DNA from: Rhodothermales bacterium
Lineage (GTDB): Bacteria > Bacteroidota > Rhodothermia > Rhodothermales > VXPQ01
Assembly (NCBI GenBank): GCA_951812345.1
Contig: OX638295.1
Location: 2,142,965-2,206,964 of the forward strand
DNA: 64,000 nt
Direction: 5' to 3'
In this document: positions 1 to 64,000 of the stretch, piece after piece
How the letters are laid out: the number at the start of each line of letters is the position of its first letter
How positions within the stretch are numbered: the stretch's first letter is position 1
Made by a program: the position numbers and the translations under genes
Notes under the pieces: generated by a model
The model's input: only the letters and a program-made list of their open reading frames with translations
What the model was told of the DNA's origin: nothing
Database searches by the model: none

Positions 1-1374
1 ATCGAACGGATCGGCCGTTACGGGATTCAGCGTCGATTGCATGTCCACGCTCATCGTGAGTTTCACGGAGGCGCCGGGGAAAAGGATGTTGCCGTCCGCA
101 ATGTCGTTGAAATACTGCACCCCAAGGTCCTGATCTGCGGCGCCTTCGAAAGTGAACAGCCGGTTCGCGCCCGTCCGGGTAATGGGTTCCTCCCAGCCGG
201 AAACCGGCTCCACGCCGAACTCATTCATGAAGTTCGTATCGTGGAAATTGATGAAGAACTTGTAGCTCAACTCGGCGCCGGAGACCAGCGTAAGCACGAC
301 CGAGTTTTCGAAGGTCGTCGAACCGGGCTCGCGCAGGAGTTCGCACAAGGTCGGGTCTCCGCACCCCCAGCCGTTGAAATCGCCCCGCACTTCGAGCGAA
401 TCACCCCGGGCCACATTGTACACATTGATGTCTTCCAGCGGCTTGGTGTCCACGGCGAAGATGACGGAGCCTTCGACAAGCGCCTCCGTGATCGGATCGG
501 TGTCGGCAAAAGAAGCCCAGTGTAGCGTCGTGTCCGCCATCGGGATAGCGAATTTCCGGTTTTCGGAGGATTCCCATCCGTCCGTCCCTACGACGAATTT
601 GTACTCCTGCTCTATGCCTGCCGCAGAAACCGGGAAGTAGCCCACGCCCGAGTACAGATCGTAGCCCGGCATCGTGTCGTCGTCGCGCTCTTTGGCGAGT
701 TTCACGCCCGTCATGGCATCCCAGGTAAGCGGGCCGCCCGTATCGGGGTTGCCCCGGACCTCCACGGTCTGCGCCGCGTCGGTGCGATCGTATCCGGCAG
801 TGACGCCGCCGTCAGTGTACGCGAACACGCGAAACCAGACCGCAATGCTGTCCGTGCCTGCCGGCTCATAGGGGCGCCACTCGTAGCCGCCTTCTTGATC
901 CCCGCCGCTCTTGTTGAAAAAGTGCAGGGCCATTTCGATATCGTCCGCGCCCGCCTCGATGATGTGGTTTGCGCCGTCTTCCCAGTCCACGCCCATGTTA
1001 TGGTCCGGGTTGACCAGCGTAGCATAGAACTTGAACTCGAGGCCGTTGTCGTTCGGAAGCTGGAAAGAAACGGACCAGTAGTCGCCCCCAATGTTCATGG
1101 GCCGGAGCGTGGTGGCGTCGTTCCAGTCGATGACATTGCCGTCGGGCAGCGTGTCCGCGCCCTCGACATGCCCATTCGCGTCCGTGAGCGAACCGCGAAC
1201 CTGGATGTCGTTCACGGCGGTGAGCGTGTCCGGCGCCGAGGCCGTATTCAGGTGCAGCGTAACGGTACGCTGCGCAAACGCATCCTGTGCGCCGAAGCCC
1301 ACGGCGAAAGCGAGCATAAGAAAAAGCGCGAAGCCGCGTATGACCCGCGCTTTCGTCGTCGTAAAAACCTGCAT
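1..1374 (-). CDS. Secreted protein with tandem starch-binding-like (CBM20/CBM48-type) modules, C-terminus outside window
   Basis: The frame is open from an ATG at 1374 to the first base of the window, so 458 residues are visible and the C-terminus is missing. Residues 1-35 form a signal peptide (basic start, hydrophobic stretch, AFAQR end). The rest looks like three and a half repeated beta-sandwich modules of about 110-130 residues, each opening with an alternating strand (VTLHLNT, VWFRVFAYTD, VIFAVDTK, VKLTMSVDM). One contains VRGDFNGW, a motif typical of starch/glycogen-binding modules, and aromatic Y/W-K-F strand endings recur. The gene lies downstream of the PorV-like gene on the same strand, at the end of a TonB receptor cassette, so a surface glycan-binding protein is likely. 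A T9SS tail may lie beyond the edge. The module assignment is by pattern only. Confidence 0.6.
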   Translation of the reverse strand, partial: MQVFTTTKARVIRGFALFLMLAFAVGFGAQDAFAQRTVTLHLNTASAPDTLTAVNDIQVRGSLTDANGHVEGADTLPDGNVIDWNDATTLRPMNIGGDYWSVSFQLPNDNGLEFKFYATLVNPDHNMGVDWEDGANHIIEAGADDIEMALHFFNKSGGDQEGGYEWRPYEPAGTDSIAVWFRVFAYTDGGVTAGYDRTDAAQTVEVRGNPDTGGPLTWDAMTGVKLAKERDDDTMPGYDLYSGVGYFPVSAAGIEQEYKFVVGTDGWESSENRKFAIPMADTTLHWASFADTDPITEALVEGSVIFAVDTKPLEDINVYNVARGDSLEVRGDFNGWGCGDPTLCELLREPGSTTFENSVVLTLVSGAELSYKFFINFHDTNFMNEFGVEPVSGWEEPITRTGANRLFTFEGAADQDLGVQYFNDIADGNILFPGASVKLTMSVDMQSTLNPVTADPFD

Positions 1375-1531
1375 AATCTTGTGTGCTGAGGGAATGATCA
1401 GGTGAATATGACTAAGAGGAGGCGCCGGCTCGACGCTTCCCGAAAAGGTACAGAGGAGAAATTTTACGATTTCATAACGGAATATGCAAATTAAAATACG
1501 GAGGAGGGGTACTGAAGCGAACTTGCCCCCC

Positions 1532-2746
1532 TCAGAACCGCATCGTTACCGTGAAGCGGTTGACGGCGTTGAAGTACTCGTGCTGCTCGAAGGCGTAATC
1601 CACGCCGAAATGAATGGGGGCGAACTCGTACCGCAGTCCGCCGCCGATCGTAAAGGAGCGCACGCTGTTTTCCAGCAGCAGTTCGCTGTACCCGCCCCGG
1701 AACATGATCAGGTCTCCGAGCAAGCCGATCTCCGCGCCCGCATTCAGGTATTGCTCGCTGTTGTTGGGGTTGAGCGCGTCGATGGATAGCGTGAGGCGGT
1801 TGCCGCCGCGCTGGAACACTTCGCCGGACAACCCGATGCGCATGATGAGCGGCAGATCGAAGCGGTCGGTCTTGAGCAGAGCGCGGTTGCTCTCGTTGTT
1901 GCCCCGGTTGTTGGGGTCCACATCCACGCGGGCAAGCAGGTCGTCCCCTCCTATTTGCAGTTTCGTGCCGAAGTTGCTGATGGAAGCCCCAAGGCGAACC
2001 CCCCGGAAGGGCGTCTCGAACTGCGTACCGACGTCGAAGGCCAGGCCGCCGGAAGACGAGTTCCAGATGCGCTCCTGAATCAGTTTGACGGAACCCCCGA
2101 TGGAGAAGCGGTCCGTGAGTGCGCGGGCGTATGTGAGCGCAACGGCGTAGGAGGACGCGTCGAACGTTTCGCCGGTGCCGTCCTGCATGGCCACGGTCGT
2201 CACTTCCATGTCCGGCGTGCGCATGGAGGTAATGCCCACGCCAAGCACACCGAACCGGCTGGGAATCGTTACCGCGAGGAAATTGAAGTCGATGGCGGCG
2301 AGCCAGTTGGCGTATTCGCCTGTGAAGCTCACATCTTCGATCCCGGCGATCCCGGCGGGATTCCAGTAGATCGCTATGGGATCGGATACGGCGGCCGTGA
2401 TGGCGCCGCCCAGGGCCGTGGCGCGGGCCCCCACAGGAATGCCGAGAAAGTCGGCGGCCGTAGTGCCCCGCTTGTTCACCGTGCGGGTCTGGCTGTCGAA
2501 TCCCTGTTGCGCGAACGCGGAAGGCGCCGGCAGGAAAAACGCCGCGAGCAACAGGAATGGGGCAGCGCGGAGCAGGAAAGATCGCGCAGAGCGCACACAT
2601 ATGGATATGGAGCAGGCCCCGGCACTACGCCGCGCAGAAGACTTCCGGCGTAGCGCGGCCGCCCTCCCCCCTGTCCATGCCGATGGCCTGAAACCAGAAA
2701 AAGGCTTTACAGATACGCAGCCCGTTATGTTTTTGTTCCCCTTCAT
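1532..2746 (-). CDS. PorV/PorQ-family outer-membrane beta-barrel protein
   Basis: The mature part starts after a signal peptide ending PSAFAQQG. It shows the PorV-type N-terminal pattern: a leading TAADFLGIPVGARATALGGA segment, then DPIAIYWNPAGIAG. These are hallmarks of the PorV/PorQ group (FadL-like barrels) that in T9SS organisms shuttle cargo or form the outer-membrane pore partner. Alternating amphipathic strands continue to a C-terminal aromatic residue (VTMRF). The ATG at 2746 lies 8 bases after the upstream stop but gives about 50 non-signal residues before the hydrophobic stretch. A GTG at 2596 would give a normal signal peptide (VRSARSFLLRAAPFLLL) and may be the true start. It is co-directional with the T9SS-tailed protein and the TonB receptor, consistent with one surface-export/uptake unit. 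Confidence 0.8.
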   Translation of the reverse strand: MKGNKNITGCVSVKPFSGFRPSAWTGGRAAALRRKSSARRSAGACSISICVRSARSFLLRAAPFLLLAAFFLPAPSAFAQQGFDSQTRTVNKRGTTAADFLGIPVGARATALGGAITAAVSDPIAIYWNPAGIAGIEDVSFTGEYANWLAAIDFNFLAVTIPSRFGVLGVGITSMRTPDMEVTTVAMQDGTGETFDASSYAVALTYARALTDRFSIGGSVKLIQERIWNSSSGGLAFDVGTQFETPFRGVRLGASISNFGTKLQIGGDDLLARVDVDPNNRGNNESNRALLKTDRFDLPLIMRIGLSGEVFQRGGNRLTLSIDALNPNNSEQYLNAGAEIGLLGDLIMFRGGYSELLLENSVRSFTIGGGLRYEFAPIHFGVDYAFEQHEYFNAVNRFTVTMRF

Positions 2747-2753
2747 ATCCTGA

Positions 2754-5700
2754 TCACTTGATGATCGCGAACGTGCCGGTCCGCTCGCCGACGCCGGGCG
2801 CTTCCACATGGTACAAATACACCCCGTAGGAAGCGGACAGCCCCTCCTCGCTTTCCAGATCCCAGTCCAGCGTGCCGTCGAGCAAGGCCGTGGGAGTGAG
2901 CCCCTCGTTGCTCCCTTCGGAAAGCTGCAGGGTTCGCACGAGGCGTCCGCTCACCGTATAGATACGGACGGTCGCTTGCGGAGGCAGGTGGATAAACTTG
3001 ATGACGCGGGGACCGCGGCCCGTACTGAACGGATTGAGCCCCTCGAACCGGTTGGTCGCCACATAGGGATTCGGCACGACACGGATCGCGTCCAGCATCT
3101 CGCGGGCGGCGTCGAGGTCTACCTTGGGCCCGGTGGCGGTGAATTCGAACGCGTCGGTGGCAAGAAACGGCTTCCGCGTAACAATCGTCACTACGTCGCC
3201 TTCCTGCGGGTCGCGGTTGTCCCTGAACACGAAATTGAGGCCGATACGCCAGGTAATCACGGGCTCGCCGTCGTCATCGCCCACCTTGGTCTCACGGAGG
3301 ATGATAAAGTCGCTCTCGCCAATGCTCGGATCGGCGGTCCAGGAAGCCGGCTCCGTCGAAACGGACGAAACGAAATCATCCCCTGTAATATCCCAGAAGG
3401 CATATTCTACAGGCACCTCGGTACCGTCCGGAAGCAGGCGGTATACTTCCACGTTAGTGGGACGGGCGGGCAACGTAAGCCGCCGGGTCACCTGCATTTC
3501 GATAGACTGTCCTTGCCCCGGACCCACGACCTTCACCCGGTAATCGAACGGATTGCGCAACCCGCGCACGAACCCGGCCGACGAATGCGGGTCCAGAGAT
3601 ATGGGGTAGATTTCTTCGCTGTTCCAGGCCGTTTCCACCTTGTTCAAGAGGATGAACGGCTCGGGGAAGAACGCCAGAGAAAACCCGATGGGATCGCCGT
3701 CGTCGGACAGCAGGGGAAATTCCCGGCCTGCGCGGAACGTCGTGGAGCGCCGGAGCAGCGTGTCGTTTTCCGTAACGTCCACGAGCGAGAAGTTTTTGGT
3801 CGTCAGGGTGTCGGGACTGAAGCGTCCGCCGGAGACGAGCGTGTCCTCGAACACGACGCGGAACCGGCGCCCGTCGGCAATGGAGATCGGATCGACGATC
3901 TCGTAGAGAATGCGGCTGCTGGTCGTGCCCGCCACGCGCTCCACTTCGCCAAGCGTGGGGTCCACATAGCCGGCCACCGGCGCGGAGGGCGTGACTTCCA
4001 CCACATTGGGGCCCGTCCTGATGGAACCGTCCGCGAGGCGCTGGATGCGGATGGGGGTTTCGGTGGGCGGGATATTATCCTGCGTGGAACCGAAGTCGTA
4101 GGCGGAGACGGCGTAGAAGTAGGTGACGCCGTTCGTAACGTCCTCGTCCACGAAAAGGTGCGCCAGCCCGTTGCTCCCCTCCCCCGGACTCACTTTGTTG
4201 TCTCCGAGGTAGAACTGGATGCCGTTGATATCCACGGGGTGGAACCCCTCGAACCCGTTGATGAGATCGAACTGCGCGATCGGCTTGCGCAGAAGCCGGT
4301 TGCCGAACCCGTCGGTAATGATCTGCGGATCGAGGAAGGCGGGGTCGGTGGCGCGATAGATGCGGTAGCCCTCGAAGTCGTTCGGGTCGCGCCCAAGGCC
4401 CGCAAGGAACTGATCGTAGGACTGCTCCGAGATCGAATCCCAGTAGAGGGTCACCTTGCCGTCGCCGGGTACGGCGCGCAGCTTGGGCGTAATGGGCGCC
4501 TGGGCAAACTGGTAATCCTCATGGTATGCCTGCAGCGCATAGTCTCTGGACTGGAGCGCCTCCTCCTGCGTGTTCCCCATCACGACCGCCAGCGAGATGC
4601 GCTCGGTCTGGCCGGCCTTGAGCGGGAAGATGCCGCTGGACACGGTGATGTCGGTGTCGCCGGGATCGGGGAGTTCCGTATCGAAATTCCCCGGAAGCAT
4701 GAAGCGGCGGAACAGGAAACGGTCGGAAGAACTGCCAATGCCGAGGGTCCCGGCCCCGAAAATGCGCACGTTCGTGATGCCGATCTGGTCCGACTCGGAA
4801 ATGTCCGTCACGTCGATGTTGCGCTCTCCGGGGAAGCCCGTGCCGGCGCCCGAAGTAGGCACCGCGTCATTATCGCCGGGATCGCCGTTGAACGGCACGC
4901 CATCCAGCCCGGTGTCGTTGAGAAAACGGTTCCAGTCCTTGTCATTGTCTATCCCGTCGGCACGGCTTTCGTCGGTCATTTCGTCGATTTCCTCGTCGAT
5001 GCCCTCGTCCGTGGCGCCGTCGCCGTCGTTGTCGAGGCCGTCCGCATAGGCCTTGCCGATATCTTCCGGACCCACGTCGTACAACACGATATCCGTGCCG
5101 GGCACGCGGTACCGCCGGTAGCTATCGGATGCGGCGGCATCCACCATCTCCTGAGTAACCGTGGGCGATTCGGGTTCGGCGAGATAGTTGCCCTCTTCGA
5201 GATACGTATCGTTGTTGTCGATCCCGTCCTTGAACGCACGGCCCACATCGTCCTCTTCCACGCCCACAAGATGCACCGTCACGTCCCGGTCCGTGGCAAG
5301 CGCGGGCGGCCACCTGCGCCAGTGATCGGTCGAGGCGAGCGCCGCCATCTCTTCGGTGACGACCGGGCTGCCCGCTTCCCCGTCCCCGTCGTTGTCGATA
5401 TAATCCGCATAGCCTACCCCCGTCTGCGGTATGCCGCTGGCCGTGACGAACGGGATGTGCGTCTGGTTCTCGTCGATCAGCCCGTTGCCGTTGTCGTCCA
5501 GCGCATTGGTGGGATTCTCGCCCTGCAGAAAGGAGCCGGGAATCACCGGGCTGTTGCATTCGCCGATCAGAGGATCGCAGAGGTCGGACGTGGAGCCGTC
5601 GCCGTCGTTGTCGATGCGGTCCTCCGCGTTGCCGGGAGATTCAAGAAAGGCGAAGGTGGCTACCCCCACCGGATCCGCTCCGAAAAATTCGTTGCCCACT

Positions 5701-6620
5701 CCGTCCAGGTCCGTCATGAAGGCCACGTCCTCCAGAAGATCGAAATAGGGAATGTCGTCGCCGCAGTCGCCGCCTACGCAGTCCGCCAGCCACATGGACA
5801 TGCCCGCCTTGCGGAGGTCTCGCGTACCGTCGTTCTTCGCCCCATGGATGAAAAAGACCACGTCCTGGATGAGAATCTGGCTCCACGCCAGCACCCGCAC
5901 CTCGGCAAGCAGACCCATGCCCCGGCGGCTGAAGTCGGTCGAGTCGGGAAAATACGTGGGATACCGGTCGTACTGGTCGTCGCCGATCTTGTAGAAAAAT
6001 TCCTGGTCGGCGTTGAACACATCCTTGCCGAAAAAGCCGTTCCACGAATTGCTCCACCCCGGGTCCTGTACGTCGGTAAGTTTGTCCGGCCAGGCGGCCG
6101 GCCAGGAGGTCGGCTCGTCCGACTGGGCGATCCCGTATTCGCCTCCCGCCGGATTCACGTATCCCTTGATCGGCTCGAAGGTCCACGAGATGTTGTCGTT
6201 AACGGGGTTGCTGCGGAAATCGGCCACATCCACGACCCACAGCGTGTCGTTGTTTTCGTCCTCCACCTCGGCCCCCACCCACAACTGGGTAAGCGCTACG
6301 TAGCGCCGGCCCGTGTTCTTGGGCCATTCGTACCAGAAATCGCCCGGGCTTCCGGACTGACCCGATTGCGCCCAGTTGGTGATGGTGGTCCGGACGTTGT
6401 TGGCGTCGATGTTGTCGCGGCGGCGCTCGAACGGATCGACGCGCTCCGTACTCGGCACGTGATTCCGGTCGATGACGCCCTGTGCGCGGGCCGTGCCGAC
6501 GATGGATTCGGGCAGCGGCGCAAGACCCAGGACGACCAGCGCGCCAAGCATGCGCAGAAGCGCCCGTCCCGAAAGGGGACGCGCCGAAACAGCCTGTCGT
6601 ATGAAGCGGGGATATTTCAT
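2754..6620 (-). CDS. Giant secreted protein with DNDGDG calcium-type repeats and T9SS-type C-terminal tail
   Basis: About 1288 residues from the ATG at 6620, which gives a signal peptide (MKYPRFIRQ start, hydrophobic core, end at TARAQG). The frame can be extended 15 codons upstream to 6665, but that would overlap the receptor gene. Residues about 330-560 hold at least six acidic calcium-type loops (DNDGDG, DDNGNGLIDEN, DNDGDGEAG, DNDGDGATDEG, DNDKD), like thrombospondin type-3/dockerin loops. Further on is a fibronectin-III-like segment (PGDGKVTLYWD, EGYRIYRAT). The last 90 residues (VRIYTVSGRLVRTLQL, SYGVYLYHVEA, TGTFAIIK) match a FlgD/Por secretion-tail fold. It sits between a TonB receptor and a PorV-like gene with short spacers. 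Likely exported to the surface by T9SS. The substrate or function is unknown. Confidence 0.75.
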   Translation of the reverse strand: MKYPRFIRQAVSARPLSGRALLRMLGALVVLGLAPLPESIVGTARAQGVIDRNHVPSTERVDPFERRRDNIDANNVRTTITNWAQSGQSGSPGDFWYEWPKNTGRRYVALTQLWVGAEVEDENNDTLWVVDVADFRSNPVNDNISWTFEPIKGYVNPAGGEYGIAQSDEPTSWPAAWPDKLTDVQDPGWSNSWNGFFGKDVFNADQEFFYKIGDDQYDRYPTYFPDSTDFSRRGMGLLAEVRVLAWSQILIQDVVFFIHGAKNDGTRDLRKAGMSMWLADCVGGDCGDDIPYFDLLEDVAFMTDLDGVGNEFFGADPVGVATFAFLESPGNAEDRIDNDGDGSTSDLCDPLIGECNSPVIPGSFLQGENPTNALDDNGNGLIDENQTHIPFVTASGIPQTGVGYADYIDNDGDGEAGSPVVTEEMAALASTDHWRRWPPALATDRDVTVHLVGVEEDDVGRAFKDGIDNNDTYLEEGNYLAEPESPTVTQEMVDAAASDSYRRYRVPGTDIVLYDVGPEDIGKAYADGLDNDGDGATDEGIDEEIDEMTDESRADGIDNDKDWNRFLNDTGLDGVPFNGDPGDNDAVPTSGAGTGFPGERNIDVTDISESDQIGITNVRIFGAGTLGIGSSSDRFLFRRFMLPGNFDTELPDPGDTDITVSSGIFPLKAGQTERISLAVVMGNTQEEALQSRDYALQAYHEDYQFAQAPITPKLRAVPGDGKVTLYWDSISEQSYDQFLAGLGRDPNDFEGYRIYRATDPAFLDPQIITDGFGNRLLRKPIAQFDLINGFEGFHPVDINGIQFYLGDNKVSPGEGSNGLAHLFVDEDVTNGVTYFYAVSAYDFGSTQDNIPPTETPIRIQRLADGSIRTGPNVVEVTPSAPVAGYVDPTLGEVERVAGTTSSRILYEIVDPISIADGRRFRVVFEDTLVSGGRFSPDTLTTKNFSLVDVTENDTLLRRSTTFRAGREFPLLSDDGDPIGFSLAFFPEPFILLNKVETAWNSEEIYPISLDPHSSAGFVRGLRNPFDYRVKVVGPGQGQSIEMQVTRRLTLPARPTNVEVYRLLPDGTEVPVEYAFWDITGDDFVSSVSTEPASWTADPSIGESDFIILRETKVGDDDGEPVITWRIGLNFVFRDNRDPQEGDVVTIVTRKPFLATDAFEFTATGPKVDLDAAREMLDAIRVVPNPYVATNRFEGLNPFSTGRGPRVIKFIHLPPQATVRIYTVSGRLVRTLQLSEGSNEGLTPTALLDGTLDWDLESEEGLSASYGVYLYHVEAPGVGERTGTFAIIK

Positions 6621-6642
6621 GGGGATTGCAGGCATCGCCGCA

Positions 6643-9471
6643 TCAGAACCGCACCTCGACGCCAAGCTGCACTCTTCTCGGCTCGCGGTAGTGTTCGGGA
6701 CGCACGAACCATCCCGGATCGAACTGCCCCGTGCGTAACTGATCCAGCGTTACGTCCGGCTCGCCCGTGTCGGCAAACACGGTAGCCACATTGCGGGCAT
6801 CCAGCAGATTGAACACTTCCAGAAAGACACGGGGGCGCACCCTTCCCATCACGAATTCCTTGTACAGGTTCAGGTCCACCTCGAAGGTGGTGTATGCGCG
6901 CCGGGAATTGGATGGAAATTCGGGCTGTACGTCGTTGCCGGTCAGCGCCGCCGAAGCAAAGGTGGGCGTGTACGGGAATCCTGATTCGTACCGGACTCGA
7001 ATCGACCCGCCGTAGGTATCTGCGCCTGCGTAAAAGGCGCCCGCCAGTTTGTGCCGCTGATCCCAGCTCAGAGGCAGAAGCGCCAGGGTAGGCTGGTTGT
7101 TGTTCAGGAGGGCGAAAAACTCGTCCGCGGGGTTCGAGTTGGAGCCCTCCACCACCTGATAGGTGTAGCTGGCGTCGAATCCGTAGTAGTTTGCGAACGT
7201 GCGGGACAGGTGGACGGTCAGCCCGCGCGTGTTCGCATAATCGCGGTTCGTGTAGATGACGTAGCTGATGCCGGGCAGCGCGGCGATGATGGGCTGCGAG
7301 GTGGAGACCCAGCTGCGCACGTCCCGGTAATACCCGGTAATATCGGCCACGATACCGCCGAATCCCTGCCGCAGGCCGATCTCGTACATGGTCGTTTTCT
7401 GCGCGTCGAGGTCCGGGTTGCCGAAGGGGCCGTACGACCCGGAAAGCGCCGGCATCTTGAAGCCGAAATTCTCGAACAGTCTGTTCTGCGTGGGAATCTG
7501 GAAGAAGATGCCGTAGGAAAAGTGGATCACGCCCTGTTCCGTGATGGGCCAGGCAGCGCCCAGACGGGGCGAAATCTGCAATTTGGGACTGCTGTCCTCC
7601 CACCAGTACGCCTCCCGATCCGCCATCGTCAGGGCGTTTTCGGGAAGTTCCTCTTCCGGCTGGATCACGCCGTCCCCGTTCGTGTCGCGGAACCGGTTCG
7701 TGAGCTTGAGGGGATTGAAGATATTGGGGTCCTCGGGGTCCGCGGGTACGCGGGCGCGCGCATCGAAATAATCCAACCGGACGCCGGCATTCACGATGAA
7801 GTCGTCGAACTCCATCTTGTCCTGGGCATAGGCGCTTATCGTGCGCGGGGAAAGGTCGCTGAACGTGCTGTAGGCCACGTTGGATTCCACGGGAATGGCG
7901 GGCTGGAACGGTTCGATCCGCTGCCCCGTCTCGTCGAGGGCCGGAATAAGGTTGAACGCGGTCAGCGCAAGCTCGTCGATGCGCACCTGGAAGCCGGTCT
8001 TTATCAGGTGATGATCGGTGATCTGGCTGGACAGATCGCCCTTGACGAAGTACGACCGGGAGGTACGGTTGAAATGGGACAGGTTGGTCCCTCCGCGCGC
8101 ATACCGCTGGCCGCCGCTGAGCACTTCGACATACTGGCCCGGCAGGTATTCGACGGAATCCCGCGCAACGAGGTCGAAATCGTTGTACCGGGAATCGAAC
8201 GGGTCTTCATAGAGGTAGCCTTTCGCCTCACGGTTGAAAATGCCCACATTGAACGTGTAGAACGTGCGGGGACCTATGAGGTGGGTGAGCTTCATTTTGG
8301 CGTCGTAGCCGTCGTCGAAACTGCGATACCGTCCGTCGGGAGCCCACCGGCGGACCAGATTGTACGGGCGGCTGTTGGAAAACGAACCGAGCCCGATGAC
8401 GTTGAGGATAAGCTTGCGGCTCAGGCGGACTTTGAGATTCCCCTGCCAGCTCGTCTTTTCGAAATTGTTCATGGGGACCAGCGAAGAATCCCCTGCCGAA
8501 CCGTCGATCCCGAAAAGGCGGGCGCCGTAGAGCCAGCCGTCGTTTTTGAAGTTGCGCCCGAGGGCGAAAAACGTGATGCGGTCCTTCCAGATGGGGCCTT
8601 CGAGAGACACCGTGGCGTTCCGGAAATGATTAGCCTGGAACGGCAGATAGGAATAGGGATCGACGTCGCGGTACTGGATGCCCGCTTCGGTGTATTCCTC
8701 GGCGCGGACGCCCCGCAAAAAATTGGCGCCGCCTTCGCCGGCAACCGCGTATCCCCCGGCATACACCTGCGCCGATCCGGAAAAGCGGTCGCTGCGCCCC
8801 TCCTTCGTAACCACATTCACGACGCCCGACATGGCGTTGCCGTATTCGGCGTTGAACGTGCCGGAAATAACCTGTAATTCCTCGATGCCGTCGTTTTCGA
8901 GCTGGATGACGGAGGAGCCGTCGTAGCTATCGCTGACCGGCACGCCATCCACCATGAAAACCACTTCGCTGCTGCGCCCGCCCCGGATGTGGATACCGTT
9001 GCGCGTGGTGACGCCCGCCTGCACGTCGAGCACCTGGGAAAGCTCGGTCACGGGCAGTTTGTCGATGGTTTCGGCGGTGACGCGGGCTTCGGAACTGGTA
9101 AGGTCCTTGCGAACGGCCACGGCCTCGGCGGTGACGACGATCTCTTCGCCCTCGATAACCTCTTCCGCCATCCGGAAATCGACCGTCGTGGTCAGGTCCA
9201 CGTTTACCTGTACGCCTTCCTGCCGCTGCCGGGAGAAACCGATGAACGAGGCCACCACATCGTATACGCCGGGGCGCACGCCGATAATGACGTACCTGCC
9301 GTTGCCGTCGGTGGCGGTGCCTTGCGTAGTGCCCTCTATGACCACATTGACGCCGGGCAGGGGCTCGCCGGTGGCGCTATCCGTCACCGTCCCCGCCATC
9401 TTGCCGGTCTGCGCGCTGGCGGAACCGGCGGCGAACAGGAACAACAGGACCGGAATCAGGCGTCGGGACAT
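6643..9471 (-). CDS. TonB-dependent receptor with N-terminal carboxypeptidase-regulatory-like domain
   Basis: 942 residues. Signal peptide MSRRLIPVLLFLFAAGSASA, then a carboxypeptidase-D regulatory-like beta domain (residues about 22-105: GKMAGTVTDSATGEPLPGVNV, IEGTTQGTATDGNG, VDLTTTVDFRM). The plug follows (about 115-240: VLDVQAGVTTRNGIHIRGGR, FMVDGVPVSDSYDG, NAEYGNAMSGVVNVVTKEG) and then a 22-strand-type barrel ending RRVQLGVEVRF, with the usual terminal aromatic. This architecture is typical of Bacteroidota/Rhodothermota outer-membrane receptors that import large substrates with TonB energy. It is the first gene of a minus-strand cassette with the T9SS-type protein, the PorV-like protein and the starch-binding-like protein. 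A glycan ligand is therefore likely but not shown. Confidence 0.92.
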   Translation of the reverse strand: MSRRLIPVLLFLFAAGSASAQTGKMAGTVTDSATGEPLPGVNVVIEGTTQGTATDGNGRYVIIGVRPGVYDVVASFIGFSRQRQEGVQVNVDLTTTVDFRMAEEVIEGEEIVVTAEAVAVRKDLTSSEARVTAETIDKLPVTELSQVLDVQAGVTTRNGIHIRGGRSSEVVFMVDGVPVSDSYDGSSVIQLENDGIEELQVISGTFNAEYGNAMSGVVNVVTKEGRSDRFSGSAQVYAGGYAVAGEGGANFLRGVRAEEYTEAGIQYRDVDPYSYLPFQANHFRNATVSLEGPIWKDRITFFALGRNFKNDGWLYGARLFGIDGSAGDSSLVPMNNFEKTSWQGNLKVRLSRKLILNVIGLGSFSNSRPYNLVRRWAPDGRYRSFDDGYDAKMKLTHLIGPRTFYTFNVGIFNREAKGYLYEDPFDSRYNDFDLVARDSVEYLPGQYVEVLSGGQRYARGGTNLSHFNRTSRSYFVKGDLSSQITDHHLIKTGFQVRIDELALTAFNLIPALDETGQRIEPFQPAIPVESNVAYSTFSDLSPRTISAYAQDKMEFDDFIVNAGVRLDYFDARARVPADPEDPNIFNPLKLTNRFRDTNGDGVIQPEEELPENALTMADREAYWWEDSSPKLQISPRLGAAWPITEQGVIHFSYGIFFQIPTQNRLFENFGFKMPALSGSYGPFGNPDLDAQKTTMYEIGLRQGFGGIVADITGYYRDVRSWVSTSQPIIAALPGISYVIYTNRDYANTRGLTVHLSRTFANYYGFDASYTYQVVEGSNSNPADEFFALLNNNQPTLALLPLSWDQRHKLAGAFYAGADTYGGSIRVRYESGFPYTPTFASAALTGNDVQPEFPSNSRRAYTTFEVDLNLYKEFVMGRVRPRVFLEVFNLLDARNVATVFADTGEPDVTLDQLRTGQFDPGWFVRPEHYREPRRVQLGVEVRF

Positions 9472-9578
9472 GATCTGCGGAGAAGCAGCGGAAGAATAAA
9501 CCGGCGTTCGGAGCGGCCGGAAAGCAACATCGTTCGAGGGCGCAAGGAAATTAAAACCGGATCAGCAAGCGTCGCTTA

Positions 9579-9626
9579 AGATAAGGATACCCTGATTAAG
9601 GATACTCTGATCAGGGTACCCTTAAA
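9579..9626. repeat. Intergenic palindromic repeat, copy 1
   Basis: Two tandem near-copies of the AAGGATAC(T/C)CTGAT core (9583-9596 and 9599-9614). The second continues into its own complement, so AAGGATACTCTGATCA is followed by GGGTACCCTT. That makes a 26-base near-perfect palindrome with one mismatch and one G-U-type pair. It covers the stop codon of the parvulin-type gene, supplying its last codons. Other copies are at about 10995, 11100, 35031, 37630 and 53750. Confidence 0.7.
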
Positions 9627-11056
9627 ATATGCAATTCGGACACAAGTTGGGGATACGTCCTGACATTGTATCGTTCGCGAAGATCGCGGGCATGTTCCCG
9701 AAGCGCCTCGTCCATCATGCTTTCGTGGAGACGGGCCTGGACCATGCTCGGCGGCGTGGAGGGTTCGTCATGCGCTTCGTACCAGGCGCGGATGGAATCT
9801 TCCGGCACGGATACGTCGCGGGCGAGGCGGTCCCAGGCCTGCTCGAAGGCCCAGTCTTCCATGGCGCGGTCCAGGGCCTGGGTAAACTCGGACGCGCGAT
9901 CGACGCGGGCAAGGCGGGCGGCTTCGAGCAAAACCTCCTGCACAATCAGCCCGTCGATGAAGCGCCGGAGTTCCTCGGCGGTACGGACCCGCGCGCGCTG
10001 CCGAGGATCGGTAAACCGGGCCTGGTCCCGGAATTCGGAGACGGTCCAGGTCCGGCGGGCGCCGGATGTCCTGTCTTCGGGCGGTCGGAACGTCACAAGC
10101 GGGGCGTCCAGCCAGGCGGGGTCCTCCCCTTCCGCCCCGGTCGATGAGGCGTCTTCCGGCATTGCAGCTTCCCCGGTTACCTGCGCCAGCAGGCGTTCGA
10201 ACGACGGGGCATGATACGACAGGGCCGCCTCCTCGCGGAGCCGCATGGAGAGCGCCGTACGGGCCCGGCGCCGTTTCCGGTCGAGGACATACGATTCCAT
10301 CTTGTTCTTTTGCGCCGCAAATTCGGTTTCGGTCAGGATGGGCTTCGTGAAGCGGTCCTCCACCTGCACGATCGAATAGCCCTGGGCGGTGCGGACGGGC
10401 CGGCTGAAATTCCCGGGCGTAATGGTGAACGCGACGTCCTCGAAGGCGGCATCCATTTCGTCGAAACCGAAGGAGCCGAGGCGCCCGCCGCTGCGGGCCA
10501 GCGCCGTATCGGCGAACACTTCTTCCGCCAACTCTTCAAACGAGGCGCCTCGCCGGAGTCGTTCGTACAGCGTATCGGCAGCCTCCCGGGTGGGGGCATA
10601 CAGATGGCGGGCTGTTACGGTCGTGTTGACCCGGACGAACATGTCCTGGAGGTCCTGCTCCGACACCGTAAGCGTATCGTACACAGTGCGATGCACATAG
10701 GCGTCTATGAGAAGCTTGCGGCGCGTGCGCTCCTCTGCGAACAGATAGACCGGCTCGTTCTCGAGTCCGCCTTCGATCGCATCGTGGGCCATGAGTTTCA
10801 TGGTGATCAGGCGTTCCAGATACGCGGCTCGGCGGGCAGCCTCATCCGGCAAGCCGCTGTCGAGCAAAAAATCCACATAGCGTGTCCGGTATTCCTCGGC
10901 GCCGATCGGTTTGCCCGCCACGACGGCCACAGGCTCGCTTTCCGGCGTCCCGCCGCAAGCGGACAGCAGAATCGTAGCGAAAACGCAGATATATAAGGAT
11001 ACTCTGATCAAGGCCGCTTCGCTCAGTGTTTTACGTTCGCGAATATAAGATGTCAT
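9611..11056 (-). CDS. Peptidylprolyl isomerase (parvulin/SurA-like) lipoprotein
   Basis: 481 residues. An N-terminal hydrophobic stretch ends in a lipobox (ATILLSAC), so the protein is probably anchored in the periplasm by a lipid. A SurA-like N-terminal helical part (residues about 45-130) leads to a parvulin domain at about 140-250: RHLYAPTREAADTLYERL, GASFEELAEEVF, SGGRLGSFGFDEMDAAFEDVAF, PGNFSRPVRTAQGYSIVQVEDR. The C-terminal 200 residues are charged and helical. The family folds or escorts outer-membrane proteins, which fits a genome rich in TonB receptors. The first 20 residues are encoded by a copy of the intergenic repeat, and a TTG at 11011 is an alternative start that would remove most of it. 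The stop codon lies in another copy of the repeat. Confidence 0.85.
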   Translation of the reverse strand: MTSYIRERKTLSEAALIRVSLYICVFATILLSACGGTPESEPVAVVAGKPIGAEEYRTRYVDFLLDSGLPDEAARRAAYLERLITMKLMAHDAIEGGLENEPVYLFAEERTRRKLLIDAYVHRTVYDTLTVSEQDLQDMFVRVNTTVTARHLYAPTREAADTLYERLRRGASFEELAEEVFADTALARSGGRLGSFGFDEMDAAFEDVAFTITPGNFSRPVRTAQGYSIVQVEDRFTKPILTETEFAAQKNKMESYVLDRKRRRARTALSMRLREEAALSYHAPSFERLLAQVTGEAAMPEDASSTGAEGEDPAWLDAPLVTFRPPEDRTSGARRTWTVSEFRDQARFTDPRQRARVRTAEELRRFIDGLIVQEVLLEAARLARVDRASEFTQALDRAMEDWAFEQAWDRLARDVSVPEDSIRAWYEAHDEPSTPPSMVQARLHESMMDEALREHARDLRERYNVRTYPQLVSELHILRVP

Positions 11057-11065
11057 GATTCCATC
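10991..11065. repeat. Intergenic repeat, copy 2 (overlaps the 5' end of the parvulin-type gene)
   Basis: AAGGATACTCTGATCA at 10995-11010 is followed by CGCTTCGCTCAG and TTCGCG blocks, then ATGATTCCATCG. It aligns with the copies at 53748 and 37628. The left part lies inside the coding frame of the lipoprotein gene. Confidence 0.65.
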
Positions 11066-11097
11066 GTTTTCGTCATTCCTTGCCAGCGCGCCCCTCG

Positions 11098-11148
11098 CAG
11101 CCTCTGAGCTTTGCGGACGTAATCAGAGTATCTTATCCTGATAGTATT
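11098..11148. repeat. Intergenic repeat, copy 3 (opposite orientation)
   Basis: The top strand reads GCTTTGCGGACGTAATCAG then AGTATCTTATCCTGATAG, the complement of the right half of the copy at 53748 (GCGGACTTAATCAGAC). It forms an inverted pair with copy 2 about 100 bases away and precedes the truncated sulfatase gene. Confidence 0.65.
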
Positions 11149-11196
11149 GTCCATAGAACAGATTGCCCGCGTCGTCTCATCGTACCGTCCGGAACC

Positions 11197-12144
11197 ATGA
11201 CCGGCATAGCCCGCTCTGTCTTTTCCTTCCTGATTCTGCTGTGCCTGGCGGCGCCGGGCGACACGCTGTATAGGCAAGAGGCCTCGGATAAAACACCGTA
11301 CCGGAAAAAGGGACCGGCGCCCTCGCACACGTCGGAAAACATCCTCCCCCCATCTTCCCCGGACCGGCCCTTCTTCATCTGGTACGGCCCCTCTCTGCCG
11401 CATACGCCGCTGGACGCGCCCTTCTCGCACTACAAGTACTATGCAAACACGTCCCTGTCCGAGTCGGCGAAGCAATACTACGCCAACTGCACCTGGTTCG
11501 ACGCCGGCGTAGGCGAGTTGCTGGACCATATCGAGGCCCGGGGCCTGCGGGAAAACACCCTGATCGTGTATGTCAACGACAACGGCTGGGAGCAGCCCCC
11601 GTTCGAGGAGTACACGGACGACCATATCCTGTACTCCAATGGCGGCCCGAAGGGAAAACTGTCGCTGCATGACCTGGCGTTCAGGACGCCGGTCATTTTT
11701 CACTGGCCCAGGACCATCGAACCCGGTATTTTCGAAGAGGATATGGTCAGTATGGTGGATATTGCGCCCACGCTCCTCGATTATGCCGGCGTGGCCATCC
11801 CGGACGATCTTAAGGCCCTGTGGCCGGGCCGGTCGCTGCGCCCCATCATAGAAGGAAACGGCAGCGTCGAGCGCGATATGCTGGTGGGGCATGCCACGCA
11901 GCAACGCAGCGAGAACGACGTGATGGGGCAACCCGCCGATCATTATTATGTACGCACGCCGAGATGGCATTTTATATGGGACGCACGCGAAGGAGCTACC
12001 GACACCACCTCCATGCAACTGTATGATATGGAGCACGACTCGGATGGATCCGAAAACGTCATAGGCAGCCATACTGACCTGGCGTCGCGGTTCATGGAAG
12101 CCATCACGGCCTGGAAAGAAAACATCGTTTCGAGTACCGAATGA
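11197..12144 (+). CDS. Truncated sulfatase-family protein lacking the catalytic N-terminal half
   Basis: 315 residues from the ATG at 11197, which opens a signal peptide (MTGIARSVFSFLILLCLAA). After about 35 linker residues the frame enters the middle of an arylsulfatase-type domain: RPFFIWYGPSLPHTPLDAP, then VGELLDHIEARGLRENTLIVY with the conserved VNDNG, then GKLSLHDLAFRTPVIFHWP, and the usual DIAPTLLDYAGV and C-terminal subdomain. Family members carry the metal-binding Asp pair and the formylglycine motif C/S-x-P-x-R in the first 150 residues. Nothing of that segment is present, and the protein is about 150-200 residues shorter than usual. The frame is intact, so this is an in-frame internal deletion or a pseudo-enzyme rather than a frameshift. 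The amylase gene follows 10 bases downstream. Confidence 0.75.
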   Translation: MTGIARSVFSFLILLCLAAPGDTLYRQEASDKTPYRKKGPAPSHTSENILPPSSPDRPFFIWYGPSLPHTPLDAPFSHYKYYANTSLSESAKQYYANCTWFDAGVGELLDHIEARGLRENTLIVYVNDNGWEQPPFEEYTDDHILYSNGGPKGKLSLHDLAFRTPVIFHWPRTIEPGIFEEDMVSMVDIAPTLLDYAGVAIPDDLKALWPGRSLRPIIEGNGSVERDMLVGHATQQRSENDVMGQPADHYYVRTPRWHFIWDAREGATDTTSMQLYDMEHDSDGSENVIGSHTDLASRFMEAITAWKENIVSSTE

Positions 12145-12154
12145 AAGCATCGCT

Positions 12155-14083
12155 ATGAAACACCACACCACGCCCTGCAGCACTATGGAAACCCGCGCCC
12201 TGACCGTCTTACTCGCTGTATTGCTTGCCGTCACCGGGCTGTCCTGCCAGGTGGAGGCCGGAGGAAACAGCGGGGACGAATCCGTAACGACCTCCGACGA
12301 CCTGACCAGCGTGCCCGAATGGAGCCGCGAGGCTATCTGGTATCAGATTTTCATGGAGCGATTCCGCAACGGCGACCCGTCCAACGACCCTGTTTTCGAA
12401 AATACCACAGGAGCATATCCCAACAGGCCGTTCGAAGGATGGAGCCCCACTCCGTGGACACATGACTGGTACCAGCAGGAGGACTGGGCCATAGCCTCCG
12501 GGGAGGAGTTTTACCGGACCGTGCAGGCAAGGCGGTACGGAGGCGACCTGCAAGGCGTACTGGACCGGCTCGATTATCTGGAGGAACTGGGCGTGACAGC
12601 GCTGTACATCAATCCGATCAACGATGCGCCGTCGCTACACAAGTACGACGCCCGGAACTATCGGCATATAGACCGGCACTTCGGGCCGGACCCCGAAGGA
12701 GACGCTGCGATCATGGCGGAGGAAAACCCGGTCGATCCCGACACCTGGCAATGGACGTCAGCGGACCTGCTTTTCCTGGAGCTCGTCGACGCCTTGCACG
12801 AGCGGGGCATACGCATCATCCTCGACTATTCGTGGAATCACACGGGCATTACGTTCTGGGCCTGGAAGGACATCCTGGAGAACCAGGCCGCCTCACCCTA
12901 CGCGGACTGGTATGAAATCGTGCAGTTCGACAACCCCGACACCGAGGAAAACGAATTCGAGTACCAGGGATGGGCCGGCGTGTCCACGCTTCCCAACCTG
13001 AAAAAAGTCGATGTGGAGACGAAAGGGCATGACGGGGGCAACCTGCACCCCGCCGTGAAGCAGCATGTATATCATGTGACGAGGCGCTGGATGGACCCGA
13101 ACGGGGACGGCGATCCGAGCGACGGCATAGACGGCTTCCGCCTGGACGTGGCGGAGCAGGTACCGATGGGGTTCTGGCGCGAGTACCGGGCCTTTGTGCG
13201 CGACATCAATCCGGACGCCTATCTCGTGGGCGAGGTATGGTGGGATGACTGGCCGGATCACATGAGCAACCCCCGCCCCTGGATCAAGGGCGATGTGTTC
13301 GATGCGGTGATGAATTACCGCTGGTACATGCCCACCCGGAGCTTCTTCGCCGACGCGCCGCCCCACCTTACGGCAACCGGGTATATCGCCCACCTCGATT
13401 CCGTGGAAAGCGGGATAGACCGGGCCCATCTCGAGGCCATGATGAATCTTGGCGCCAGCCATGATGCCCCGCGCCTCGGCACCTCGCTCTACAACAACCA
13501 GACGAAATACAAATACCAGGCCCACCCCCGAGGCAATCCCGAGTACAAGATCGACCGCCCCGACGAACGGGCCGACGCCGTGCGGCGTCTGCTGCTGACC
13601 CAGCAGTTCACGTATTACGGCGCACCCCATATCTGGAACGGCGACGAAGTGGGCATGTGGGGCGCGGACGATCCCGACTGCCGCAAACCGCTGGTGTGGG
13701 ACGATCTTGCGTACGAGGACGAGCGCACCGTGCCCCATGATACGCCCCGCCGGACGGACCAGGTCGCGCCGGACATGGACTTGTACGCATTCTACCAGGA
13801 CCTTGCGCGCATCCGCAAGACGCACATGGACCTGTTTGTGCGGGGGGAGCTCGACTATGTACTGGCCGACGACGCCCGGCGGCTGCTTGCCTATGTCCGC
13901 ACCTGGGAAGACGAAGCCGCCCTGGTGGTGTTCAATGCTTCGGAAGAGGCGCACACGGCCGATATCGCGATCGAAGGAAACTTCACAGATGCGCTGGCGC
14001 CTGAAGCGACCGTGCAGTCGGAGAACGGTCAGCTCACGCTGGACCTGCCTCCCCGAACGGCGATGATCCTGATTCGGGGGTGA
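12155..14083 (+). CDS. Alpha-amylase family (GH13) lipoprotein
   Basis: 642 residues. The lipobox VTGLSC follows a hydrophobic segment; an ATG at 12185 would give a shorter, cleaner signal (METRALTVLLAVLL). The barrel begins with AIWYQIFMERFRNGDPSNDP, as in neopullulanase/cyclomaltodextrinase-type enzymes. GH13 conserved regions are present: LDYSWNHTG, GFRLDVAEQ (nucleophile Asp331), VGEVWW (acid/base Glu360) and ASHDAPR (transition-state Asp437). A C-terminal beta domain ends the protein (TAMILIRG). It is likely a periplasmic or surface enzyme cutting alpha-1,4-glucans or maltodextrins. It follows the sulfatase remnant by 10 bases and converges on the peptide exporter gene with an 18-base gap in which I see no terminator. 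Confidence 0.9.
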   Translation: MKHHTTPCSTMETRALTVLLAVLLAVTGLSCQVEAGGNSGDESVTTSDDLTSVPEWSREAIWYQIFMERFRNGDPSNDPVFENTTGAYPNRPFEGWSPTPWTHDWYQQEDWAIASGEEFYRTVQARRYGGDLQGVLDRLDYLEELGVTALYINPINDAPSLHKYDARNYRHIDRHFGPDPEGDAAIMAEENPVDPDTWQWTSADLLFLELVDALHERGIRIILDYSWNHTGITFWAWKDILENQAASPYADWYEIVQFDNPDTEENEFEYQGWAGVSTLPNLKKVDVETKGHDGGNLHPAVKQHVYHVTRRWMDPNGDGDPSDGIDGFRLDVAEQVPMGFWREYRAFVRDINPDAYLVGEVWWDDWPDHMSNPRPWIKGDVFDAVMNYRWYMPTRSFFADAPPHLTATGYIAHLDSVESGIDRAHLEAMMNLGASHDAPRLGTSLYNNQTKYKYQAHPRGNPEYKIDRPDERADAVRRLLLTQQFTYYGAPHIWNGDEVGMWGADDPDCRKPLVWDDLAYEDERTVPHDTPRRTDQVAPDMDLYAFYQDLARIRKTHMDLFVRGELDYVLADDARRLLAYVRTWEDEAALVVFNASEEAHTADIAIEGNFTDALAPEATVQSENGQLTLDLPPRTAMILIRG

Positions 14084-14101
14084 GGGGAAGGCGCCATCCG
14101 G

Positions 14102-16264
14102 TCAGCTCCCGACCAGCCGGAGCCGATCGAGCGGGATAAAATCCGGACGGAACGCCCCCTTCTCGATGCGATATACGCGGTCTGCCCGAGGCAGGAACGC
14201 AGCCGAATGCGAGGCCACGATCGCAATGCAATCCTTGCGATAGCGATCCAGCACATCCATTGCCTGCTGCGCCGTAGTACTGTCCATAGCGGAAGTGGGC
14301 TCGTCGAGAAGGAGCACCTGCGGATCACGCACCAGTGCCCGGGCCAGGCCTACCAGTTGCTGCTGTCCCCCCGAAAGCGCAGCGCCCCCCTCTCCCACAA
14401 GGGTCAGGTACCCACCGGGCAACATCTCGAAAAAATCGGAAAGTCCGAGTTCCTCGCATTTCCGTATGGTTTCCTGCGGATCGAGCGTAAGACCCAGCCG
14501 GATGTTGTCGACCAGCGTGCCGCTGAATATCCGAACGTTCTGAGGCACGACGCCAAGAATGTCCCGCCATCCGGTCACGGAAAATTCGTTCCAGTCGCAC
14601 CCGTTAATCAGTACCTCCCCCGACTCGGGCACAACAAGGCGCTGTAACATCCGCAACAGCGAAGATTTGCCGGATCCCGTGCTCCCGACAATCAACATGA
14701 GTTCGCCGCAGTGGCAGGTAAATGAAACATCGCCGAGCAAGGTCAACTGGCCCGGGTAACTGAAGGTGACGCGGCGCGCCTCGAGACGCCGTGCAAAATC
14801 GATAGGACTCTTTGCAGCATCTTCTTCCGTGTCGTATTCGGGACTGAGCGAGGTAAACTGATAGATTCTGTCGAAAGCCACCTTCGCCTCCTGAAAATCC
14901 ACATTCGCCGTAGCCAGCGCCTGGGCGCTCGGTACGATCATCCCGATCATTTGCAGGATGGCGATCATCGCCCCGATGCCCATGGCGTCGCCGAGCACAA
15001 GTATCGACGCCCACGCAAGTACGCCGGTAACAATCATAGCGCCGGCAATCGCCAGCACGCCGCCGAACCGTACCGCAACCCGGCCCAGGCGGAAAATCTC
15101 CTCCTGCAGATGGGTGTATGTATCGCGCATCAGCCGGGTAAACACCGATTCTGCATTGGCCGACTTGATCGCCTCGATGCCCCGAATGGCTTCGACGTAC
15201 CCACTCTTGTTCAACGAATGCGCCGTCATGATGCGCTGCTGTCCCTTCACGATAGGCTGGTGGAAATGCCGGGACACCAGAATGAAAAACAGGAGAGCAA
15301 GAGCTACCGCCCCGGCAATCTCCGGGCTGTGGGCATAGATGAACGCCATCCCTGAAACGAGGACAAGCGCCTCGATGACTACGCCGCCCAGCACATGCGT
15401 TACGGTTTGCTGAAGCCGTTCGGTGTCGTTCAGGCGAGCAATCAGGTCTCCCGTCTTCCGGGAGCTGAAAAAAGCATAAGGGAGACGAAGCAGATCGTCG
15501 AGAAATCGCTTCGTGATGCGGTTATTGAACGCGCGGGCCTGCCCCAGAAGAAGCAGTTGCCGGACAATGCCCATACCCGCCTGCGCCGCCAGCACCAGAA
15601 AAAGAAGCACCAGCCCGGCAGCAAGCTGCTCTACGTTCCGTTGCGGGAGTATGTCGTCAATAAGCGCCTTGGAAAAGAGGGCCATTGCGAGACCGAACGC
15701 GGACACGAGGCCGCCTAGTGCAACCGACAGGACAAGAGGGCGCATATCTTCCCGGGTGGCGTCCCGCAACCATCTCCGCCGGGCCGACGCCCGACGTTTT
15801 CGAGTCACGAATCCGCTATCCGGACGCAAGAGCAGAAGCGCCCTGCTCTCCCATACTTTTTCAAGTTCCTCCGCATCATACCAGACAAGGCCGGCCTCCG
15901 GATCGCCAATCAGAAACCTGTCTCCGAAACACCCGAAGAGAACGATGTAATGCTGGCGGATGCCGTTCAGTACTACATGAAGCACCGCCGGCGTCTCCAA
16001 CCCGGCAAGGTCGTCCATCCCTGCCTCATAAGGGTCCGATCTAAGACCGATTTTGCCCGCCGCCTGGTGCAGCCCCAGCAGCGTCGTACCCTGCGACATG
16101 GTGCCGCTGAGGCTACGCAGCCTTTCCATGGTCTCCTCGCCCCCGAAAAAACGGACGACCCACGCAAGGCAGGCCACCCCGCAATCGGACTGATCGAGTT
16201 GCCGGACGACCGACTTCGCCACCCGCTTTGTTGTTTGCCCGCGGAGCTTGTCGTTTCGAATCAT
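14102..16264 (-). CDS. Peptidase C39-containing ABC exporter (bacteriocin-type PCAT)
   Basis: 720 residues. The N-terminal C39 peptidase domain (1-140) has catalytic Cys28 in QSDCGVACLAW, His105 in RQHYIVLFG and Asp121 in IGDPEAG. The family cuts precursors after a double glycine while exporting them. Six membrane helices follow (about 175-455), then an ABC ATPase with Walker A GSTGSGKS (527-534), signature LSGGQQQ (630-636), Walker B LLLDEP (651-656) and H-loop His686. All key residues are intact. The start codon overlaps the stop of the thioredoxin-like gene (ATGA), so the two are translationally coupled. It is the last gene of the operon that holds three double-glycine precursors. No HlyD-type adaptor gene is present in the window. 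Confidence 0.95.
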   Translation of the reverse strand: MIRNDKLRGQTTKRVAKSVVRQLDQSDCGVACLAWVVRFFGGEETMERLRSLSGTMSQGTTLLGLHQAAGKIGLRSDPYEAGMDDLAGLETPAVLHVVLNGIRQHYIVLFGCFGDRFLIGDPEAGLVWYDAEELEKVWESRALLLLRPDSGFVTRKRRASARRRWLRDATREDMRPLVLSVALGGLVSAFGLAMALFSKALIDDILPQRNVEQLAAGLVLLFLVLAAQAGMGIVRQLLLLGQARAFNNRITKRFLDDLLRLPYAFFSSRKTGDLIARLNDTERLQQTVTHVLGGVVIEALVLVSGMAFIYAHSPEIAGAVALALLFFILVSRHFHQPIVKGQQRIMTAHSLNKSGYVEAIRGIEAIKSANAESVFTRLMRDTYTHLQEEIFRLGRVAVRFGGVLAIAGAMIVTGVLAWASILVLGDAMGIGAMIAILQMIGMIVPSAQALATANVDFQEAKVAFDRIYQFTSLSPEYDTEEDAAKSPIDFARRLEARRVTFSYPGQLTLLGDVSFTCHCGELMLIVGSTGSGKSSLLRMLQRLVVPESGEVLINGCDWNEFSVTGWRDILGVVPQNVRIFSGTLVDNIRLGLTLDPQETIRKCEELGLSDFFEMLPGGYLTLVGEGGAALSGGQQQLVGLARALVRDPQVLLLDEPTSAMDSTTAQQAMDVLDRYRKDCIAIVASHSAAFLPRADRVYRIEKGAFRPDFIPLDRLRLVGS

Positions 16265-16788
16265 GGTCTGTCTTCTCCTGCAGCGGCCTCGACAATTTTC
16301 CCGATCGCCTCAAGCCCCTCGAACGATTTGCGCAGACGCCCATCCGGACCATATACGAGGGTCGTCGGCACCACATGGATGCCCAGGTTTTCGCCAAGCA
16401 CCGAGACCGTATCCCGGAGCACATGGAACCAGGGCACGGTATCGATTTCCGTTTCCCGGGCAAACGCCCGTACCGCGTCGCGATCCTCCCAGGCGACGAA
16501 AAACACGTCGTACTCTTTCAGAAGCATTGCCTTTTCCCGAAACGCCTGCAGTTCTGCGCGACAGTACTCGCAAGTGGTCGTAAAAAATACAAGCACAACG
16601 CTCTGCCCCCCGGCGGAACGCAAAGGAACCGATATCCCCTCGAGATTCACGAGATGCGCTTCCGGAAGCTGGAGACGGCGCTCTGCCGCTTCGAGACGCT
16701 CGTTTCGTATATCCCGGGCCTGCACCCCAAGCCATGCTACGACGCCAAGCATGGCCGCTATAGCCAAAACGGCTCCGATCTTCTTCAT
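16261..16788 (-). CDS. Thioredoxin-fold (TlpA/AhpC-TSA-like) membrane-anchored protein
   Basis: 175 residues with one N-terminal membrane anchor (residues 4-22), so the domain faces the periplasm. The thioredoxin fold shows VVLVFFTTTCEYCRAEL with a CxxC site (CEYC) and the cis-proline region HVVPTTLVYGPDGRL. TlpA-like proteins reduce or form disulfides outside the cytoplasm. The gene is preceded by a GAGGGT ribosome binding site that overlaps the end of the membrane-protein gene, and its stop overlaps the exporter start. Two of the precursor peptides in this operon carry four cysteines each, so a role in their disulfide status is a reasonable inference. Confidence 0.88.
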   Translation of the reverse strand: MKKIGAVLAIAAMLGVVAWLGVQARDIRNERLEAAERRLQLPEAHLVNLEGISVPLRSAGGQSVVLVFFTTTCEYCRAELQAFREKAMLLKEYDVFFVAWEDRDAVRAFARETEIDTVPWFHVLRDTVSVLGENLGIHVVPTTLVYGPDGRLRKSFEGLEAIGKIVEAAAGEDRP

Positions 16789-16800
16789 GGCGTGCTACCC

Positions 16801-17475
16801 TCAAAAAACGGAGAGAAGAAAAAACGTGACGCCGGCAACAAGCAACGCCGTGCCGCCACCGTACGAGACCGCAACCAGTAGTGTGACGTTGTGCGGAGGC
16901 CTCTCGGTTACAAGGCGAATAGTGTATACCAGGGCCGCCGCGTAGGCAACCTCAAACAGGTTCAGGGTCCGCAAGAGATAGACGAGCCACATGTTTTCCT
17001 GGTTTATTTCCACGAGATTCACGGCGGAAAGCGGATAAAAAAACGTGCCCGTACCCGGAAAAACGAGTGTCCAGGCAAGATGTGTGAGCGCAGCCAGAAT
17101 CCATACGCTTTCAGCCAGCGAGGCGACATGGAAAAGACTGGAAAAGCGCACGTTCCATGTTATGATCGCAGCGCCCAGAGCAAGGCACACTGTCGTAAAA
17201 CCGATCTTCATGAACACGTACAAAGGCGTAAACGCATACCCTACCCACCGGAGCGGCCCGCTTGCCCGGGGAAGTTGCGGAATACCCTCTTCGGCAGGCG
17301 GCGTCTGCACGTATTCGTCGCTTATCCAATTGATGACAGCATACAGCAGCGCATAGCAGAACGGAAGTAACCAGAACAACCATTTGTCGGGACTTTTTTT
17401 CGACGTGTCGCCGGCGGGCGCGGCCCACCCGCTGGAAGACAGCGCAGCACGCGCCGTATCGTTTCCGAATGTCAT
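16801..17475 (-). CDS. Multi-pass membrane protein in peptide operon (Yip1-like; immunity candidate)
   Basis: 224 residues from the ATG at 17475, preceded by GGAAAGGAATC; longer upstream frames lack a ribosome binding site and cross the hairpin region. A polar N-terminus of about 30 residues is followed by five or six hydrophobic segments (WLFWLLPFCYALLYAVINW, PLYVFMKIGFTTVCLALGAA, VWILAALTHLAWTLVF, MWLVYLLRTLNLFEVAYAAA, VTLLVAVSYGGGTALLV). The arrangement recalls the Yip1 superfamily, but I cannot confirm membership. Its place between the precursors and the export genes suggests self-protection or a processing-complex subunit. No catalytic motif is visible. Confidence 0.75.
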   Translation of the reverse strand: MTFGNDTARAALSSSGWAAPAGDTSKKSPDKWLFWLLPFCYALLYAVINWISDEYVQTPPAEEGIPQLPRASGPLRWVGYAFTPLYVFMKIGFTTVCLALGAAIITWNVRFSSLFHVASLAESVWILAALTHLAWTLVFPGTGTFFYPLSAVNLVEINQENMWLVYLLRTLNLFEVAYAAALVYTIRLVTERPPHNVTLLVAVSYGGGTALLVAGVTFFLLSVF

Positions 17476-17580
17476 CGCAGATTCCTTTCCTGTATCTCGT
17501 GGGACATATCCGCCGACGGCCCCTTTCCTTGTCGGCGCATTCGAAGGATATTTTGCAAAGGGAAAAAGACGATAAGGAAC

Positions 17581-17613
17581 GTGGGGGCGGATACGGAACG
17601 TACCCGCCCCCAC
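17581..17613 (-). terminator. Strong intercistronic hairpin after the precursor genes
   Basis: Perfect 10-base arms GTGGGGGCGG (17581-17590) and CCGCCCCCAC (17604-17613). The inner bases TACG/CGTA also pair, giving a stem of about 15 pairs with a 3-base loop in the minus-strand transcript. It starts 7 bases past the stop of precursor C. A loose T-rich stretch (CTTATCGTCTTTTT) follows about 10 bases later. A second, weaker inverted repeat (CGCCGAC/GTCGGCG, 17511-17537) lies further downstream. Likely a partial terminator or a 3' stabiliser that favours precursor mRNA over export-gene mRNA. Confidence 0.6.
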
Positions 17614-17619
17614 CGCTCG

Positions 17620-17793
17620 TCAACTTCCGCAGAGCGCATAGCACAGGGCATTCCCTGCCAACCCCATCGGATTGAAGGGACCGGGACCGGAGCATAGCCA
17701 CCAGGCCAGAAGGTAATGCGGGGATTTCCCGTCGCACGGGGTGTTGGCGCCGCCAGACACGGCAGCCATTCGGATAGCGTCAAGGATTTTCAT
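17620..17793 (-). CDS. Double-glycine-leader precursor peptide C (4 Cys)
   Basis: 57 residues, start fixed by the AAAGGTGA ribosome binding site about 7 bases upstream of the ATG. The leader MKILDAIRMAAVSGG ends in Gly-Gly, the cleavage signal for C39 exporters such as the one in this operon. The 42-residue core is rich in Gly, Trp and Pro (LLAWWLCSGPGPF) and has Cys at 20, 34, 51 and 55, ending CYALCGS. The CxxxC pair near the end also occurs in precursor A. It lies 41 bases downstream of precursor B and just before the strong hairpin. Ser/Thr and Cys in the core could be modified by the glycosyltransferase of the operon; the site is unknown. A longer frame over the same bases (17472-17783) has no start signal and reads through the hairpin. 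Confidence 0.85.
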   Translation of the reverse strand: MKILDAIRMAAVSGGANTPCDGKSPHYLLAWWLCSGPGPFNPMGLAGNALCYALCGS

Positions 17794-17834
17794 GGTCAAT
17801 CACCTTTGAATTTGAGATTCGATAACGAAGGACA

Positions 17835-18059
17835 TCAACTGGTGGAAAGCCTGCATATCACAAGCCCTCCTATGGCGCCGGCGGCGTAGCCGATAGCCGC
17901 AGCCACCGTGGCCGCCCCTCCGGTGGCGACCCCGAGCGCAATCGCTCCGACAATCGAACCGCCCACCATCGACGACGGGATCGTGACACCAAGAGTCCGC
18001 CAGATGTTTTTGCAGTTGCCTCCGGCAAGCTGCATTTGTTCAAGCGTCAATGTTTTCAT
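17835..18059 (-). CDS. Double-glycine-leader precursor peptide B (class II bacteriocin-like, glycine-rich)
   Basis: 74 residues from the ATG at 18059, which has the ribosome binding site AAGGTGA at the same spacing as the other precursor C. Leader MKTLTLEQMQLAGG is a textbook double-glycine type. The 60-residue core is strongly hydrophobic and Gly/Ala-rich with repeated GxxxG-type spacings (SIVGAIALGVATGGAA, AIGYAAGAIGG) and Cys16 and Cys69 near its two ends. This resembles pore-forming class II bacteriocins. The frame is open far upstream of the ATG, but no leader-like start exists there. It lies 64 bases after the glycosyltransferase gene. Confidence 0.87.
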   Translation of the reverse strand: MKTLTLEQMQLAGGNCKNIWRTLGVTIPSSMVGGSIVGAIALGVATGGAATVAAAIGYAAGAIGGLVICRLSTS

Positions 18060-18123
18060 GGTTTTCACCTTTTCAAGGAATTTGGACATAGCAACAACCC
18101 ACGCAGCGTCGAAAAGCCACGAC

Positions 18124-20316
18124 CTACGCGACGCCGACTTCGTCCATGCGCACCTGTCTGGCGCACAGCACGATGTCGGACCAGTGTTGCACGAGTGTTC
18201 CATATGCGCCGACCAGATCGCGCAAGCGTGATCTGCGTTCGGCTGCATTGCCGGCCAGATCGACCGGCGCATTGCATTCCTGCTGCGTAACAAACCGCTC
18301 CAGCGCATCTGCGAGGTGCCCCATATCCGCCCGCATGGAGGGAATCGATCCGGCAGGACCCGATAACGCATGTTCGATGTGCAGCATCAGCATCCCTAAG
18401 GATCGCTCTACGGCAGCCCTGCACGCAAGATCGAAGTCGGGCTGGTCAAGCGATCCATACGCCGCCAGACGATCCCCAAGGTCGCACAGTCTGCGAGGGA
18501 ACGGATCGAGCTGAGAGGCCCCCCATTCCGCGATCAGGGCCGTAAGGATGTCGTTGGTCCTGAAACCATCGAACACGATCTCCGCCGGAAACGGCGCACG
18601 CTCCTGCGGGGGACGATGCCCGATGGCATACCCCTCGCAAAATCCCCGAAGCAGCAGAGGCAAGACGGCTTCCAGCGTTGCGCTGAATACGCCGTCCTCA
18701 TTGCGCCCCGCGGGCATGAATGGGGGAAGCGTTTGCCGGTTGTCGATGCCCACATTCATGCCGAGACAGAACAACCCGTTGCCGATGGTACGGCGCGTAA
18801 CGGTCCGCCCCACCTCACGGGTACGCATGCCTTCCGAATATCCGCACCGGACCAGCCTGCCAAGGGAAGCCCCTTCCAGAAATAGCCTCGACACATTCGA
18901 CGATGTACCGGCATCCCCTGTATGGCCGATGAAGGTAAGCCCAATCCGGGCATCCGACAGACGCTGCAACAGGTGCGGCTGCAAGTCATCTACGTCAATA
19001 TCTTCCCGGCCGGATTCCTCCAGCAGGTGCGCAACCGGACACCCAAGGAGCGTTTCGTGCATTGCGACAAAGTCCGCCCCCTCTGCCGGCTCCCAATCGC
19101 AAGCGCCGAACCAGTACTCGTTGGGATCGGCTTGCGAAGAAAGAGCTATACCGGATCGGGTATCCGGCGCCTCAAACAGAGGCAGCCTCGTGTCGTCATC
19201 AACATGCACGGAAAGCTCGCCCGCGGTAGCCAGCAAAAGCGCATTCCGGTTCGCCCCGTAATTCGTGTCGCACGTTTCGTGCCCATAGAGTGCGAATTGC
19301 AATACGTCGGGACCGCAACCGGTCTCGTCCGCCAGCGTGCGGACCAGGTTTGCCCGCCAGTTCTCATCGAGATACTCCACCTCGATATCGATATCTTCTC
19401 GCAAGACATCGAGGGCCGACGCGAGCCGCGCCTGATCCGGTGCGGAAGAGCTATCTGCAACAACGAATCGTACCCGGCGTCCGTGCATGGACGCATTCGC
19501 ATGATAGGATCGAAGCGCTGCAAGCACACTGCCTGCACGATTGCGGGTCGGGATGCCGATCGCCGATATCCCGTCGCCCCCGTCGGGAAAGGCTGCGCTG
19601 TCCGTCCCATAACACATCACCTCTTCCCGGACAGCGGTTTCCGCGGTCAGCATGCCGTCGTCGATCCACCTGCGCCACGTTCCGGAATCCACCACACCCG
19701 CAACCCCGCCGGCATAGTCCCGGCGTATCCGACTCTCGTGGGCGGCAATGCTCCGAAACCGGTCCGCCTTGAAAAGTTGCTGCGCTTCCGTTGCGAGCAA
19801 AATTCTGGCCGCGCCCGTACGTCGCGAACGAATCAGGACACGATCACTTCCCAGGCCCACCGCTTCCACATCAAAACAACGATACCGCTCCGCGTCGACG
19901 CGCACGGTAGCGCGTTTCGTCACACCGTCGGCATACAACAACATGCGAGACATCCACCAGCGAGCAAGGTCCGGCGGCCCAACCCGCCGGACACCTCGCT
20001 TCGGATCTCCGATAACGTATTTCCCGGACCGGAAACCGTAGTACACCACAAACCTGCCCTTCCTCTCCTCGTCTTCCCAATGCAGGATTACCGGCGCCTC
20101 AAGGGTTCTCAGGCCGGACAGGGTTCCTTCGTACCCTCGCACATCGAGCCCGGCGTCCGAAAGCGCCTCGTACAGATCCAGCATGGATTCGCCGCATACA
20201 TGGATTCCATCGCTATCGACGCCGTGATGATTTAGCAGCGCCGCCACACACGCTCTTTCTCCCGATGGTTCTTCCATGGCGCGAGCAAATGCCCGCTTGA
20301 CACGTTGCGGATCCAT
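18124..20316 (-). CDS. Fusion of degenerate C39-like leader-binding domain and GT2-type glycosyltransferase
   Basis: 730 residues. Residues 15-128 align by eye with the C39 domain of the neighbouring exporter (RACVAALLNHHG with DCGVACLAWVVRFFG; RFVVYYGFRSGKYVIGDP with HYIVLFGCFGDRFLIGDP). The catalytic Cys is Gly19 and the catalytic His is Arg88, while Asp104 remains, so it cannot act as a cysteine peptidase. Residues about 130-245 are a linker of unclear fold. From 249 a GT-A pattern starts: GIPTRNRAGSVLAALRSY, VRFVVADSSS, GANRNALLLATAG, then VDDDTR (373-375), a DxD-type metal/nucleotide-sugar motif. The remaining 300 residues are mostly helical with no motif I know. I infer it docks the double-glycine leaders and glycosylates the cores, as GT2-type SunS enzymes do for glycocins. 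Donor sugar and acceptor residue are unknown. Confidence 0.7.
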   Translation of the reverse strand: MDPQRVKRAFARAMEEPSGERACVAALLNHHGVDSDGIHVCGESMLDLYEALSDAGLDVRGYEGTLSGLRTLEAPVILHWEDEERKGRFVVYYGFRSGKYVIGDPKRGVRRVGPPDLARWWMSRMLLYADGVTKRATVRVDAERYRCFDVEAVGLGSDRVLIRSRRTGAARILLATEAQQLFKADRFRSIAAHESRIRRDYAGGVAGVVDSGTWRRWIDDGMLTAETAVREEVMCYGTDSAAFPDGGDGISAIGIPTRNRAGSVLAALRSYHANASMHGRRVRFVVADSSSAPDQARLASALDVLREDIDIEVEYLDENWRANLVRTLADETGCGPDVLQFALYGHETCDTNYGANRNALLLATAGELSVHVDDDTRLPLFEAPDTRSGIALSSQADPNEYWFGACDWEPAEGADFVAMHETLLGCPVAHLLEESGREDIDVDDLQPHLLQRLSDARIGLTFIGHTGDAGTSSNVSRLFLEGASLGRLVRCGYSEGMRTREVGRTVTRRTIGNGLFCLGMNVGIDNRQTLPPFMPAGRNEDGVFSATLEAVLPLLLRGFCEGYAIGHRPPQERAPFPAEIVFDGFRTNDILTALIAEWGASQLDPFPRRLCDLGDRLAAYGSLDQPDFDLACRAAVERSLGMLMLHIEHALSGPAGSIPSMRADMGHLADALERFVTQQECNAPVDLAGNAAERRSRLRDLVGAYGTLVQHWSDIVLCARQVRMDEVGVA

Positions 20317-20448
20317 ACTATCCCCACTGATGCGGCCGGATACCCCGACTTCCTTGTCTCACGAACTTATTCTTCAGGAACTGCTCCGCTTCGACACGCT
20401 GCGTCTGTCTTGTTTGCTTCCGCAGCAAGAACACACGCGCTCCGGTCA

Positions 20449-20637
20449 CTAACTGCAGAATCTCCGGCAGGCGCTGCCGTACCGGCGGGCAGTGCCCACG
20501 ACACCTCCCCAACCCGTCCGGCTGAACCCAACTACAGCGCCGACCACTGTGCAGCCGGTCACGATGTACGACGTCAGCCTGCCGCAACGCGACGTGCCAC
20601 CCATGTGCTGCATTTCCTCCAATGAAAGAGTCCTCAT
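20449..20637 (-). CDS. Double-glycine-leader precursor peptide A (4 Cys)
   Basis: 62 residues, first gene of the operon, with a strong GAGGTGG ribosome binding site 5-6 bases before the ATG. Leader MRTLSLEEMQHMGG ends in Gly-Gly and is clearly related to that of precursor B (T-L-x-L-E-x-M-Q). The 48-residue core is cationic and glycine-rich (TVVGAVVGFSRTGWGG, TARRYGSACRRFCS) with Cys at 18, 29, 57 and 61; the last two form the same C-x3-C spacing as in precursor C. The glycosyltransferase gene starts 132 bases downstream. No immunity gene is seen directly next to it. Confidence 0.85.
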   Translation of the reverse strand: MRTLSLEEMQHMGGTSRCGRLTSYIVTGCTVVGAVVGFSRTGWGGVVGTARRYGSACRRFCS

Positions 20638-20664
20638 AATTCCACCTCACAAACAGGGTTTGAA

Positions 20665-20696
20665 ATAAGTAAAACCGGCTCCCGATCCGGCGCAAA
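20665..20696 (-). promoter_or_regulatory. Candidate promoter of the peptide operon
   Basis: On the minus strand TTTG (about 20693-20696) is followed after about 21 bases by TACTTAT (20665-20671), close to the Bacteroidota pattern TTTG-N(17-23)-TAxxTTTG. It lies about 30 bases upstream of the ATG of precursor A. The -7 match is imperfect. Confidence 0.3.
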
Positions 20697-20933
20697 CAAC
20701 CTGACACGAATTTGCCCCTTCACAGCCGGCCCGTTACGGGGTCGTTCCCCGCTTCCGCGCCATAAGACACCGTAAACCCCCGGATATGACCTCGCTGCGC
20801 ATTTTTTTTTTTGCAGATCCCAATCTTCCCACCGGCGTATCTTGCCGCAGTCAAGACAGAACGGACCTGCGCCTCATCCAACCACGCCGCACACCTCATC
20901 CCTTAACCCTACTCCGCACACACTACCTGCGTC

Positions 20934-21323
20934 ATGCAATCCCTCACGCCGAACGTCATCGTCGAAGCCATCGAACCGGTGCTGCCCTTCTGGGTGGACC
21001 ACCTCGGATTCACCGTCACCGCCAAAGTCAACGAAGGGGATCGACTCGGTTTCGTCATCCTGACACACGGCCCGGTCGAGCTGATGTATCAGACCCTGGA
21101 GAGCGTCCGGAACGACGTGCCGGAACTGGCCGATATGCCTTTGCAGGGAAGTGCGTTGTTCGTCAAGGCAAGCACTCTGGAGGAACTTGACGCAATAGAC
21201 AAGGCGCTGTCCGATGCGGACCGGGTCATTCCCCGCAGAAAGACCTTCTACGGAGCCGACGAAATTACCGTACGCGAGCCCGCCGGAAACGTGGTGACGT
21301 TCGCCCACTTCGCCGGGTCGTAA
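20934..21323 (+). CDS. VOC (glyoxalase/bleomycin-resistance) family protein
   Basis: 129 residues, the usual length for a single-subunit VOC protein with two beta-alpha-beta-beta-beta modules. Module one: MQSLTPNVIVEAIEPVLPFW, LGFTVTAKV, GFVILTHGPVELMYQTLES. Module two: ALFVKASTLEELDAIDKAL, RKTFYGADEITVREPAGNVVTFAHF, with the typical Glu in DEITVREPAGN. The family covers lyases, dioxygenases and binding proteins for toxic small molecules, and the substrate here cannot be told. It diverges from the peptide operon, 296 bases away. An 11-T run at 20802-20812 lies upstream, without a hairpin. Confidence 0.85.
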   Translation: MQSLTPNVIVEAIEPVLPFWVDHLGFTVTAKVNEGDRLGFVILTHGPVELMYQTLESVRNDVPELADMPLQGSALFVKASTLEELDAIDKALSDADRVIPRRKTFYGADEITVREPAGNVVTFAHFAGS

Positions 21324-21338
21324 GGCAGGCGCCGTCTG

Positions 21339-22016
21339 TCATCTGGCGAGATACGGGCGGACGGCTTCCGTCCAGATGGCGTAGCCTGCCGCGTTCATGT
21401 GCAGCCCGTCGTCCAGAAAAACATCCGGCAGCGGCTCGCCGTCCTCGCCCAGCATGGGCGTGAAAATATCGATGTAGTCGAGGCGATCGCGGGTGCCGGC
21501 GTACTCCTCGATAAGTCCGTTGGCTTTCCGCATCTCTTCCATGAGAGACCGGCGAGCCAGGCTCGGCTTGATGGCGATGAATGCGATGCGGGTTTCCGGC
21601 AGCGCGTCGTGCACCAGGGAGACAAATTGCTGGTAGTCCGCAAAGATTTTTTCGGCGGTCTTGTCGGCGGCTATGTCGTTGTCTCCTTCGTAGACCAGTA
21701 TAAGCCGCGGGGCGTACGGCGTAACGATCCGGTCCGCAAAGTGGATCAGGTCCGACATTTGCGAGCCTCCGAACCCCCGATTGATGACCCGTGCGTCGGG
21801 AAAATCTTCCGCCAGCGTACTCCACATGCGAATGGACGAACTGCCCGCAAAGAGGATGGCGCCTTGAGGCGGCGGATCCGTCTCGTCCATTTGCTCGAAG
21901 GCCTGTATGGCCTCCTCCCACCGATCCTGTGCAAGAGCCGGATGCGATGCCGCGAAACATGCCAGACTAACAGTCAGAAGGGCCAGGTACAGAGGGGCTT
22001 TGATGGTACGCTTCAT
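21339..22016 (-). CDS. Secreted SGNH/GDSL hydrolase (esterase-like)
   Basis: 225 residues with a signal peptide ending ALAQ (about residue 30). The four SGNH blocks are present: ILFAGSSSIRMW (nucleophile Ser60 in the GDS position), NRGFGGSQMSDL (Gly84), YEGDNDIAADK (Asn113) and LDDGLHMNAAGY (Asp203, His206). The block style matches the GDSL lipase/acylhydrolase group that often deacetylates carbohydrates or cleaves small esters. It converges on the VOC gene with a 15-base gap and is 70 bases downstream of the dehydrogenase/HEAT lipoprotein on the same strand. Exact substrate unknown. Confidence 0.9.
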   Translation of the reverse strand: MKRTIKAPLYLALLTVSLACFAASHPALAQDRWEEAIQAFEQMDETDPPPQGAILFAGSSSIRMWSTLAEDFPDARVINRGFGGSQMSDLIHFADRIVTPYAPRLILVYEGDNDIAADKTAEKIFADYQQFVSLVHDALPETRIAFIAIKPSLARRSLMEEMRKANGLIEEYAGTRDRLDYIDIFTPMLGEDGEPLPDVFLDDGLHMNAAGYAIWTEAVRPYLAR

Positions 22017-22086
22017 ACGTTACACCACATTTTCATATCGGTAAACCGGGAGTATGTCCAGAAAAGACTTCTGCGCCAGTTGCTCC

Positions 22087-25000
22087 TTATCCATCCCCTC
22101 CTGTCCGCCCGGCCCGCCGTACCGAAGCCATAAACTCCACGAGGTCCCGGATCTCTCTTTCCGAAAGCAAGGTGGACATGTCGGGCATGGCGGAAGGGCC
22201 GCCTTCCGTGCCGAAACCCGGTGCGATGCGGGCCGCCGGATCCACGAGGGATTCGAGCAACTGCATCCGGTCCAGCCGATCCCCGATCCCGGCAAGAGAC
22301 GGCCCTACGCCGTCTTCTCCGACAAACGGATGGCAGCGAGTACACTCTCCTGCGGGATTCCCCATGAAAACCTGCACGCCGCGCCTCCGGTTGCCGCCGT
22401 AAAGCGCAGCGGCAAACGGCGGGTTCGCCGCCCGCCAGGCTTCCGCTCGGGTCATCAGGGCATCGGAGCCGGCTGCCTCCACGGCTTCCAGAATGTCGAG
22501 CCGGATTTCCGGCGCGGCTTCTCCGTTTTCGAGGCGACCCAGCAATTCGCCCAGTACTTCGGTCGTTTGCGGGGAGGGCAAGCCACTCAGCGTGGCCAGC
22601 GCACTCTGCTGCTCCGGCACGCCGCCCTGGCGCAGCGCTTCGCCAAGTATGGACGCCACTTCGTCATTACCCAGATCGGCTTCCGTCACCAGTTCGAGCG
22701 CAAGCATGCGCACGTCGGCGCTTTCGTCCGCGAGCGCCTGGCGCACGGCTCCCGCATGATCCGCTTCCGGTACGTCCAGCAGCGCCTGCAAGGCCGCAGC
22801 GCGGACTTCCTCCGAATCATCCATGTGCAGCCGATCCACGAGCAAAACGTCCGCACCGTCGATATGCAAGCGGGCGGTTGCAGTAACCGCCTCTTCACGC
22901 ACCGCCGCATTCTCGTCGGATAACAGCATTTCAGCGAGAGGCGCAACCGCTTCCTGCGCAGCCGTTGCAGCGCGGTGTACGGGCCCCAGATACGCGCCGT
23001 CTACCCGATCAAGGGTAGAGGGCTCGGACCATACGCCCAGCGCGGCAATGGCTTCCGCGCGCATCGTTGCAGGCGCGCCGCTCTGTGCGGCATAGGCCGC
23101 CAGACGACCGGCGTCGGCATCGCCCCCCACCCGCAGGTTGGCGCTGATCACCCGGCGCAAAAGCGGCTCGTTCTCGAAAGAAGTGACGTCCAGCAGGGCA
23201 GCCAGAAAAGGCAGCGCCGCCGGGATGCCCCCGTCGTCGTTGATGGCGCGTGCGGCTTCCGTGACCACGAATTCGTCGGCGTCGGCAAGAAAGACCGAAA
23301 CCCCTTCGTCCTCCATCCGGCGCAGCGCAAGCACGGCCCCCATACGTACCGCATCAGAGGCATGACCGGCAAGCGCCATGAGCGCCACCGCATCGCCAAG
23401 CCGGCTCAGGGCCAGCGAACCCGCGTGGCGCAGGTATACGTCCTCGCCCCCGGCCTCTTCAAGCATGGTTACCAGGCCGTCCAGCGCGGGACGGTGCGCA
23501 ATGCGTCCGAGGGCCTCCGCCGCAAAGAAACGGACCCGGTCCGAATCGTCGGAAAGTAGCGGCGCAAGCGCTTCGCCCGCCGCCGCATAGCGTACGTCTC
23601 CAAGCACCTTTGCGGCCTGCGCGCGCATCTCGGCGTCCGCATTCTCAAGCAAGGCGACCAACGGCGCGGCTTGCTCGACATCCTGCAAGGCCAATTGCCA
23701 TATCCCCCATATACCATGAATGCGGGCATACGCCGTTTCGGTCTGCCGGGCGGCCCGCAGAAGCGTTTCCGCATCCCCCCGACGCGCCAGCTCGAACTGC
23801 GCCTTCTGCCGAACTCGCATGTCCGGGCTATGCAGCAGATCGTAGAGCGCATCCGACTCGGCCTCCCCAAAATCCGCAGTCAGTTGTGCGCGCACCTTGC
23901 TGCGCGCGGCTTCATCCGGCTCGGCGGCATCGAGTTTCCAGACGCGCCCGGCTCCCTTGGTGCGCCATCCGTCGATCCAGTCGGCAAAATACAGCGCGCC
24001 GTCCGGGCCGAACGCCAGCCCCACGCCGAGTACGCTCTTCACGGCCACATCTTCTTCCGCCAGCTCGAAGCCCGCCCCCCTGGGCTCAAGACGAAACGCA
24101 TGAATATCCGACGTGAAGGCGGAGCCGGTGTACTCGGACATGAAAAAGCGGCCGTTCCATTCTTCGTTCAGGGCCGTGCCGGGATTATACACGATCCCTG
24201 TCGGGCCATCATGATAGTTCATGATCGGAGGGGTAATAAAGGCCGCCTGCCCTTCGAATTTCGGCAAATACAACCCCTCGTCCATCCAGGGCTTATAAGG
24301 GTTGTTCGTTTCTTCGTGGTATTTGCCGAATTGCCAGTGCGTTCGCCAACCGCTGTCCGACCCCTCGACAATATATACGAGCCGCTCGCTCTCGTTCGGG
24401 TGATCCCCGTCGTTGTCCACGCTGATCAGGTTGCCGTGAGCGTCGAACGCAAACTCATGCGTATTGCGCAGCCCGCGGGCAAAGAGTTCCAGCCCGGAGC
24501 CGTCGGGAAAAGCCCGGAGAATAGCGCCCTGATGAGGATAATGAATGGCTTCCCCTTCCCCGGAGACAAGGCTCAGCCCCATATCGCCAACGCCCCAGTA
24601 AATGCGTCCTTCCGGCCCTATGGTGACGCCGGACACGCCATGCCCGGAAAATCCGGGGTGGACATTATAGCCCCAACTCAAGGTGGTTACGTCCGAGGCG
24701 TCCGGGGTAGCATTGCTCAATGCATCTTCGAGCCGGTACACGCCTGGCGCTGCGGACAGATAGATATCCTCGTCGTGCACCATCAACCCCCCCAGAATAT
24801 CCGAAACCAGCGTATTGAAACCGGCAACGAGCGTGTGCGCCTGGTCGGCTACGCCATCGCCGTCGGTATCCTCGATGCGATAAAGTCGCTCCTTGACCAC
24901 CGTCAGATCGCGCCAGTCCCGCGACCCGTCTTCGTTGAGATCGGGCATCCATTCGTTCTCATCGCTCAACTCCGGCGCCATGACCTCCCTTATAAACGCT

Positions 25001-25413
25001 TCGAAGTCATGGGTCGTCTTCATCGCGAGCGCGTCGAGCCGCCAATCCGGGTGCTGCCGTATGTCCAGCAGGCCCATCGTCCGACTCGACCTGGTGACAA
25101 GTATTTCGCCGGTGTCCGCCACATCGATGGCCACAGGGTCCTGGATCAGATCCTCGGTGGCGTACATGGAAAGAACCAGACCGGGTGCAGCAGACGCTTC
25201 GAGGGAGGCTTCCGTGTCCCGAGCCGCTTTCGCGGCTTCGGCGGGATCCAGCTCGATGGCAGGCTCGGACGCAAAAACGAAGGGCAGCGTATCCGGGGGG
25301 GCGACGGCCCGCTCGCCGGTGCCTTGCGCGGGACCACATGCGGAAAACACGCCGGAAAACAGTACGGCAAGCGCCGGAACAAACAGGCGAAAACGACAGA
25401 CAGGACGAGACAT
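22087..25413 (-). CDS. Membrane-bound dehydrogenase-type (TIGR02604-like) lipoprotein with HEAT repeats and C-terminal cytochrome c domain
   Basis: 1108 residues from the ATG at 25413, which gives a lipoprotein signal (MSRPVCRFRLFVPALAVLF, lipobox FSAC); a frame from 25440 is also open. Residues about 40-470 form a beta-propeller of the membrane-bound-dehydrogenase/glucose-dehydrogenase type (GEILVTRSSRTMGLLDI, YWGVGDMGLSLVSGEGEAIHYP, RNTHEFAFDAHGN, NPGTALNEEWNGRFFMSEYTG). HEAT repeats follow (about 490-980, repeats with RFFAAEALGRIA and VREEAVTATARL). A cytochrome c domain closes the protein with one haem site, GECTRCHPF (codons near 22330-22345), and an axial Met in PSAMPDM. Proteins of this build oxidise sugars or similar substrates in the periplasm and pass electrons to haem. 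The GDSL hydrolase gene follows on the same strand. Confidence 0.88.
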   Translation of the reverse strand: MSRPVCRFRLFVPALAVLFSGVFSACGPAQGTGERAVAPPDTLPFVFASEPAIELDPAEAAKAARDTEASLEASAAPGLVLSMYATEDLIQDPVAIDVADTGEILVTRSSRTMGLLDIRQHPDWRLDALAMKTTHDFEAFIREVMAPELSDENEWMPDLNEDGSRDWRDLTVVKERLYRIEDTDGDGVADQAHTLVAGFNTLVSDILGGLMVHDEDIYLSAAPGVYRLEDALSNATPDASDVTTLSWGYNVHPGFSGHGVSGVTIGPEGRIYWGVGDMGLSLVSGEGEAIHYPHQGAILRAFPDGSGLELFARGLRNTHEFAFDAHGNLISVDNDGDHPNESERLVYIVEGSDSGWRTHWQFGKYHEETNNPYKPWMDEGLYLPKFEGQAAFITPPIMNYHDGPTGIVYNPGTALNEEWNGRFFMSEYTGSAFTSDIHAFRLEPRGAGFELAEEDVAVKSVLGVGLAFGPDGALYFADWIDGWRTKGAGRVWKLDAAEPDEAARSKVRAQLTADFGEAESDALYDLLHSPDMRVRQKAQFELARRGDAETLLRAARQTETAYARIHGIWGIWQLALQDVEQAAPLVALLENADAEMRAQAAKVLGDVRYAAAGEALAPLLSDDSDRVRFFAAEALGRIAHRPALDGLVTMLEEAGGEDVYLRHAGSLALSRLGDAVALMALAGHASDAVRMGAVLALRRMEDEGVSVFLADADEFVVTEAARAINDDGGIPAALPFLAALLDVTSFENEPLLRRVISANLRVGGDADAGRLAAYAAQSGAPATMRAEAIAALGVWSEPSTLDRVDGAYLGPVHRAATAAQEAVAPLAEMLLSDENAAVREEAVTATARLHIDGADVLLVDRLHMDDSEEVRAAALQALLDVPEADHAGAVRQALADESADVRMLALELVTEADLGNDEVASILGEALRQGGVPEQQSALATLSGLPSPQTTEVLGELLGRLENGEAAPEIRLDILEAVEAAGSDALMTRAEAWRAANPPFAAALYGGNRRRGVQVFMGNPAGECTRCHPFVGEDGVGPSLAGIGDRLDRMQLLESLVDPAARIAPGFGTEGGPSAMPDMSTLLSEREIRDLVEFMASVRRAGRTGGDG

Positions 25414-25515
25414 TAGCGAAGTACAGGAGAAGGTGAACATCGAGGCCGCACGGGCAGTATGTTATCGTTGCGCGATCTGGCGCACTATAGAGCCTTAACG
25501 ATATAAAATTCTGGC

Positions 25516-26235
25516 ATGGGAATCCACCGGGAAACGGACCGTAAAATCCGTACGGCGCCCGCGCTGAACAAAACATTGCGCGAAGCGCTGGAGCGAAACG
25601 CCGGATATGCTTATTCCGAGAACGGATCCCCTTCGGGCACGCACCGGGCCACACAGGAATCCGTGCGCCTGTGGTTTCTGGACACGCCGCTGGGGCCCGT
25701 GCTGGCCGGGCGCACCGGCGGTTCCGGTACGGCCGGTGGGCTGTGCCTGCTCACGTTTCCATCCGAAGAAACGTTTCGGGAAACCGATTCACTTTGCGAA
25801 TATCTGACAAGGCTGGAGCAGCGACTGGATCTGCCCGTTTCCTGCGGCGGCGAGCCGGTAGCCGACCCGCTGGCGGAGCAACTGGAACGGGAACTCGGCG
25901 AGTGGTTCGCCGGAGCCCGCCGGGATTTCAACCTGCCGCTTGCCCTGCACGGAACTCCCTTCCAGCGAAGCGTATGGGAGGCGCTCCGCGCCATACCGTA
26001 CGGAGCGGTGCAATCCTACGGGGAGTTGGCCAAATCGCTTGGCAAACCCGACGCGGTGCGGGCGGTAGGCGCCGCAAACGGGCGCAACCCGATCTCCATC
26101 GTCGTGCCGTGCCACCGGGTGATTGGCGCAAACGGCGCCCTGACCGGTTATGCGGGCGGTCTGGAACGCAAACGCTTCCTGCTCGCTCTGGAACAGCGCG
26201 AAATGCCGGAAGCACAGGGGGAATTATTTAGATAA
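25516..26235 (+). CDS. ogt: Methylated-DNA--[protein]-cysteine S-methyltransferase
   Basis: 239 residues. The C-terminal DNA-binding/alkyl-acceptor domain has GTPFQRSVWEALRAIPYG, SYGELAKSLGKPDAVRAVGAANG and the active-site motif PCHRV (Cys199), then YAGGLERKRFLLALE. The N-terminal half is a weak ribonuclease-like domain, as in Ogt/MGMT. The enzyme moves an alkyl group from O6-alkylguanine to its own Cys, repairing DNA once per molecule. The first 45 residues have no family match and a later start is possible. The gene diverges from the dehydrogenase/HEAT gene and converges on the UPF0182 gene 7 bases away. Confidence 0.93.
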   Translation: MGIHRETDRKIRTAPALNKTLREALERNAGYAYSENGSPSGTHRATQESVRLWFLDTPLGPVLAGRTGGSGTAGGLCLLTFPSEETFRETDSLCEYLTRLEQRLDLPVSCGGEPVADPLAEQLERELGEWFAGARRDFNLPLALHGTPFQRSVWEALRAIPYGAVQSYGELAKSLGKPDAVRAVGAANGRNPISIVVPCHRVIGANGALTGYAGGLERKRFLLALEQREMPEAQGELFR

Positions 26236-26242
26236 ATATCCC

Positions 26243-28981
26243 CTACTCCGTAATCTCCCTATCCAGTTCCTCCATCAACTCGCCGTACTGCGTCCAGTCG
26301 CCGGATTCGAATGCGTCGCGCAACCGGCTCCACAGTGCGCGCACGCGCTCCAGATCGTCCGCCGACACAACCGTAGCGGCGCCAGCGGCGGCTTCCTCGG
26401 AGTCCGGAACCTCTTCTCCGGCCGCAACCGCCGCAGGAGGAGGAGCCACCCCAAACAACTCGGCCAGCGCCTCGTCCAGGGTCGGCTCCATAGCGATATC
26501 GTCCCCGAACGCTACGATGACCCGCTGCAACTGCGGGATGTCCACGCCTTCGGCGAGCAGAAACACCGGCTCGACGTACAGGAACGAATTCTCGACGGGA
26601 ATGACCATGAGATTCCCCCGGATCACCCGCGAGCCGCGCTGATCCCACAACGCGAGTTGCTGGGAAATTTCCGGGTCCTGGTCGATGCGGGCCTCGATCT
26701 GGGCCGGTCCGTAGATAAGGCGCTGCTTGGGCAATTTGTACACCACAAGACGCCCATACTCCTCCGGATCGGATTTCGCCGCCATCCATGAGATCATGTT
26801 GTCCCGGTTTTCGGGCGTGAGCGGGCTGATCAGCATGAATTCGAGGGCGCCGCGCTCGTCTTCCTCAGTCGTGTCGTCCGGCTCCGAGGGAAGCCGGGCC
26901 AGCACATAGTACGGCTCCATGATGAGTTGCTGGCCTCCGTACTTTTCGAAGGGGCGCGTCCACAGGTCCTCGTTGTTGTAGAAGACCTGCGGGTTGGTCA
27001 TGTGATAGCGATTGAACCGTTCGAGCTGTATTTCGAAAAGGTCCTGCGGATAGCGGAAATGGCTCTCCAGTTCCGGAGGCATCTCTTCGCGCGCCTTGAA
27101 CAGATTCGGGAAGATGGACCGGTACACCTGCAATACGGGGTCCTGGTCGTCCACGACATAGTAATCGACCGCGCCATCGTAGGCGTCCACCATGATCTTT
27201 ACCGAATTCCGGATATAATTGAAATTCCGGAACGGCTGGGAATACGGGAAATTCTTCGAGGTGGTGTAGGCGTCCTGCACCCAGTACAACCGCTCGCTTC
27301 CGAGCACGAGATACGGATCCCGATCCAGTTCCAGAAACGGCGTAATCTGCTCGATGCGTTCCTGTACGCCACGCCATATCTGCAGCCTGCTTTCGGAGTG
27401 AATATAGTCCGAGAGGAGAATGTTTATGTCGCTGAGCTCCCAGGCGTACAACAGGCGATGGAACAGGCTGCTGAAGGGCAAGCCCCCCTGCCCCTCGTAC
27501 GAATTGTACACGTTCTCGTCGCCGCTGGGATAATGCAGCTCCTGTATCCCCGTGTTGACGATGTAGTGACCGCCGCCCGCTTCCCCGTAATAAATGGCCG
27601 GGTTGTCCACCGTCAGTTCCTCGTACCCGAAATCCGGAGGCAAGTCCTTGACGACAAGCCTCGGCTCGCCCTGACGATCCATTTCCGTAACAGGACTCAT
27701 GGCCACGCCATAGCCGTGCGTGAACTGCAAGCGGCGATTTACCCAATTGGCCTCTCCGGGCAGGTCCGTCGAAATCTCGCGCGCCGACACCATCACCTGC
27801 TTCACGTCGCCGCCGTACTCGTACCGGTCGTTATCTACGGAGAAAAATTCGTAGTAACTGCGAATTTCCTGGAGCTGCTTGTAGGTCTGGATCAGCAACC
27901 GGGGATCCCAAAGCCGGATGTTGTCCACGGCGTCACGGTTCTTTTGAATATCGTCGATACTGAGCGTGTCGCTGGCCTCGTATTCGACCTCCGTGATATC
28001 ATGGAGATTATACGCCAGCCGGGTCATGGCGATATTGTGTTCCAGATATGGCGTCTCCAGTTCGAGTTCGTTCGGCTCTACGATGAACTGCTGCACCAGG
28101 CCGGGAAGCACCATGCGCCCCAGCACCCACGCAAGAACGGCTACGCCAACCGCGCCCCCCATCATCCTGCGGCTGACACGCTGCCTCGTGCTCACCACAA
28201 GGAAAACAGCAAGCAACGCGACCATGACGAACGCAATCCATAGCGCGGGCAGAACGATATTCACATCGGTGTATCCAGCCCCGAAGACAATCCCCTGCGA
28301 GGAAAAGAGAATTTCGTAGCGATCCAGGAAAAGACCGAAAGCGAGCAGAAGAAGCCAGAGGGCGGCATTCAGTTTAAGATGCGTGCGGACATTTTTCCGG
28401 GCATGCACCCCCTGGCGTATGCCTTCGAACACGAGAAGGCGCAGCGTCGAATAGATTCCCAGCAGAAAAAGAAGCGTAATGAAAACAAGCAGCGCAAAGG
28501 ACGTTTGGATCATCTCCCAGAAAGGGAGCTGGAACATGTAAAAGCCGAGGTCCTTCCCGAAAATGGGATCGACCTGCGCAAAGGGCTCGTTCCACAGAAA
28601 CCGGAGCGATTCGTCCCATCCGAGATAAAAGGTGAGGGCGAACAGCAGGGCGAAAAACAACGCCACGCCGGTCAGTATTTTCTTCACGCGACCATATTGT
28701 TTCGGCTCGCCCAGGTTCAGCTCGATGTCCTGCAGCGGCGTGCCGGCAAAGGTCGCCCAACGCAGCTCCCGGGCCAGCATCCGCGCATTGGCGACCAGGA
28801 AAACGCCGGCGATCGCAAACGCCAGGACGCCGAGACTTATCTTGGCCAGTTTGAGCGTCCAGAAAACGCCCTCGTACCCCATATGGCGCATCCACAGCCA
28901 TTCGAAAATGGTCGAGGAAAAAAGGCTCAGTACGATGAGCGGTATGATGATATAGAGAAGAAGGCGAAGGCGTCGCGGCAT
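26243..28981 (-). CDS. UPF0182 family membrane protein
   Basis: 912 residues, normal for UPF0182 (COG1615). Seven hydrophobic segments fill residues 1-300 (LLLYIIIPLIVLSLFS, LGVLAFAIAGVFLVA, GVALFFALLFALTFYLG, FALLVFITLLFLLGIYS, LWLLLLAFGLFL, ALWIAFVMVALLAVFLV). A large extracytoplasmic domain follows with family-typical blocks: MTRLAYNLHDI, LWDPRLLIQTYKQLQEIRSYY, RLQFTHGYGVAMSPV, YGEAGGGHYIVNT, LPFSSLFHRLLYAW, RDPYLVLGSERLYWVQDAYT. The tail is acidic. The biochemical role of this family is not known. It starts 11 bases from the divergent CotH-type gene. Confidence 0.93.
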   Translation of the reverse strand: MPRRLRLLLYIIIPLIVLSLFSSTIFEWLWMRHMGYEGVFWTLKLAKISLGVLAFAIAGVFLVANARMLARELRWATFAGTPLQDIELNLGEPKQYGRVKKILTGVALFFALLFALTFYLGWDESLRFLWNEPFAQVDPIFGKDLGFYMFQLPFWEMIQTSFALLVFITLLFLLGIYSTLRLLVFEGIRQGVHARKNVRTHLKLNAALWLLLLAFGLFLDRYEILFSSQGIVFGAGYTDVNIVLPALWIAFVMVALLAVFLVVSTRQRVSRRMMGGAVGVAVLAWVLGRMVLPGLVQQFIVEPNELELETPYLEHNIAMTRLAYNLHDITEVEYEASDTLSIDDIQKNRDAVDNIRLWDPRLLIQTYKQLQEIRSYYEFFSVDNDRYEYGGDVKQVMVSAREISTDLPGEANWVNRRLQFTHGYGVAMSPVTEMDRQGEPRLVVKDLPPDFGYEELTVDNPAIYYGEAGGGHYIVNTGIQELHYPSGDENVYNSYEGQGGLPFSSLFHRLLYAWELSDINILLSDYIHSESRLQIWRGVQERIEQITPFLELDRDPYLVLGSERLYWVQDAYTTSKNFPYSQPFRNFNYIRNSVKIMVDAYDGAVDYYVVDDQDPVLQVYRSIFPNLFKAREEMPPELESHFRYPQDLFEIQLERFNRYHMTNPQVFYNNEDLWTRPFEKYGGQQLIMEPYYVLARLPSEPDDTTEEDERGALEFMLISPLTPENRDNMISWMAAKSDPEEYGRLVVYKLPKQRLIYGPAQIEARIDQDPEISQQLALWDQRGSRVIRGNLMVIPVENSFLYVEPVFLLAEGVDIPQLQRVIVAFGDDIAMEPTLDEALAELFGVAPPPAAVAAGEEVPDSEEAAAGAATVVSADDLERVRALWSRLRDAFESGDWTQYGELMEELDREITE

Positions 28982-28992
28982 AGGATCACAGT

Positions 28993-31900
28993 GTGGATAA
29001 AGGCCCCTATATTTGGGAAGTGCGGGAGGTCCGGCAACCTTGCCGGGGCGAATTCCTCTTTAATACCCCTTGGGATTATACGGTGAACGCAATCAATTTG
29101 TTGAGATCTGCTAAAAAATCACCTCCACGGTCCCTGATCGGACGGTTTCTCCGGACGGCATTCCCGGCGCTGATCGCGCTGCTCCCGCTCGCTTTCGGAA
29201 CCGCCGCCGCGCAGGACACGGCGCCGGTCGTGAACGAATTCATGGCGTCGAACTCGGCGTCGCTGTACGACGAGGACGGGGAGGCGTCGGACTGGATCGA
29301 ACTGCATAACCCGACCGGACAGGCGATCGATCTCACCGGATGGGCGCTCACCGATAACGAGGACGAGCCCGACAAGTGGATATTCTCGGAAAAAACGCTC
29401 GACGCTGGCGAATACTTCATCGTGTTCGCTTCCGGAAAGGACCGGAAACCGGGAGCAGGGGTGTGGAACAGCGTGGTGCGGCGCGGCGACCTGTTCCGCT
29501 ATTTTCCGGGCACCGAACAACCCCCCGCCAACTGGAACGCGCCGGGGTTCGACGCAAGCGAATGGGACGAGGGAGCCAGTGCGCTCGGATACGAAAGGGA
29601 TGGCGCGGGCGCGGATATTCAGACAGAGGTGGACATCGAAGAATTGCTCTCCCTGTACGCGCGCATCGAATTTACGGTGGACAACCCGGACGACGTACTC
29701 CAGGCCGTGTTGCACATGGACTACGACGACGGATTCGTGGCGTACCTGAACGGGCAGGAAATCGCCCGCAGCTTCATGAATTCGGGCGTCCCCTCCTTCG
29801 ATACCCCGGCTTCGGGCCTGCACGAGGCGATGATCTACCAGGGCGGCGAGCCGGAGCCGTTCGCCATATCGAATCCGCAAGACCTGCTGCAAGCCGGCGC
29901 AAACGTGCTGGCCGTCGAGGTGCATAATGCAAACGCCACCTCCTCGGACCTTACGCTCATCCCGTTCCTTTCCCTGCAAACGGAAACGCGACCGGCAGCA
30001 TACCGGGGGACGGCCCCGGAAATCACGTTCGCTTCCCGGACCGAGTTTCATACCAACTTCCGCCTTTCCCGAGGCGGCGAATACCTTGGGCTCATCGATC
30101 CGTCCGGGCAACCCGTATCCGAGTTTGCGCCGGAATACCCGGAGCAACGCCCCGACGTTTCCTACGGCCTGATCGACGGAGGGTATACCTGGTTCGACCT
30201 GCCCACGCCGGGCGGGCCCAACGTGCCGGGCATGAGCGATGTCCTCGATCCCCCTACGTTGAGTGCGGCGGGCGCTATTCTCGATGAACCGTTCTCGCTG
30301 TACCTGTTTCCCGAAACCCCCGGCAGCATCGTCCGCTATACGCTGGACAATTCGGACCCCTCGGAAGAGAACGGGACGCCCTATGCCGGACCGCTCTACA
30401 TAAACGAAACGACCGTGGTGCGCGCCGCCGCCTTTATGGAAGGTTTGGAACCCTCGTCCAGCGTGACGCGCACGTATGTCTTCCCGGAAGACGTAATCCT
30501 GCAATCGCAGGGAAACATGGCAGCAAAGGGATGGCCTGCGTTCTGGGGCGGCAACGATGTGGATATGGGGATGGACCCGGATGTCGTCGAAGGACAGGAA
30601 AACGATGTGATTGCGGCGCTGACGGCCGCCCCCTCCTTCTCTATCGTCCTTCCGCTCGACTCCCTCTTCGACGGCGCACGGGGGATATACTCCAACGCGC
30701 TCAACTACGGGCGGGACTGGGAGCGCCCCGCCTCCATCGAACTCATCTATCCCCCGGACTTCCCGCCCGAAACCGGCCCGCGCGCCCGGCACGGCGGACG
30801 GGACGGATTCGCGGTCAACGCGGGCGTGCGCATCCGCGGGGGATGGAGCCGCAACGACGGAAACCCAAAACATGCCTTTCGTCTGTATTTCCGGGGCGAA
30901 TACGGGCCGAGCACCCTTTCCTATGCGCTCTTCGGCGACGAGGGCGTAGACGAATTCGACAAGTTCGATCTGCGCACCGCTCAGAATTATTCGTGGTCGT
31001 TCAACGGCTCTTCGGCCAACACGATGGTCCGCGAGGTGTTCTCCCGGGATACCCAGCGCGACATGGGCGTCCCCTACACCCGCAGCCGCTACTACCATTT
31101 GTACCTGAACGGCCAGTACTGGGGCCTCTTTCAAACCCAGGAACGATCCGATCACTGGCACGGCGCTTCCTATCTCGGGGGCAACCCGGACGACTACGAC
31201 GTTATCAAGTCAGCGGGGCTGGACGGCGGATATGAGGTAGAGGTTACGGCAGGGGTCTTCGACGACTGGCGCTTTCTTTACGACGAAGCCAATCGGCTGG
31301 CCGCGCTACCCACAGAAGAAGAGCGCGACGCGCTGTACATGAAACTGCAAGGGCTGAACCCGGACGGATCGCGCAATCCCGACTACCCGGTGCTGCTGGA
31401 TACAGACAATCTGATCCAGTACATGCTCATCATTTTCTGGACCGGAAACACGGATTCGCCCATTACGCCGTTCAACGGGACCAACAATTTCTTCGGCATC
31501 CGGGAGCGCAGCGGCGCGAGAGGCTTCACCTGGTTTGCCCACGACAGCGAGCATTCGCTTTTTTCAACCTCACAATTCGGAGATGGTCATAACCGGACCG
31601 GCCCCTTTCCTGCGGGGAATCAGTTCCAGTTCAGCAACCCGCAGTGGCTTCACCAGCAATTGATGGGATCGAACGAATACCGGCTCCGGTTCGCGGACCT
31701 TGCGCAGCGCCACCTGTCCGGAAACGGGACCTTGACCGGCCCGGAGGCCGTGGCCCGGTGGACAAGTCGGACCGACGAAGTGCGCCCGATTATTCTTGCG
31801 GAATCGGCCCGGTGGGGAGACTCCAAACGAGAGCCGGCTTTCACGCCCACCGACTGGCTCCGGGAAGTGACTTCCGTGCAAAACGGATTCCTCCCCACGC

Positions 31901-34032
31901 GGACCCCCATTATCCTCGAACAACTCAGGAATACCAACCGGTACGCATTCGGGCAGTCCCATAACGCCCTGATGGACGCGCCCCTGTATCCGGCCGTGGA
32001 CGCGCCTGTGTTCAGTCACCCGGAAGGCGAGTCGTCCGACTCTTTTACGCTGACCATGCAGACACCGTCGGGGGGGACCGTTTTCTATACGCTGGACGGC
32101 GCAGACCCCCGCATGCTCGGCGGGGACGTTTCCGGATCGGCCATGGCGTACGACGGTACGGGCATAGCCCTCTCCGGGTACAACCGGGTCATGGCGCGTG
32201 TCCGCTCGGACGAAGGCATATGGTCGGCGCTGGAAGAAGCCGAATACTTTGCAGGCATAGCCTCCCCCGTTTCGTCGCGACTTGTCATTTCGGAAATCCA
32301 CTACAATCCGACGGAGCCCACCGATGCGGAAATCGCGGCGGGATTCGACAACAACGACGATTTCGAATTCATCGAACTGCATAACCTCTCCAGTGCGCCG
32401 GTAGCGCTGGGCGGACTGTCGTTCACAGACGGCATTGCGTTCGCCTTCGGGGACGAAATGCTTGCGCCGGGCGCCCGGATCGTCGTAGCGGCCAGCGAGA
32501 ACGCTTTCCGCATGCGGTACGGACCGGGAGCGAATGTAGCCGGCGGGTACGCCTCGGGCAGGCTCAACAATGGCGGCGAGGCCCTGACGCTCAGCAACGC
32601 TGCCGGAGAACGCCTGATCCACGTCGAATACAATGACGGAGACGCCTGGCCGGCGAGAGCGGATGGCGGCGGCAGTTCGCTGACGCTGGATCCCGCCGCC
32701 GCAGACAATATCGACCGCGCCGGAGCGTGGCGGGCAAGTATCGAATACGGCGGATCGCCAGGCGCATCGGGGCGCGCCTCCTTCCGCGACGTGATTATCA
32801 ACGAACTGCTCGCGCACAGCGATCCCCCGCAGGTGGACGCCATCGAACTGCACAACCCCACAAGCCGGTCGATCGACATCGGCGGATGGCTTTTGAGCGA
32901 CGGCGCCCCGCTGGACAAGTACCGCATCCCCGACGGGACGACCATTGAGGCGGGCGGATACGTTGTCTTCGACGAGAACGATTTCAATGCTCCCGGCGCC
33001 GGGAGCGGCTTCGCCCTGAGCAGCGCATACGGCGACGAAGTGCGGCTGACAGCCGCGGATGCGAACGGGAATCCTGCCCTGTTCGCCGACGAGGTCGCCT
33101 TCGGCGCCACGCGCACCGGGGAAACGATCGGCCTGCCCCCAGGCGAAATCGACGCCTTTGTCCCCTTGCAGGAACCCACGCTGGGCGGTCCGAACAGCGC
33201 GCCAAGACCGGCGCAGGTCGTGTTCCGGGAGATTATGTATCACCCGCCGGGCAACAACCCGAATCTCGAATACGTCGCGCTCTACAACGCAGGCAACGGC
33301 ACGGAAAACCTGACCGGGTGGACCTTGCGGAAAGGTGTGGATTTCACGTTTCCGGACGGAATCCAGCTTGCAGCAGGAGACAGTCTCTTCGTGGTAGCTT
33401 TCGACCCGGCCCTTCAAACCGAAAATGAAGCCACGTTGCGGCTGGCGTACGGCTGGGAAAACGACGGGCGGCGCCTGATCGGAGGCTGGGAAGGCCGCCT
33501 TGCGAACGAAGGAGAAACCATCGAACTGAACCGCCCGGACGATCCCCCGGCGGACGACCCGTCGTTCGTCCCGGAAATACTCGAAGAGCGGGTAACCTGG
33601 ACCGATACGGCGCCGTGGCCCGAGAGCGCGGACGGCGGCGGGGCTGCTCTGTACCGGACCAACGTTGCCGGCCTCGGCAGTGACCCGGCGCACTGGGGAA
33701 CGGTGATGCGGACCCTCGCCGTACACCCGGTCGAACGCCCACCCGATCCTCCTGAGTTGTACGGCAGGACGTTCGATCTGTCGGCGGCGTACCCCAACCC
33801 GACGCAGGGCATGGCCCGAACCCACCTGACGATCGCCAGAACGCAACATGTCCGCGCCACGCTATACGACATGCTCGGACGCGAGGTACGCAACATCCTG
33901 AACGGCACGGTGGCGTCCGAAACGATCGAAACGCTCGTCGTGAACGGGGGCGCCCTCGCAAGCGGCGTCTATATTCTGCGCATCGTGGCCGAAGATTTCT
34001 CCGCCATGCGGACGTTCACGGTCGTGCGGTAG
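28993..34032 (+). CDS. CotH-kinase / lamin-tail mosaic protein with T9SS type A sorting tail
   Basis: Up to 1679 residues from a GTG; a second GTG at 29083 would place the signal peptide (SLIGRFLRTAFPALIALLPLAFG, ending TAAAQD) nearer the start. Order of domains: lamin-tail domain (about 75-150, VVNEFMASNSASLYDEDGE, SDWIELHNPTG); jelly-roll-like region; chitobiase/hexosaminidase C-terminal-type domain (about 425-490); CotH kinase-like domain (about 560-860, with VNAGVRIRGGWSRND, FDLRTAQNYSW, GSSANTMVREVFSRD, YLNGQYWGLFQTQERSD); a second hexosaminidase-type domain (about 1010-1075); three more lamin-tail domains from about 1096, 1266 and 1409; and a T9SS tail (about 1590-1679, AYPNPTQG, LYDMLGREVRNI, ASGVYILRIVAED). 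It is probably surface-exposed; CotH-type kinases phosphorylate proteins, but I have not verified active-site residues. Confidence 0.88.
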   Translation: MDKGPYIWEVREVRQPCRGEFLFNTPWDYTVNAINLLRSAKKSPPRSLIGRFLRTAFPALIALLPLAFGTAAAQDTAPVVNEFMASNSASLYDEDGEASDWIELHNPTGQAIDLTGWALTDNEDEPDKWIFSEKTLDAGEYFIVFASGKDRKPGAGVWNSVVRRGDLFRYFPGTEQPPANWNAPGFDASEWDEGASALGYERDGAGADIQTEVDIEELLSLYARIEFTVDNPDDVLQAVLHMDYDDGFVAYLNGQEIARSFMNSGVPSFDTPASGLHEAMIYQGGEPEPFAISNPQDLLQAGANVLAVEVHNANATSSDLTLIPFLSLQTETRPAAYRGTAPEITFASRTEFHTNFRLSRGGEYLGLIDPSGQPVSEFAPEYPEQRPDVSYGLIDGGYTWFDLPTPGGPNVPGMSDVLDPPTLSAAGAILDEPFSLYLFPETPGSIVRYTLDNSDPSEENGTPYAGPLYINETTVVRAAAFMEGLEPSSSVTRTYVFPEDVILQSQGNMAAKGWPAFWGGNDVDMGMDPDVVEGQENDVIAALTAAPSFSIVLPLDSLFDGARGIYSNALNYGRDWERPASIELIYPPDFPPETGPRARHGGRDGFAVNAGVRIRGGWSRNDGNPKHAFRLYFRGEYGPSTLSYALFGDEGVDEFDKFDLRTAQNYSWSFNGSSANTMVREVFSRDTQRDMGVPYTRSRYYHLYLNGQYWGLFQTQERSDHWHGASYLGGNPDDYDVIKSAGLDGGYEVEVTAGVFDDWRFLYDEANRLAALPTEEERDALYMKLQGLNPDGSRNPDYPVLLDTDNLIQYMLIIFWTGNTDSPITPFNGTNNFFGIRERSGARGFTWFAHDSEHSLFSTSQFGDGHNRTGPFPAGNQFQFSNPQWLHQQLMGSNEYRLRFADLAQRHLSGNGTLTGPEAVARWTSRTDEVRPIILAESARWGDSKREPAFTPTDWLREVTSVQNGFLPTRTPIILEQLRNTNRYAFGQSHNALMDAPLYPAVDAPVFSHPEGESSDSFTLTMQTPSGGTVFYTLDGADPRMLGGDVSGSAMAYDGTGIALSGYNRVMARVRSDEGIWSALEEAEYFAGIASPVSSRLVISEIHYNPTEPTDAEIAAGFDNNDDFEFIELHNLSSAPVALGGLSFTDGIAFAFGDEMLAPGARIVVAASENAFRMRYGPGANVAGGYASGRLNNGGEALTLSNAAGERLIHVEYNDGDAWPARADGGGSSLTLDPAAADNIDRAGAWRASIEYGGSPGASGRASFRDVIINELLAHSDPPQVDAIELHNPTSRSIDIGGWLLSDGAPLDKYRIPDGTTIEAGGYVVFDENDFNAPGAGSGFALSSAYGDEVRLTAADANGNPALFADEVAFGATRTGETIGLPPGEIDAFVPLQEPTLGGPNSAPRPAQVVFREIMYHPPGNNPNLEYVALYNAGNGTENLTGWTLRKGVDFTFPDGIQLAAGDSLFVVAFDPALQTENEATLRLAYGWENDGRRLIGGWEGRLANEGETIELNRPDDPPADDPSFVPEILEERVTWTDTAPWPESADGGGAALYRTNVAGLGSDPAHWGTVMRTLAVHPVERPPDPPELYGRTFDLSAAYPNPTQGMARTHLTIARTQHVRATLYDMLGREVRNILNGTVASETIETLVVNGGALASGVYILRIVAEDFSAMRTFTVVR

Positions 34033-34157
34033 CAGGGCTATGCGCCCCCCACTATCGAAACACGGAACGAAACGTCCACCCGACCCCGGGACAACTCCGA
34101 CAGCACCGATCGCCCGCGCAAAACGAATCAGGCGACACTGGCGCTTCCCGCAGGCAA

Positions 34158-34925
34158 TCACATGTGCTCCTTCACGTAGATAGTACGGAACTGCACAAGC
34201 GCAGGCGGGCTGACCCATTCCCCGGCGTCGTTCTTGTGACCATGGTGCTGCAAGCCGATGGGGCCGCAGTCGGGAATTTCGTTCAGGTGAATGCGGTCGA
34301 TGACAAGCTGGCCATTGATCCAGATGGTCATAAACTGGCCCCGAACGACGATCTTCGAAGAGTTCCATTCCCCGATCGCATGGTCCGCATTGACGAGCGG
34401 TAACGCTGCCCGGCGAACCTCCGGCGGCTGGTTCCGATCCATGCGATAGCCATAGACTTCCCCCGACCCGTACGGCCAGTTCCAGATGTTATGCTGGGCC
34501 TTGCCATGGCCGCGCGGGAGAATGCCCGAATCGGAATCGGGCACGGACATCACCATGGGGTTACCGTCCTGATCCATCTTGTGCGTGCCGTCGGCAAGGA
34601 TGATCGGCACTCGGGGGTTCGTGTACGGCTCTACGGTGGTAAGGCGCCAGTCGATCTTGAGCGTGTAATCGCAATAATCCTTTTCGGTCCAGAGACTCTT
34701 GTCTCCTTCCGCTTCGCTTTCCGCGTCATAGTCGATCACGCCGTCGATCACCTTCCAGTGGCCGCCGTCGCCTTCGGGAATGACCCAGCCGTCGAGGTTT
34801 TCCCCGTTGAATATGGACGTGTAGCCCTCGGGAGCCTCCATCTGGGCATGGGCCGTCCGGGGTGTAGTGCACAATGCGAGCAACAGAATCATGCAGAGCG
34901 AAAGTGCATAGCGTCTCGATTTCAT
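34158..34925 (-). CDS. DUF1080 (3-keto-disaccharide hydrolase-type) secreted protein
   Basis: 255 residues with a signal peptide ending TAHAQ. The concanavalin-like jelly-roll domain has the family opening YTSIFNGENLDGWVIPEGDGGHWKV, then GVIDYDAESEAEGDKSLWTE, SDSGILPRG, EWNSSKIVVRGQFMTIWINGQLV and the terminal IGLQHHGH, VQFRTIYVKE. The family includes enzymes that cleave 3-keto-glycosides, but the Pfam name covers proteins of untested function. It is followed on the same strand by nothing closer than the convergent CotH-type gene. Upstream on the same strand are an MFS transporter and a Gfo/Idh/MocA oxidoreductase, the enzyme type that makes or reduces keto-sugars, which supports a keto-sugar role. 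Confidence 0.88.
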   Translation of the reverse strand: MKSRRYALSLCMILLLALCTTPRTAHAQMEAPEGYTSIFNGENLDGWVIPEGDGGHWKVIDGVIDYDAESEAEGDKSLWTEKDYCDYTLKIDWRLTTVEPYTNPRVPIILADGTHKMDQDGNPMVMSVPDSDSGILPRGHGKAQHNIWNWPYGSGEVYGYRMDRNQPPEVRRAALPLVNADHAIGEWNSSKIVVRGQFMTIWINGQLVIDRIHLNEIPDCGPIGLQHHGHKNDAGEWVSPPALVQFRTIYVKEHM

Positions 34926-35030
34926 GGCGTCAGGGGTATGATGAGAAAAGATTTGTTGCAGAGACGCGCCGGAGCGCCCCCGGTTTCCCCGGCGGCGCTC
35001 CGACCGTACGTTGCAATGGATGTATGTATC

Positions 35031-35046
35031 AGGATACTCTGATCAG
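35031..35046. repeat. Intergenic repeat, copy 4 (short)
   Basis: AGGATACTCTGATCAG lies 18 bases downstream of the MFS transporter stop, in the gap before the DUF1080 gene. It is identical in 15 bases to the core at 10995. Only one arm is present. Confidence 0.55.
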
Positions 35047-35063
35047 AAGACCGGCGCTAAATT

Positions 35064-36443
35064 TCAGCCGGTTTCTTCCTCCACCTTCAGTTCGACGGCC
35101 TTGTACCCGCCCTTCGACCGGAAGTACAGGATCAGGAGTACGTAGCACACGAACATGAAGGCCGGGAACCATGCCACGGTCTTCAACGCCAACTGGCTCG
35201 CTGCCGATTGCACAGCCACGACACGGTCCTGATCTTCCTGGGGCAGCAGCGCTACGGCGTCGTCGTCAAGCGCACGATAGGGCACCGTCCCGAGCAAGGC
35301 GGTACGTTCCTCGCCAAGTATCTGGTCGCTGATATCTGCGGCCTGTTCCTCTACCTGATTGGTAATGGAGTTATCCTGTATAGCGCCAATGATCGGACCG
35401 CCAAGCGCACCCGCCGCAAGCATGCCGATGCCCGCAATCGTATTGATCGTCATGGCGCCGCCCTGGGGAAACTGCTCGGAAACCACGCCCAGCGTCGTCG
35501 GCCAGAAGAAGGTCTTGCCGAGGCCGTAGCAGGTGGCGGCAATGAATACGTACCAGAGTACCGACCCTGCCTGCGAAAGCAGAACAAGCCCTATACAGGC
35601 GATCCCGGCGCTGCATGCGAGGAGACCCAGCGGATTGATCCGGTGAACGATCGGCCCGGCGAAAAACCGAAGCACGAACATGATGGCCGAAGTATACACC
35701 AGCACCCACAGCGGATGTACGGGGGTGTTACTCAGTACGCTGGTCATCAGCGCCGTAATCCAGCCATCCGTACCCAGTTCGGTGATGGCCAGCGGAACCA
35801 TGATAGCCAACAGGATGAGAAACAGCGGGTGGTACATGGTCTTGAGCATGCCCGCGTACCCGACGCCCGCGGCCACGCGCTCCTGCACCGGCCAGGTCTC
35901 CCGAATCAGCATCCAGCCGTAAACCAGCGTGGGAAGAATCACGAACGCCACCTGCCAGCGCCAGCCGATGTCGCCGACCGCGATAAGCATGATGCCGCCC
36001 AGCACAAGGCCGCCCGGCCACCCCGCATGAAGGATATTCAGGTGGTGCGTCTTGGAATTGGGGTACAAGGTGGCTACCGCCGGATTAATGACGGCCTCCA
36101 CGATACCGTTTGAAAGCGCCAGGATGAATGTGCCGATGTAGAGCACCCAGAACGGGTCGCCTATATGCCCGGCGCATATCGTGACGAGCGCGGAGACCAC
36201 ATGGCCCGCGCACGCGATGCGGATCGACGTATGGTACCCGATCTTGTCGATGATCAGGCTGAACAAAATGATCGTAAGCGGGAAGCCCAGAACGCCGGCC
36301 CCGCTGATCCATCCCAACTGCACACCGCTCAAATTGAACTCCGTGCCCCATTCAAAAAGGAGGCCGGCCCGGATAACGAAGCCGAAAGCCGTAGCGACCA
36401 GCGCCACGATGCTTCCTACGAAAAGACGGTTTTTATTGACCAT
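35064..36443 (-). CDS. MFS transporter (sugar-porter-like, about 12 TM)
   Basis: 459 residues from the ATG at 36443 (MVNKNRLF), just upstream of the first membrane helix; the frame is open to 36509 but that stretch is polar and overlaps the end of the oxidoreductase gene. About 12 hydrophobic segments are visible in two halves (VGSIVALVATAFGFVIRAGL, WISGAGVLGFPLTIILFSLI, GWRWQVAFVILPTLVYGWM; then FLILLAIMVPLAITELG, VFIAATCYGLGKTFFWPTTLGVV, AMTINTIAGIGMLAAGALGG). The central polar loop and a soluble insert of about 60 residues near the end (QVEEQAADISDQ...) are MFS-like or unusual, respectively. The oxidoreductase gene ends 31 bases upstream on the same strand, suggesting one operon for uptake and oxidation or reduction of a sugar. 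Confidence 0.88.
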   Translation of the reverse strand: MVNKNRLFVGSIVALVATAFGFVIRAGLLFEWGTEFNLSGVQLGWISGAGVLGFPLTIILFSLIIDKIGYHTSIRIACAGHVVSALVTICAGHIGDPFWVLYIGTFILALSNGIVEAVINPAVATLYPNSKTHHLNILHAGWPGGLVLGGIMLIAVGDIGWRWQVAFVILPTLVYGWMLIRETWPVQERVAAGVGYAGMLKTMYHPLFLILLAIMVPLAITELGTDGWITALMTSVLSNTPVHPLWVLVYTSAIMFVLRFFAGPIVHRINPLGLLACSAGIACIGLVLLSQAGSVLWYVFIAATCYGLGKTFFWPTTLGVVSEQFPQGGAMTINTIAGIGMLAAGALGGPIIGAIQDNSITNQVEEQAADISDQILGEERTALLGTVPYRALDDDAVALLPQEDQDRVVAVQSAASQLALKTVAWFPAFMFVCYVLLILYFRSKGGYKAVELKVEEETG

Positions 36444-36474
36444 GATGGTGTTGCGGGATGAATGAACGAGAGAT

Positions 36475-37584
36475 TTAAGAAACTTCAGGGATGTCGATGC
36501 GCCGCCCACCCTGCATGGCCGACTCGTGGGCGCAAATGCCCGTCATCGTCCAGTTGGCTGCAGGGGCCGCATCGGAGACCGACTCGCGGTCTTCCAGAAT
36601 CGCCCGAAGAAATTCGTGGACCATGTGAGGATGCGAGCCGCCGTGCCCGCCGCCCTGAATGAACGACGTATGCTCGTGCTCGTCATCGTAGACGCCGCCG
36701 GTGGTAAAGGACGCAATCTCGTCAGGAAGCAGGTGGGCGTAGTCAGGCGCCTCGACGCGTTCGGCGTCTTCGTAGCCGGAGTATACGACCGGCCCGTCGC
36801 CGATCGTCTGTTCCCACTCGAACGAACTTTCCGTGCCGTACACGTCGAAGCTTTCCCGGTACTGCCGGATGGTGTTGAAGAGGGACCGAGTCACCTCGCA
36901 GCATAGGTCCGAATCCACCATCGAGACCAGCGCGGACTCGACGGCAAACGGGGAACCGTAAGGCTCGATATAATCGTCCTGGATACGCCCGGAGCCGAAA
37001 CACACGACGGATTCGGCGCGCGCCCCGGCAAGCAACAGCAGCGGACTGACCGCATGCGTAGCGTAATGCATGGGCGGAAACCCGTACCAGTAGGCAGGCC
37101 ATCCGGGCAAACCCATGTTCTGCTGATGGGAGCCGCGCAAAAACTGTATTTTCCCAAGGCGCCCCGATTCGAGAAGCTCCTGCGCATACAGGAATTCGCG
37201 GGTGTAGATGGCCGTTTCCATCATCATATACACCTTGCCGCTTTGGCGGCGGGCCTCCGCGATCCGGAGACATTCTTCCACCGTCGTCGCCATAGGCACG
37301 GTGCAGGCCGTATGCTTGCCGGCCTCCAGCGCGGCCAGCGACATGGGAGCATGGGCGGAAATCGGGGTGTTGATGTGAATGGCGTCCACCTCAGGCTCCG
37401 CAAGAAGCGCTTTCAGGTCCGTATAGCGGCGATCTACGCCGAATTGATCTCCAATCTCGTTGAGATCTTTTTCGTCCCGCTTGCAAATCGCCCACAGTTC
37501 GGCATCGGGATGGCGTTGGTATATCGGGATGAACTCTGCGCCGAAACCCAGTCCGACGACCGCAACCTTGATCTTGTCAGGCAT
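36475..37584 (-). CDS. Gfo/Idh/MocA family oxidoreductase
   Basis: 369 residues. The N-terminal Rossmann fold opens KVAVVGLGFGAEFIPIYQRHP (GxGxxA nucleotide motif), continues LLAEPEVDAIHINTPISAHAPMSLAALEAGKHTACTVPMATTVEE, then the C-terminal beta-sheet substrate domain. In most members the segment after 'GKH' reads EKP, with Lys as a catalytic or cofactor-contacting residue. Here it is CTVPMA, so the lysine is missing and the reaction may differ. The family oxidises or reduces sugars and inositols with NAD(P). The MFS transporter gene follows with a 31-base gap. Confidence 0.88.
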   Translation of the reverse strand: MPDKIKVAVVGLGFGAEFIPIYQRHPDAELWAICKRDEKDLNEIGDQFGVDRRYTDLKALLAEPEVDAIHINTPISAHAPMSLAALEAGKHTACTVPMATTVEECLRIAEARRQSGKVYMMMETAIYTREFLYAQELLESGRLGKIQFLRGSHQQNMGLPGWPAYWYGFPPMHYATHAVSPLLLLAGARAESVVCFGSGRIQDDYIEPYGSPFAVESALVSMVDSDLCCEVTRSLFNTIRQYRESFDVYGTESSFEWEQTIGDGPVVYSGYEDAERVEAPDYAHLLPDEIASFTTGGVYDDEHEHTSFIQGGGHGGSHPHMVHEFLRAILEDRESVSDAAPAANWTMTGICAHESAMQGGRRIDIPEVS

Positions 37585-37627
37585 ATGTTTAAGCGATTAC
37601 GAGAAACGTAAATTCAGCAAGCAATAT

Positions 37628-37705
37628 AATATGGATATGCTGATTAAGTCCACTGCGATCGACACTTCGCCTTTCGCGCGTAAACGACATAATGATTCCA
37701 TCGTC
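37628..37705. repeat. Intergenic repeat, copy 5 (diverged)
   Basis: ATGGATATGCTGATTAAGTCC at 37631-37651 matches the core and the CTGATTAAGTCC arm of the 53748 copy. It is followed by CGCTTTCGCG-like blocks and ATGATTCCATCGT, the same end block as copy 2. It lies between the divergent oxidoreductase and cupredoxin-HEAT genes. Confidence 0.5.
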
Positions 37706-37862
37706 GAAATCAGCAGAAAATATTGCGGATTCGGGGCGTCGCGGGCGTGACACGCCCTTCGGGAGACTGAGAGGGATGCGGCTTGCCTTTTCGGCCCTGT
37801 CGATCGCAACATGCTCGTTCTCGGGAAGCAGATGCCGGGAAGAAGGGTTATTTTACCGGCTC

Positions 37863-38945
37863 ATGCACGACCACCTGAATCCGCTCGCTCTCCGGATCAT
37901 GCTTCTCCGCTGCACCTGCTTCCTGTTGCCGGGTCTTCTGGCGATCTTACTCCCCGGCTTGCGCCCCTCCCTCGCGCAACAGGCTGCGGACGCGGACCGA
38001 GAATATATCCTTGAAACCAATATCCTCGGATACTGGGGCGTGGGCGGCGATATCAACGGGGTGCGCAATCCGGTGTTGCGGGCGGAGAAAGGCGAAACCG
38101 TGCGCATCGTCATCGTGAACATCGAACCGCTGGTGCACGATCTGGCCCTCGAAACATTGCAAATTAAAACGAAAGAGATCCTGGACATCGGCGAGCAGAC
38201 CGATCTCACGTTTACCGCCGTAGAGGACGATATCTATTACTGCACGATTCCGGGGCACCGGGCCGCCGGCATGGAAGGACGTTTTGAGATTATACGGGAA
38301 GCAGGGGTTGCCGCCGGGCCCGCGCCGGAAGCGAATGGGGGTAACGGCAACACAGCGCGTGTGCCTTCCCTGAGCGAGTTACCCCCTCCGGAAAACATTC
38401 CCCTGCCCCCGCTGGAACTGCCGCCCGACGCAGATTTGCAGGCAACCGGCAGCCCGACAAACACGGAGCTGACGGCTCTCCTGGATCACCCCAACGAGCA
38501 CATCCGGGCAAGAGCCGTGCAGCTGCTTGCGGAGGACGGGAATGCCCCGGAGCATGTCCTGAACACCTTTGCGCGCATGGCCCGGGAGGATACCTCCGCG
38601 CTGGTGCGGACGTATCTCGCGGAAACGTTGCGAAAAATCGAGCCTGAGCGCCGCTGGCGCGCACTGGAAGGACTGCACAGCCATACAGAAGACGCTGCAA
38701 ACTATGTGCTGCCGCTGCTGGTCTGGTACGCCACCGAGGCCGCCGTGCCGGCGGATATGGATCGGGCGCTGACGATAGCGCTGGTTTCGGAATTACCGAA
38801 TATATTATCCTTTACGGTACAGCGTATCGCTGCAGAAGGATCGCAGGAAGCGCTTCGCATCCTTTCCGGGCGCCTGCCCGAAGCGAACGCCGAAGAACGA
38901 AAAATCATCCTAAACGGCATTAACCGGATCGTCAAATCCGACTGA
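37863..38945 (+). CDS. Secreted cupredoxin fused to HEAT repeats
   Basis: 360 residues from the ATG at 37863 (MHDHLNPL); the frame is open from 37692, and 37899 is also possible, but these put the signal peptide (LLRCTCFLLPGLLAILLPG, end SLAQ) nearest the start. A single plastocyanin/azurin-like domain spans about 45-150, with type-1 copper ligands His92 (EPLVHDLAL), Cys127, His132 and Met137 in the classic C-x4-H-x4-M spacing (CTIPGHRAAGM). After a Pro-rich linker come two to three HEAT-type repeats (about 205-360). These are clearly related to the C-terminal HEAT part of the dehydrogenase-type protein at 40247-42865. Likely a copper electron carrier or acceptor for that protein. FG-GAP and dehydrogenase genes follow. 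Confidence 0.82.
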   Translation: MHDHLNPLALRIMLLRCTCFLLPGLLAILLPGLRPSLAQQAADADREYILETNILGYWGVGGDINGVRNPVLRAEKGETVRIVIVNIEPLVHDLALETLQIKTKEILDIGEQTDLTFTAVEDDIYYCTIPGHRAAGMEGRFEIIREAGVAAGPAPEANGGNGNTARVPSLSELPPPENIPLPPLELPPDADLQATGSPTNTELTALLDHPNEHIRARAVQLLAEDGNAPEHVLNTFARMAREDTSALVRTYLAETLRKIEPERRWRALEGLHSHTEDAANYVLPLLVWYATEAAVPADMDRALTIALVSELPNILSFTVQRIAAEGSQEALRILSGRLPEANAEERKIILNGINRIVKSD

Positions 38946-38964
38946 CCCACGACTAAACTGACTC

Positions 38965-40164
38965 ATGACTAAAACAATGTATACAGCCCTGTGTGCGGGC
39001 CTTTTGCTCTGCACGGCAGGCGCCGCAAGCGGACAATCCGCCTTCGACAAAACGCACCTCACCGACGTGTTTTTTGCGGAAGGAGGCGCTATCGGAGACC
39101 TGAACGGAGACGGTGCGGCGGACCTGGTGGCGGGACCGTACTGGTACGCCGGCCCCTCGTTCGAAGCGCGCCATGCGTTCTACGAACCCAACCCGTTCAG
39201 CATAGTGGGCTTTTCGTATTCGGACAATTTCATCGTCGAGGTGCACGATTTCAACATGGACGGGCGGAACGACATTCTCGTGATCGGATTTCCGGGACAA
39301 GAGGCGTTCTGGTACGAAAATCCCGGAGAGCCGGACGGAGAGGACACCGGATACTGGACGCGGCATCTCGCCTTCCCCACCGTGGACAACGAGTCGCCTC
39401 ACATTCTGGATATCACCGGAAACGGACATCCGGAAATCGTCTGCCATGCGGACGGGTATCTGGGCTACGCCTCGTACGATCCGGAGCGTCCGACCGAGCC
39501 GTGGACGTTTCGGCAGGTCGCCGGCCCGTACGAGGAGTTATTGCGCTTCACGCACGGGTTCGGAGTCGGGGATGTGAACGGCGACGGATTGCCTGACTTG
39601 CTGATGTCGAACGGATGGTGGGAAAATCCGGGATTCGATGTGGACACTCCCTGGGAACACCATGAAGAAGCGTTCGCCCTCGGCGCCGCGCAAATCTACG
39701 CCTACGATGTGGACGGGGACGGGCTGAACGACGTGATCGCGAGCCGCGACGCGCACGGCTGGGGTCTTTCATGGTTCCGGCAGCTCCCGGACGGCGGATT
39801 CGAGAAACACATTATTCTCCGGGAAGATGCGGCGCACGAGCCGGGCATGGTCCGGTTCTCCCAGCTGCACGCCGTAGCGCTGGTGGACATGGACCGGGAC
39901 GGATTGAAGGATATCGTGACCGGAAAACGATACCGGGCGCACGGCGAGGAAGTGGACCCCGAACCGAACGCCCCGCCGGTGCTCTACTGGTTCCAACTCA
40001 CGCGGACGGATACCGGCGAGGTTGTCTGGACCCCTCATCTCGTCGATGACGATTCAGGGGTCGGTGTCGCTCTCGCGGTGGAGGACGCGAACGGCGACGA
40101 CTATCCGGACATTCTGGTCGTGAACAAGAAAGGCACGTATATTTTCCGCCAGAACACCCGGTAA
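38965..40164 (+). CDS. FG-GAP/VCBS-type repeat secreted protein
   Basis: 399 residues, signal peptide ending ASGQ. Repeats with calcium-loop cores recur: GDLNGDGAADLVAGPYWY, DFNMDGRNDILVIG, DITGNGHPEIVCHADG, GDVNGDGLPDLLMSNGWWENPG, DVDGDGLNDVIASRD, DMDRDGLKDIVTGKRY, DANGDDYPDILVVNKKG. Seven blades fit an integrin-like seven-bladed beta-propeller. It probably binds calcium and a polymer or partner protein at the cell surface. It begins 19 bases after the cupredoxin-HEAT gene and precedes the dehydrogenase-type gene by 82 bases, suggesting one operon. No catalytic signature is seen. Confidence 0.85.
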   Translation: MTKTMYTALCAGLLLCTAGAASGQSAFDKTHLTDVFFAEGGAIGDLNGDGAADLVAGPYWYAGPSFEARHAFYEPNPFSIVGFSYSDNFIVEVHDFNMDGRNDILVIGFPGQEAFWYENPGEPDGEDTGYWTRHLAFPTVDNESPHILDITGNGHPEIVCHADGYLGYASYDPERPTEPWTFRQVAGPYEELLRFTHGFGVGDVNGDGLPDLLMSNGWWENPGFDVDTPWEHHEEAFALGAAQIYAYDVDGDGLNDVIASRDAHGWGLSWFRQLPDGGFEKHIILREDAAHEPGMVRFSQLHAVALVDMDRDGLKDIVTGKRYRAHGEEVDPEPNAPPVLYWFQLTRTDTGEVVWTPHLVDDDSGVGVALAVEDANGDDYPDILVVNKKGTYIFRQNTR

Positions 40165-40246
40165 ACAGCCCGACGGACGTGAGTACGCGCAACGCCGGCA
40201 CAAAAATACCTGTTACAGTATACCACATTGCCCACAAGAGGTTTCC

Positions 40247-42865
40247 ATGCCTGCCGCCCTGTCCCTGCCCCGCTCCCTTGTTCTTCGCAGCGTCCTTGCC
40301 AGCGCTGCCGTCTTGTTCGCCGTCTCAATGGATTCCGCACCGGCAGCGGCGCAGGACGCCGGGCAAGCGCCGGCAGCCGACGGACGCGCACTGAACCTCG
40401 ACTTCGAGGCAGGCGACCTGACCGACTGGACGGTGGAAGGCGAAGCCTTCGGAAACGAACCCGTCGAAGGCGACCCGTTCGCCTCGGGCGAGGCGGCTGT
40501 CGCAGAAATAATCCAGGCGCTGCGGGAACGGCGCAATCAGGAACCGGCAGCCTTGCGGAGCGGGCACCAGGGCGTCCGGTGGATCAGTTCGGGGGTGACG
40601 CACGGGCCGGCGAGCGAGGGGACGCTGACCTCTTCCCCGTTCGAGGTGACCCATCCGTACGCAAGTTTTCTGATTTCCGGGGGGGCGCTGGAGAGCACCC
40701 GGGCAGAACTGGTCCGGGCCAGGGATGGGGCCGTCCTTTTTTCGACGAGCGGCGACAACGACCTTACCCTGCGTCCCGTCGTGGCCGATCTGGAAAAGCA
40801 TGTCGGCGAGACGATCTTCATCCGTCTTGTGGACGAGGATACCGGCGGCTCCACGGCGGCCTACATCCCCGAGAACGCGTATGCGCACATCAACTTCGAC
40901 CATTTTCGTTTCCATGTGGAACGGCCCTCCTTCCCGGATGAACTCGATCCTTCCGGGATTGCAAGGCTACCGGCTTGGGATCCGGTATTGCTGGAAGGGG
41001 GAAGCGCCCAGGAAGCCGCGCAGACGATGACCGTGCCGGACGGTTTCCATGTGCAACTGGCCGCGGCGGAGCCGGATGTCGTCAATCCCATTGCGATGGC
41101 GCTCGATCACCGGGGGCGCGTGTGGGTTGTCGAGGGGCGGACCTATCCGGTTCGGGCTCCGGAAGGTGAAGGCAAAGACCGGATTCTCATTTTTGAAGAC
41201 ACCGACGGAGACGGGGCGTTCGATGTGCGGAACGTCTTCATGGAAGGGCTGAATCTGGTAAGCGGCCTGGAACTCGGCTTCGGAGGAGTATGGGTCGGAG
41301 CGGCTCCCTACCTGCTCTACATCCCTGTCGACGCATCGGGCGACCGGCCCGCAGGCCCTCCGGAGGTATTGCTGGACGGGTTCGGCTACCACGACACGCA
41401 CGAGACCCTGAATTCCTTCATCTGGGGACCGGACGGCTGGCTCTACGGTACACACGGCATATTCACCCACTCGAACGTGGGCAAACCGGGCGCGGAAGAC
41501 GCCGACCGCGAAAAACTCAATGCGGGCGTATGGCGGTATCACCCGACGCAGCACATCTTCGAGGTGTTTGCGTACGGCACCAGCAATTCCTGGGGACTGG
41601 ACTGGGATGCGCACGGGCAACTGTTCCTGACCGCCTGCGTCATTCCGCACTTGCATCACGTCATTCCCGGCGCCCGCATGATCCGGCAGGCAGGCGGACA
41701 TTTCAATCCGTACGTGTACGACGATCTGGACCCGATCGGCGACCATGTACACTGGGTGGGCAATCTGGGACCCCACGCGGGCAACCGGCGATCCGGTTCG
41801 ATGGGAGGCGGACACGCCCATGCAGGCGCCATGATCTACCAGGGCGGCTCGTGGCCGGAAACATACCACGGGCGCATTTTCATGCACAACATCCACGGCT
41901 TCCGGGCGAACACGGACATTCTCGAACGAAGCGGCTCCGGGTACGTGGGGCGGCACGGAGAGGATTTTCTGCTGACCCACGATAGCTGGTCCCAGATGCT
42001 GGATCTCGTATACGGCCCGGACGGGTCCGTGCATGTCATCGACTGGTACGACAAGAACCAGTGCCATCACGGCAACCCCGAAAGCCATGACCACGAGACC
42101 GGGCGCATCTACCGGATTTCGCACGAAAACGACGAGTGGAGGCCGATCGATCTGGAGCGGCTCTCTTCTCTGGAACTGGCCGAACTCCAGATGCACCCGA
42201 ACGACTGGTACGTGCGCACCGCGCGGCGCATCCTGCAGGACCGGGAACCGGACGAAGCCGTACACGAAGCGCTATGGACCCGGTTCGAGGAGAATCCGGA
42301 CGATACGCGGAAGCTGCGGGCGCTCTGGGCGCTGCATGTGACCGGCGGCCTTTCGGACGAATCGCTGACCGGCCTGCTCGACCACGAAAACGAACACGTC
42401 CGGGCATGGGCGATCCATCTTCTGGCCGAAGACCGGAATGTGCCTGAAGAGGCGGCGCAGGCATTCGCCCGGATGGCCGGGGAGGATGCTTCCGCGCTGG
42501 TCCGGCTCTACATCGCAAGCGCCCTCCAGCGCATGGCGCCCGACTGGCGCTGGGAGGCGCTGGACGCGCTCACGAAACGGGCCGAAGACGCCGGAGACCA
42601 GAATATCCCGCTGATGACATGGTATGCGCTGGAGCCGCTCGTGCCGACGGACATGCCCCGGGCCATGGACATGGCGCTCTCGGCCGAGTTGCCCCGTATC
42701 CTTCCCTTCACCGTCAGCCGCATTGCGGCTACGGGCACGGAAGAGGCGCTCTCCCTGCTGTCCGGGTACCTGGGCACGCTGGAAGATGCGGATAAACAGG
42801 CCGTGATTATCGACGGCCTCAACCAGTTCGTAGAGGAGGCGGAAAGCGACGAACAAGACAATTAA
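40247..42865 (+). CDS. Membrane-bound dehydrogenase-type (TIGR02604-like) protein with HEAT repeats, no haem site
   Basis: 872 residues, start supported by the AGAGG ribosome binding site. Signal peptide ends APAAAQ. Residues about 45-230 form an extra N-terminal jelly-roll (LDFEAGDLTDWTVEG, YIPENAYAHINFDHFRF). A beta-propeller follows (about 255-640) with the family blocks MTVPDGFHVQLAAAEPDVVNPIAMALDHRGRVWVVEGRTYP, GLELGFGGVWVGAAPYLLYIP, HETLNSFIWGPDGWLYGTHG, GTSNSWGLDWDAHG. HEAT repeats fill the end (about 680-860). Unlike the protein at 22087-25413 it has no CxxCH motif. Its HEAT region resembles that of the cupredoxin protein encoded just upstream, so copper rather than haem may be its redox partner. 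The PhyH-like oxygenase gene follows 50 bases on. Confidence 0.88.
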   Translation: MPAALSLPRSLVLRSVLASAAVLFAVSMDSAPAAAQDAGQAPAADGRALNLDFEAGDLTDWTVEGEAFGNEPVEGDPFASGEAAVAEIIQALRERRNQEPAALRSGHQGVRWISSGVTHGPASEGTLTSSPFEVTHPYASFLISGGALESTRAELVRARDGAVLFSTSGDNDLTLRPVVADLEKHVGETIFIRLVDEDTGGSTAAYIPENAYAHINFDHFRFHVERPSFPDELDPSGIARLPAWDPVLLEGGSAQEAAQTMTVPDGFHVQLAAAEPDVVNPIAMALDHRGRVWVVEGRTYPVRAPEGEGKDRILIFEDTDGDGAFDVRNVFMEGLNLVSGLELGFGGVWVGAAPYLLYIPVDASGDRPAGPPEVLLDGFGYHDTHETLNSFIWGPDGWLYGTHGIFTHSNVGKPGAEDADREKLNAGVWRYHPTQHIFEVFAYGTSNSWGLDWDAHGQLFLTACVIPHLHHVIPGARMIRQAGGHFNPYVYDDLDPIGDHVHWVGNLGPHAGNRRSGSMGGGHAHAGAMIYQGGSWPETYHGRIFMHNIHGFRANTDILERSGSGYVGRHGEDFLLTHDSWSQMLDLVYGPDGSVHVIDWYDKNQCHHGNPESHDHETGRIYRISHENDEWRPIDLERLSSLELAELQMHPNDWYVRTARRILQDREPDEAVHEALWTRFEENPDDTRKLRALWALHVTGGLSDESLTGLLDHENEHVRAWAIHLLAEDRNVPEEAAQAFARMAGEDASALVRLYIASALQRMAPDWRWEALDALTKRAEDAGDQNIPLMTWYALEPLVPTDMPRAMDMALSAELPRILPFTVSRIAATGTEEALSLLSGYLGTLEDADKQAVIIDGLNQFVEEAESDEQDN

Positions 42866-42915
42866 ATCGGGGTATATCCCGGAAAAATTTCTTCACGCAA
42901 CCTGTACCGGAATCC

Positions 42916-43863
42916 ATGCAGGAAACCATGAAAGGCCCGGATCACGAGGGCAATCAGGCGCTTCTCGGCGTCCAACTCAAGGATATTGAAAAAACGCTCC
43001 CCCTCCGGGTGCTCTCCGAGGAGGACTGGGAGCACTGGACCACCTGGGGCTATGTGATCGTACACGACGCCATCCCCCCCGACCATGTCGAGCGGCTGAA
43101 GGCTTTTTTGTGGGAATTTCAGGAAATGGACCCCAACGACCTGTCCACATGGAGCGCCACGGACCGGCGGGCGCACGGGATGGCGGAGCTCAACAATTCG
43201 GGCATGGTGGAGGTGTACAACCACCAGCTCCTGTGGGACACCCGGCAATCGCGCCGGGTCTACGACGCCTACGTGGATATCTGGGATCGTGAGGACTTGT
43301 GGGTCACCATCGACCGGGCGAACCTGAACACGCCCAACCGGGACGGGCGGAAATTCGGGGGGTTTATCCACTGGGATGTGGATACCTCGCAAGATCCGCT
43401 GCCCGTCAATGTGCAGGGCGTGCTGTCCCTCGTGGATACGGACGCGGAAGTCGGCGGATTGCAATGCGTGCCGGACCTGTTCCATACCTTTGACGAGTGG
43501 GTCAAAACGCAGCCTGCGGACCGGGACCCGTTCCGGCCGGACACGACCGGGTTCGAGGTGCGGTTCATTCCGCTGCGCGCCGGGGACCTGATCATCTGGA
43601 ACTCCCTGCAGGCGCACGGCATCCGTCCGAATACGTCGACGGATCGGGTGCGGATGGCGCAGTACGTCTCCATGTACCCGGCCAGCGAGGACAACGAGGA
43701 GCTCATCCGGCAGCGCATCCATTCATGGCGCGAATGCGAAGCGCCCAAGGGCATCGCCTTCCCGGGTGACCCGCGCGAACTGGAAAAGAAGGTGTACGGG
43801 CAGGCCAAACTGACCGACCTCGGCAAGCGGCTCCTGGGCCTGGAGCGATGGAATGGGGCGTGA
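42916..43863 (+). CDS. Phytanoyl-CoA dioxygenase (PhyH)-family Fe(II)/2-oxoglutarate oxygenase
   Basis: 315 residues, full length for the family. The double-stranded beta-helix has the iron ligands His152 and Asp154 (GGFIHWDVDTSQ) and His234 (LQAHGIRPN), with the 2-oxoglutarate-binding Arg244 ten residues on (DRVRMAQY). Family members hydroxylate small molecules in the cytoplasm, and in marine bacteria of this group many have unknown substrates. No signal peptide is seen. It sits between the dehydrogenase-type gene and the DUF5060 glycosidase gene with short gaps, so it may act on a compound released by those enzymes. Confidence 0.88.
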   Translation: MQETMKGPDHEGNQALLGVQLKDIEKTLPLRVLSEEDWEHWTTWGYVIVHDAIPPDHVERLKAFLWEFQEMDPNDLSTWSATDRRAHGMAELNNSGMVEVYNHQLLWDTRQSRRVYDAYVDIWDREDLWVTIDRANLNTPNRDGRKFGGFIHWDVDTSQDPLPVNVQGVLSLVDTDAEVGGLQCVPDLFHTFDEWVKTQPADRDPFRPDTTGFEVRFIPLRAGDLIIWNSLQAHGIRPNTSTDRVRMAQYVSMYPASEDNEELIRQRIHSWRECEAPKGIAFPGDPRELEKKVYGQAKLTDLGKRLLGLERWNGA

Positions 43864-43881
43864 GGGAGTGCATACACGGCT

Positions 43882-45735
43882 ATGCAGGTTTTCTGGAACA
43901 GAGCGTTTTTGTGCTGCTTTTTCGCGCTCGGATTCATCCCTTCTATTGCCGCCGCGCAGCAACCAACCCAACCCGTCGTCTCCGGGGAACGGATGCTGTA
44001 TCACCCGATCAGCATCACGTTCGAGGGCCCGGAAGCGTCCGAAACCGGCACGCCGAACCCGTTCCGCGACTACCGGCTCAACGTAACCTTTCGCCATGAG
44101 GAAACGGGGGACCAACTCGTCGCGCCGGGCTATTTCGCCGCCGACGGGAACGCCGCGGACACCGGAGCCGATTCGGGGAACCGGTGGCGCGCGCATTTCA
44201 CGCCCCACCGGACCGGAACCTGGTCCTGGGAGGCTTCCTTCCGAACGGGAACCGACGTGGCGATCCGCCTGGACCCGCTGGCCGGAGAACCGGCGTCCTT
44301 CGACGGCGCACAAGGCGCCTTTACCGTATCCGGGACCGACAAGACCGGGCGGGATTTCCGGGGCAAGGGCATGCTGCGCTATGTCGGAGAACATTATCTG
44401 CGCTTCGACGACGGCTCCCGCTTCGTGAAAGGGGGCGCGGACAGCCCGGAAACCCTGCTGGCCTACGAGGATTTCGACGGAACGTCCGTCCATGCGGGGG
44501 ATGTCCCGCTCAAAACCTGGGAACCCCACATTGGAGACTGGAACGAGGGAGATCCTGTCTGGCAAAACGGCAAAGGGAAGGGACTCGTCGGCGCGCTGAA
44601 TTATCTCGCTTCGGAGGGCCTGAACGCCATTTCGTTCCTTACGATGAACGTCGAGGGAGACGGCAAGAATGTGTGGCCCTGGATCCGGCACGACGCTCGC
44701 GACCGCTACGACGTCTCGAAACTCGCGCAGTGGGAGCGCGTCTTCGCCCATGCCGACAGCCTGGGCCTCTATCTGCACTTCAAGACCCAGGAAACGGAAA
44801 ACGACCTCTTGCTGGACGGCGGCGAACCGGGCCCGGAGCGCAAGCTGTATTACCGGGAACTGGCGGCGCGTTTCGGGCACCACCTTGCCCTGAACTGGAA
44901 TCTGGGCGAGGAAAACGACATATGGGAAGAACTGGACGATCCGAGGCAATACCGCATCCGGTCGTATGCGGAGTATATCCGCGCGCTGGACCCCTACGAT
45001 CATCCGATCGTGCTGCACACCTACCCGGACCAGCACACAGAGGCGTACACGCCTTTGCTGGGAGATTCTTCCGAACTGGCAGGGATTTCCTTGCAAACGC
45101 ACTGGAACCGGGTGCATGAGCATACGCTGCAATGGCGGCGCGCCTCGGCGGCGGCGGGCAAAAAATGGGTGGTCGCCAACGACGAACAGGGCGATTGGCA
45201 GATCGGCGTCATGCCGGACGGACCGGAAAGCAACCACGACGACATCCGGCGTCGCACCATCTGGGGGCACCTTATGGCCGGGGGCGCCGGGCTGGAGTTT
45301 TACTTCGGCTACCAGCATCCGCACAACGACCTGAATCTGGAAGATTTCCGGAGCCGGGACCGGTTCTGGGATTACGTACGCCACGCCCTGCATTTCTTCG
45401 ACGCCTGGCTGCCCTACTGGGAAATGGCGCCGGACGACGGCCTGGCGCCCGGCGACCGGTACGTGCTGGCGAAGCCGGGAGAAATATATGCGGTGTACGT
45501 GCCGGAGGCATCGCCGAACGACGAGGGCGTATCCCTTCAGGTGCTTCGGGGCAGCTACTCCGTGCGCTGGTACGATCCGGTGGAAGGCGGCGCACTGCAA
45601 ACCGGCAGTGTAGCGCGCGCGGCGGGAGAAGGCGTCGTGTCGATCGGCGCACCGCCGCCTGGACCGGACGGCAAGGATTGGGTAGCACTGGTGCGGGTGG
45701 AGGATGGCGCAAAAAGCCACAATGGAGACTTGTAG
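43882..45735 (+). CDS. Secreted DUF5060 / DUF4038-type putative glycoside hydrolase
   Basis: 617 residues, signal peptide ending SIAAAQ. The N-terminal DUF5060 beta-sandwich runs to about 155 (YHPISITFEGPEASET, HFTPHRTGTWSWEASFRTG, FTVSGTDKTGRDFRGKGML). A TIM-barrel like that of GH5-like DUF4038 enzymes follows: RYVGEHYLRFDDGSRFVKGGADSPE, LNAISFLTMNVEGDGKNVWPW, YYRELAARFGHHLALNWNLGEEND (acid/base Glu candidate), LAGISLQTHW, WVVANDEQGDW (second Glu), and a C-terminal sandwich. It likely cleaves an exo-polysaccharide side chain. The gene starts 18 bases after the PhyH-like gene. Confidence 0.82.
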   Translation: MQVFWNRAFLCCFFALGFIPSIAAAQQPTQPVVSGERMLYHPISITFEGPEASETGTPNPFRDYRLNVTFRHEETGDQLVAPGYFAADGNAADTGADSGNRWRAHFTPHRTGTWSWEASFRTGTDVAIRLDPLAGEPASFDGAQGAFTVSGTDKTGRDFRGKGMLRYVGEHYLRFDDGSRFVKGGADSPETLLAYEDFDGTSVHAGDVPLKTWEPHIGDWNEGDPVWQNGKGKGLVGALNYLASEGLNAISFLTMNVEGDGKNVWPWIRHDARDRYDVSKLAQWERVFAHADSLGLYLHFKTQETENDLLLDGGEPGPERKLYYRELAARFGHHLALNWNLGEENDIWEELDDPRQYRIRSYAEYIRALDPYDHPIVLHTYPDQHTEAYTPLLGDSSELAGISLQTHWNRVHEHTLQWRRASAAAGKKWVVANDEQGDWQIGVMPDGPESNHDDIRRRTIWGHLMAGGAGLEFYFGYQHPHNDLNLEDFRSRDRFWDYVRHALHFFDAWLPYWEMAPDDGLAPGDRYVLAKPGEIYAVYVPEASPNDEGVSLQVLRGSYSVRWYDPVEGGALQTGSVARAAGEGVVSIGAPPPGPDGKDWVALVRVEDGAKSHNGDL

Positions 45736-45795
45736 AATAAATGCAGAAGCAGAATAAGTACAGGATAAAACGGGGGCTGTGCAGAATAAATGCGA
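45733..45795. repeat. Short A-rich direct repeats
   Basis: Three copies of (C/T)AGAATAA(A/G)T occur within 63 bases (45733, 45750, 45782), separated by 17 and 32 bases, just after the glycosidase stop and 110 bases before the Uma2 gene. Function unknown; possibly a binding site array. Confidence 0.4.
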
Positions 45796-45904
45796 CCAAA
45801 ATGTGAACGGAAATAGTTCCTGTTACCCGGAAACAAGACCGGATCAGGCGCTTTATTCTATTGCGGACATTTCTATTGGACCATTCTTGCAGGGAGGTAG
45901 ACCC

Positions 45905-46504
45905 ATGACGACCGTAAGAACCCAAACCCGCATGCGAATCGGTAAGGATCCTGTCCCGCCCCGGCCCATGACCGTGGAGGAGTACGCCCGTTTCGAGGAG
46001 CCGGAGGACGAGTACAGGTACGAACTGGTTCAGGGCGTACTCACGGTGGAGGAGCCAGGCCCGGGCTATCCGCACGGATCCCTGCAAGCCGACCTGTCGC
46101 GGCACCTTGGAAACTGGGCGCGCCAAACCGGACACGGCGATGTGGCGGTGGACATGGGTTGCATTATCGACATGACCCGCGCAACCGTCCGGCGACCGGA
46201 CATTTGCATTTTTCTCGAACCGGTATCCTGGGAAAACACGCCGGGGAACTGGGCGCAAGGAGCGCCGGACATAGCGATCGAAGTGCTCTCCCCGTCGAAC
46301 AGGCCGGGAGCAATGCGCGAAAAGATGCGCGATTACTTCGAGGCCGGGGCGCTGCGCGTATGGATCGTGGACCCGAAGACCCGCACCGTGACCATACACC
46401 GGGCGGACGGCTCGGAAACGATCTTCCGGGATGGAGACCGCCTCGAAGATCCGGACGTGCTGCCGGGATTCGGGGTGGAGATGAAGGAGTTGTTTGGGGG
46501 ATAG
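45905..46504 (+). CDS. Uma2 (DUF820) family restriction-endonuclease-like protein
   Basis: 199 residues from the ATG at 45905, which follows a strong AGGGAGGT ribosome binding site; the upstream open frame has no start signal. The PD-(D/E)xK-type fold of Uma2 is visible: MTVEEYARFEEPEDEYRYELVQGVLTVEEPGPGYPHGSLQADL, MGCIIDMTRATVRRPDICIF (acidic site), DIAIEVLSPSNRPGAMREKMRDYFEAGALRVWIVDPKTRTV. The E-x-L-S-P-S-x block is the family hallmark. Such genes are dispersed in many genomes and their target is not known. It converges on the RidA gene. Confidence 0.9.
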   Translation: MTTVRTQTRMRIGKDPVPPRPMTVEEYARFEEPEDEYRYELVQGVLTVEEPGPGYPHGSLQADLSRHLGNWARQTGHGDVAVDMGCIIDMTRATVRRPDICIFLEPVSWENTPGNWAQGAPDIAIEVLSPSNRPGAMREKMRDYFEAGALRVWIVDPKTRTVTIHRADGSETIFRDGDRLEDPDVLPGFGVEMKELFGG

Positions 46505-46556
46505 GTTTTCCCGGCATCCTGCATCGGCATGCTTGTTCATGTTGTGGAATCTCCCC

Positions 46557-47111
46557 CTACTCCACCTCCACAATCACCTCGATCTCCACGGCGATGTTGT
46601 CCGGCAGCGAGCCCATGCCAATGGCGGACCGGGCATGACGGCCCCTTTCGCCGAAGACTTCCACCATCAGGTCCGAGAACCCGTTGATGACCGCAGGATG
46701 CGCCCCGAAGTCCGGGGCGGCGTTCACCATGCCCAGCGCCTTGACGATGCGCCGGACGCGGCTCAACTCCCCGAGTTCGTCCTTCATCGTAGCGATCAAC
46801 TGGATTCCTGTCAGCCGGGCCGCCTCGTACCCTTCCTCGACGGACAGATCCGCACCAACTTTACCGACCGCCAGCGTCCCGTCGGGGCGTAGCGGCCCTT
46901 TCCCGGACAGGTACAGCAGATTGCCCGTTTGCACGGCGTTGACGTAATTGGCCACAGGCGAGGACGCCTTGCGCAGCGTAATGCCCAGTTCGGCGAGACG
47001 CGCCTCGGGATCGTAGTCCCGGTCCTGCGCGGAAGAAGTTGCGACGGAAAACGCCAGCACGAAGGGAACGATCATGGCAAAGACCTTAAATGTCTTGTGT
47101 TTGTTCGGCAT
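46557..47111 (-). CDS. RidA (YjgF/YER057c) family protein with signal peptide
   Basis: 184 residues from the ATG at 47111; the longer frame lacks a start signal. A signal-like N-terminus (MPNKHKTFKVFAMIVPFVLAFSVATSSAQ) is unusual for cytoplasmic RidA and suggests an exported version. The body (LRKASSPVANYVNAVQTGNLLYLSGKGPLRPDG, EEGYEAARLTGIQLIATM, VRRIVKALGMVNAAPDFGAHPAVINGFSDLMVEVFG, RHARSAIGMGSLPDNIAVEIEVIVEVE) includes the Arg/Ser and Glu region of the enamine deaminase site. Family role: hydrolysis of reactive enamines or imines. The sialidase-like gene lies on the same strand, 109 bases upstream. Confidence 0.9.
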   Translation of the reverse strand: MPNKHKTFKVFAMIVPFVLAFSVATSSAQDRDYDPEARLAELGITLRKASSPVANYVNAVQTGNLLYLSGKGPLRPDGTLAVGKVGADLSVEEGYEAARLTGIQLIATMKDELGELSRVRRIVKALGMVNAAPDFGAHPAVINGFSDLMVEVFGERGRHARSAIGMGSLPDNIAVEIEVIVEVE

Positions 47112-47219
47112 GGATTTCTGAATGTGTGCGCTGGGGAAGGGAGAACGCCAGGAGCTGTCGCCTGCATCGGTACCGGGCTTTCCACCGCAGCAACGCGCGC
47201 CATCGACCAAAGAATAATC

Positions 47220-48404
47220 CTACCCCTGCATCGCCTCCGCTTTATCGTCCAGTTCGTCGAGCGTAAAGCGAACGCTGACGATATAGGGTTCCTGGCCTTC
47301 GTCCCAATGGCCGTAGGTCGTTACGACGAACACGCCGTCCGGAAGAATCTCCACGCCGGGATAGGCGGTATCCCATTGGTGTTTGTTGTCCATCAGGCGC
47401 ACGCGGTACTGGCCTTCGCGCCCCTCGACAAGGTCCTCGTAGGCGCCTACCCAGCCGACCCAGTCGCCTTGTGTCGGAGTCTCGTGCGCCGTGTCGCGGA
47501 AGGAGATGAAGAGGCGGCCATCGGGGGCGTACCTGGCCGTGTGCCGGTCGCCGGTGAGCGCGCCGGGGACCTCGCGCGGCGTGCTCCAGGTCTGGCCTTC
47601 ATCGTCGAAAAACATAATGAAGGAATTAAGGGTGCGGCTGTTTTCGCGCAGCAACAAAGCGATCTGGTTCCCGTCGGGCGAGCGGACAAGGCCGGGCTCG
47701 CACAAATGCGCCGTCGGATGCGTAGCGATGACTTCCGGCGCGGACCACGTCAGGCCGCCGTCGCGAGAGAGCGTTTTGTAGACGTGGAAGACGGGCGGGT
47801 CCTGCACCTGATCTTCCGGACCGATGAAACGCCCGTCGTCGTGAAAAAGCGCCATGTAGTTCCCGTTTTTCAGCCGCTCGACCGACCCCATGGTAACGAT
47901 GCCGCCAAAATCGCCGATGGGTTCAAGCTCGCTCCAGGTGAGACCGTCGTCTTCGGAAACCGCCATACGGATCGGATGGAGCCCCGAGAACATGATCAGC
48001 CGCTTGACGCCGGCCGGATCGATGACACGGTGGATCGTAGGGACCTCGCGGGAAGTGGCCCAGCTATCGGGTACGGGCAGGCGATCGCTCCAGGTAAGGC
48101 CGCCGTCCGTGCTCCGTTTCATTACGATGGCGCCGCCGCCGTGCCCCTTCGGGTAGACCGTGATAATAGTCCGGTCGTCTTCAAGCAGGACCGTTGTCGG
48201 GTGGCCGAGGTATTGGCCTTCTTCCTTGTCGACCACCACTTGCCGGTGCGTCTCGTCGGCCAGATCGATCAGCGGGATCGTAAACCCGCGAGGGACGGCT
48301 ACCCCTTCGGCGGGGGCGGGCAGGTCTTCGCCTTGCTGCGTACAGGAAACCAGGCCCGATAACAGAATCAAGGCGACAAGAAATGGATAGCGATGGCTAT
48401 GCAT
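47220..48404 (-). CDS. BNR-repeat exo-alpha-sialidase-like lipoprotein
   Basis: 394 residues from the ATG at 48404, which gives a lipoprotein signal (LVALILLSGLVSC). Four Asp-boxes of the BNR/sialidase type appear: STDGGLTWSDRLP, SEDDGLTWSELEP, SRDGGLTWSAPEV, FDDEGQTWSTPRE. They are spaced as in a six-bladed propeller. An Arg triad and Tyr-Glu pair expected for a true sialidase were not located with certainty, so substrate is open; many such proteins act on other glycans. The start overlaps the last codons of the upstream DUF89 gene by 8 bases. It is followed by the RidA gene. Confidence 0.85.
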   Translation of the reverse strand: MHSHRYPFLVALILLSGLVSCTQQGEDLPAPAEGVAVPRGFTIPLIDLADETHRQVVVDKEEGQYLGHPTTVLLEDDRTIITVYPKGHGGGAIVMKRSTDGGLTWSDRLPVPDSWATSREVPTIHRVIDPAGVKRLIMFSGLHPIRMAVSEDDGLTWSELEPIGDFGGIVTMGSVERLKNGNYMALFHDDGRFIGPEDQVQDPPVFHVYKTLSRDGGLTWSAPEVIATHPTAHLCEPGLVRSPDGNQIALLLRENSRTLNSFIMFFDDEGQTWSTPREVPGALTGDRHTARYAPDGRLFISFRDTAHETPTQGDWVGWVGAYEDLVEGREGQYRVRLMDNKHQWDTAYPGVEILPDGVFVVTTYGHWDEGQEPYIVSVRFTLDELDDKAEAMQG

Positions 48405-49599
48405 AGGCGGAATTTTCTTCATTGAAAACAGGGTGCGCTTGTGCGGCGGCGTATTGCATCACGCCGTAGGTCCCGTTGGCCCGCCACTGCGGATGTTCGA
48501 CCTCCAGTTCGGCGGCCCGCTCCAGCGGGACCTCCACCAGCGTATCGCTTTTGAGCGTGCGAAGGAGCGCCAACGGCGCGGGGAAGGGCCCCAGCGCTTC
48601 GCTCATGCTCGTTTCGAGCGGCCAGATGGCGTCGTTCGTCGCCCGGCGGTAATTGGCGTCGCCCTTGCTGATCGCCAGCGTCGCCCCTCCGAGGGCATGT
48701 GCTATATGAGGCGGAATTTCCCAATACCGCCCGTCCGTGTTCCAGAAATAATCCGCCTCCATGCGAAGACGGCCTTCCTGCATGTACCCGGAAAGGCGGG
48801 CGGAAAGACCGGCGGCGGCCCCTCCCTGGGCCGTCATGGCCCGCAACATGTCGTAAAGGTCTGCGGGGATTACGTCGCTTACCAGGACGGGCAGCATTTT
48901 TACGTGAAGCACAACCTCCGTAGCCAACCCCTCCGAAAGGAGCAGATCGGTCCACGCCAGATCCATCACCTCCTCGGTCCCCGCATTGTCCATAACGATA
49001 TGCACGGAACCCGGAGGCCGCCCCAGCAATCCCGCCACGATCGCTTCCGACCGGTCCGTCAGAAGCTGTTCGTCGGTCGCATGCACGCCCTGCTCAGCCA
49101 CGGTCATGATGCTCAGGTCGATGCGATTGCCCCACAACATGGCCTTCAGCGTACGCGCAAGGCGCTCAGGCAGCGGCCCCTCGAAAGCCAGCACCTCTTC
49201 CAGCGTCGTCCACAACGCCTCGGAAGCCATTTCTTCCTGCTTGAAGGGCGAAAACGGATCCCTGCCCGATTCGAGAAACCCGGACGCCTCGACCATCATG
49301 CGGTACACGAGCATTTCCGCAAACAGCCATTCCGTGCCCAGCCAGGTCTCCCCTTCATGCGGCGCGTACCGGGGCAGCCACAATGCATGGTCGGGAGCCG
49401 GGGCTTCGAAAAGGCGCAGCGGCGCGTTCCCGGCCACCTCGTCCCGGAGCCGTTTCAGCTGGTCCGCCACGGGATCGGCGTACGCATTCCGTACGATCGT
49501 GTCGTCGATGATCGAAGGCACCCGGACCCCCATGGAGCGATGCGCAAACGCATTGCTCGTGTCGGTCCGAACCGGAGGCGGCAAATCGTCCCGTTGCAT
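48397..49599 (-). CDS. DUF89/ARMT1-like damage-control phosphatase family protein
   Basis: 400 residues. The DUF89 core with its metal site is recognisable: IVMDNAGTEEVMDLAWTDLLL (metal-binding Asp/Asn), VLHVKMLPVLVSDVIPAD, and AISKGDANYRRATND (second metal site). The N-terminal 160 residues are helical. Family enzymes remove phosphate from damaged sugar phosphates or, in other branches, pantetheine phosphates. The member has no signal peptide and is cytoplasmic. Downstream it overlaps the sialidase-like gene by 8 bases and its start is 12 bases after the SSS symporter stop, so it is part of a four-gene minus-strand operon. Confidence 0.85.
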   Translation of the reverse strand: MQRDDLPPPVRTDTSNAFAHRSMGVRVPSIIDDTIVRNAYADPVADQLKRLRDEVAGNAPLRLFEAPAPDHALWLPRYAPHEGETWLGTEWLFAEMLVYRMMVEASGFLESGRDPFSPFKQEEMASEALWTTLEEVLAFEGPLPERLARTLKAMLWGNRIDLSIMTVAEQGVHATDEQLLTDRSEAIVAGLLGRPPGSVHIVMDNAGTEEVMDLAWTDLLLSEGLATEVVLHVKMLPVLVSDVIPADLYDMLRAMTAQGGAAAGLSARLSGYMQEGRLRMEADYFWNTDGRYWEIPPHIAHALGGATLAISKGDANYRRATNDAIWPLETSMSEALGPFPAPLALLRTLKSDTLVEVPLERAAELEVEHPQWRANGTYGVMQYAAAQAHPVFNEENSAYA

Positions 49600-49611
49600 G
49601 GCGATCCGCGC

Positions 49612-51285
49612 TTACAGCCAGAAACTGAAATACAGGTAGATGCAGAGCACGAGCCCCAGCACCAGTACCGTACCCGCCACATCGAGCCAGCCCCAGGAAG
49701 AACGGGTTTCGAGCTGTTCTTCGGCTGTGAGCGTACCCCAGGTAAGGCCCTTCAACTTGCCCAGCGCATCGGCGTCCTTCGCATAGGATAGCGCAACGAC
49801 AAGGACGACGCTGATGAGAAAGAGCACCCCGGAGAAATAATACCCGTTGAAGGCGCCGATCCCGCCCAGAATGCCCGTCGGCTCCATCACGCCGCTCTGG
49901 ACCAGCGTCTGGAGCGTAAGTTTCAGCATGCCCAGCACGAACCCGACGACCATGCCCCAGAACGCCCCGTGTCCGTTAATGCGCTTGAAGAAAATGCCCA
50001 GCAGGAACACGGCGGTAATAGGCGGCGCCAGAAAACTCTGCACGTTCTGCAGGTAGTCGTAGAGCCCCTCGTTGTTTTCCGAAATGACCTTCATGATCGG
50101 AATCCACAAGAGACCGAAACCCACCACCACGCCGGTGGCGACCCGCCCGACCCGAATGAGCCGCGCCTCGGACGCCTTCGGACGCAGTTTCTCGTAGATA
50201 TCGACGGTGAAGAGCGTGGCGCACGAGTTGAAGAGCGACGCCAGCGAACTCATCAACGCGGACAGCAAGCCGCCCACCACCAGTCCTCGCAGCCCCGCCG
50301 GAAGCAGTTCCGCCACCATCGTGGGAAACACCATATCGCCCATGAGATTACCCTCGGCCGATACCGGGATGGTAAGCAAACCCTCTTGGTGGAGCGCATA
50401 CCCGATCATGCCCGGCACGAGAAAGATGAACACGGGCCACACCTTCAGAAATCCCCCGAAAATTGCCCCGCGGCGCGCATCCGTCAGCGACCGGGCCGCA
50501 AGGGTGCGCTGGATGATATACTGGTCGGTACACCAGTACCATATCCCGACAACAGGCGAAGCGATCATCACCGCCAGCCAGGGAAAATTCGGATCGGAAT
50601 TGGGCCGCCAAAGCGCAAATTGTTTGGCGTTTTCGCCCACGATGCCCCGCAGCTCGTTCCATCCCCCCAGTTCGGACAACCCGAACATGGTAATAAACGC
50701 CGACCCCATGAGCAGAAGCACCGTTTGCAGCACTTCCGTGTACACGACGGCGCGCAGACCGCCAAAGATGGTGTAAACCCCTGTCAGCACCACCGTGACG
50801 ATGGCGCCGACCCAGAACGCGTTGTCCGGCGTGCCGAACGTGTCGGGAAGAAGAGTCCGGAATACGAGCGCGCCGGCGTAGACCGTGACGGACACCTTCG
50901 TGAACACATAGGCGACCAGGGAAACGATCGAAAGTACCCAGCGGGACCGGGCGTCGAACCGGCGTTCGAGGAATTCCGGCATGGTGAACACGCCGGAGCG
51001 GTAGTAGAACGACACGAACACCCAGGCCAGCAGGATCATGATCCAGGCATGCAACTCCCAGTGCGCTTGCGCCATCCCGTTCAGGGCGCCGCTTCCCGCA
51101 AGGCCCACAATGTGTTCGGAGCCGATGTTCGAGGCGAATAGCGAGGCTCCTACCACGACCCATCCGACATTGCGCCCGGCAAGGAAGTAATCCTTGGTGG
51201 TCTTTGTCTGGCGTGCGGACCACCACACGATCCAGACAAGCACCATGAAGTAGGCAAATACGATAATCCAGTCAATGGGGGTCAT
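49612..51285 (-). CDS. Sodium:solute symporter (SSS/SGLT family)
   Basis: 557 residues with 13-14 hydrophobic segments, as in SGLT-like symporters. Family blocks are seen: YFLAGRNVGWVVVGASLFASNIGSEHIVGLAGSGA at the start of the core fold, FTMPEFLERRFDARSRW, YTIFGGLRAVVYTEVLQ, and WYWCTDQYIIQRTLAARS. The member probably imports a sugar or sugar acid with Na+. It lies between the isomerase-like gene (upstream, 18 bases away) and the DUF89 gene, and the operon with the SDR across the intergenic palindrome suggests uptake of a sugar acid. Confidence 0.92.
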   Translation of the reverse strand: MTPIDWIIVFAYFMVLVWIVWWSARQTKTTKDYFLAGRNVGWVVVGASLFASNIGSEHIVGLAGSGALNGMAQAHWELHAWIMILLAWVFVSFYYRSGVFTMPEFLERRFDARSRWVLSIVSLVAYVFTKVSVTVYAGALVFRTLLPDTFGTPDNAFWVGAIVTVVLTGVYTIFGGLRAVVYTEVLQTVLLLMGSAFITMFGLSELGGWNELRGIVGENAKQFALWRPNSDPNFPWLAVMIASPVVGIWYWCTDQYIIQRTLAARSLTDARRGAIFGGFLKVWPVFIFLVPGMIGYALHQEGLLTIPVSAEGNLMGDMVFPTMVAELLPAGLRGLVVGGLLSALMSSLASLFNSCATLFTVDIYEKLRPKASEARLIRVGRVATGVVVGFGLLWIPIMKVISENNEGLYDYLQNVQSFLAPPITAVFLLGIFFKRINGHGAFWGMVVGFVLGMLKLTLQTLVQSGVMEPTGILGGIGAFNGYYFSGVLFLISVVLVVALSYAKDADALGKLKGLTWGTLTAEEQLETRSSWGWLDVAGTVLVLGLVLCIYLYFSFWL

Positions 51286-51303
51286 GATTTCGGCGTCGAT
51301 CTC

Positions 51304-52734
51304 TTATGCGTGATGATACACCTCCCAATCCATGTACTTGCCGAGCGCTTCGCGGACGGCTCCGGCTACGCGCGCGCGTGTGGCCGCCACATGGTGCTCG
51401 AACCCGGCTTCGCACATGTACCGGAGCAATGCCTGCATGTTCGCCACTTCGAACACTCCGTACCCTCCGAAGGTTCGGAGTTCGTCCGACGTGAAAGCGC
51501 CCTCTCCCACGTAGGCGCGCATGCGGCCCTCCAGGTCGTCCGTGGTAATGCGGGCGAACGTGAACGACCCGGGAGCGACCCGCCCCACAATGGTGCCGTA
51601 CGTATTCTCCTTGCCGACCGACCCGGCGATGATTTCCTGAAAATCCATGCGGTGCGCGTCCGCCCCCTCGTCCACAAAAAAGGACTTGGGCAGGTTCGAG
51701 CAGTGAAATACGACCCCCTTATTCGGATCGTCTCCGTAGTCGTTGTTCCAGTCGAGGAGCGCCGCGGGCACGCGGGCCGCTTCCTGCAATACGTACATGC
51801 TCAGCGCCCCCACGATATCCGCCTCGCAGGCGCTCGCCATGAGCCGGTCGCTCATCATGCTCATCGCCGTACAGGGCACCACCCCGTAGAACTCTTCCAG
51901 CGAGGTCCAGCACTGGATGGCCGTCGCGGCAAGGCCCTGATCTTCCATGAACCGGTCGATGCACACGCCCAGTTTGGCCATCTTCAGCAGGCTCTCCCGG
52001 GGAATGCCGTCTATCCGCGTATAGGCGCGCATTGCCTCGATCTTGTCGGCGACGGCGGGCTCGTCATCGTCGAGGCGGCGAATCCATCCGAGCAATTCGG
52101 ACAAATCCAGCGTTTCGACGGAAATACCGGACCGTTCCAGCAGTTTCTCGCTGTAGCGCACCGTATTGAATGCAGCAGGCCGGGCGCCGATCTGACCCAG
52201 GCGCAGGTTTTTGAGCGAGCGCACGACGCGGCAGGCAGCCGCAAAGCGGCGCAGGTCCTCCGCAAACGCCTCGCTCTCGGGGTCCATCGTGTGGCGGCTG
52301 GTGAGCGAGAACGGGATGCCGTACTGCCGCAGGTTGTTGCAGACCGATATCTTGCCGCAAAAACTGTCCCGGCGGCTCGACAGCGACATGTCCGATTTCG
52401 AATCCGCAAAAGCATGCACAAGAACAGGCACGCCGAGATCGGCCCACCGCAGCACGTTCGCCACGGCCCGCTCGTCCCCGAAATTGGGCAGCGTGACCAG
52501 CACCCCGTCGATGTCGTCACGGCGGGCGCGAAACAGATCGGCGCACAGGCGCGCTTCCGCAAGCGTTTCCACTGCGCCGTTGTTCGTGGCCTCTTCGGGC
52601 GTGATCACGACGTGGATGCCTTCCTTTTCCAGCAAGGCTATAATCTGCCGGCGCCCGGCAGCGCACAGATGATCCGGGAAAAAGCCCCGGTTGCCGACAA
52701 TAACGCCAAGCGTCACCGGATTATCGTTCGTCAT
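51304..52734 (-). CDS. L-fucose/L-arabinose isomerase-type protein
   Basis: 476 residues. The N-terminal Rossmann-like part (LGVIVGNRGFFPDHLCAAGRRQIIALLEKEGIHVVIT, DIDGVLVTLPNFGDERAVANVLRWADLGVPVLVHAF) and central block (LRLGQIGARPAAFNTVRYSEKLLER, GISVETLDLSELLG) are of the fucose/arabinose isomerase type. The C-terminal region has the expected barrel-like tail. The family converts aldoses to ketoses with Mn2+. The metal ligands usually found as Glu and Asp are likely in the 280-360 area (Glu and Asp in ASACEADIVGALSMYV), but I could not assign them by eye. It is the first gene of the SSS-DUF89-sialidase operon. Confidence 0.75.
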   Translation of the reverse strand: MTNDNPVTLGVIVGNRGFFPDHLCAAGRRQIIALLEKEGIHVVITPEEATNNGAVETLAEARLCADLFRARRDDIDGVLVTLPNFGDERAVANVLRWADLGVPVLVHAFADSKSDMSLSSRRDSFCGKISVCNNLRQYGIPFSLTSRHTMDPESEAFAEDLRRFAAACRVVRSLKNLRLGQIGARPAAFNTVRYSEKLLERSGISVETLDLSELLGWIRRLDDDEPAVADKIEAMRAYTRIDGIPRESLLKMAKLGVCIDRFMEDQGLAATAIQCWTSLEEFYGVVPCTAMSMMSDRLMASACEADIVGALSMYVLQEAARVPAALLDWNNDYGDDPNKGVVFHCSNLPKSFFVDEGADAHRMDFQEIIAGSVGKENTYGTIVGRVAPGSFTFARITTDDLEGRMRAYVGEGAFTSDELRTFGGYGVFEVANMQALLRYMCEAGFEHHVAATRARVAGAVREALGKYMDWEVYHHA

Positions 52735-52798
52735 ATGCTCCTGTTCTTCGTATTTTCAATACAATGTCTGGTGCGCACAGGTCCTGCGCCTGTCTCAA

Positions 52799-52824
52799 AG
52801 CGGGATCGTTTCTGCGATCCCGCT
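52799..52824. promoter_or_regulatory. Perfect inverted repeat between divergent isomerase and SDR genes
   Basis: AGCGGGATCG (52799-52808) and CGATCCCGCT (52815-52824) are exact complements separated by six bases. The site is 65 bases from the isomerase ATG and 53 from the SDR ATG, as expected for an operator controlling both. No regulator gene is seen next to it. Confidence 0.5.
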
Positions 52825-52876
52825 ACGTTCGCCCGCATAGAATAAACGACATGCAAGGCAATCTTTCGTAACGATT

Positions 52877-53737
52877 ATGCAACAACATTCCATCTATGAC
52901 CTTACCGGGCACGTGGCCGTCGTCACGGGCGGATCGGGGGCGCTGGGGTCGGCCTGCTGCCGGGGACTGGCCGCAGCGGGCGCCTCGGTGGTCATCCTGG
53001 CGCGCAACAAAAAGCGGGTCGAGGATGCGGCGCGGGCGCTGGAAGAAGCCGGGGCCACGGCGGCGGCGGGCATCCCCGCAGACGTGTTGAAGAAAGATCA
53101 ACTTACGGCGGCCCGCGACCTCATTGTCGAACGCTTCGGGCGGGTGGATATTCTTGTGAACGCCGCCGGAGGCAACATCAAGGCCGCCACGCTCAAGCCC
53201 GGAGACAGCATTTTCGATATGCCGGAAACCGCCTTCCGGCAAGTGTTCGACCTCAACCTGATCGGAACCGTGCTGCCAACACAGGTTTTTGGAGAGGTGA
53301 TGGGAGCGGCAAAAAACAACGACAAGGAAGAAGAAACGGAGACCCCGTGCTCCGGCGCCATCGTCAACGTCTCTTCCATGGCGGCGGGCCGTGCGCTCAC
53401 CCGGGTCGTGGGCTATTCCGCGGCCAAGGCCTCTGTCGAGAATTTCACCCGGTGGATGGCCGTGGAACTTGCCCGGATATTCGGCGACGGACTCCGCGTG
53501 AACGCCATCGCTCCGGGATTCTTCATCGGAGAACAGAACCGGAGTCTGCTCCTGAACGAAGACGGCTCGCTGACCAAGCGGGGCCGGCAAATCATCGACC
53601 ATACGCCCATGGGACGCTTCGGCGAAGTGGACGAACTCGCGGGAACGCTCGTCTGGCTGTGCAGCGACGCCTCCCGGTTCGTGACCGGCGTGGTCGTGCC
53701 CGTGGATGGAGGCTTCGGCGCGTTCAGCGGCGTGTAG
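52877..53737 (+). CDS. Short-chain dehydrogenase/reductase (D-mannonate oxidoreductase-like)
   Basis: 286 residues with all classical SDR parts: TGGSGALG (17-24, NAD(P) site), NAAGGN (95-100), Asn127, Ser166/167, Tyr180 and Lys184 (GYSAAKASVENFTRWMAVELAR). The loop HTPMGRFGEVDELAGTLVWL and the closing FVTGVVVPVDGGFGAFSGV resemble SDR-type D-mannonate (fructuronate) oxidoreductases. It diverges from the isomerase/SSS operon across a perfect palindrome. A KDG kinase is encoded 6 kb away, so a sugar-acid pathway is plausible. The exact substrate is inferred from subfamily features only. Confidence 0.85.
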   Translation: MQQHSIYDLTGHVAVVTGGSGALGSACCRGLAAAGASVVILARNKKRVEDAARALEEAGATAAAGIPADVLKKDQLTAARDLIVERFGRVDILVNAAGGNIKAATLKPGDSIFDMPETAFRQVFDLNLIGTVLPTQVFGEVMGAAKNNDKEEETETPCSGAIVNVSSMAAGRALTRVVGYSAAKASVENFTRWMAVELARIFGDGLRVNAIAPGFFIGEQNRSLLLNEDGSLTKRGRQIIDHTPMGRFGEVDELAGTLVWLCSDASRFVTGVVVPVDGGFGAFSGV

Positions 53738-53747
53738 CGGCTTTGCT

Positions 53748-53812
53748 TTAAGGATACTCTGACCAAAATCGCTTCGCTCGGCGCTTCGCGGACTTAATCA
53801 GACTACCCTTTA
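53748..53812. repeat. Intergenic palindromic repeat, copy 6 (both arms)
   Basis: AAGGATACTCTGACCA (53750-53765) and, 30 bases on, GGACTTAATCAGACTACCCTT are imperfect inverted arms; the middle holds CGCTTCGCTCGGCGCTTCGCG. It fills the gap between the convergent SDR and SPFH genes and overlaps the SPFH stop. Confidence 0.65.
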
Positions 53813-54672
53813 TCCCGTTCGCCCGTGTTGATGATCGGCTGGGTGCTCTTGTCGGCACAGAGTACAACGAGTAGGTTGCTCACCATGGCTGCTTTGCGCT
53901 CCTCGTCGAGTTCGACGATGTCCCGAGTGGACAGCGCATCGAGCGCCATCTGCACCATGCTCACGGCGCCCTCCACAATCTGGGTTCGGGCAGCAATAAT
54001 GGCGCCCGCTTGCTGCCGCTGAAGCATCGCCGAGGCGATTTCCGGCGCATAGGCCAAGTGGTTGATCCGCGCCTCAAGCACCTCCACCCCGGCCGTGTCG
54101 AGCCGTTCCTGTATCTCCGCCTGCAACTTGTCGGCGATCTCGTCGGTGTTGCCCCGCAGCGACAACTGTCCTTCTTCCTGCGTGTCGTAGGGATACCGGC
54201 TTGCAAGGTTACGCACCGCCGATTCACTCTGGATGCGCACAAAATTGACATAGTCGTTCACCTCGAAGGTAGCCACGGCGGTATCGACCACCCGCCAGAC
54301 CACAACGGCCGCCATCTCGACAGGATTGCCGTCCGTGTCGTTGACCTTGGAGCGTTCCGTTTCGAAGTTGCGCACCCGAACCGAAATGCGCTCCCTCGTA
54401 AACAACGGATTGGTGTACCGGAGCCCCGGGTCACGGACGGTGCCGACGTAGTTCCCGAACAACTGCAGCACCCGCGACTCGTTCGGTGCAACCGCATACA
54501 AGCCCCGAAGCAGGAAAAGAATCGCCAGAAAACCCGCGGAGGCCGCGATGATGAAAAACGCGGACGCTCGCTGTATTCCGGATATGAACAACAGAACGTC
54601 CAGCGCGAGCCCGATCAGCAAAACGAACAGGACGAGCCACCCTGAAGGCGAAGGCAACAGCTTTTCTTGCAT
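53803..54672 (-). CDS. SPFH/Band 7 domain membrane protein
   Basis: 289 residues. Two N-terminal membrane segments ([40 protein letters not shown]) are followed by the Band 7 domain: [135 protein letters not shown], and a coiled tail. SPFH proteins form membrane scaffolds in lipid microdomains and often guard protease activity. Its stop codon lies in the repeat at 53748. No NfeD-like partner is adjacent. Confidence 0.92.
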
Positions 54673-54954
54673 GACAGTCGCGTAATTGGTACGAGAAAAA
54701 CGGAAAGGTCCCTTGGGAAAAGTCCCTTAACGACGCAACTACCACAGGTTCATGCCGTGTTGCACGCCGGGTTTCGTACGCAAATACGCCCTCGGAAGTT
54801 CGAGCGTCAGGCGCTCGGGGAAGGGACGCTTTCCAGGCAAGGCAGCCCGAGAAGCACCTGCCGATCCGTAGCATGCCGCACGGTTAAGATGCCCGGAAAT
54901 GCGCAATACGCCAGGACGTAAACAACGGAAGACCCGGGGAGACGCCCTGATCCC

Positions 54955-57465
54955 CTACATCTGCATTTGCTGCATCTCCTCGTCCCCGCCGCCTTGTTCG
55001 TAGTCCCCCTGTTGCTGGCGCCGCTGCCGCTGTTGCCGTCCGAAGTTGTACGTCAGGGAAAGATTGACCTGACGAGCGTTGAAACTGCGGATGCTCTCCT
55101 GGTAGAACCGGGGCGTCTCACGCGTGATGTTGAACTGCATCATGTCGAACGGATCGCGGATCTGTAGACTGAGGCTGGCCCGCTCGTTAAGCAACTGCTG
55201 ACGCGCCCCGATACTTACCCTCGAAAACGCACCGATGCGGCCGTTTTCAATGTCCATGGGCGCCCGGTAGAACCACGAGAGTTGGACGGACAATCCCTCC
55301 CGAACGCTGAGCGTGGCGTTCGCGCGGGTCGACCAGCCCCAGGCGTCGTTGCCGAGGCCGCTCTCCACGTTGGACCCGTCCGTCTGCATCCGAAAGGCGT
55401 TGAAGCTGCCGAATGCATTCAGCCGGTCCGATAACCGTAGCGTACCGACGGATTCGAAGCCCGACGAACTGCTTGTATCGAAGTTGCGGAACGTCGTGAT
55501 CGACACGCCCTGGTCGTTAATGAATTCGTACCACTGGATCCGGTTGATCGTCTTGCGATAATACGGGGTGAGCGTGATGGAAACGGGACCGGCAAAGTGA
55601 ATGTAGCTGCCCTCCATCGCATGCGTGTATTCCGGTTCGAGGTACGGATTGCCCTCGCGCCGGGAATACGGATCAAGGTCGTCATTGAAAGGATTCAGCG
55701 ACCAGGTGCGCGGACGATTGATGCGCTTGCTGTAGCTGAACTTGATTTGCTTCCAACTCGTTTCGGTTCGGGACAATTCCCAGGTCAAAAAGGCGCTCGG
55801 GAAAAAACTGAAGTAATCGTTCTCGTACCGGTCGTCGGTCGTGGTCAGATCGAATGTCGTCCGCGCCTGCTCGTACCGCAAACCCACCTGCGTAGCGAAA
55901 GGCCCGAATGACTGCTGTACGATGCCGTAGGCAGCCTGGATATTCTGCCGGTAGTCGAAGGTGTTCGTCCTGCGAGCGTCCGTCAGGTACGCGTTCAGAC
56001 CGTGATCGAACGTCTCGACCCCGAACCGGCTTTCCAGCAAGTCGATCGACCCCCTGTATCCCGCCTCCAGTTTGCCATTGCCCAACGGGCGGGCGTAATC
56101 CAACTGGAGCGAACCCTCGCCGTTGTTCTCCTCCTGCGTCGAACGCTGCATGAAAGGATCTGCCCCGGCGCCAGGCGTCCCGAAGCGAAGCCCGTCCTCC
56201 ACATAACTGTTTTCGTCGTCCTCATCCTCTTTTTCGTACCGCGCCTCGATCTGCAGTTCGTGGGTCCCCGGTGCAACAATCCGGGAAAACGACAGGCGGT
56301 AATCCTGATTCAGGTCCGTCCGGTCTCCAAGGCGCGTCCGGTCGTAACTACCCATCAATACCTCGTTCGCGTCAAGAAGGCGATACGCGTTCAGCCCGTC
56401 CTGATCCCCGCCGCGCATACTAAACCTCGTAGCCAGCGACAGCACGTTCTTGTCGCTTATGCTGTAATCGACGCTGGTGCTGAGGTTATGCGAATTGCTG
56501 CCGCGCTCGCCCCGATTGTCCTCGTCGATTACAAAGAGCGGATCGGCCACGCGATTCTCCTGCCAACGATCCCCTGTCGAGTTGCGCACGCCGTGACGGA
56601 ATCCGTAGTTCACGAACGACGAAAACTTGCCTTGTATAAAATTGAGCGAGCCTCCGGCATTGTAACTCTCCTGCGTACCGCCTCCGGCCGTAAGGCTTCC
56701 GCCGAGACCGAGGTCCTGGTCCTGCCGCAATACGATATTCAGGATACCGGACATGCCGTCGGGTTCGTACTTGGCGGACGGATTGGGTATGACCTCTACC
56801 CGGTCGACCGTGGTCGCCGGCAACCCCTGCAGGAAGGTGATAAGCGCCTCCCCGGTCATGGACGTAGGACGGCCATTGAGGAGAATGGCCACGTTCTGGT
56901 TGCCGCGCAGACTGATATTGCCGTCGATATCCACTTCCACCGAAGGAATTTCCTCCAGCACCTGGCTGGCGTCCCCCCCGGCGGACACCAGTTGATCCCT
57001 GGTGTTGTACACGGTCCGGTCAATGCCGACTTCCATAAACTCCCGGCGCTCCTCGACAATCACTTCATCCAGCATCTCTACATCGGTCTGCAATTCGATG
57101 ACCCCAAGATCGGCGGTCCATGCCCCCGGACGGAGAGCGATATCCGAAATCTCCTCCGTGAGATACCCCACAAAGTGGATATGCACATAATATCTTCCCG
57201 GGCGCAGCCCTTCAATCAGAAAAGCCCCTTCGGCGTCGCTGATCGCCCCGGTGGTAAGCGACGAGTCCCGTACGCTCCACACAGCCACAGAAGCTGACGG
57301 AATGGATTCGCCCGTTTCTGCGTCGAGCACGCTTCCGGAAATTTGCGTCGAGGGCATCTGCCCTCCGGACCTTCCGCCTCCCCCCCACTGCTGGGCATAA
57401 GCCGACTGGACAGGAGTGACGGCAAACAACAGGCCGGCAGCGATGAGTATCGTGGATCGTAGCAT
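54955..57465 (-). CDS. TonB-dependent receptor / outer-membrane beta-barrel (OMP_b-brl_3 type) with carboxypeptidase-like domain
   Basis: 836 residues from the ATG at 57465 (MLRSTILIAAGLLFAVTPVQSAYAQ); the longer frame lacks a start signal. After a Gly-rich linker come a carboxypeptidase-regulatory-like domain (QISGSVLDAETGESIPSASVAVWSV, TTGAISDAEGAFLIEGLRPG), a plug (RTVYNTRDQLVSAGGDASQVLEEIPSVEVDIDGNISLRGNQNVAILLNGRPTSMTGEALITFLQG) and a barrel of alternating strands. The C-terminal end is Gln/Arg-rich (GRQQRQRRQQQGDYEQGGGDEEMQQMQM), unusual for a barrel that normally ends in an aromatic residue; the last strand (VNLSLTYNFG) precedes it. Ligand unknown. 376 bases, including a terminator, separate it from the lipoprotein gene upstream. 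Confidence 0.9.
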   Translation of the reverse strand: MLRSTILIAAGLLFAVTPVQSAYAQQWGGGGRSGGQMPSTQISGSVLDAETGESIPSASVAVWSVRDSSLTTGAISDAEGAFLIEGLRPGRYYVHIHFVGYLTEEISDIALRPGAWTADLGVIELQTDVEMLDEVIVEERREFMEVGIDRTVYNTRDQLVSAGGDASQVLEEIPSVEVDIDGNISLRGNQNVAILLNGRPTSMTGEALITFLQGLPATTVDRVEVIPNPSAKYEPDGMSGILNIVLRQDQDLGLGGSLTAGGGTQESYNAGGSLNFIQGKFSSFVNYGFRHGVRNSTGDRWQENRVADPLFVIDEDNRGERGSNSHNLSTSVDYSISDKNVLSLATRFSMRGGDQDGLNAYRLLDANEVLMGSYDRTRLGDRTDLNQDYRLSFSRIVAPGTHELQIEARYEKEDEDDENSYVEDGLRFGTPGAGADPFMQRSTQEENNGEGSLQLDYARPLGNGKLEAGYRGSIDLLESRFGVETFDHGLNAYLTDARRTNTFDYRQNIQAAYGIVQQSFGPFATQVGLRYEQARTTFDLTTTDDRYENDYFSFFPSAFLTWELSRTETSWKQIKFSYSKRINRPRTWSLNPFNDDLDPYSRREGNPYLEPEYTHAMEGSYIHFAGPVSITLTPYYRKTINRIQWYEFINDQGVSITTFRNFDTSSSSGFESVGTLRLSDRLNAFGSFNAFRMQTDGSNVESGLGNDAWGWSTRANATLSVREGLSVQLSWFYRAPMDIENGRIGAFSRVSIGARQQLLNERASLSLQIRDPFDMMQFNITRETPRFYQESIRSFNARQVNLSLTYNFGRQQRQRRQQQGDYEQGGGDEEMQQMQM

Positions 57466-57675
57466 GACAGCGATATTTTTTCGGGGGGTATGAACTTGTT
57501 CAAGGGAACGCCGGACAACGTCCGTGGCCCGGTTTCCCGGCAATAAGATGTAAGAATCACACGTATAAGACCTGCGGAACGGGAAATTCATTCCATGAAC
57601 GTCCGGCATTTTTTGCAACGCCTTTGAAACGCCGCAAGAGGCGAGCTTGTTGCCTGCATGTATATCGGAGTGACG

Positions 57676-57719
57676 CGAAAAAAGATGCGAGGCGCGCAAA
57701 AGCACGCCTCGCAATCTTG
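57676..57719 (-). terminator. Rho-independent terminator after the lipoprotein gene
   Basis: On the minus strand TGCGAGGCG, a 10-base loop and CGCCTCGCA form a 9-pair GC-rich stem (arms 57705-57713 and 57686-57694) followed by TCTTTTTT (57678-57685). It ends the transcript of the lipoprotein gene at 57842-58576. The rest of the 376-base gap (57466-57841) shows no gene; its left half presumably holds the receptor promoter. Confidence 0.8.
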
Positions 57720-57841
57720 AAGAATCCTATGTGAATCCGGAAAAGCTCCGGGCACTTTAATCGACCGGCTCAACGTGGCCCGACTGGGCTAAACGCCAGC
57801 GGCGAATCCGAAACGAGGCAAGCGCGAACAGGACGCTTCGC

Positions 57842-58576
57842 TCATTGCAATGTGTCCACAGGGAAAAATACTTCCGGGTTCTCCGGCAAATCGGCGGAGA
57901 GCTCCACCTCAATACCGCACAGGGTACCAGTAGTACCTCCTTTCACATCAATATTGTCGTCAATAAGTGTTGCGGAATCCGGGTCGGACCTCAAGGTTAC
58001 GCTGAGCGTCACATCAGTAGACATATCCATATCGCACATATCGGATCGATCATCCAGCTTCCAATCCACCATGCCCGTCCCGGTGCTTATTCTCGTAGTG
58101 GCAAGCGTCAGCGCATTGTCACCTTCGAGCACCTCAAGGGATACCATACCCTGCTGGCGCATTCCGGACTGGCTATCGAGCGTGAAGGTAGCGTTCTCAA
58201 CGGTCACCACGCATCTCGATGGAACGAACGAAAAATCGTAATTTGGGATCAACTCTCCGCCATCCGAAACGCTGGGCGTGATCGTACCTTGCAGGTTGAT
58301 CGAACCTCCCTCGGAACACGCATAGGTCGTATCCACCGGTATCCCTGAAAGCAGATCTTCCGGATTTACCGGCATATCTTCATCCGGAATGGCGCCGGAT
58401 ATCACTTCATTCACCACGGAATCCGTGCCCAGTGCCCGGAAACCGGTGTCGATAGCCTTCAGAAGCGCATTCACCTCCTGCTCCGTCAGCATGTCTTCGG
58501 TTTCCACACTGTCGCAGGCGGTTAACGCCGAAAACAGAAAAAGCATACAAACGAATACTCCGTAACGAGATAACAT
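57842..58576 (-). CDS. Uncharacterised lipoprotein
   Basis: 244 residues from the ATG at 58576, supported by GGAGG six bases upstream. Lipoprotein signal (MLSRYGVFVCMLFLFSALTAC, lipobox). The mature part begins with acidic helices (DSVETEDMLTEQEVNALLKAIDTGFRALG) and then turns to beta-rich sequence with five Cys residues (DTTYACSEGG, PSRCVVTVENATFTL, RSDMCDMDM, TGTLCGIEVELSA), possibly forming disulfides. I do not recognise the family. A clear terminator follows it, so it is a single-gene transcript. The neighbourhood (receptor genes) suggests an outer-membrane or periplasmic role. Confidence 0.75.
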   Translation of the reverse strand: MLSRYGVFVCMLFLFSALTACDSVETEDMLTEQEVNALLKAIDTGFRALGTDSVVNEVISGAIPDEDMPVNPEDLLSGIPVDTTYACSEGGSINLQGTITPSVSDGGELIPNYDFSFVPSRCVVTVENATFTLDSQSGMRQQGMVSLEVLEGDNALTLATTRISTGTGMVDWKLDDRSDMCDMDMSTDVTLSVTLRSDPDSATLIDDNIDVKGGTTGTLCGIEVELSADLPENPEVFFPVDTLQ

Positions 58577-58635
58577 GATGGGCCTCCACGAATTAGGGTG
58601 TGCGATTCGATGCATAATGAATTAGGGCAAATACT

Positions 58636-58659
58636 ATGCCATGAATCTCTTCATGGCAT
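58636..58659. promoter_or_regulatory. Perfect inverted repeat with flanking direct repeats
   Basis: ATGCCATGAA (58636-58645) and TTCATGGCAT (58650-58659) are exact complements separated by four bases. Upstream, GAATTAGGG occurs twice 29 bases apart (58590 and 58619). Both lie between the divergent lipoprotein and AroE-like genes, so they may be regulatory sites. Confidence 0.45.
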
Positions 58660-58742
58660 CGCAAACTGCTTTAGAAAGTGCGCGAAGGCTTCAGTATATT
58701 AGCCGCTCCACACGGCCTGCTTCCCTTCGATCACCGGTCAGC

Positions 58743-59693
58743 ATGTCCTCGACACTCTTCCGGCCGGCAACCGCCCCGACCCTGTATTTCATCGGCGTAA
58801 CCACAAAGCAATCTTCCATTGTGCCCATCTTCCCGAAATGGGCCAGGCGCCTCGGACTGGACGATGCGCGCCTCGTGGGCGTGGACGTCCCGATCGGCGC
58901 AAGTCCGGATACCTACCGGGACATCGTACGCTTCATCAAGAACGACCCGCTCTCGATGGGCGCCCTGATCACCACCCATAAAATCGACCTTCTTGCAGCG
59001 AGCCGCGACCTGTTCGATAAACTGGACCCGTATGCGCACCTGCTCGGAGAAATTTCCTGCATTTCCAAGCAAGGAGAACAGCTCGTCGGCCACGCGAAAG
59101 ACGCTGTAACGGGCCGCCGGGCGCTCAATGCGTTTCTACCGGATGGATACTGGAAAAAAACCGGCGCCGAGATGCTTTTCCTGGGGGCCGGCGGCGCGAC
59201 CGTAGCAACCACGAGTCTGCTTCTGGCCGCCCCGAAGGACGAACAGCCGGCGCGGATTACGGTGACGGATGTGGATCCTGGCCGGATACGCAGTATCCAG
59301 ACTGTGCACGACCGGGTAGAACACGACGCAAACATACAGTATCTCCTCGTCCGAGACGCTGCCGGCAACGATACGGCGATGCAGACCCTCCCTGCGCGCT
59401 CGGTGGTCATAAACGGTACGGGCATGGGCAAGGACCGCCCGGGCTCGCCGATATCCGACCCGGCCGTCTTTCCTGAGAACGGCTATGCCTGGGATTACAA
59501 TTATCGGGGCGATTTCCTCTTCCTGAAACAGGCGGAGCAATGCCGCCGAGGGGTCAAAACGGTGGACGGGTGGACATATTTCCTGTACGGGTGGACCAGC
59601 ATCATCGCCGAGGTGTTCGGCGTCGCCATTCCGGAAGAAGGCCCGGAATTCGAGGCGCTCTCGGACATCGCCGCCGCATACCGGCGCCGGTGA
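58743..59693 (+). CDS. Shikimate dehydrogenase-like (AroE-type) oxidoreductase
   Basis: 316 residues from the ATG at 58743; an upstream frame from 58641 is open but lacks a start signal and crosses the palindrome. The N-terminal substrate domain resembles AroE (TLYFIGVTTKQSSIVPIFPKWARRLGL, LITTHKIDLLAASRDLFDKLDP, with Lys in TTHK where AroE has its catalytic Lys). The C-terminal Rossmann domain has MLFLGAGGATVATTSLLLA, VVINGTGMGKDRPGSPIS, AWDYNYRGDFLFLKQAEQ and VDGWTYFLYGW. The spacing is larger than in standard AroE (about 270 residues) and the substrate loop differs, so another polyol or cyclic acid is likely. It sits next to a KDG kinase gene on the opposite strand. Confidence 0.8.
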   Translation: MSSTLFRPATAPTLYFIGVTTKQSSIVPIFPKWARRLGLDDARLVGVDVPIGASPDTYRDIVRFIKNDPLSMGALITTHKIDLLAASRDLFDKLDPYAHLLGEISCISKQGEQLVGHAKDAVTGRRALNAFLPDGYWKKTGAEMLFLGAGGATVATTSLLLAAPKDEQPARITVTDVDPGRIRSIQTVHDRVEHDANIQYLLVRDAAGNDTAMQTLPARSVVINGTGMGKDRPGSPISDPAVFPENGYAWDYNYRGDFLFLKQAEQCRRGVKTVDGWTYFLYGWTSIIAEVFGVAIPEEGPEFEALSDIAAAYRRR

Positions 59694-59732
59694 CCTGCGG
59701 AATAGACAACGCGCCGAAACACGCCCGCTTCT

Positions 59733-60761
59733 CTATCGCTCCACGCGCCCGGAACCGGAGCCCTTTGCCAGACTTTCGACTTCCTGCGCCGAGACCAGGT
59801 TGAAATCGCCCGGGATCGTCTGCTTGAGGCAGGAGGCCGCCACCGCGAATTCGAGGGCTTCCCGGGAATCGCTCTTCGTCAGCAGACCGGCAATCAGGCC
59901 CGCCGCAAACGCATCGCCGCCGCCTACGCGATCCACAAGCCGGATCTCGTAGCGGATTGAACGTTGCGGCTCGGCGCATGCCCCGTCGTCGTGCAACAGG
60001 GCGCTCCAGCCGTTCACGGACGCCGAGAAACTCTCTCGCAGCGTGATCGCAACGGCGCGAAATCCGTACTCTTTTTTGAGTTGCCGAGCAAGACTGAAAT
60101 ACGCCTCTTCATCCAGGTCGGCGGCTTCCACATCGGACGCGCCCGCCCGGAATCCGAGGCTGCGCTCCGCATCCTCCTCGTTAGCGATGCATATGTCCAC
60201 ATACTCCATAAGGGGACGCATCACGGCCTGCGCTTCTTTTTCCGTCCACAACTTGGCCCGGAAGTTCAGATCGCAGCTTATGGACGCACCGGCGCGGCGG
60301 GCGGCCCGGCAGGCTTCCTCAAGCATCCGACGAGGAATCTCGCCAAGCGCCGGGGTAATGCCGGTCCAGTGGAACCACGCGGCGCCATCGAATACGGCTT
60401 CCAGATCGACCTCTTCGGGCGCAAGCGTCGTTACGGCGCTCCCTGCGCGGTCGTAAATAACTTTGGACCCTCGCTGGCTCGCTCCCGTTTCGAGGAAATA
60501 GACGCCGAGGCGATCGCCTCCGCGTACGACAAACCGGTCGGATACGCCGTAGCGCCGCAACTCGTTGACGCACGCCTGCCCGATCTCGTGCCGGGGTATT
60601 TTGGACAGGAAAAAACTGTCGAATCCAAAGCCGGCCAGCGCAACGGCCACGTTGGCCTCCCCGCCCCCGAAGGACACATCCAGAGAAGGCGTTTGCACAA
60701 AACGCCCATGCCCCGGAGGCGACAGCCGGAGCATCACTTCGCCGAAAGTAACCGTTTTCAT
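59733..60761 (-). CDS. PfkB-family sugar kinase, 2-dehydro-3-deoxygluconokinase-like
   Basis: 342 residues. PfkB signatures: GEVMLRLSPPGHGRFVQTPSLDVSFGGGEANVAVALAGFG at the start and DRVGGGDAFAAG (277-288, base Asp283) near the end; DLNFRAKLWTEKEAQ matches the KDG kinase group. It phosphorylates 2-keto-3-deoxygluconate at O6 using ATP, a step in sugar-acid and modified Entner-Doudoroff breakdown. The gene is followed upstream on the same strand, 25 bases away, by the DUF1080 gene. The SDR at 52877 and isomerase at 51304 could belong to the same route. Confidence 0.88.
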   Translation of the reverse strand: MKTVTFGEVMLRLSPPGHGRFVQTPSLDVSFGGGEANVAVALAGFGFDSFFLSKIPRHEIGQACVNELRRYGVSDRFVVRGGDRLGVYFLETGASQRGSKVIYDRAGSAVTTLAPEEVDLEAVFDGAAWFHWTGITPALGEIPRRMLEEACRAARRAGASISCDLNFRAKLWTEKEAQAVMRPLMEYVDICIANEEDAERSLGFRAGASDVEAADLDEEAYFSLARQLKKEYGFRAVAITLRESFSASVNGWSALLHDDGACAEPQRSIRYEIRLVDRVGGGDAFAAGLIAGLLTKSDSREALEFAVAASCLKQTIPGDFNLVSAQEVESLAKGSGSGRVER

Positions 60762-60786
60762 AGCAAACCCGGGCGTATCCCCTTAC

Positions 60787-61575
60787 CTACTCCAGTTCCC
60801 TGATCCAGATATTCCGGAAACGTACCGGGTGGTCGTGATCCTGCAGGGAAATCGGAAGTTGATCGGCGTGGGCTTCATACGACGGACGCGACCGATGCCC
60901 CGAAGGGCCTGTCATTTCCTCGTGGTTCTGCACCAGTACGCCGTTGTGGAAAACAGTCACGTAGGCCGGAGAAACGAGCGCGCCGTCATCGTCGAAACGG
61001 GGGCGGCGAAACACGATGTCATAAACATTCCATTCGCCCGGCGCACTCATCGCGTTGACGAGCGGCGGATACTGGCCGTACAGCGCCGCGGCCTGTCCGT
61101 CGGGATAGGTGTCGTTTTCGTAGGAGTCCAGCACCTGCACCTCGTAGGTGTTCATCAGAAAAACGCCGCTGTTGCCGCGATTCTGATCCTCGCCCTCGGG
61201 CGGCATGGGCGCCGACCACTCGACGTGCAGCTGTACGTCGCCGAAGCCCTGCTTCGTCTGAATGCCCCCGGTGCGGGGCACGACCTCAAAATAATCGTCG
61301 GTCACTTTCCAGGGCGCCGGATCGCCGCTGAGGCTCTCCCATCCGGACAATCCTTCCGCCGCGCCCCCGAAAAGAACAATGGCGTCGGAAGGGGCCTGCC
61401 CAGCCGCCTGATCCGTGCTCGGTATTGCAGGGGAAACCACCATGGGTTGGGGCCGCTCCCGGTCGTGGACCTCCCAGTCCGACGGGGTGCGGCTACCTTG
61501 TCCCTCGGAGTCCTGGCCAAGCGCCGGCGACGCAGCGAAAAGAATGGCGGCGATAAAAGGCATAATGCGTGTCAT
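60787..61575 (-). CDS. DUF1080 (3-keto-disaccharide hydrolase-type) secreted protein
   Basis: 262 residues from the ATG at 61575; a TTG six bases upstream is an alternative. Signal peptide ending PALGQ, then a linker rich in Pro/Gln (about 25-60). The jelly-roll domain reads DAIVLFGGAAEGLSGWESLSGDPAPWKVTDDYFEVVPRTGGIQTKQGFGDVQLHVEWSAP, NRGNSGVFLMNTYEVQVLDSYENDTYPDGQAAALYGQYPPLVNA, and ends PISLQDHDHPVRFRNIWIRELE. This has the full DUF1080 set of blocks, more complete than the 34158 copy. It starts 2 bases after the TonB receptor stop, so the pair is probably cotranscribed and may act on the substrate that the receptor brings in. Confidence 0.9.
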   Translation of the reverse strand: MTRIMPFIAAILFAASPALGQDSEGQGSRTPSDWEVHDRERPQPMVVSPAIPSTDQAAGQAPSDAIVLFGGAAEGLSGWESLSGDPAPWKVTDDYFEVVPRTGGIQTKQGFGDVQLHVEWSAPMPPEGEDQNRGNSGVFLMNTYEVQVLDSYENDTYPDGQAAALYGQYPPLVNAMSAPGEWNVYDIVFRRPRFDDDGALVSPAYVTVFHNGVLVQNHEEMTGPSGHRSRPSYEAHADQLPISLQDHDHPVRFRNIWIRELE

Positions 61576-61577
61576 GT

Positions 61578-63611
61578 TCAAGGAAGTATATGGAATTGGA
61601 TTCCGGCCAGGAAGGCCCGACCGGGTGCGGGTTCATAGTAACGGCCTCCGAATGCATTGATCGACACAGAACCGCTGTATCGGGTATTCAGCATATTGCG
61701 CACCTCGACAAACGGCGCAATACGCACCGAACCGGCGGCAAATCCCTCGTGCCCCAGCGACGCGTCGAAAACAACGTATCCATCGTTAACGGCCGTATTG
61801 GTGTCGTTCGTAAAATACTCGCTTACAGCTTCTGCTTCCACTGTGACCCGAAAACCCTCCTGATTTGTCCGTACACGCCCAAAAAAACGCTGTTCGGGTA
61901 CGCCCGGCAAGAGGTTGCCCTTCAAGTCCGCCTCCTGGAAAACAAAACGACTCACAGTAGCGACAAAAGCCGCCTCCCAGCGAGGATGAGGAATCCATTG
62001 TACTGCTCCCTCAATGCCCCGGTGCGTATTCTTGCCCGCATTGCGGAAAAAATCCCGCCCGAGTTCGTTTTCGAAGGAAATCAATCGCCCGTCCACGTTC
62101 ATGGAAAAAACAGCCGCATCCACGAACAGATGTGCGCCCAACGCGCCGCGCAGGCCCACCTCCACACCTCTCGCAATCTGCGGATCGAGCGAAGGGTTGA
62201 ATCCACCTGTCAGGTCCGGGCGATTGACGAGTTCCGTGGTCGTAGGCGTCTCGAAGGCCGTGCCATAGTTCGCAAACAGCAGCCATCCACTTCCCCGCCA
62301 GGACACGCCCAGCATGGGGCTCCAGGCGCTAAAGAGCCGGCTGCCGGATTGATCGCCATTGGTAAACAAGAGATCGTCCATTTCAAACCGCACCGTTCCA
62401 TAGCGAAGTCCGGCCAGCACATGCATGTTTTTAACAGGCTGGAACCCCCCATAGGCAAAGGCGCCTGCGGAAGCCACGTCCTCAACCTGATCCAGCCGAA
62501 TTTCGTCACCGGGAACGCCGCGGACGTTATTGGAATTTTTGCGAATATCGTGTTGTAGCGCTCCATCGGCTCCCACACCCCACCGGATCCGTTGCCTGTC
62601 CCGCCGTAGCGCCGCCCGCATTCCTCCTGCCGTCCGGTCAAGATCGATATACGCAAAGGACAAGGGATTATCGAGTTGCCGGCGTACGCCGTACCCGGTT
62701 ATGCGGAGTGTCCCGAGGTCGGCTTCCCGCTCGAACGCAGCGCCAGCCTGGGCATGAAGGCTCTCCTTGCCGGCACGGGCTTCCTCAAAGGCCGGACGAG
62801 CCATGGAGGGGTCCGCCTCGAACTGTTCGCGCGTCAGGGAGCCGGGATGCTCGGTATCCTGCAAGGCAATAGCTGTCAGGATACGAACATGCGAAGAGGA
62901 GCCGGTGCGAAATCGGGCGGAGGCCCCGGCGCGGCGGCGAACGCCGGAAGAATAGTCCCGATACCCGTCCTGTGTATGATTCGATACGTAAAACTGCACG
63001 GAATGCGTACCGAACGGCACCCACCCATCGACAAGGACCTTCCGCTGCCCGAAAGAACCGGCAAGCGCCTGCGCGCGCAAACGGGAAACGGTGCGGGAAT
63101 CCTCCGGCACAGCAGCGCTCGAGAGAAAAAGGACGGCTCCGGAACCGTTTCCCCAAAACAGAGAAGCGGGACTGCGTAAGAGTTCCGTGCGACGCAGAAC
63201 GGAAGATTCCACCACGTCGAGCACCGTCTGCCCATCCGGCATTGTGAGCGGAATGCCATCGAGCACAACCTGCATGCCTCGCACGCCGAATGGGGCGCGA
63301 GCGCCCATACCGCGCACGGAGATACGTTCTCCAAGCGCAAAATGGCCGCGGTCGTTAATCCACGCACCGGGGAGCGAACGCAGAACGCGTTCCATGGAAA
63401 GCACGGAGCGCGGTAACTCGTCCGGAGAATTCGTCTCGACGGCAAGGGCATACGGAGCCGATGCCGCGTTCGCCGTACCCCGCACCGCCTCCACCGTCAA
63501 TTCCGGCAACGCCTGCCCCGGAAGAACCGGTACGGATAACGTGTCCTGGGCAACAACAGTCCCCGGAAACAACAAGCAAACCGCCGCCAGCCGGCGCCAA
63601 AAGGAATACAT
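61578..63611 (-). CDS. TonB-dependent receptor (FecA/siderophore-type plug)
   Basis: 677 residues from the ATG at 63611 (MYSFWRRLAAVCLLFPGTVVAQD signal); upstream codons lie outside a signal-like region. The plug has LRSLPGAWINDRGHFALGERISVRGMGARAPFGVRGMQVVLDGIPLTMPDGQTVLDVVESSVLRRTELLRSPASLFWGNGSGAVLF, typical of classical TonB plugs; there is no carboxypeptidase-like domain. The barrel ends FLAGIQFHILP. It is placed directly before the DUF1080 gene, so a carbohydrate ligand is as likely as a metal complex. A 15-base palindrome lies about 110 bases upstream. Confidence 0.9.
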   Translation of the reverse strand: MYSFWRRLAAVCLLFPGTVVAQDTLSVPVLPGQALPELTVEAVRGTANAASAPYALAVETNSPDELPRSVLSMERVLRSLPGAWINDRGHFALGERISVRGMGARAPFGVRGMQVVLDGIPLTMPDGQTVLDVVESSVLRRTELLRSPASLFWGNGSGAVLFLSSAAVPEDSRTVSRLRAQALAGSFGQRKVLVDGWVPFGTHSVQFYVSNHTQDGYRDYSSGVRRRAGASARFRTGSSSHVRILTAIALQDTEHPGSLTREQFEADPSMARPAFEEARAGKESLHAQAGAAFEREADLGTLRITGYGVRRQLDNPLSFAYIDLDRTAGGMRAALRRDRQRIRWGVGADGALQHDIRKNSNNVRGVPGDEIRLDQVEDVASAGAFAYGGFQPVKNMHVLAGLRYGTVRFEMDDLLFTNGDQSGSRLFSAWSPMLGVSWRGSGWLLFANYGTAFETPTTTELVNRPDLTGGFNPSLDPQIARGVEVGLRGALGAHLFVDAAVFSMNVDGRLISFENELGRDFFRNAGKNTHRGIEGAVQWIPHPRWEAAFVATVSRFVFQEADLKGNLLPGVPEQRFFGRVRTNQEGFRVTVEAEAVSEYFTNDTNTAVNDGYVVFDASLGHEGFAAGSVRIAPFVEVRNMLNTRYSGSVSINAFGGRYYEPAPGRAFLAGIQFHILP

Positions 63612-63719
63612 GGCGCACATCATGCGATGCGGGCGGTATCTACGAAACCGACCTGACCACAAATGGACCATATCCGACCCGCACAGGAACCCCTTTTTTC
63701 TCCCGAAAACATACACCAT

Positions 63720-63734
63720 ATCCCGTAACGGGAT
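63720..63734. promoter_or_regulatory. Palindrome upstream of the TonB receptor gene
   Basis: ATCCCGT-A-ACGGGAT is a perfect 15-base palindrome with one central base, 109 bases before the receptor ATG and 78 bases after the cold-shock gene stop. It lacks a loop, so it is more likely a DNA-binding site than an RNA hairpin. Confidence 0.35.
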
Positions 63735-63811
63735 GCATGCTCAGGAAAAACAGGAAAAACCCGACCGACAAGCCAGGCGCTGTCAAACGTTCTGAAATGC
63801 CCTAAAGCAGA

Positions 63812-64000
63812 TCAACCGCCCACGCGCTCTACGTTCATGGCGCTGAGGCCTTTCGGCGTCTGCTCCACACCATATTCCACTTCTTCGCCGTCTCTTAATC
63901 CTTCGTCATATCCGAGACCGGCTACATTGTTACGATGGACAAATACGTCCTTGCTGCCGTCGTCCGGCGCGATAAAGCCAAAACCTTTATCAACGCTGAA
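63812..64000 (-). CDS. Cold-shock protein (CspA family), N-terminus outside window
   Basis: The frame runs from the last base of the window to a TGA at 63812-63814; 62 residues are visible. It shows the RNP1 motif KGFGFI and the RNP2 motif DVFVHRNNV, then DGEEVEYGVEQTPKGLSAMNVERVGG, the normal end of a CspA-type OB fold. Only a few N-terminal residues are missing. The protein binds single-stranded RNA/DNA and acts as an RNA chaperone. Confidence 0.93.
   Translation of the reverse strand, partial: FSVDKGFGFIAPDDGSKDVFVHRNNVAGLGYDEGLRDGEEVEYGVEQTPKGLSAMNVERVGG

Follow-up and report, generated by a model that had tools for sequence, protein, structure and literature searches.

A bacteroidetocin-type gene cluster in Rhodothermales carries a putative precursor-modifying glycosyltransferase fused to a dead C39 domain

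Gene content and conservation of the locus

We analysed a 64-kb stretch of DNA (64,000 nucleotides; the window) from a 2.8 Mb genome that is assembled as one contig and to which, among named genomes, Rhodothermales MAGs are closest. The seven co-directional genes called by the first-pass annotation are all present, on the minus strand at 14102-20637 (Table 1). They are separated by short gaps, and the last two overlap by 4 bases, an operon-like layout. In order of transcription they encode precursor peptide 1 (pep1), a 730-aa fusion protein, precursors 2 and 3 (pep2 and pep3) and a membrane protein, followed by a TlpA-like thiol oxidoreductase and, last, a C39 exporter. The exporter retains all of its C39 catalytic residues (Cys28, His105 and Asp121), as originally reported, and the protein that had been described as having a CxxC thioredoxin fold proves to be a TlpA-like oxidoreductase of the disulfide type.

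Table 1. Genes of the cluster and domains of the fusion protein, with positions in the window.
Feature	Position	Strand	Description
Precursor peptide 1 (pep1)	20449-20637	-	62 aa; leader MRTLSLEEMQHMGG, core TSRCGRLTSYIVTGCTVVGAVVGFSRTGWGGVVGTARRYGSACRRFCS, 4 Cys in core
Fusion	18124-20316	-	730 aa; dead C39 domain, linker domain, GT2-like glycosyltransferase, helical C-terminus
C39-like domain (fusion residues 22-130)	19927-20253	-	PF03412 Peptidase_C39, E 1.3e-11
Linker domain (residues ~140-245)	19582-19899	-	common to C39-less GT relatives; weakly PqqD/RRE-like
GT-A core (residues ~249-570)	18607-19572	-	PTxNR, GANRN, DDD (373-375), RNED and HRPP motifs
Precursor peptide 2 (pep2)	17835-18059	-	74 aa; leader MKTLTLEQMQLAGG, core NCKNIWRTLG...GLVICRLSTS, 2 Cys, Gly-rich
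Precursor peptide 3 (pep3)	17620-17793	-	57 aa; leader MKILDAIRMAAVSGG, core ANTPCDGKSPHYLLAWWLCSGPGPFNPMGLAGNALCYALCGS, 4 Cys
Membrane protein	16801-17475	-	224 aa from ATG; bacteroidetocin-module TM family
TlpA/ResA-like thiol oxidoreductase	16261-16788	-	175 aa; N-terminal anchor, CEYC motif; AhpC-TSA E 4e-12
C39 peptidase-containing ABC exporter	14102-16264	-	720 aa; PF03412 5e-27, PF00664, PF00005

In close relatives, orthologous clusters framed by the same flanking genes as in the window occur at loci L023, L024 and L026 (the last in genome G313), and a further copy lies on a short contig whose end cuts it (L025, the same as L054). Comparison of close relatives indicates purifying selection on all genes, with dN/dS values of 0.18-0.26 for the fusion, 0.11-0.13 for the exporter and 0.07-0.38 for the peptides.

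Three precursor peptides with double-glycine leaders

The open reading frames of the whole 64-kb window were scanned with the leader pattern M[KRQNE][TIAK]L-x8-11-GG. The only matches are pep1, pep2 and pep3, as compared with 0-3 matches (mean 0.5) per 64 kb in Markov shuffles, which together with the dN/dS range of the peptides bears out the earlier call of three double-glycine precursors. Their leaders are 14, 14 and 15 aa long and end in GG, and the mature peptides would be 42-60 aa. Pep1 has orthologues at L023, L024 and L026, with dN/dS 0.07 between L023 and L024 and 0.35 against L026.

Every precursor beside the fusion has a C-terminal Ser, namely pep1-3 of the window and a precursor at a second locus of G313 (L027:10833-11057). 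When precursor families are counted, four of four beside the fusion end in Ser, as against 3 of the 12 in modules that lack the glycosyltransferase (GT) (Fisher p 0.02, a post hoc comparison). The C-terminal Ser is a candidate acceptor or recognition site.

The cluster contains a bacteroidetocin-type module

The regions that encode bacteroidetocins comprise four genes, for a five-TM protein, a small double-glycine peptide, a thiol oxidoreductase and a C39 ABC exporter (PMC6671954, Coyne et al. 2019). The leaders of these peptides are about 15-16 aa long and end in GG, and the peptides have at least 2 Cys and a mature length of 42-48 aa; the TM protein and the oxidoreductase are required for full toxin activity and confer no immunity (PMC6671954). 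The paper makes no mention of glycosylation.

The window has the thiol oxidoreductase, the C39 exporter and Cys-bearing double-glycine peptides whose leaders fall slightly short of the published length. Its membrane protein, with 3-5 hydrophobic segments by hydropathy, belongs to the same family as the TM proteins at C39/oxidoreductase/double-glycine loci of other Bacteroidota, including L110 (E 1e-15). Assigned by gene set, the membrane protein, TlpA-like protein, C39 exporter and double-glycine Cys peptides are thus the published bacteroidetocin module, and the first-pass statement that no system with this gene set had been described does not hold for these four kinds of gene (PMC6671954). 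The mature sizes are also comparable, and the window differs from bacteroidetocin loci in having three precursors and an added C39-like/GT fusion. By gene set, the fusion and the number of precursors appear to be the only additions to the known module. We had considered the membrane protein as an immunity protein, a candidate that was dropped because the corresponding TM protein of bacteroidetocin loci did not protect (PMC6671954).

Homologues of the membrane protein were found in 20 of 296 phylum genomes and 13 of 245 class genomes. Some of them (L103-L107, L109) belong to another paralogue and have no C39 exporter in their neighbourhood. In the genus of the window, in family f16 of its class (probably Balneolaceae) and in several other families, the neighbours of the membrane protein are a C39 exporter, a TlpA-like protein and Cys peptides rich in Gly; an example of a leader at these modules is MRTLSLEKMEQIEGG. 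Homologous modules thus occur in many Bacteroidota/Balneolaceae genomes, mostly without the fusion enzyme.

Two of these modules carry an extra gene between the oxidoreductase and the exporter, in each case unrelated to the fusion GT: an MGT-family GT1 gene (L095:6012-7505, E 5e-27) and a gene of DUF6625, a family of unknown function (L102:5421-6263, E 1e-59), which we read as a glycosyltransferase from its DxD motif. A second membrane-protein/oxidoreductase/exporter module of genome G301 lies at the end of a contig, and its exporter gene is apparently split by a frameshift (L114:6506-10154).

A dead C39 domain is joined to a GT2-like domain

In the C39-like domain of the fusion the catalytic Cys is replaced by Gly and the His by Arg, and the Asp is kept; the domain therefore lacks the Cys and His that mark an active peptidase. 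The corresponding domain at L027 has Ser in place of Cys and Glu in place of His. A profile search of the PDB with the fusion returned relatives of LahT, PCAT1 and ComA, which matched the C39 part alone. The C39-like domains of type I exporters of the HlyB type bind their substrate and do not cleave it. They are likewise dead C39 folds used in substrate binding, but are carried by an ABC transporter, whereas the domain described here sits on a soluble modifying enzyme. Between this domain and the GT lies the linker, for which hhalign gave a weak match to PqqD, with a score of 17.9 (best shuffle, 13.6) and a probability of 2%.

The GT domain reaches no curated family cut-off. In the window its only Pfam match is DUF6271 (PF19787, E 8e-5, below cut-off), and the Pfam search found no PF00535 match in the window fusion. 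In its relatives Glycos_transf_2 (PF00535) is matched at the same place, always below threshold, by five proteins at E 0.001-0.02 and a sixth at E 0.1, and the TIGR04440 and MftF (TIGR03965) glycosyltransferase models match the family weakly. A stronger signal came from hhalign, in which a profile of 12 relatives aligned to GT2 enzymes of the same genome with a score of 41.5 (E 5e-5, probability 68%), as compared with 18.3 for the best of 40 column-shuffles. The alignment pairs the PTxNR, DxS, xRN and DDD motifs, and the fusion has the ordered GT-A motifs PTxNR, DxS, RN, DxD and ED. Among 13 relatives, including phage and cyanobacterial plasmid proteins, the DDD, RN and PP motifs are invariant, the RxED region is nearly so, and a PP(F)xP...R..D region is likewise conserved.

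On the evidence of the sub-threshold PF00535, TIGR04440 and MftF matches, the hhalign scores relative to shuffles and the conserved motifs, the domain is well supported as a diverged GT2-like GT-A glycosyltransferase. It resembles PF19787, PF00535 and MftF in its GT-A motifs and sub-threshold matches, and differs from them in its fusion architecture and in scoring below their cut-offs. PDB profile searches with the GT part gave insignificant matches (chondroitin synthase, E 0.6), and an AlphaFold2 model of the fusion, built from four closely related sequences, reached a pLDDT of 34, so that fold and active site are assigned from profiles. The large protein had been described as joining C39-like and GT2-type domains, with residues 249-430 put forward for a profile check of the GT-A fold; both the architecture and the fold are upheld by the profile comparisons.

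Distribution of the fusion and of its GT relatives

A search of 394 phylum genomes and 114 order genomes found the C39-GT fusion in the genus of the window only; we had considered that the fusion might be widespread and gave this up. The fusions are those of the window, L023, L024/L061, L027 (a diverged second locus of G313) and, in decayed form, L026, and all of them adjoin double-glycine peptides, a membrane protein, an oxidoreductase and an exporter. In contrast, no double-glycine peptide was found near the C39-less GT relatives (L028, L029, L030, L052, L055, L056, L058 and L062). The first-pass annotation had named homologues without such peptides nearby as evidence against its reading; these exist for the GT domain alone and not for the C39-GT fusion.

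The C39-less relatives lie in varied surroundings. At L028:7523-11663 and L029:10321-14800 they are found beside short Cys-rich peptides with Sec signals and six-bladed beta-propellers, possibly a second setting for peptide glycosylation. L052 and L056 adjoin short signal-peptide proteins, L055 lies near one such protein, and no recognised peptides are present at L030. At L058:6264-12503 the GT domain is fused behind an FkbH domain and a carrier protein, with an NRPS gene adjacent, and at L062:7974-9446 a stand-alone relative lies among the tail and structural genes of a phage contig (IMG/VR). The window GT domain itself had no homologue in the phage and plasmid collections; a different GT query retrieved one distant cyanobacterial plasmid protein from the plasmid collection (E 0.03).

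Monophyly of the C39-fused enzymes is rejected by a tree of the GT domains (AU p 8e-5), which implies either two gains of the C39 domain or one gain followed by losses. In the tree of the C39 domains, a single origin of the fused domains was not rejected (p 0.17). In both fused GT lineages, the dead C39 domain accompanies double-glycine substrates.

At L026:9353-10209 (locus 1 of G313) most of the C39-like and linker part of the fusion and its C-terminus have been deleted, and pep2 is lost; pep1 and pep3 are kept and look intact. This pattern suggests that the enzyme is dispensable or that the locus is decaying. In the diverged second locus of G313, a transposase that we read as IS1595 type lies between the precursor and the membrane protein (L027:11358-12407).

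Proposed mechanism and alternatives

We consider it reasonably probable that the locus combines a bacteroidetocin-type export module with a precursor-modifying glycosyltransferase added in this genus, in which the dead C39 domain would hold the leader and the cores would be glycosylated before export. The three precursors would be made in the cytoplasm, where the dead C39 domain may bind the leader uncut and present the core to the GT-A domain of the same protein, which would move a sugar from an activated donor onto it. Candidate acceptors are the Ser with which all precursors end, or Ser, Thr or Cys in the core. The live C39 domain of the exporter would then cut after GG and export the core. 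Outside, the disulfides of the core would be formed or corrected by the anchored TlpA-like protein. As at bacteroidetocin loci, the product would reach full activity only with the membrane protein. That the sugar is added before export is suggested by the fusion of the GT to a dead leader-binding domain. We infer an antibacterial function for the product.

Glycocins (sublancin SunA/SunS, glycocin F, thermoglycocin ThgS; PMC12457901) also have a double-glycine-type precursor, a GT, thioredoxin-like proteins and a C39 exporter clustered together. The enzyme of the window differs in lying outside the SunS family and in having an N-terminal dead C39 domain, and the cluster is otherwise of bacteroidetocin type and in a Bacteroidota/Rhodothermota host. 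The first-pass annotation saw a Rhodothermota/Bacteroidota counterpart of SunS-type glycocins; the host setting is supported, but kinship with SunS is not, no SunS-type family being among the NCBIfam matches. Because the GT is not of the SunS family, 'counterpart of glycocins' is an analogy.

The cluster could instead be a plain bacteroidetocin-type system in which the GT fusion serves self-protection or acts on another target, such as a surface protein or the exporter complex. The core module functions elsewhere without a GT (PMC6671954), most homologous loci found here likewise have none, and two peptides persist at L026 although the fusion has decayed. The GT at L095 is similar to enzymes of macrolide self-immunity (OleI/MGT), and protection of the producer could thus be the role of a GT at a locus of this kind. 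However, that the enzyme carries a dead leader-peptidase domain suggests the precursors as its substrate, C39 domains are carried by the GTs near double-glycine peptides and are absent from GTs elsewhere, and the fusion is under purifying selection. We therefore regard a target other than the precursors as unlikely. Less probable still is that the GT-like domain has no catalytic activity, or transfers a group that is not a sugar, and that the fusion acts as a chaperone or adaptor by which precursors are kept ready for the exporter. A dead C39 domain would lend itself to the role of an adaptor, other C39-like domains are known to bind without cleavage, and the GT domain passes no curated cut-off; but the match to the GT2 profile and the motif conservation across 13 relatives, phage and cyanobacterial proteins among them, argue against an adaptor free of catalysis.

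A different question is what the peptides do. Double-glycine peptides of C39 exporters can have signalling or biofilm roles, for instance in cyanobacteria (PMC4997328), and the peptides here could be signals or biofilm factors and not bacteriocins, whether glycosylated or not. This would be compatible with glycosylation of the precursors before export, but the cores, rich in Gly and with Cys, and the gene set shared with bacteroidetocins make it improbable.

Implications

The locus is a variant of the bacteroidetocin-type system and not a wholly new one; the 730-aa fusion is its new part. More tentatively, the enzymes might form a new family of peptide glycosyltransferases with one route through a dead C39 leader-binding domain, possibly acquired twice, for double-glycine precursors of bacteroidetocin-type clusters and a C39-less route for Cys-rich signal-peptide peptides beside beta-propellers, in which case the products of the window might be the first glycosylated bacteroidetocin-like peptides.

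If the proposed mechanism is true, peptide glycosylation, known in the glycocins of Gram-positive bacteria, extends to bacteroidetocin-type peptides of Bacteroidota and their relatives, and does so through an unrelated family of enzymes that can be recognised by their architecture, a dead leader peptidase joined to a glycosyltransferase. A dead C39 domain that acts as a portable leader-binding module would give a simple rule, open to test, for the way in which modifying enzymes take on double-glycine substrates, and it offers a handle for genome mining.

Follow-up and report, generated by a model that had tools for sequence, protein, structure and literature searches.

As far as is known, leaders in peptide tailoring are mostly recognized through RRE domains or by the enzymes themselves. 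A locus from a Rhodothermales bacterium raises the question of whether a leader peptidase domain without its catalytic residues can serve the same end when it is fused to a glycosyltransferase (GT). The locus lies in a stretch of 64,000 nucleotides, called the window here. A single open reading frame fills positions 20316 to 18124 of the minus strand (18124..20316) and encodes a protein of 730 aa. A first-pass annotation of the DNA had placed a real ORF at these positions, leaving out its strand, and had described a dead C39-like domain that docks leaders for a fused sugar transferase, an interpretation that is partly supported by the present analysis. The ORF, a PF03412 match above cut-off and AlphaFold2 (AF2) models together delineate three domains. 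Residues 1-134 (19915..20316, minus) form the C39-like domain, as assigned by Pfam, alignment, AF2, Foldseek and VIA-align; residues about 143-237 (19606..19890, minus) form an RRE-like domain, assigned only by the predicted order of secondary structure (three strands, three helices, wing) in DSSP of the AF2 model; residues 246-730 (18127..19581, minus) form a GT-A domain with a helical C terminus, assigned by alignment, AF2 and fold searches. The earlier annotation mentions neither the RRE-like middle domain nor the likeness of the enzyme part's fold to GT75. The C39 domain and the remainder were modelled separately, because the middle domain was misaligned when full-length proteins and exporter C39 domains were aligned together.

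The Peptidase_C39 profile PF03412 matches residues 22-130 in the Pfam scan, scoring 44.9 bits (E 1.3e-11), twice the cut-off of 22; the protein scores 48.6 bits in the genome search, and C39-bearing relatives score 86.6 and 38.8 bits. Using 20 aligned relatives, residues 1-134 were modelled by AF2 with a pLDDT of 90.3. Foldseek matched this model to ComA (5xe9, E 9e-7), PCAT1 and LahT (6mpz). VIA-align gave a Z of 17.8 and an rmsd of 1.8 Å over 122 residues against ComA and a Z of 16.9 against leader-bound LahT, and superposition on the ComA, PCAT1 and LahT peptidases falls at a Z of about 17 and an rmsd of 1.8-2.2 Å. These results bear out the earlier claim that the first ~128 residues follow the C39 fold, and a check of residues 1-130 for a different fold returned C39 as the predicted fold of residues 1-134.

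The active-site columns hold Gln, Cys, His and Asp in 17/17 exporter C39 domains aligned, and Ala, Gly, Arg and Asp in the window protein and its orthologues. Gly19 (codon gga, 20262-20260, minus) stands in place of the catalytic Cys and Arg88 (20055-20053, minus) in place of His, while Asp104 (20007-20005, minus) is kept, just as the earlier annotation had read them by eye; in addition, Ala13 replaces the oxyanion Gln. The catalytic Cys-His-Asp set of Peptidase C39 is thus reduced to its Asp, and no active-site Cys is evident elsewhere in the domain on sequence. L029, a distant C39-bearing relative of 807 aa in the related genome G243, has Gln, Ser, Glu and Asp in these columns, with its His column displaced by an alignment gap (RAEY versus RQHY). 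Because the catalytic residues are replaced in both fusion types, the window domain would not be expected to act as a cysteine protease, and the catalytic loss took different forms in the window type and the G243 type. A sequencing or frame error behind the change from Cys to Gly was considered and rejected, as the related genomes G240 and G241 carry the same residues, the codons are unambiguous and the frame is open and conserved. An active protease with an alternative nucleophile was likewise rejected on sequence: Cys23 corresponds to a second Cys that almost every active exporter has, and Cys41 is not conserved, with Ser in its place in G241 and G240. Compared with the C39 domains of PCAT exporters (ComA, LahT, PCAT1), the window domain shares the fold, the triad Asp and hydrophobic or aromatic leader-groove positions, but it has lost Cys, His and the oxyanion Gln, is shorter between Gly32 and Gly42, and has a glycosyltransferase as its partner instead of an ABC transporter.

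The gene belongs to a compact minus-strand operon in the order peptide A, the 730-aa protein, peptides B and C, a membrane protein, a TlpA/ResA-like protein and a C39-ABC exporter. Peptide A (20449..20637, minus) is precursor-like, with the leader MRTLSLEEMQHMGG and a 4-Cys core, and has tblastn matches in the loci L030, L040 and L041. Using tblastn and sequence comparison, two further precursor-like peptides were identified: peptide B (17835..18059, minus), with the leader MKTLTLEQMQLAGG, a 2-Cys Gly/Ala-rich core and a weak resemblance to MccV that falls under the cut-off (E 0.022), and peptide C (17620..17793, minus), with the leader MKILDAIRMAAVSGG and a 4-Cys core. All three were recovered in related genomes by tblastn at E 1e-11 or better. 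In the window, leaders A (20637-20596) and B (18059-18018) carry M and L at -6 and -11, respectively, and those of the orthologues in G240 and G241 (L040, L041) can be read as -7/-12, a one-residue shift of spacing within the genus. The membrane protein (16801..17613, minus) is up to 270 aa long with an uncertain true start; it has no family match, is kept in the operon, and is possibly an immunity protein. The TlpA/ResA-like thiol-disulfide oxidoreductase (16261..16788, minus) matches AhpC-TSA at 46.5 bits, and the exporter (14102..16264, minus), a PCAT by Pfam and alignment, has intact Gln22, Cys28, His105 and Asp121.

The operon is conserved in the genus: the same order is found in G240 and G241, and in G242 up to the contig end. 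The order is also kept in G243, although this genome lacks peptide B and has a broken copy of the fused protein. The C39-GT orthologue in that genome (L030, 7307-8434) has residues 56-208 deleted and its C terminus lost, with A, C and the exporter intact. Peptide B may be the substrate of the C39-GT protein, or a single deletion may have taken both.

Glycocin loci contain precursor, GT, PCAT and thioredoxin-like genes (PMC12457901), and this set, with GG-leader precursors and a C39-ABC exporter, occurs together at the window locus. The clustering of Cys-bearing precursors, a GT, a C39-ABC exporter and a thioredoxin-like protein is shared with the loci of sublancin, glycocin F and thermoglycocin; in contrast to these, the window GT brought up no solved glycocin GT among the sequence-search matches listed, carries N-terminal C39-like and RRE-like domains, and has its relatives in Rhodothermales. 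On balance, the probable reading is that of a glycocin-type locus in which a dead C39 domain serves the glycosyltransferase for the recruitment of GG leaders. The 730-aa protein would then be the tailoring glycosyltransferase of the locus, with the dead C39 domain binding the GG leaders of precursors A, B and C without cleavage, in the same hydrophobic groove that leaders occupy in the exporter's active C39 domain. The GT-A domain would next put a sugar on the core (Ser, Thr or Cys), and the exporter would afterwards cut the same leader and export the peptide, with the TlpA-like protein aiding disulfide formation. Because one leader helix cannot fill both grooves, the dead and active domains would compete, and binding to the transferase would shield the leader from early cleavage, so that modification would come before export. 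More tentatively, and with somewhat less than even odds, a leader peptidase domain may have become, perhaps in two independent events, a domain that recognizes leaders without cleaving them and is functionally equivalent to an RRE, with competition against the exporter C39 enforcing modification before cleavage and export.

In PCAT1, A55 and I59 form a hydrophobic knot that holds leader residues L-7 and L-12, and G135 touches leader position -4 (PMC6959990). Mapped through alignment, not superposition, A55 and I59 correspond to M45 and Y49 in the window domain and to L and Y in G243; most local exporters have L, with Y, H or F. G135 aligns with R124 of the window domain, and Arg is also found in its own exporter (W-M-S-R, W-E-S-R). 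In the positions equivalent to A55, I59 and G135, L, H and R are found in the local exporter, compared with L, Y/F and K in most of the class's exporters. These residues suggest that GG leaders could dock on the dead C39 domain. Two features of the window itself count against such docking. About 10 residues between Gly32 and Gly42, part of the groove helix in exporters, are missing in the window domain and present in G243, so that the shortening affects the groove edge in the window type and not in G243. In leaders A and B, moreover, the spacing is a residue shorter than the canonical L-12/M-7.

A third point against docking comes by analogy from HlyB, whose C39-like domain (CLD) binds its cargo on the face opposite the leader groove (PMC8277102), which suggests that a dead C39 domain need not bind a leader. 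The CLD is likewise a catalytically dead C39 fold that holds substrate (VIA-align Z 13.6), but it belongs to an ABC transporter, retains its His and has RTX cargo, whereas the window domain sits on a GT-A domain, has His replaced by Arg88 as well as Cys replaced, and has GG-leader peptides as neighbors. The RRE-like middle domain may be the true leader binder, with the dead C39 domain doing something else, such as docking the transferase on the exporter or chaperoning unfolded precursor in the manner of the HlyB CLD. The AF2 model of the middle domain, mostly of good confidence, has three strands followed by three helices, plus a wing strand. DSSP places the strands at 21-25, 30-35 and 41-45 and the helices at 46-53, 61-71 and 82-90, after a short extra first strand at 16-18 (model numbering equals protein numbering minus 129). 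RREs are strictly defined by this order of three strands and then three helices, and RRE-glycosyltransferase fusions have been reported (PMC12710340). Most GT relatives have the middle domain, C39-less ones included.

Set against this, the likeness to PqqD-like RREs is one of predicted element order, without detectable sequence or profile similarity. The middle domain has no Pfam match, its comparison by hhalign with 21 PqqD domains of the class (PF05402) gave no signal (probability 4%), RREs being divergent in sequence, and sequence searches returned no convincing PDB relative. The C39-less relatives, furthermore, mostly have no C39 exporter nearby, so that their middle domain may have another ligand, and the C39 domain retains its leader-groove positions. 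The modelled middle domain is best described as a candidate second leader-binding domain and not as a proven RRE; that it binds the leader in place of the C39 domain seems unlikely. The relative at L035 has its middle domain encoded in an ORF of its own. The genome G151 contains about a dozen PqqD-like matches, most of them in open frames of ~160-280 aa and many clustered on contigs C118 and C181.

For the enzyme part, the AF2 model and fold searches identify residues 246-730 as a GT-A fold. Its DDD motif at residues 373-375 (19200-19192, minus), placed there by the earlier annotation as well, is invariant in the family alignment. The same annotation had called the domain GT2-type, which holds for the N-terminal half, as the relative at L034 matches PF00535 above cut-off (28.3 versus 23.3 bits), and fails for the whole domain, whose nearest fold is GT75. 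A Pfam scan of the window protein itself gave no PF00535 match, and its match to DUF6271 is sub-threshold. Among the VIA-align matches listed, UAM2 has a Z of 21.6 (315 residues), MtdL about 19.9 and the next GT-A protein 15.2. The window protein thus combines the DDD motif with a GT75 fold and its C-terminal helix domain. R538-x-x-D541 and H567 are conserved, with H567 ending the strand just before the C-terminal helices. MtdL uses D109-D111, R257, D260 and H287 (PMC9937993), and we infer that DDD, R538-x-x-D541 and H567 correspond to D109-111, R257/D260 and H287, the spacing being similar. The kinship with GT75 is a structural one: the Pfam scan found no RGP domain (PF03214) in the window protein, and no RGP homologue above the cut-off for profile building was found in 296 genomes of the phylum. 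No solved glycocin GT appeared in the sequence searches or among the matches listed in the fold searches, and for VIA-align such a lack among listed matches excludes nothing.

As GT75 includes sugar-nucleotide mutases, the modelled likeness counts against the glycosyltransferase reading, and the enzyme part could be a GT75-like mutase or a self-glycosylating protein tethered to the peptide pathway. UAM2 and MtdL score well above other GT-A proteins among the matches listed, and DDD, R-x-x-D (538-541) and His 567 after the strand resemble the catalytic residues of MtdL. However, the window enzyme is 11-14% identical to GT75 proteins, has no PF03214 match, and lies in a peptide context rather than one of furanose synthesis. 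In relatives, the N-terminal half has a GT2 match, many polymerising and peptide GTs are among the Foldseek matches listed for the domain, and a mutase would have no evident need of a leader-binding domain. A mutase or self-glycosylating role is therefore quite improbable, and glycosylation of the peptides by the GT-A domain would be the role suggested, by analogy, by the operon context.

The GT family is rare: in a phylum-wide sample of 394 genomes, full-length matches all lie within the window's own class, and matches outside it are short and confined to the GT2-like N-terminal part. Most members carry the middle domain and no C39 domain. Several relatives adjoin 6-bladed beta-propeller lipoproteins, and one (L043) adjoins a C39-ABC/HlyD pair. 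The relative at L037 (7826-11503, minus) is fused behind a PF00550 phosphopantetheine carrier domain (65.5 bits), and its N-terminal stretch is FkbH-like by eye. Those at L034 (449-3881) and L035 (7255-10806) have a second C-terminal domain resembling another glycosyltransferase, and both neighbor a sulfotransferase-like gene (Sulfotransfer_4 tested in L034). Near-duplicate small proteins flank the C39-less relatives at L031 (3756-4160, 9089-9439) and L033 (2434-2751, 5566-5976); their start resembles a signal peptide, they contain Cys and a stretch rich in Ser/Thr/Pro, and they are possible acceptors. A plasmid search found no C39-GT fusion and one exporter C39 match only. A literature search found nothing on a C39-GT fusion or DUF6271, which is weak evidence of novelty, as coverage of subscription journals was thin.

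C39-bearing members are sparsely sampled, with six proteins in all, of which one is broken and another is truncated by the end of its contig. The GT tree rejects a single clade of C39-bearing proteins (p-AU 4.7e-5), while the C39 tree does not discriminate between a single origin and two (p-AU 0.32). Because of the rejection in the GT tree, the C39 domain was either gained twice, or gained once and then lost in relatives.

Between the window and G241 or G240, the dead C39 domain has a dN/dS of 0.21, close to the values for the GT part (0.17-0.19) and for the exporter's active C39 domain (0.17-0.18); for residues 209-436 of the broken G243 copy (L030), the value is higher, at 0.40. Purifying selection acts on the dead C39 domain about as it does on the rest of the protein. 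That the domain is left over from an accidental gene fusion, with no present role, would accord with its lost catalytic residues and with its sharing of just 14/23 exporter-conserved positions, but this selection disfavors it, as do the high model confidence of the domain and the placing of its bearers in two separate GT clades, and it is very improbable. Selection, groove positions kept despite the loss of Cys and His in the second fusion type, and an operon of GG leaders and a C39 exporter are evidence that the C39 domain is in use and not vestigial.

If leader recruitment through the dead C39 domain is true, a dead leader peptidase kept as a recognition handle would be a simple evolutionary route to leader dependence, and it would account for the way in which modification, cleavage and export can be kept in sequence. 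The C39-glycosyltransferase fusion is directly testable. A degenerate C39 domain fused to any enzyme would provide a new mark for genome mining, and glycocin-like peptides would be extended to Rhodothermales and to an unfamiliar glycosyltransferase fold.

Follow-up and report, generated by a model that had tools for sequence, protein, structure and literature searches.

The window, meaning the whole 64,000-nucleotide stretch analysed, encodes a cupredoxin-HEAT protein (P1) and a propeller-HEAT protein (P3) that are probably the two halves of a copper-coupled enzyme, its gene having been duplicated and then stripped of complementary domains, with electrons flowing from propeller to copper. In relatives, a cupredoxin, a jelly-roll-like region, a DUF7133 propeller and a HEAT region follow one another in a single protein, here called one-piece. 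Together the two arrangements amount to a before-and-after experiment done by nature, in which electron transfer can be compared between the many bacteria that have the copper domain joined to the propeller and a single genus that has the two apart. The features of the locus are listed below.

37899-38945 (+): P1, secreted cupredoxin-HEAT protein, 348 aa from ATG 37899 (open reading frame; start by conservation)
37977-38306 (+): type-1 cupredoxin domain of P1 (ligand motif, invariant in the alignment; match to 2dv6)
38136-38138, 38241-38243, 38256-38258 and 38271-38273 (+): copper ligands His, Cys, His and Met of P1
38307-38435 (+): proline-rich linker of P1, possibly left over from the linker between jelly and propeller in the one-piece protein (pLDDT low along much of its length; placement tests suggestive only)
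38436-38936 (+): HEAT tail of P1 (51% identical to the P3 tail; pLDDT mostly 89-97 in the model)
38965-40164 (+): FG-GAP repeat protein between P1 and P3, of the kind that typically follows the one-piece gene (domain scan; loci of relatives)
40247-42865 (+): P3, jelly-roll-like region, DUF7133 propeller and HEAT, 872 aa, no haem motif (open reading frame, domain scans)
40379-40921 (+): jelly-roll-like region of P3, our own label and without a Pfam match (44-50% identity with this region in one-piece relatives)
41003-42127 (+): DUF7133/TIGR02604 propeller of P3 (domain scans; fold of a one-piece homologue)
41768-41833 (+): His-rich stretch GPHAGN.RS..GGGHAH.GAM, marker of the copper-linked clade (motif distribution)
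42332-42835 (+): HEAT tail of P3, common with P1 (P1/P3 alignment)

Two proteins with a common HEAT tail

The long open reading frame of P1 spans 37692-38945 and includes an in-frame ATG at 37863, which the first-pass annotation had taken as the start. Conservation in four relatives suggests a start at ATG 37899, because some 45 codons at the beginning of the long frame overlie a dispersed repeat. P1 matches Copper-bind (PF00127) at 22 bits against a cut-off of 21.2, and its HEAT_2 match lies slightly below the cut-off. The ligands His, Cys, His and Met are arranged in the plastocyanin/azurin pattern in all five P1 proteins, including that of the window. All four are likewise retained in 91 of 91 distinct cupredoxins, with the spacing C-x4-H-x4-M in 87 and C-x4-H-x3-M in four. 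Among solved structures, the domain comes closest to the electron-transfer domain that is tethered to a copper nitrite reductase (2dv6, E 2.8e-17).

P3 matches PF23500 at 230 bits (cut-off 27) and TIGR02604 at 363 bits (cut-off 122.2). Its earlier description as a haem-less dehydrogenase is right about the haem, because P3 has no CxxCH motif and two Cys residues only; an NCBIfam scan gave no TIGR02603 match in P3, and the CxxCH motif is present in 0 of 93 cupredoxin-bearing open reading frames. The His-rich stretch of the propeller is found in 83 of 86 one-piece proteins, in 5/5 P3 relatives and in no cupredoxin-less DUF7133 protein. Since both the stretch and the cupredoxin are markers of the same clade, their co-variation represents a single event and not repeated evidence.

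The C-terminal resemblance of the two proteins, proposed in the first-pass annotation from three pairs of motifs, is confirmed. The tails align over 168 residues, of which 86 are identical (51%) and 115 similar, with one gap position (169 bits, E 3e-50), and all three motif pairs fall inside this alignment. As was also stated, a single gene, the FG-GAP gene, separates P1 from P3. When the P1 tail was searched against the genome of the window, P3 scored 166.9 bits, compared with 78.2 bits (37% identity) for a haem-bearing paralogue, the sole other HEAT match at E <= 1e-3; the two tails thus align better with each other than with unrelated HEAT repeats. In a tail tree with nine haem outgroups, the P1 and P3 tails form a clade (support 95/91).

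One-piece relatives and the probable origin of the split

The one-piece architecture is seen in 80/80 named loci of Bacteroidota and Balneolota; these are the best 80 of 573 relatives, and the choice favours the one-piece form because the first row of the query was itself one-piece. In the order or class of the window, this form occurs in seven complete and two contig-truncated genomes. A scan of 244 genomes of the class was made with the cupredoxin domain alone, a query that favours neither arrangement, and gave 16 strong matches, five split and 11 one-piece (2 of the 11 cut by contig ends). All five split matches belong to the genus of the window, and no split form was found outside this genus in a phylum sample of 394 genomes.

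This distribution, together with the sister relationship of the P1 and P3 tails, fits duplication followed by complementary loss in which HEAT was retained on both sides. Within the lineage of the genus, the one-piece gene was probably duplicated around its FG-GAP neighbour; one copy would then have lost its middle to give P1 (cupredoxin and HEAT), and the other its front to give P3 (jelly, propeller and HEAT). We infer that the split ran in this direction, from one piece to two halves. The term domain shuffling, under which the common tail had been filed, is not supported as it stood: the distribution and the tail tree agree better with the splitting of a one-piece enzyme, although polarity is unproven. 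Both halves are under purifying selection, with dN/dS below 0.55 for all regions and pairs (0.07-0.17 for the cupredoxin, 0.06-0.08 for the propeller).

Sister tails are also predicted if a free cupredoxin beside a jelly-DUF7133-HEAT gene gained a copy of its neighbour's HEAT tail in this genus, while other lineages joined the cupredoxin to the N-terminal side of the enzyme. Such a capture would also suit the rooted DUF7133+HEAT tree, in which P3 lies outside all one-piece proteins (89/85). We consider it unlikely. Several further families in the order and class have the one-piece form, so capture needs either that the genus branched off first or that the fusion spread laterally. The FG-GAP gene, moreover, neighbours both the split and the one-piece arrangements: it lies directly 3' of the one-piece gene on the same strand in 45 of the 80 named loci (again the best 80 of 573 relatives), and it separates the halves in 4/4 genus relatives that have both. 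Finally, no close free homologue of the P1 cupredoxin without HEAT was found among the 244 class genomes, which gave only weak matches at E ~1e-4.

The position of P3 in the propeller tree is expected if the split form is older, or as a result of long-branch attraction. Forcing P3 to group with the one-piece proteins of its own order costs 4.6 log units and is not rejected (p-AU 0.077), nor is a single clade of one-piece tails (p-AU 0.234). Rooting does not decide the polarity. If cupredoxin-HEAT and jelly-DUF7133-HEAT had started out as separate genes and the one-piece enzyme had arisen by their fusion, the basal P3 of this one tree would fit, but the P1 tail would be expected outside those of P3 and the one-piece proteins, where a P1/P3 sister pair is observed (95/91), and split forms are confined to one genus. 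An ancestral split is hence very improbable, and duplication with complementary loss is preferred.

Remnants in the P1 linker were considered as proof of the split and rejected, with no significance reached for the P1 of the window; they are kept as suggestive at most. In a profile test, the linkers of the P1 relatives G001 and G002 scored 3.7 bits and those of the window, G003 and G004 below zero, all within the range of shuffles. Local alignment placed the linker in the expected linker of 61 of 85 one-piece proteins for the window, 80/85 for both G001 and G002, 40/85 for G003 and 24/85 for G004; with 40 of the 85 proteins tested, shuffles matched this placement in 5/60 cases for the window and 0/60 for G001. 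The cupredoxin-to-jelly linker left no signal in P1, where 35 to 392 of 500 shuffles were as good over five species (63/500 for the window). For the P3 N-terminus against the same linker, the corresponding values were 10/500 (window) and 231/500 (G001).

Copper as the predicted redox partner of the propeller

It had also been proposed that the copper protein belongs with the neighbouring dehydrogenase, a pairing upheld by relatives that carry the same cupredoxin as the N-terminal domain of the propeller protein itself. Copper rather than haem as the redox partner is the natural reading of this fusion. With the cupredoxin nearest to a tethered nitrite reductase domain and the propeller nearest to PQQ sugar dehydrogenases, electron flow from propeller to copper is likely, as judged from sequence and a structural model. 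We infer the electron transfer, the substrate and the joining of the halves as follows. The propeller would oxidise a sugar or glycoside in the periplasm, and electrons would go singly to the type-1 copper of the cupredoxin, a domain that would once have shared a chain with the propeller and today sits on P1; the HEAT tails would bring P1 and P3 together. The cupredoxin would stand in for the haem c domain that PVC-type relatives have at the C-terminus and pass electrons on to the respiratory chain. A glycoside substrate, suggested by the gene neighbourhood, is a guess, because the genes beside P1 (3-keto-disaccharide hydrolase, MFS and Gfo/Idh/MocA), kept in 4/5 genus loci (the remaining one being a short contig), are rarely near the one-piece gene (0/80, 0/80 and 3/80 named loci, respectively, from the best 80 of 573 relatives).

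The modelled propeller of a one-piece homologue is six-bladed and superimposes on 3a9g with Z 28.4 (rmsd 3.0, 293 aligned). The top 16 entries in the fold ranking all belong to PQQ-type sugar dehydrogenases or AA12, or bear the title glucose dehydrogenase. The fold is held in common with soluble PQQ sugar dehydrogenases and AA12 pyranose dehydrogenase (3a9g, 1cq1, 6jt5; Z 26-28), whereas identity is 13-20% among rows with Z >= 26 and a copper domain replaces the cytochrome. Profile searches of the PDB for a PQQ site gave WD40-type and spurious matches on top, with 2ism and 2g8s only at E 0.1-0.3. PQQ enzymes carry the motif G-x-R-N. Here, a His (DTHET) and an Asn (G-x-S-N) are invariant and the Arg position reads Ser, so at the level of motif letters the arginine appears to be replaced. 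In CcPDH, as described in excerpts of PMC6881789, PQQ is bound by the catalytic His (His144/His363) and the pair Arg430-Asn431. PQQ use by the putative dehydrogenase is unproven. No PqqE over the cut-off was found in the genome; the same excerpts note that PQQ can be taken from outside, as in E. coli.

The lack of a PqqE over the cut-off would also be expected if the propeller were a glycoside hydrolase or binding scaffold and the copper domain served something else. The same fold occurs in hedgehog-interacting protein, and a purified haem relative, Lac161_ORF7 (TIGR02604-HEAT-cytochrome c), is reported in part of PMC5342196 as a beta-galactosidase that hydrolyses lactose with a Km of 1.8 mM. 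A redox domain, haem c or cupredoxin, is nevertheless present in most family architectures observed, and the fold ranking is headed by sugar dehydrogenases; a hydrolase or scaffold is therefore rather improbable, and a dehydrogenase delivering electrons to copper is favoured.

Tethered electron carriers are known from other enzymes. According to excerpts of PMC6881789, the AA12 of Coprinopsis has its own carrier domain, a cytochrome b, and in this resembles the one-piece enzyme. In the Hyphomicrobium copper nitrite reductase (2dv6, 6tfd), the cupredoxin is likewise N-terminal and tethered, and pulse radiolysis, as summarised in part of PMC7201279, indicates that it takes the electron first. 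The enzyme body is different, however, and electrons move into that enzyme and presumably out of this one; Pfam and NCBIfam scans found no two-domain NirK core with type-2 copper in P1 or P3.

Tentatively, and with more doubt than conviction, we suggest that Bacteroidota have a widespread, undescribed group of copper-coupled secreted dehydrogenases for sugars or glycosides, with a tethered cupredoxin in place of the haem of PVC-type enzymes; in one genus the enzyme would have become two-chain, its halves finding each other by a common HEAT handle. No paper with the word DUF7133 was found, and no described cupredoxin-DUF7133-HEAT protein was recognised among titles and abstract openings. One of the nearest described systems is the PVC-type TIGR02604-HEAT-TIGR02603 protein with haem c, which is like P3 in its propeller family (363 bits) and HEAT region and has a 1339-aa haem version in the same genome. 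In contrast, the P3 system is without CxxCH and has a His-rich insert and a cupredoxin, either N-terminal or on a separate protein. Numerous proteins that match the model "PVC-type heme-binding CxxCH" are thereby indicated to carry copper and no haem, so that metal and redox needs deduced from this name would be wrong for them, as is the NCBI model name "heme-binding CxxCH protein" for P3. The window also encodes another DUF7133-HEAT-cytochrome c protein, at 22090-25440.

The shared tail and the copper domain

The cupredoxin-HEAT protein (P1) and the propeller-HEAT protein (P3) are close neighbours on the same strand, together with an FG-GAP gene:

37899-38945, + strand: P1, which runs from a signal peptide (visible in the sequence itself) through a cupredoxin domain and a proline-rich linker to a HEAT tail
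38965-40164, + strand: FG-GAP gene, between P1 and P3
40247-42865, + strand: P3, which runs from a signal peptide through a jelly-roll-like region (our own label; this region has no Pfam match) and a DUF7133/TIGR02604 propeller to HEAT repeats

The likeness of the two tails, proposed in the first-pass annotation, is borne out by 51% identity over 168 residues (E 3e-50). This exceeds the resemblance of unrelated HEAT repeats: within its own genome, the P1 tail scores 166.9 bits against P3 and 78.2 bits against the sole other HEAT match. Purifying selection is observed in all regions of both proteins, with dN/dS values of 0.23-0.47 for the P1 tail, 0.16-0.25 for the P3 tail and 0.36-0.53 for the P1 linker, the loosest region. 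In the P1 structure model, the tail is confident and the linker unconfident, which would fit a copper domain that moves on a tether. The four copper ligands are complete in 91 of 91 distinct cupredoxins and in all five P1 proteins, and none of the 93 ORFs bearing this cupredoxin contains CxxCH. Four one-piece cupredoxins (loci L120, L141, L145 and L149) have C-x4-H-x3-M in place of C-x4-H-x4-M. Among solved structures, the cupredoxin comes closest (E 2.8e-17) to the N-terminal domain of Hyphomicrobium nitrite reductase, which is tethered as in the one-piece enzyme and is reported in PMC7201279 to be first to take up the electron.

One-piece relatives and the probable origin of the split

In a search of 148 related genomes, both ends of P1 matched inside single frames of 949-1014 residues from other families of the same order and class. 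When the domains were mapped, seven complete frames and two cut by contig ends showed the order cupredoxin, jelly-roll-like region, DUF7133, HEAT. The same order is seen in 80/80 loci of a named collection (Spirosoma, Dyadobacter, Runella, Pedobacter, Arenibacter, Emticicia, Balneolaceae and others); as these are the 80 best-scoring among 573 relatives of a query headed by a one-piece protein, they are no measure of frequency. When the cupredoxin domain by itself was used to scan 244 genomes of the class, it returned 16 strong matches, five split (all from one genus) and 11 one-piece (two truncated); the remainder were weak (E around 1e-4). A phylum sample of 394 genomes added one frame of one-piece length (967 residues, judged by length alone) and no further split form. 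The split is real, since this genome is one contig and four others share the arrangement. In a fifth relative in the genus, the P3 end is present on a contig that begins inside P3, and P1 was not found.

In a tail tree with nine haem-bearing outgroups, P1 and P3 tails form one clade (support 95/91; a quick 93-row tree gives 91), which argues that this lineage had a single tail at the point where it separated from the others. The FG-GAP gene is the immediate downstream neighbour of the one-piece gene in 45 of the 80 named loci (best 80 of 573) and lies between P1 and P3 in this genus, as duplication around it would leave it. The simplest course is that the one-piece gene was duplicated and that complementary loss in the two copies then gave P1 and P3, which is probably what happened. 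The domain shuffling put forward earlier, in which a free cupredoxin captured a copy of the HEAT tail, is less likely but possible, because the propeller tree places P3 outside all one-piece proteins (support 89/85; p-AU 0.077 when P3 is constrained to join those of its own order) and linker remnants of the lost parts are at best suggestive.

A copper domain in place of haem

The one-piece homologue model (946 residues, pLDDT 83.8, pTM 0.74) has a propeller that is closest in fold to PQQ sugar dehydrogenases and AA12 (Z up to 28.4). Three ORFs in this genome reach the TIGR02603 cut-off as haem-bearing siblings of P3, one being its nearest paralogue (DUF6807, DUF7133, HEAT, haem). With copper ligands and without CxxCH, the split and one-piece proteins thus have a copper domain where relatives have haem, which partly supports the earlier interpretation, in which electrons would pass to copper. 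P1 and P3 are better described as a variant of the PVC-type dehydrogenases that lacks haem and is coupled to copper: a single protein in many bacteria, two proteins here. A His-rich stretch is found in 83/86 one-piece proteins and in 5/5 P3 relatives; of the three exceptions, one is truncated and two carry a near version. All the cupredoxin-less DUF7133 proteins that were examined lack the stretch. P3 retains it though the cupredoxin is now on P1. The stretch is altered in L120 and L127 (Membranihabitans). A second DUF7133-HEAT protein with a C-terminal cytochrome c, at 22090-25440 on the - strand, gives the window a haem version close to the copper protein.

Cofactor, substrate and surroundings

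No PqqE was found over cut-off in this genome. The position of the PQQ motif where Arg would be expected reads Ser; residue roles follow PMC6881789. The sole purified haem-branch protein found is described in PMC5342196 as a lactose-hydrolysing enzyme. A DUF1080 gene lies near P1 (eight family matches in the genome), and DUF1080-type proteins are proposed in PMC9007349 to be 3-ketoglycoside hydrolases that work alongside lactose 3-dehydrogenase; a route in which oxidation precedes cleavage is thus no more than a reasonable guess. Divergent from P1, at 34158-37584, are genes for a 3-keto-disaccharide hydrolase, an MFS transporter and a Gfo/Idh/MocA dehydrogenase, a set kept beside P1 in four of five genus loci. 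Just upstream of P1 lies a dispersed element of ~145 bases (37630-37780), and the window has no Rfam match. The element has at least 41 matches in the genome including its own copy, a lower bound from 40 of 137 candidates scored; the others share 75-88% identity. Because of this element, the first 45 codons of the long P1 ORF appear to be repeated sequence.
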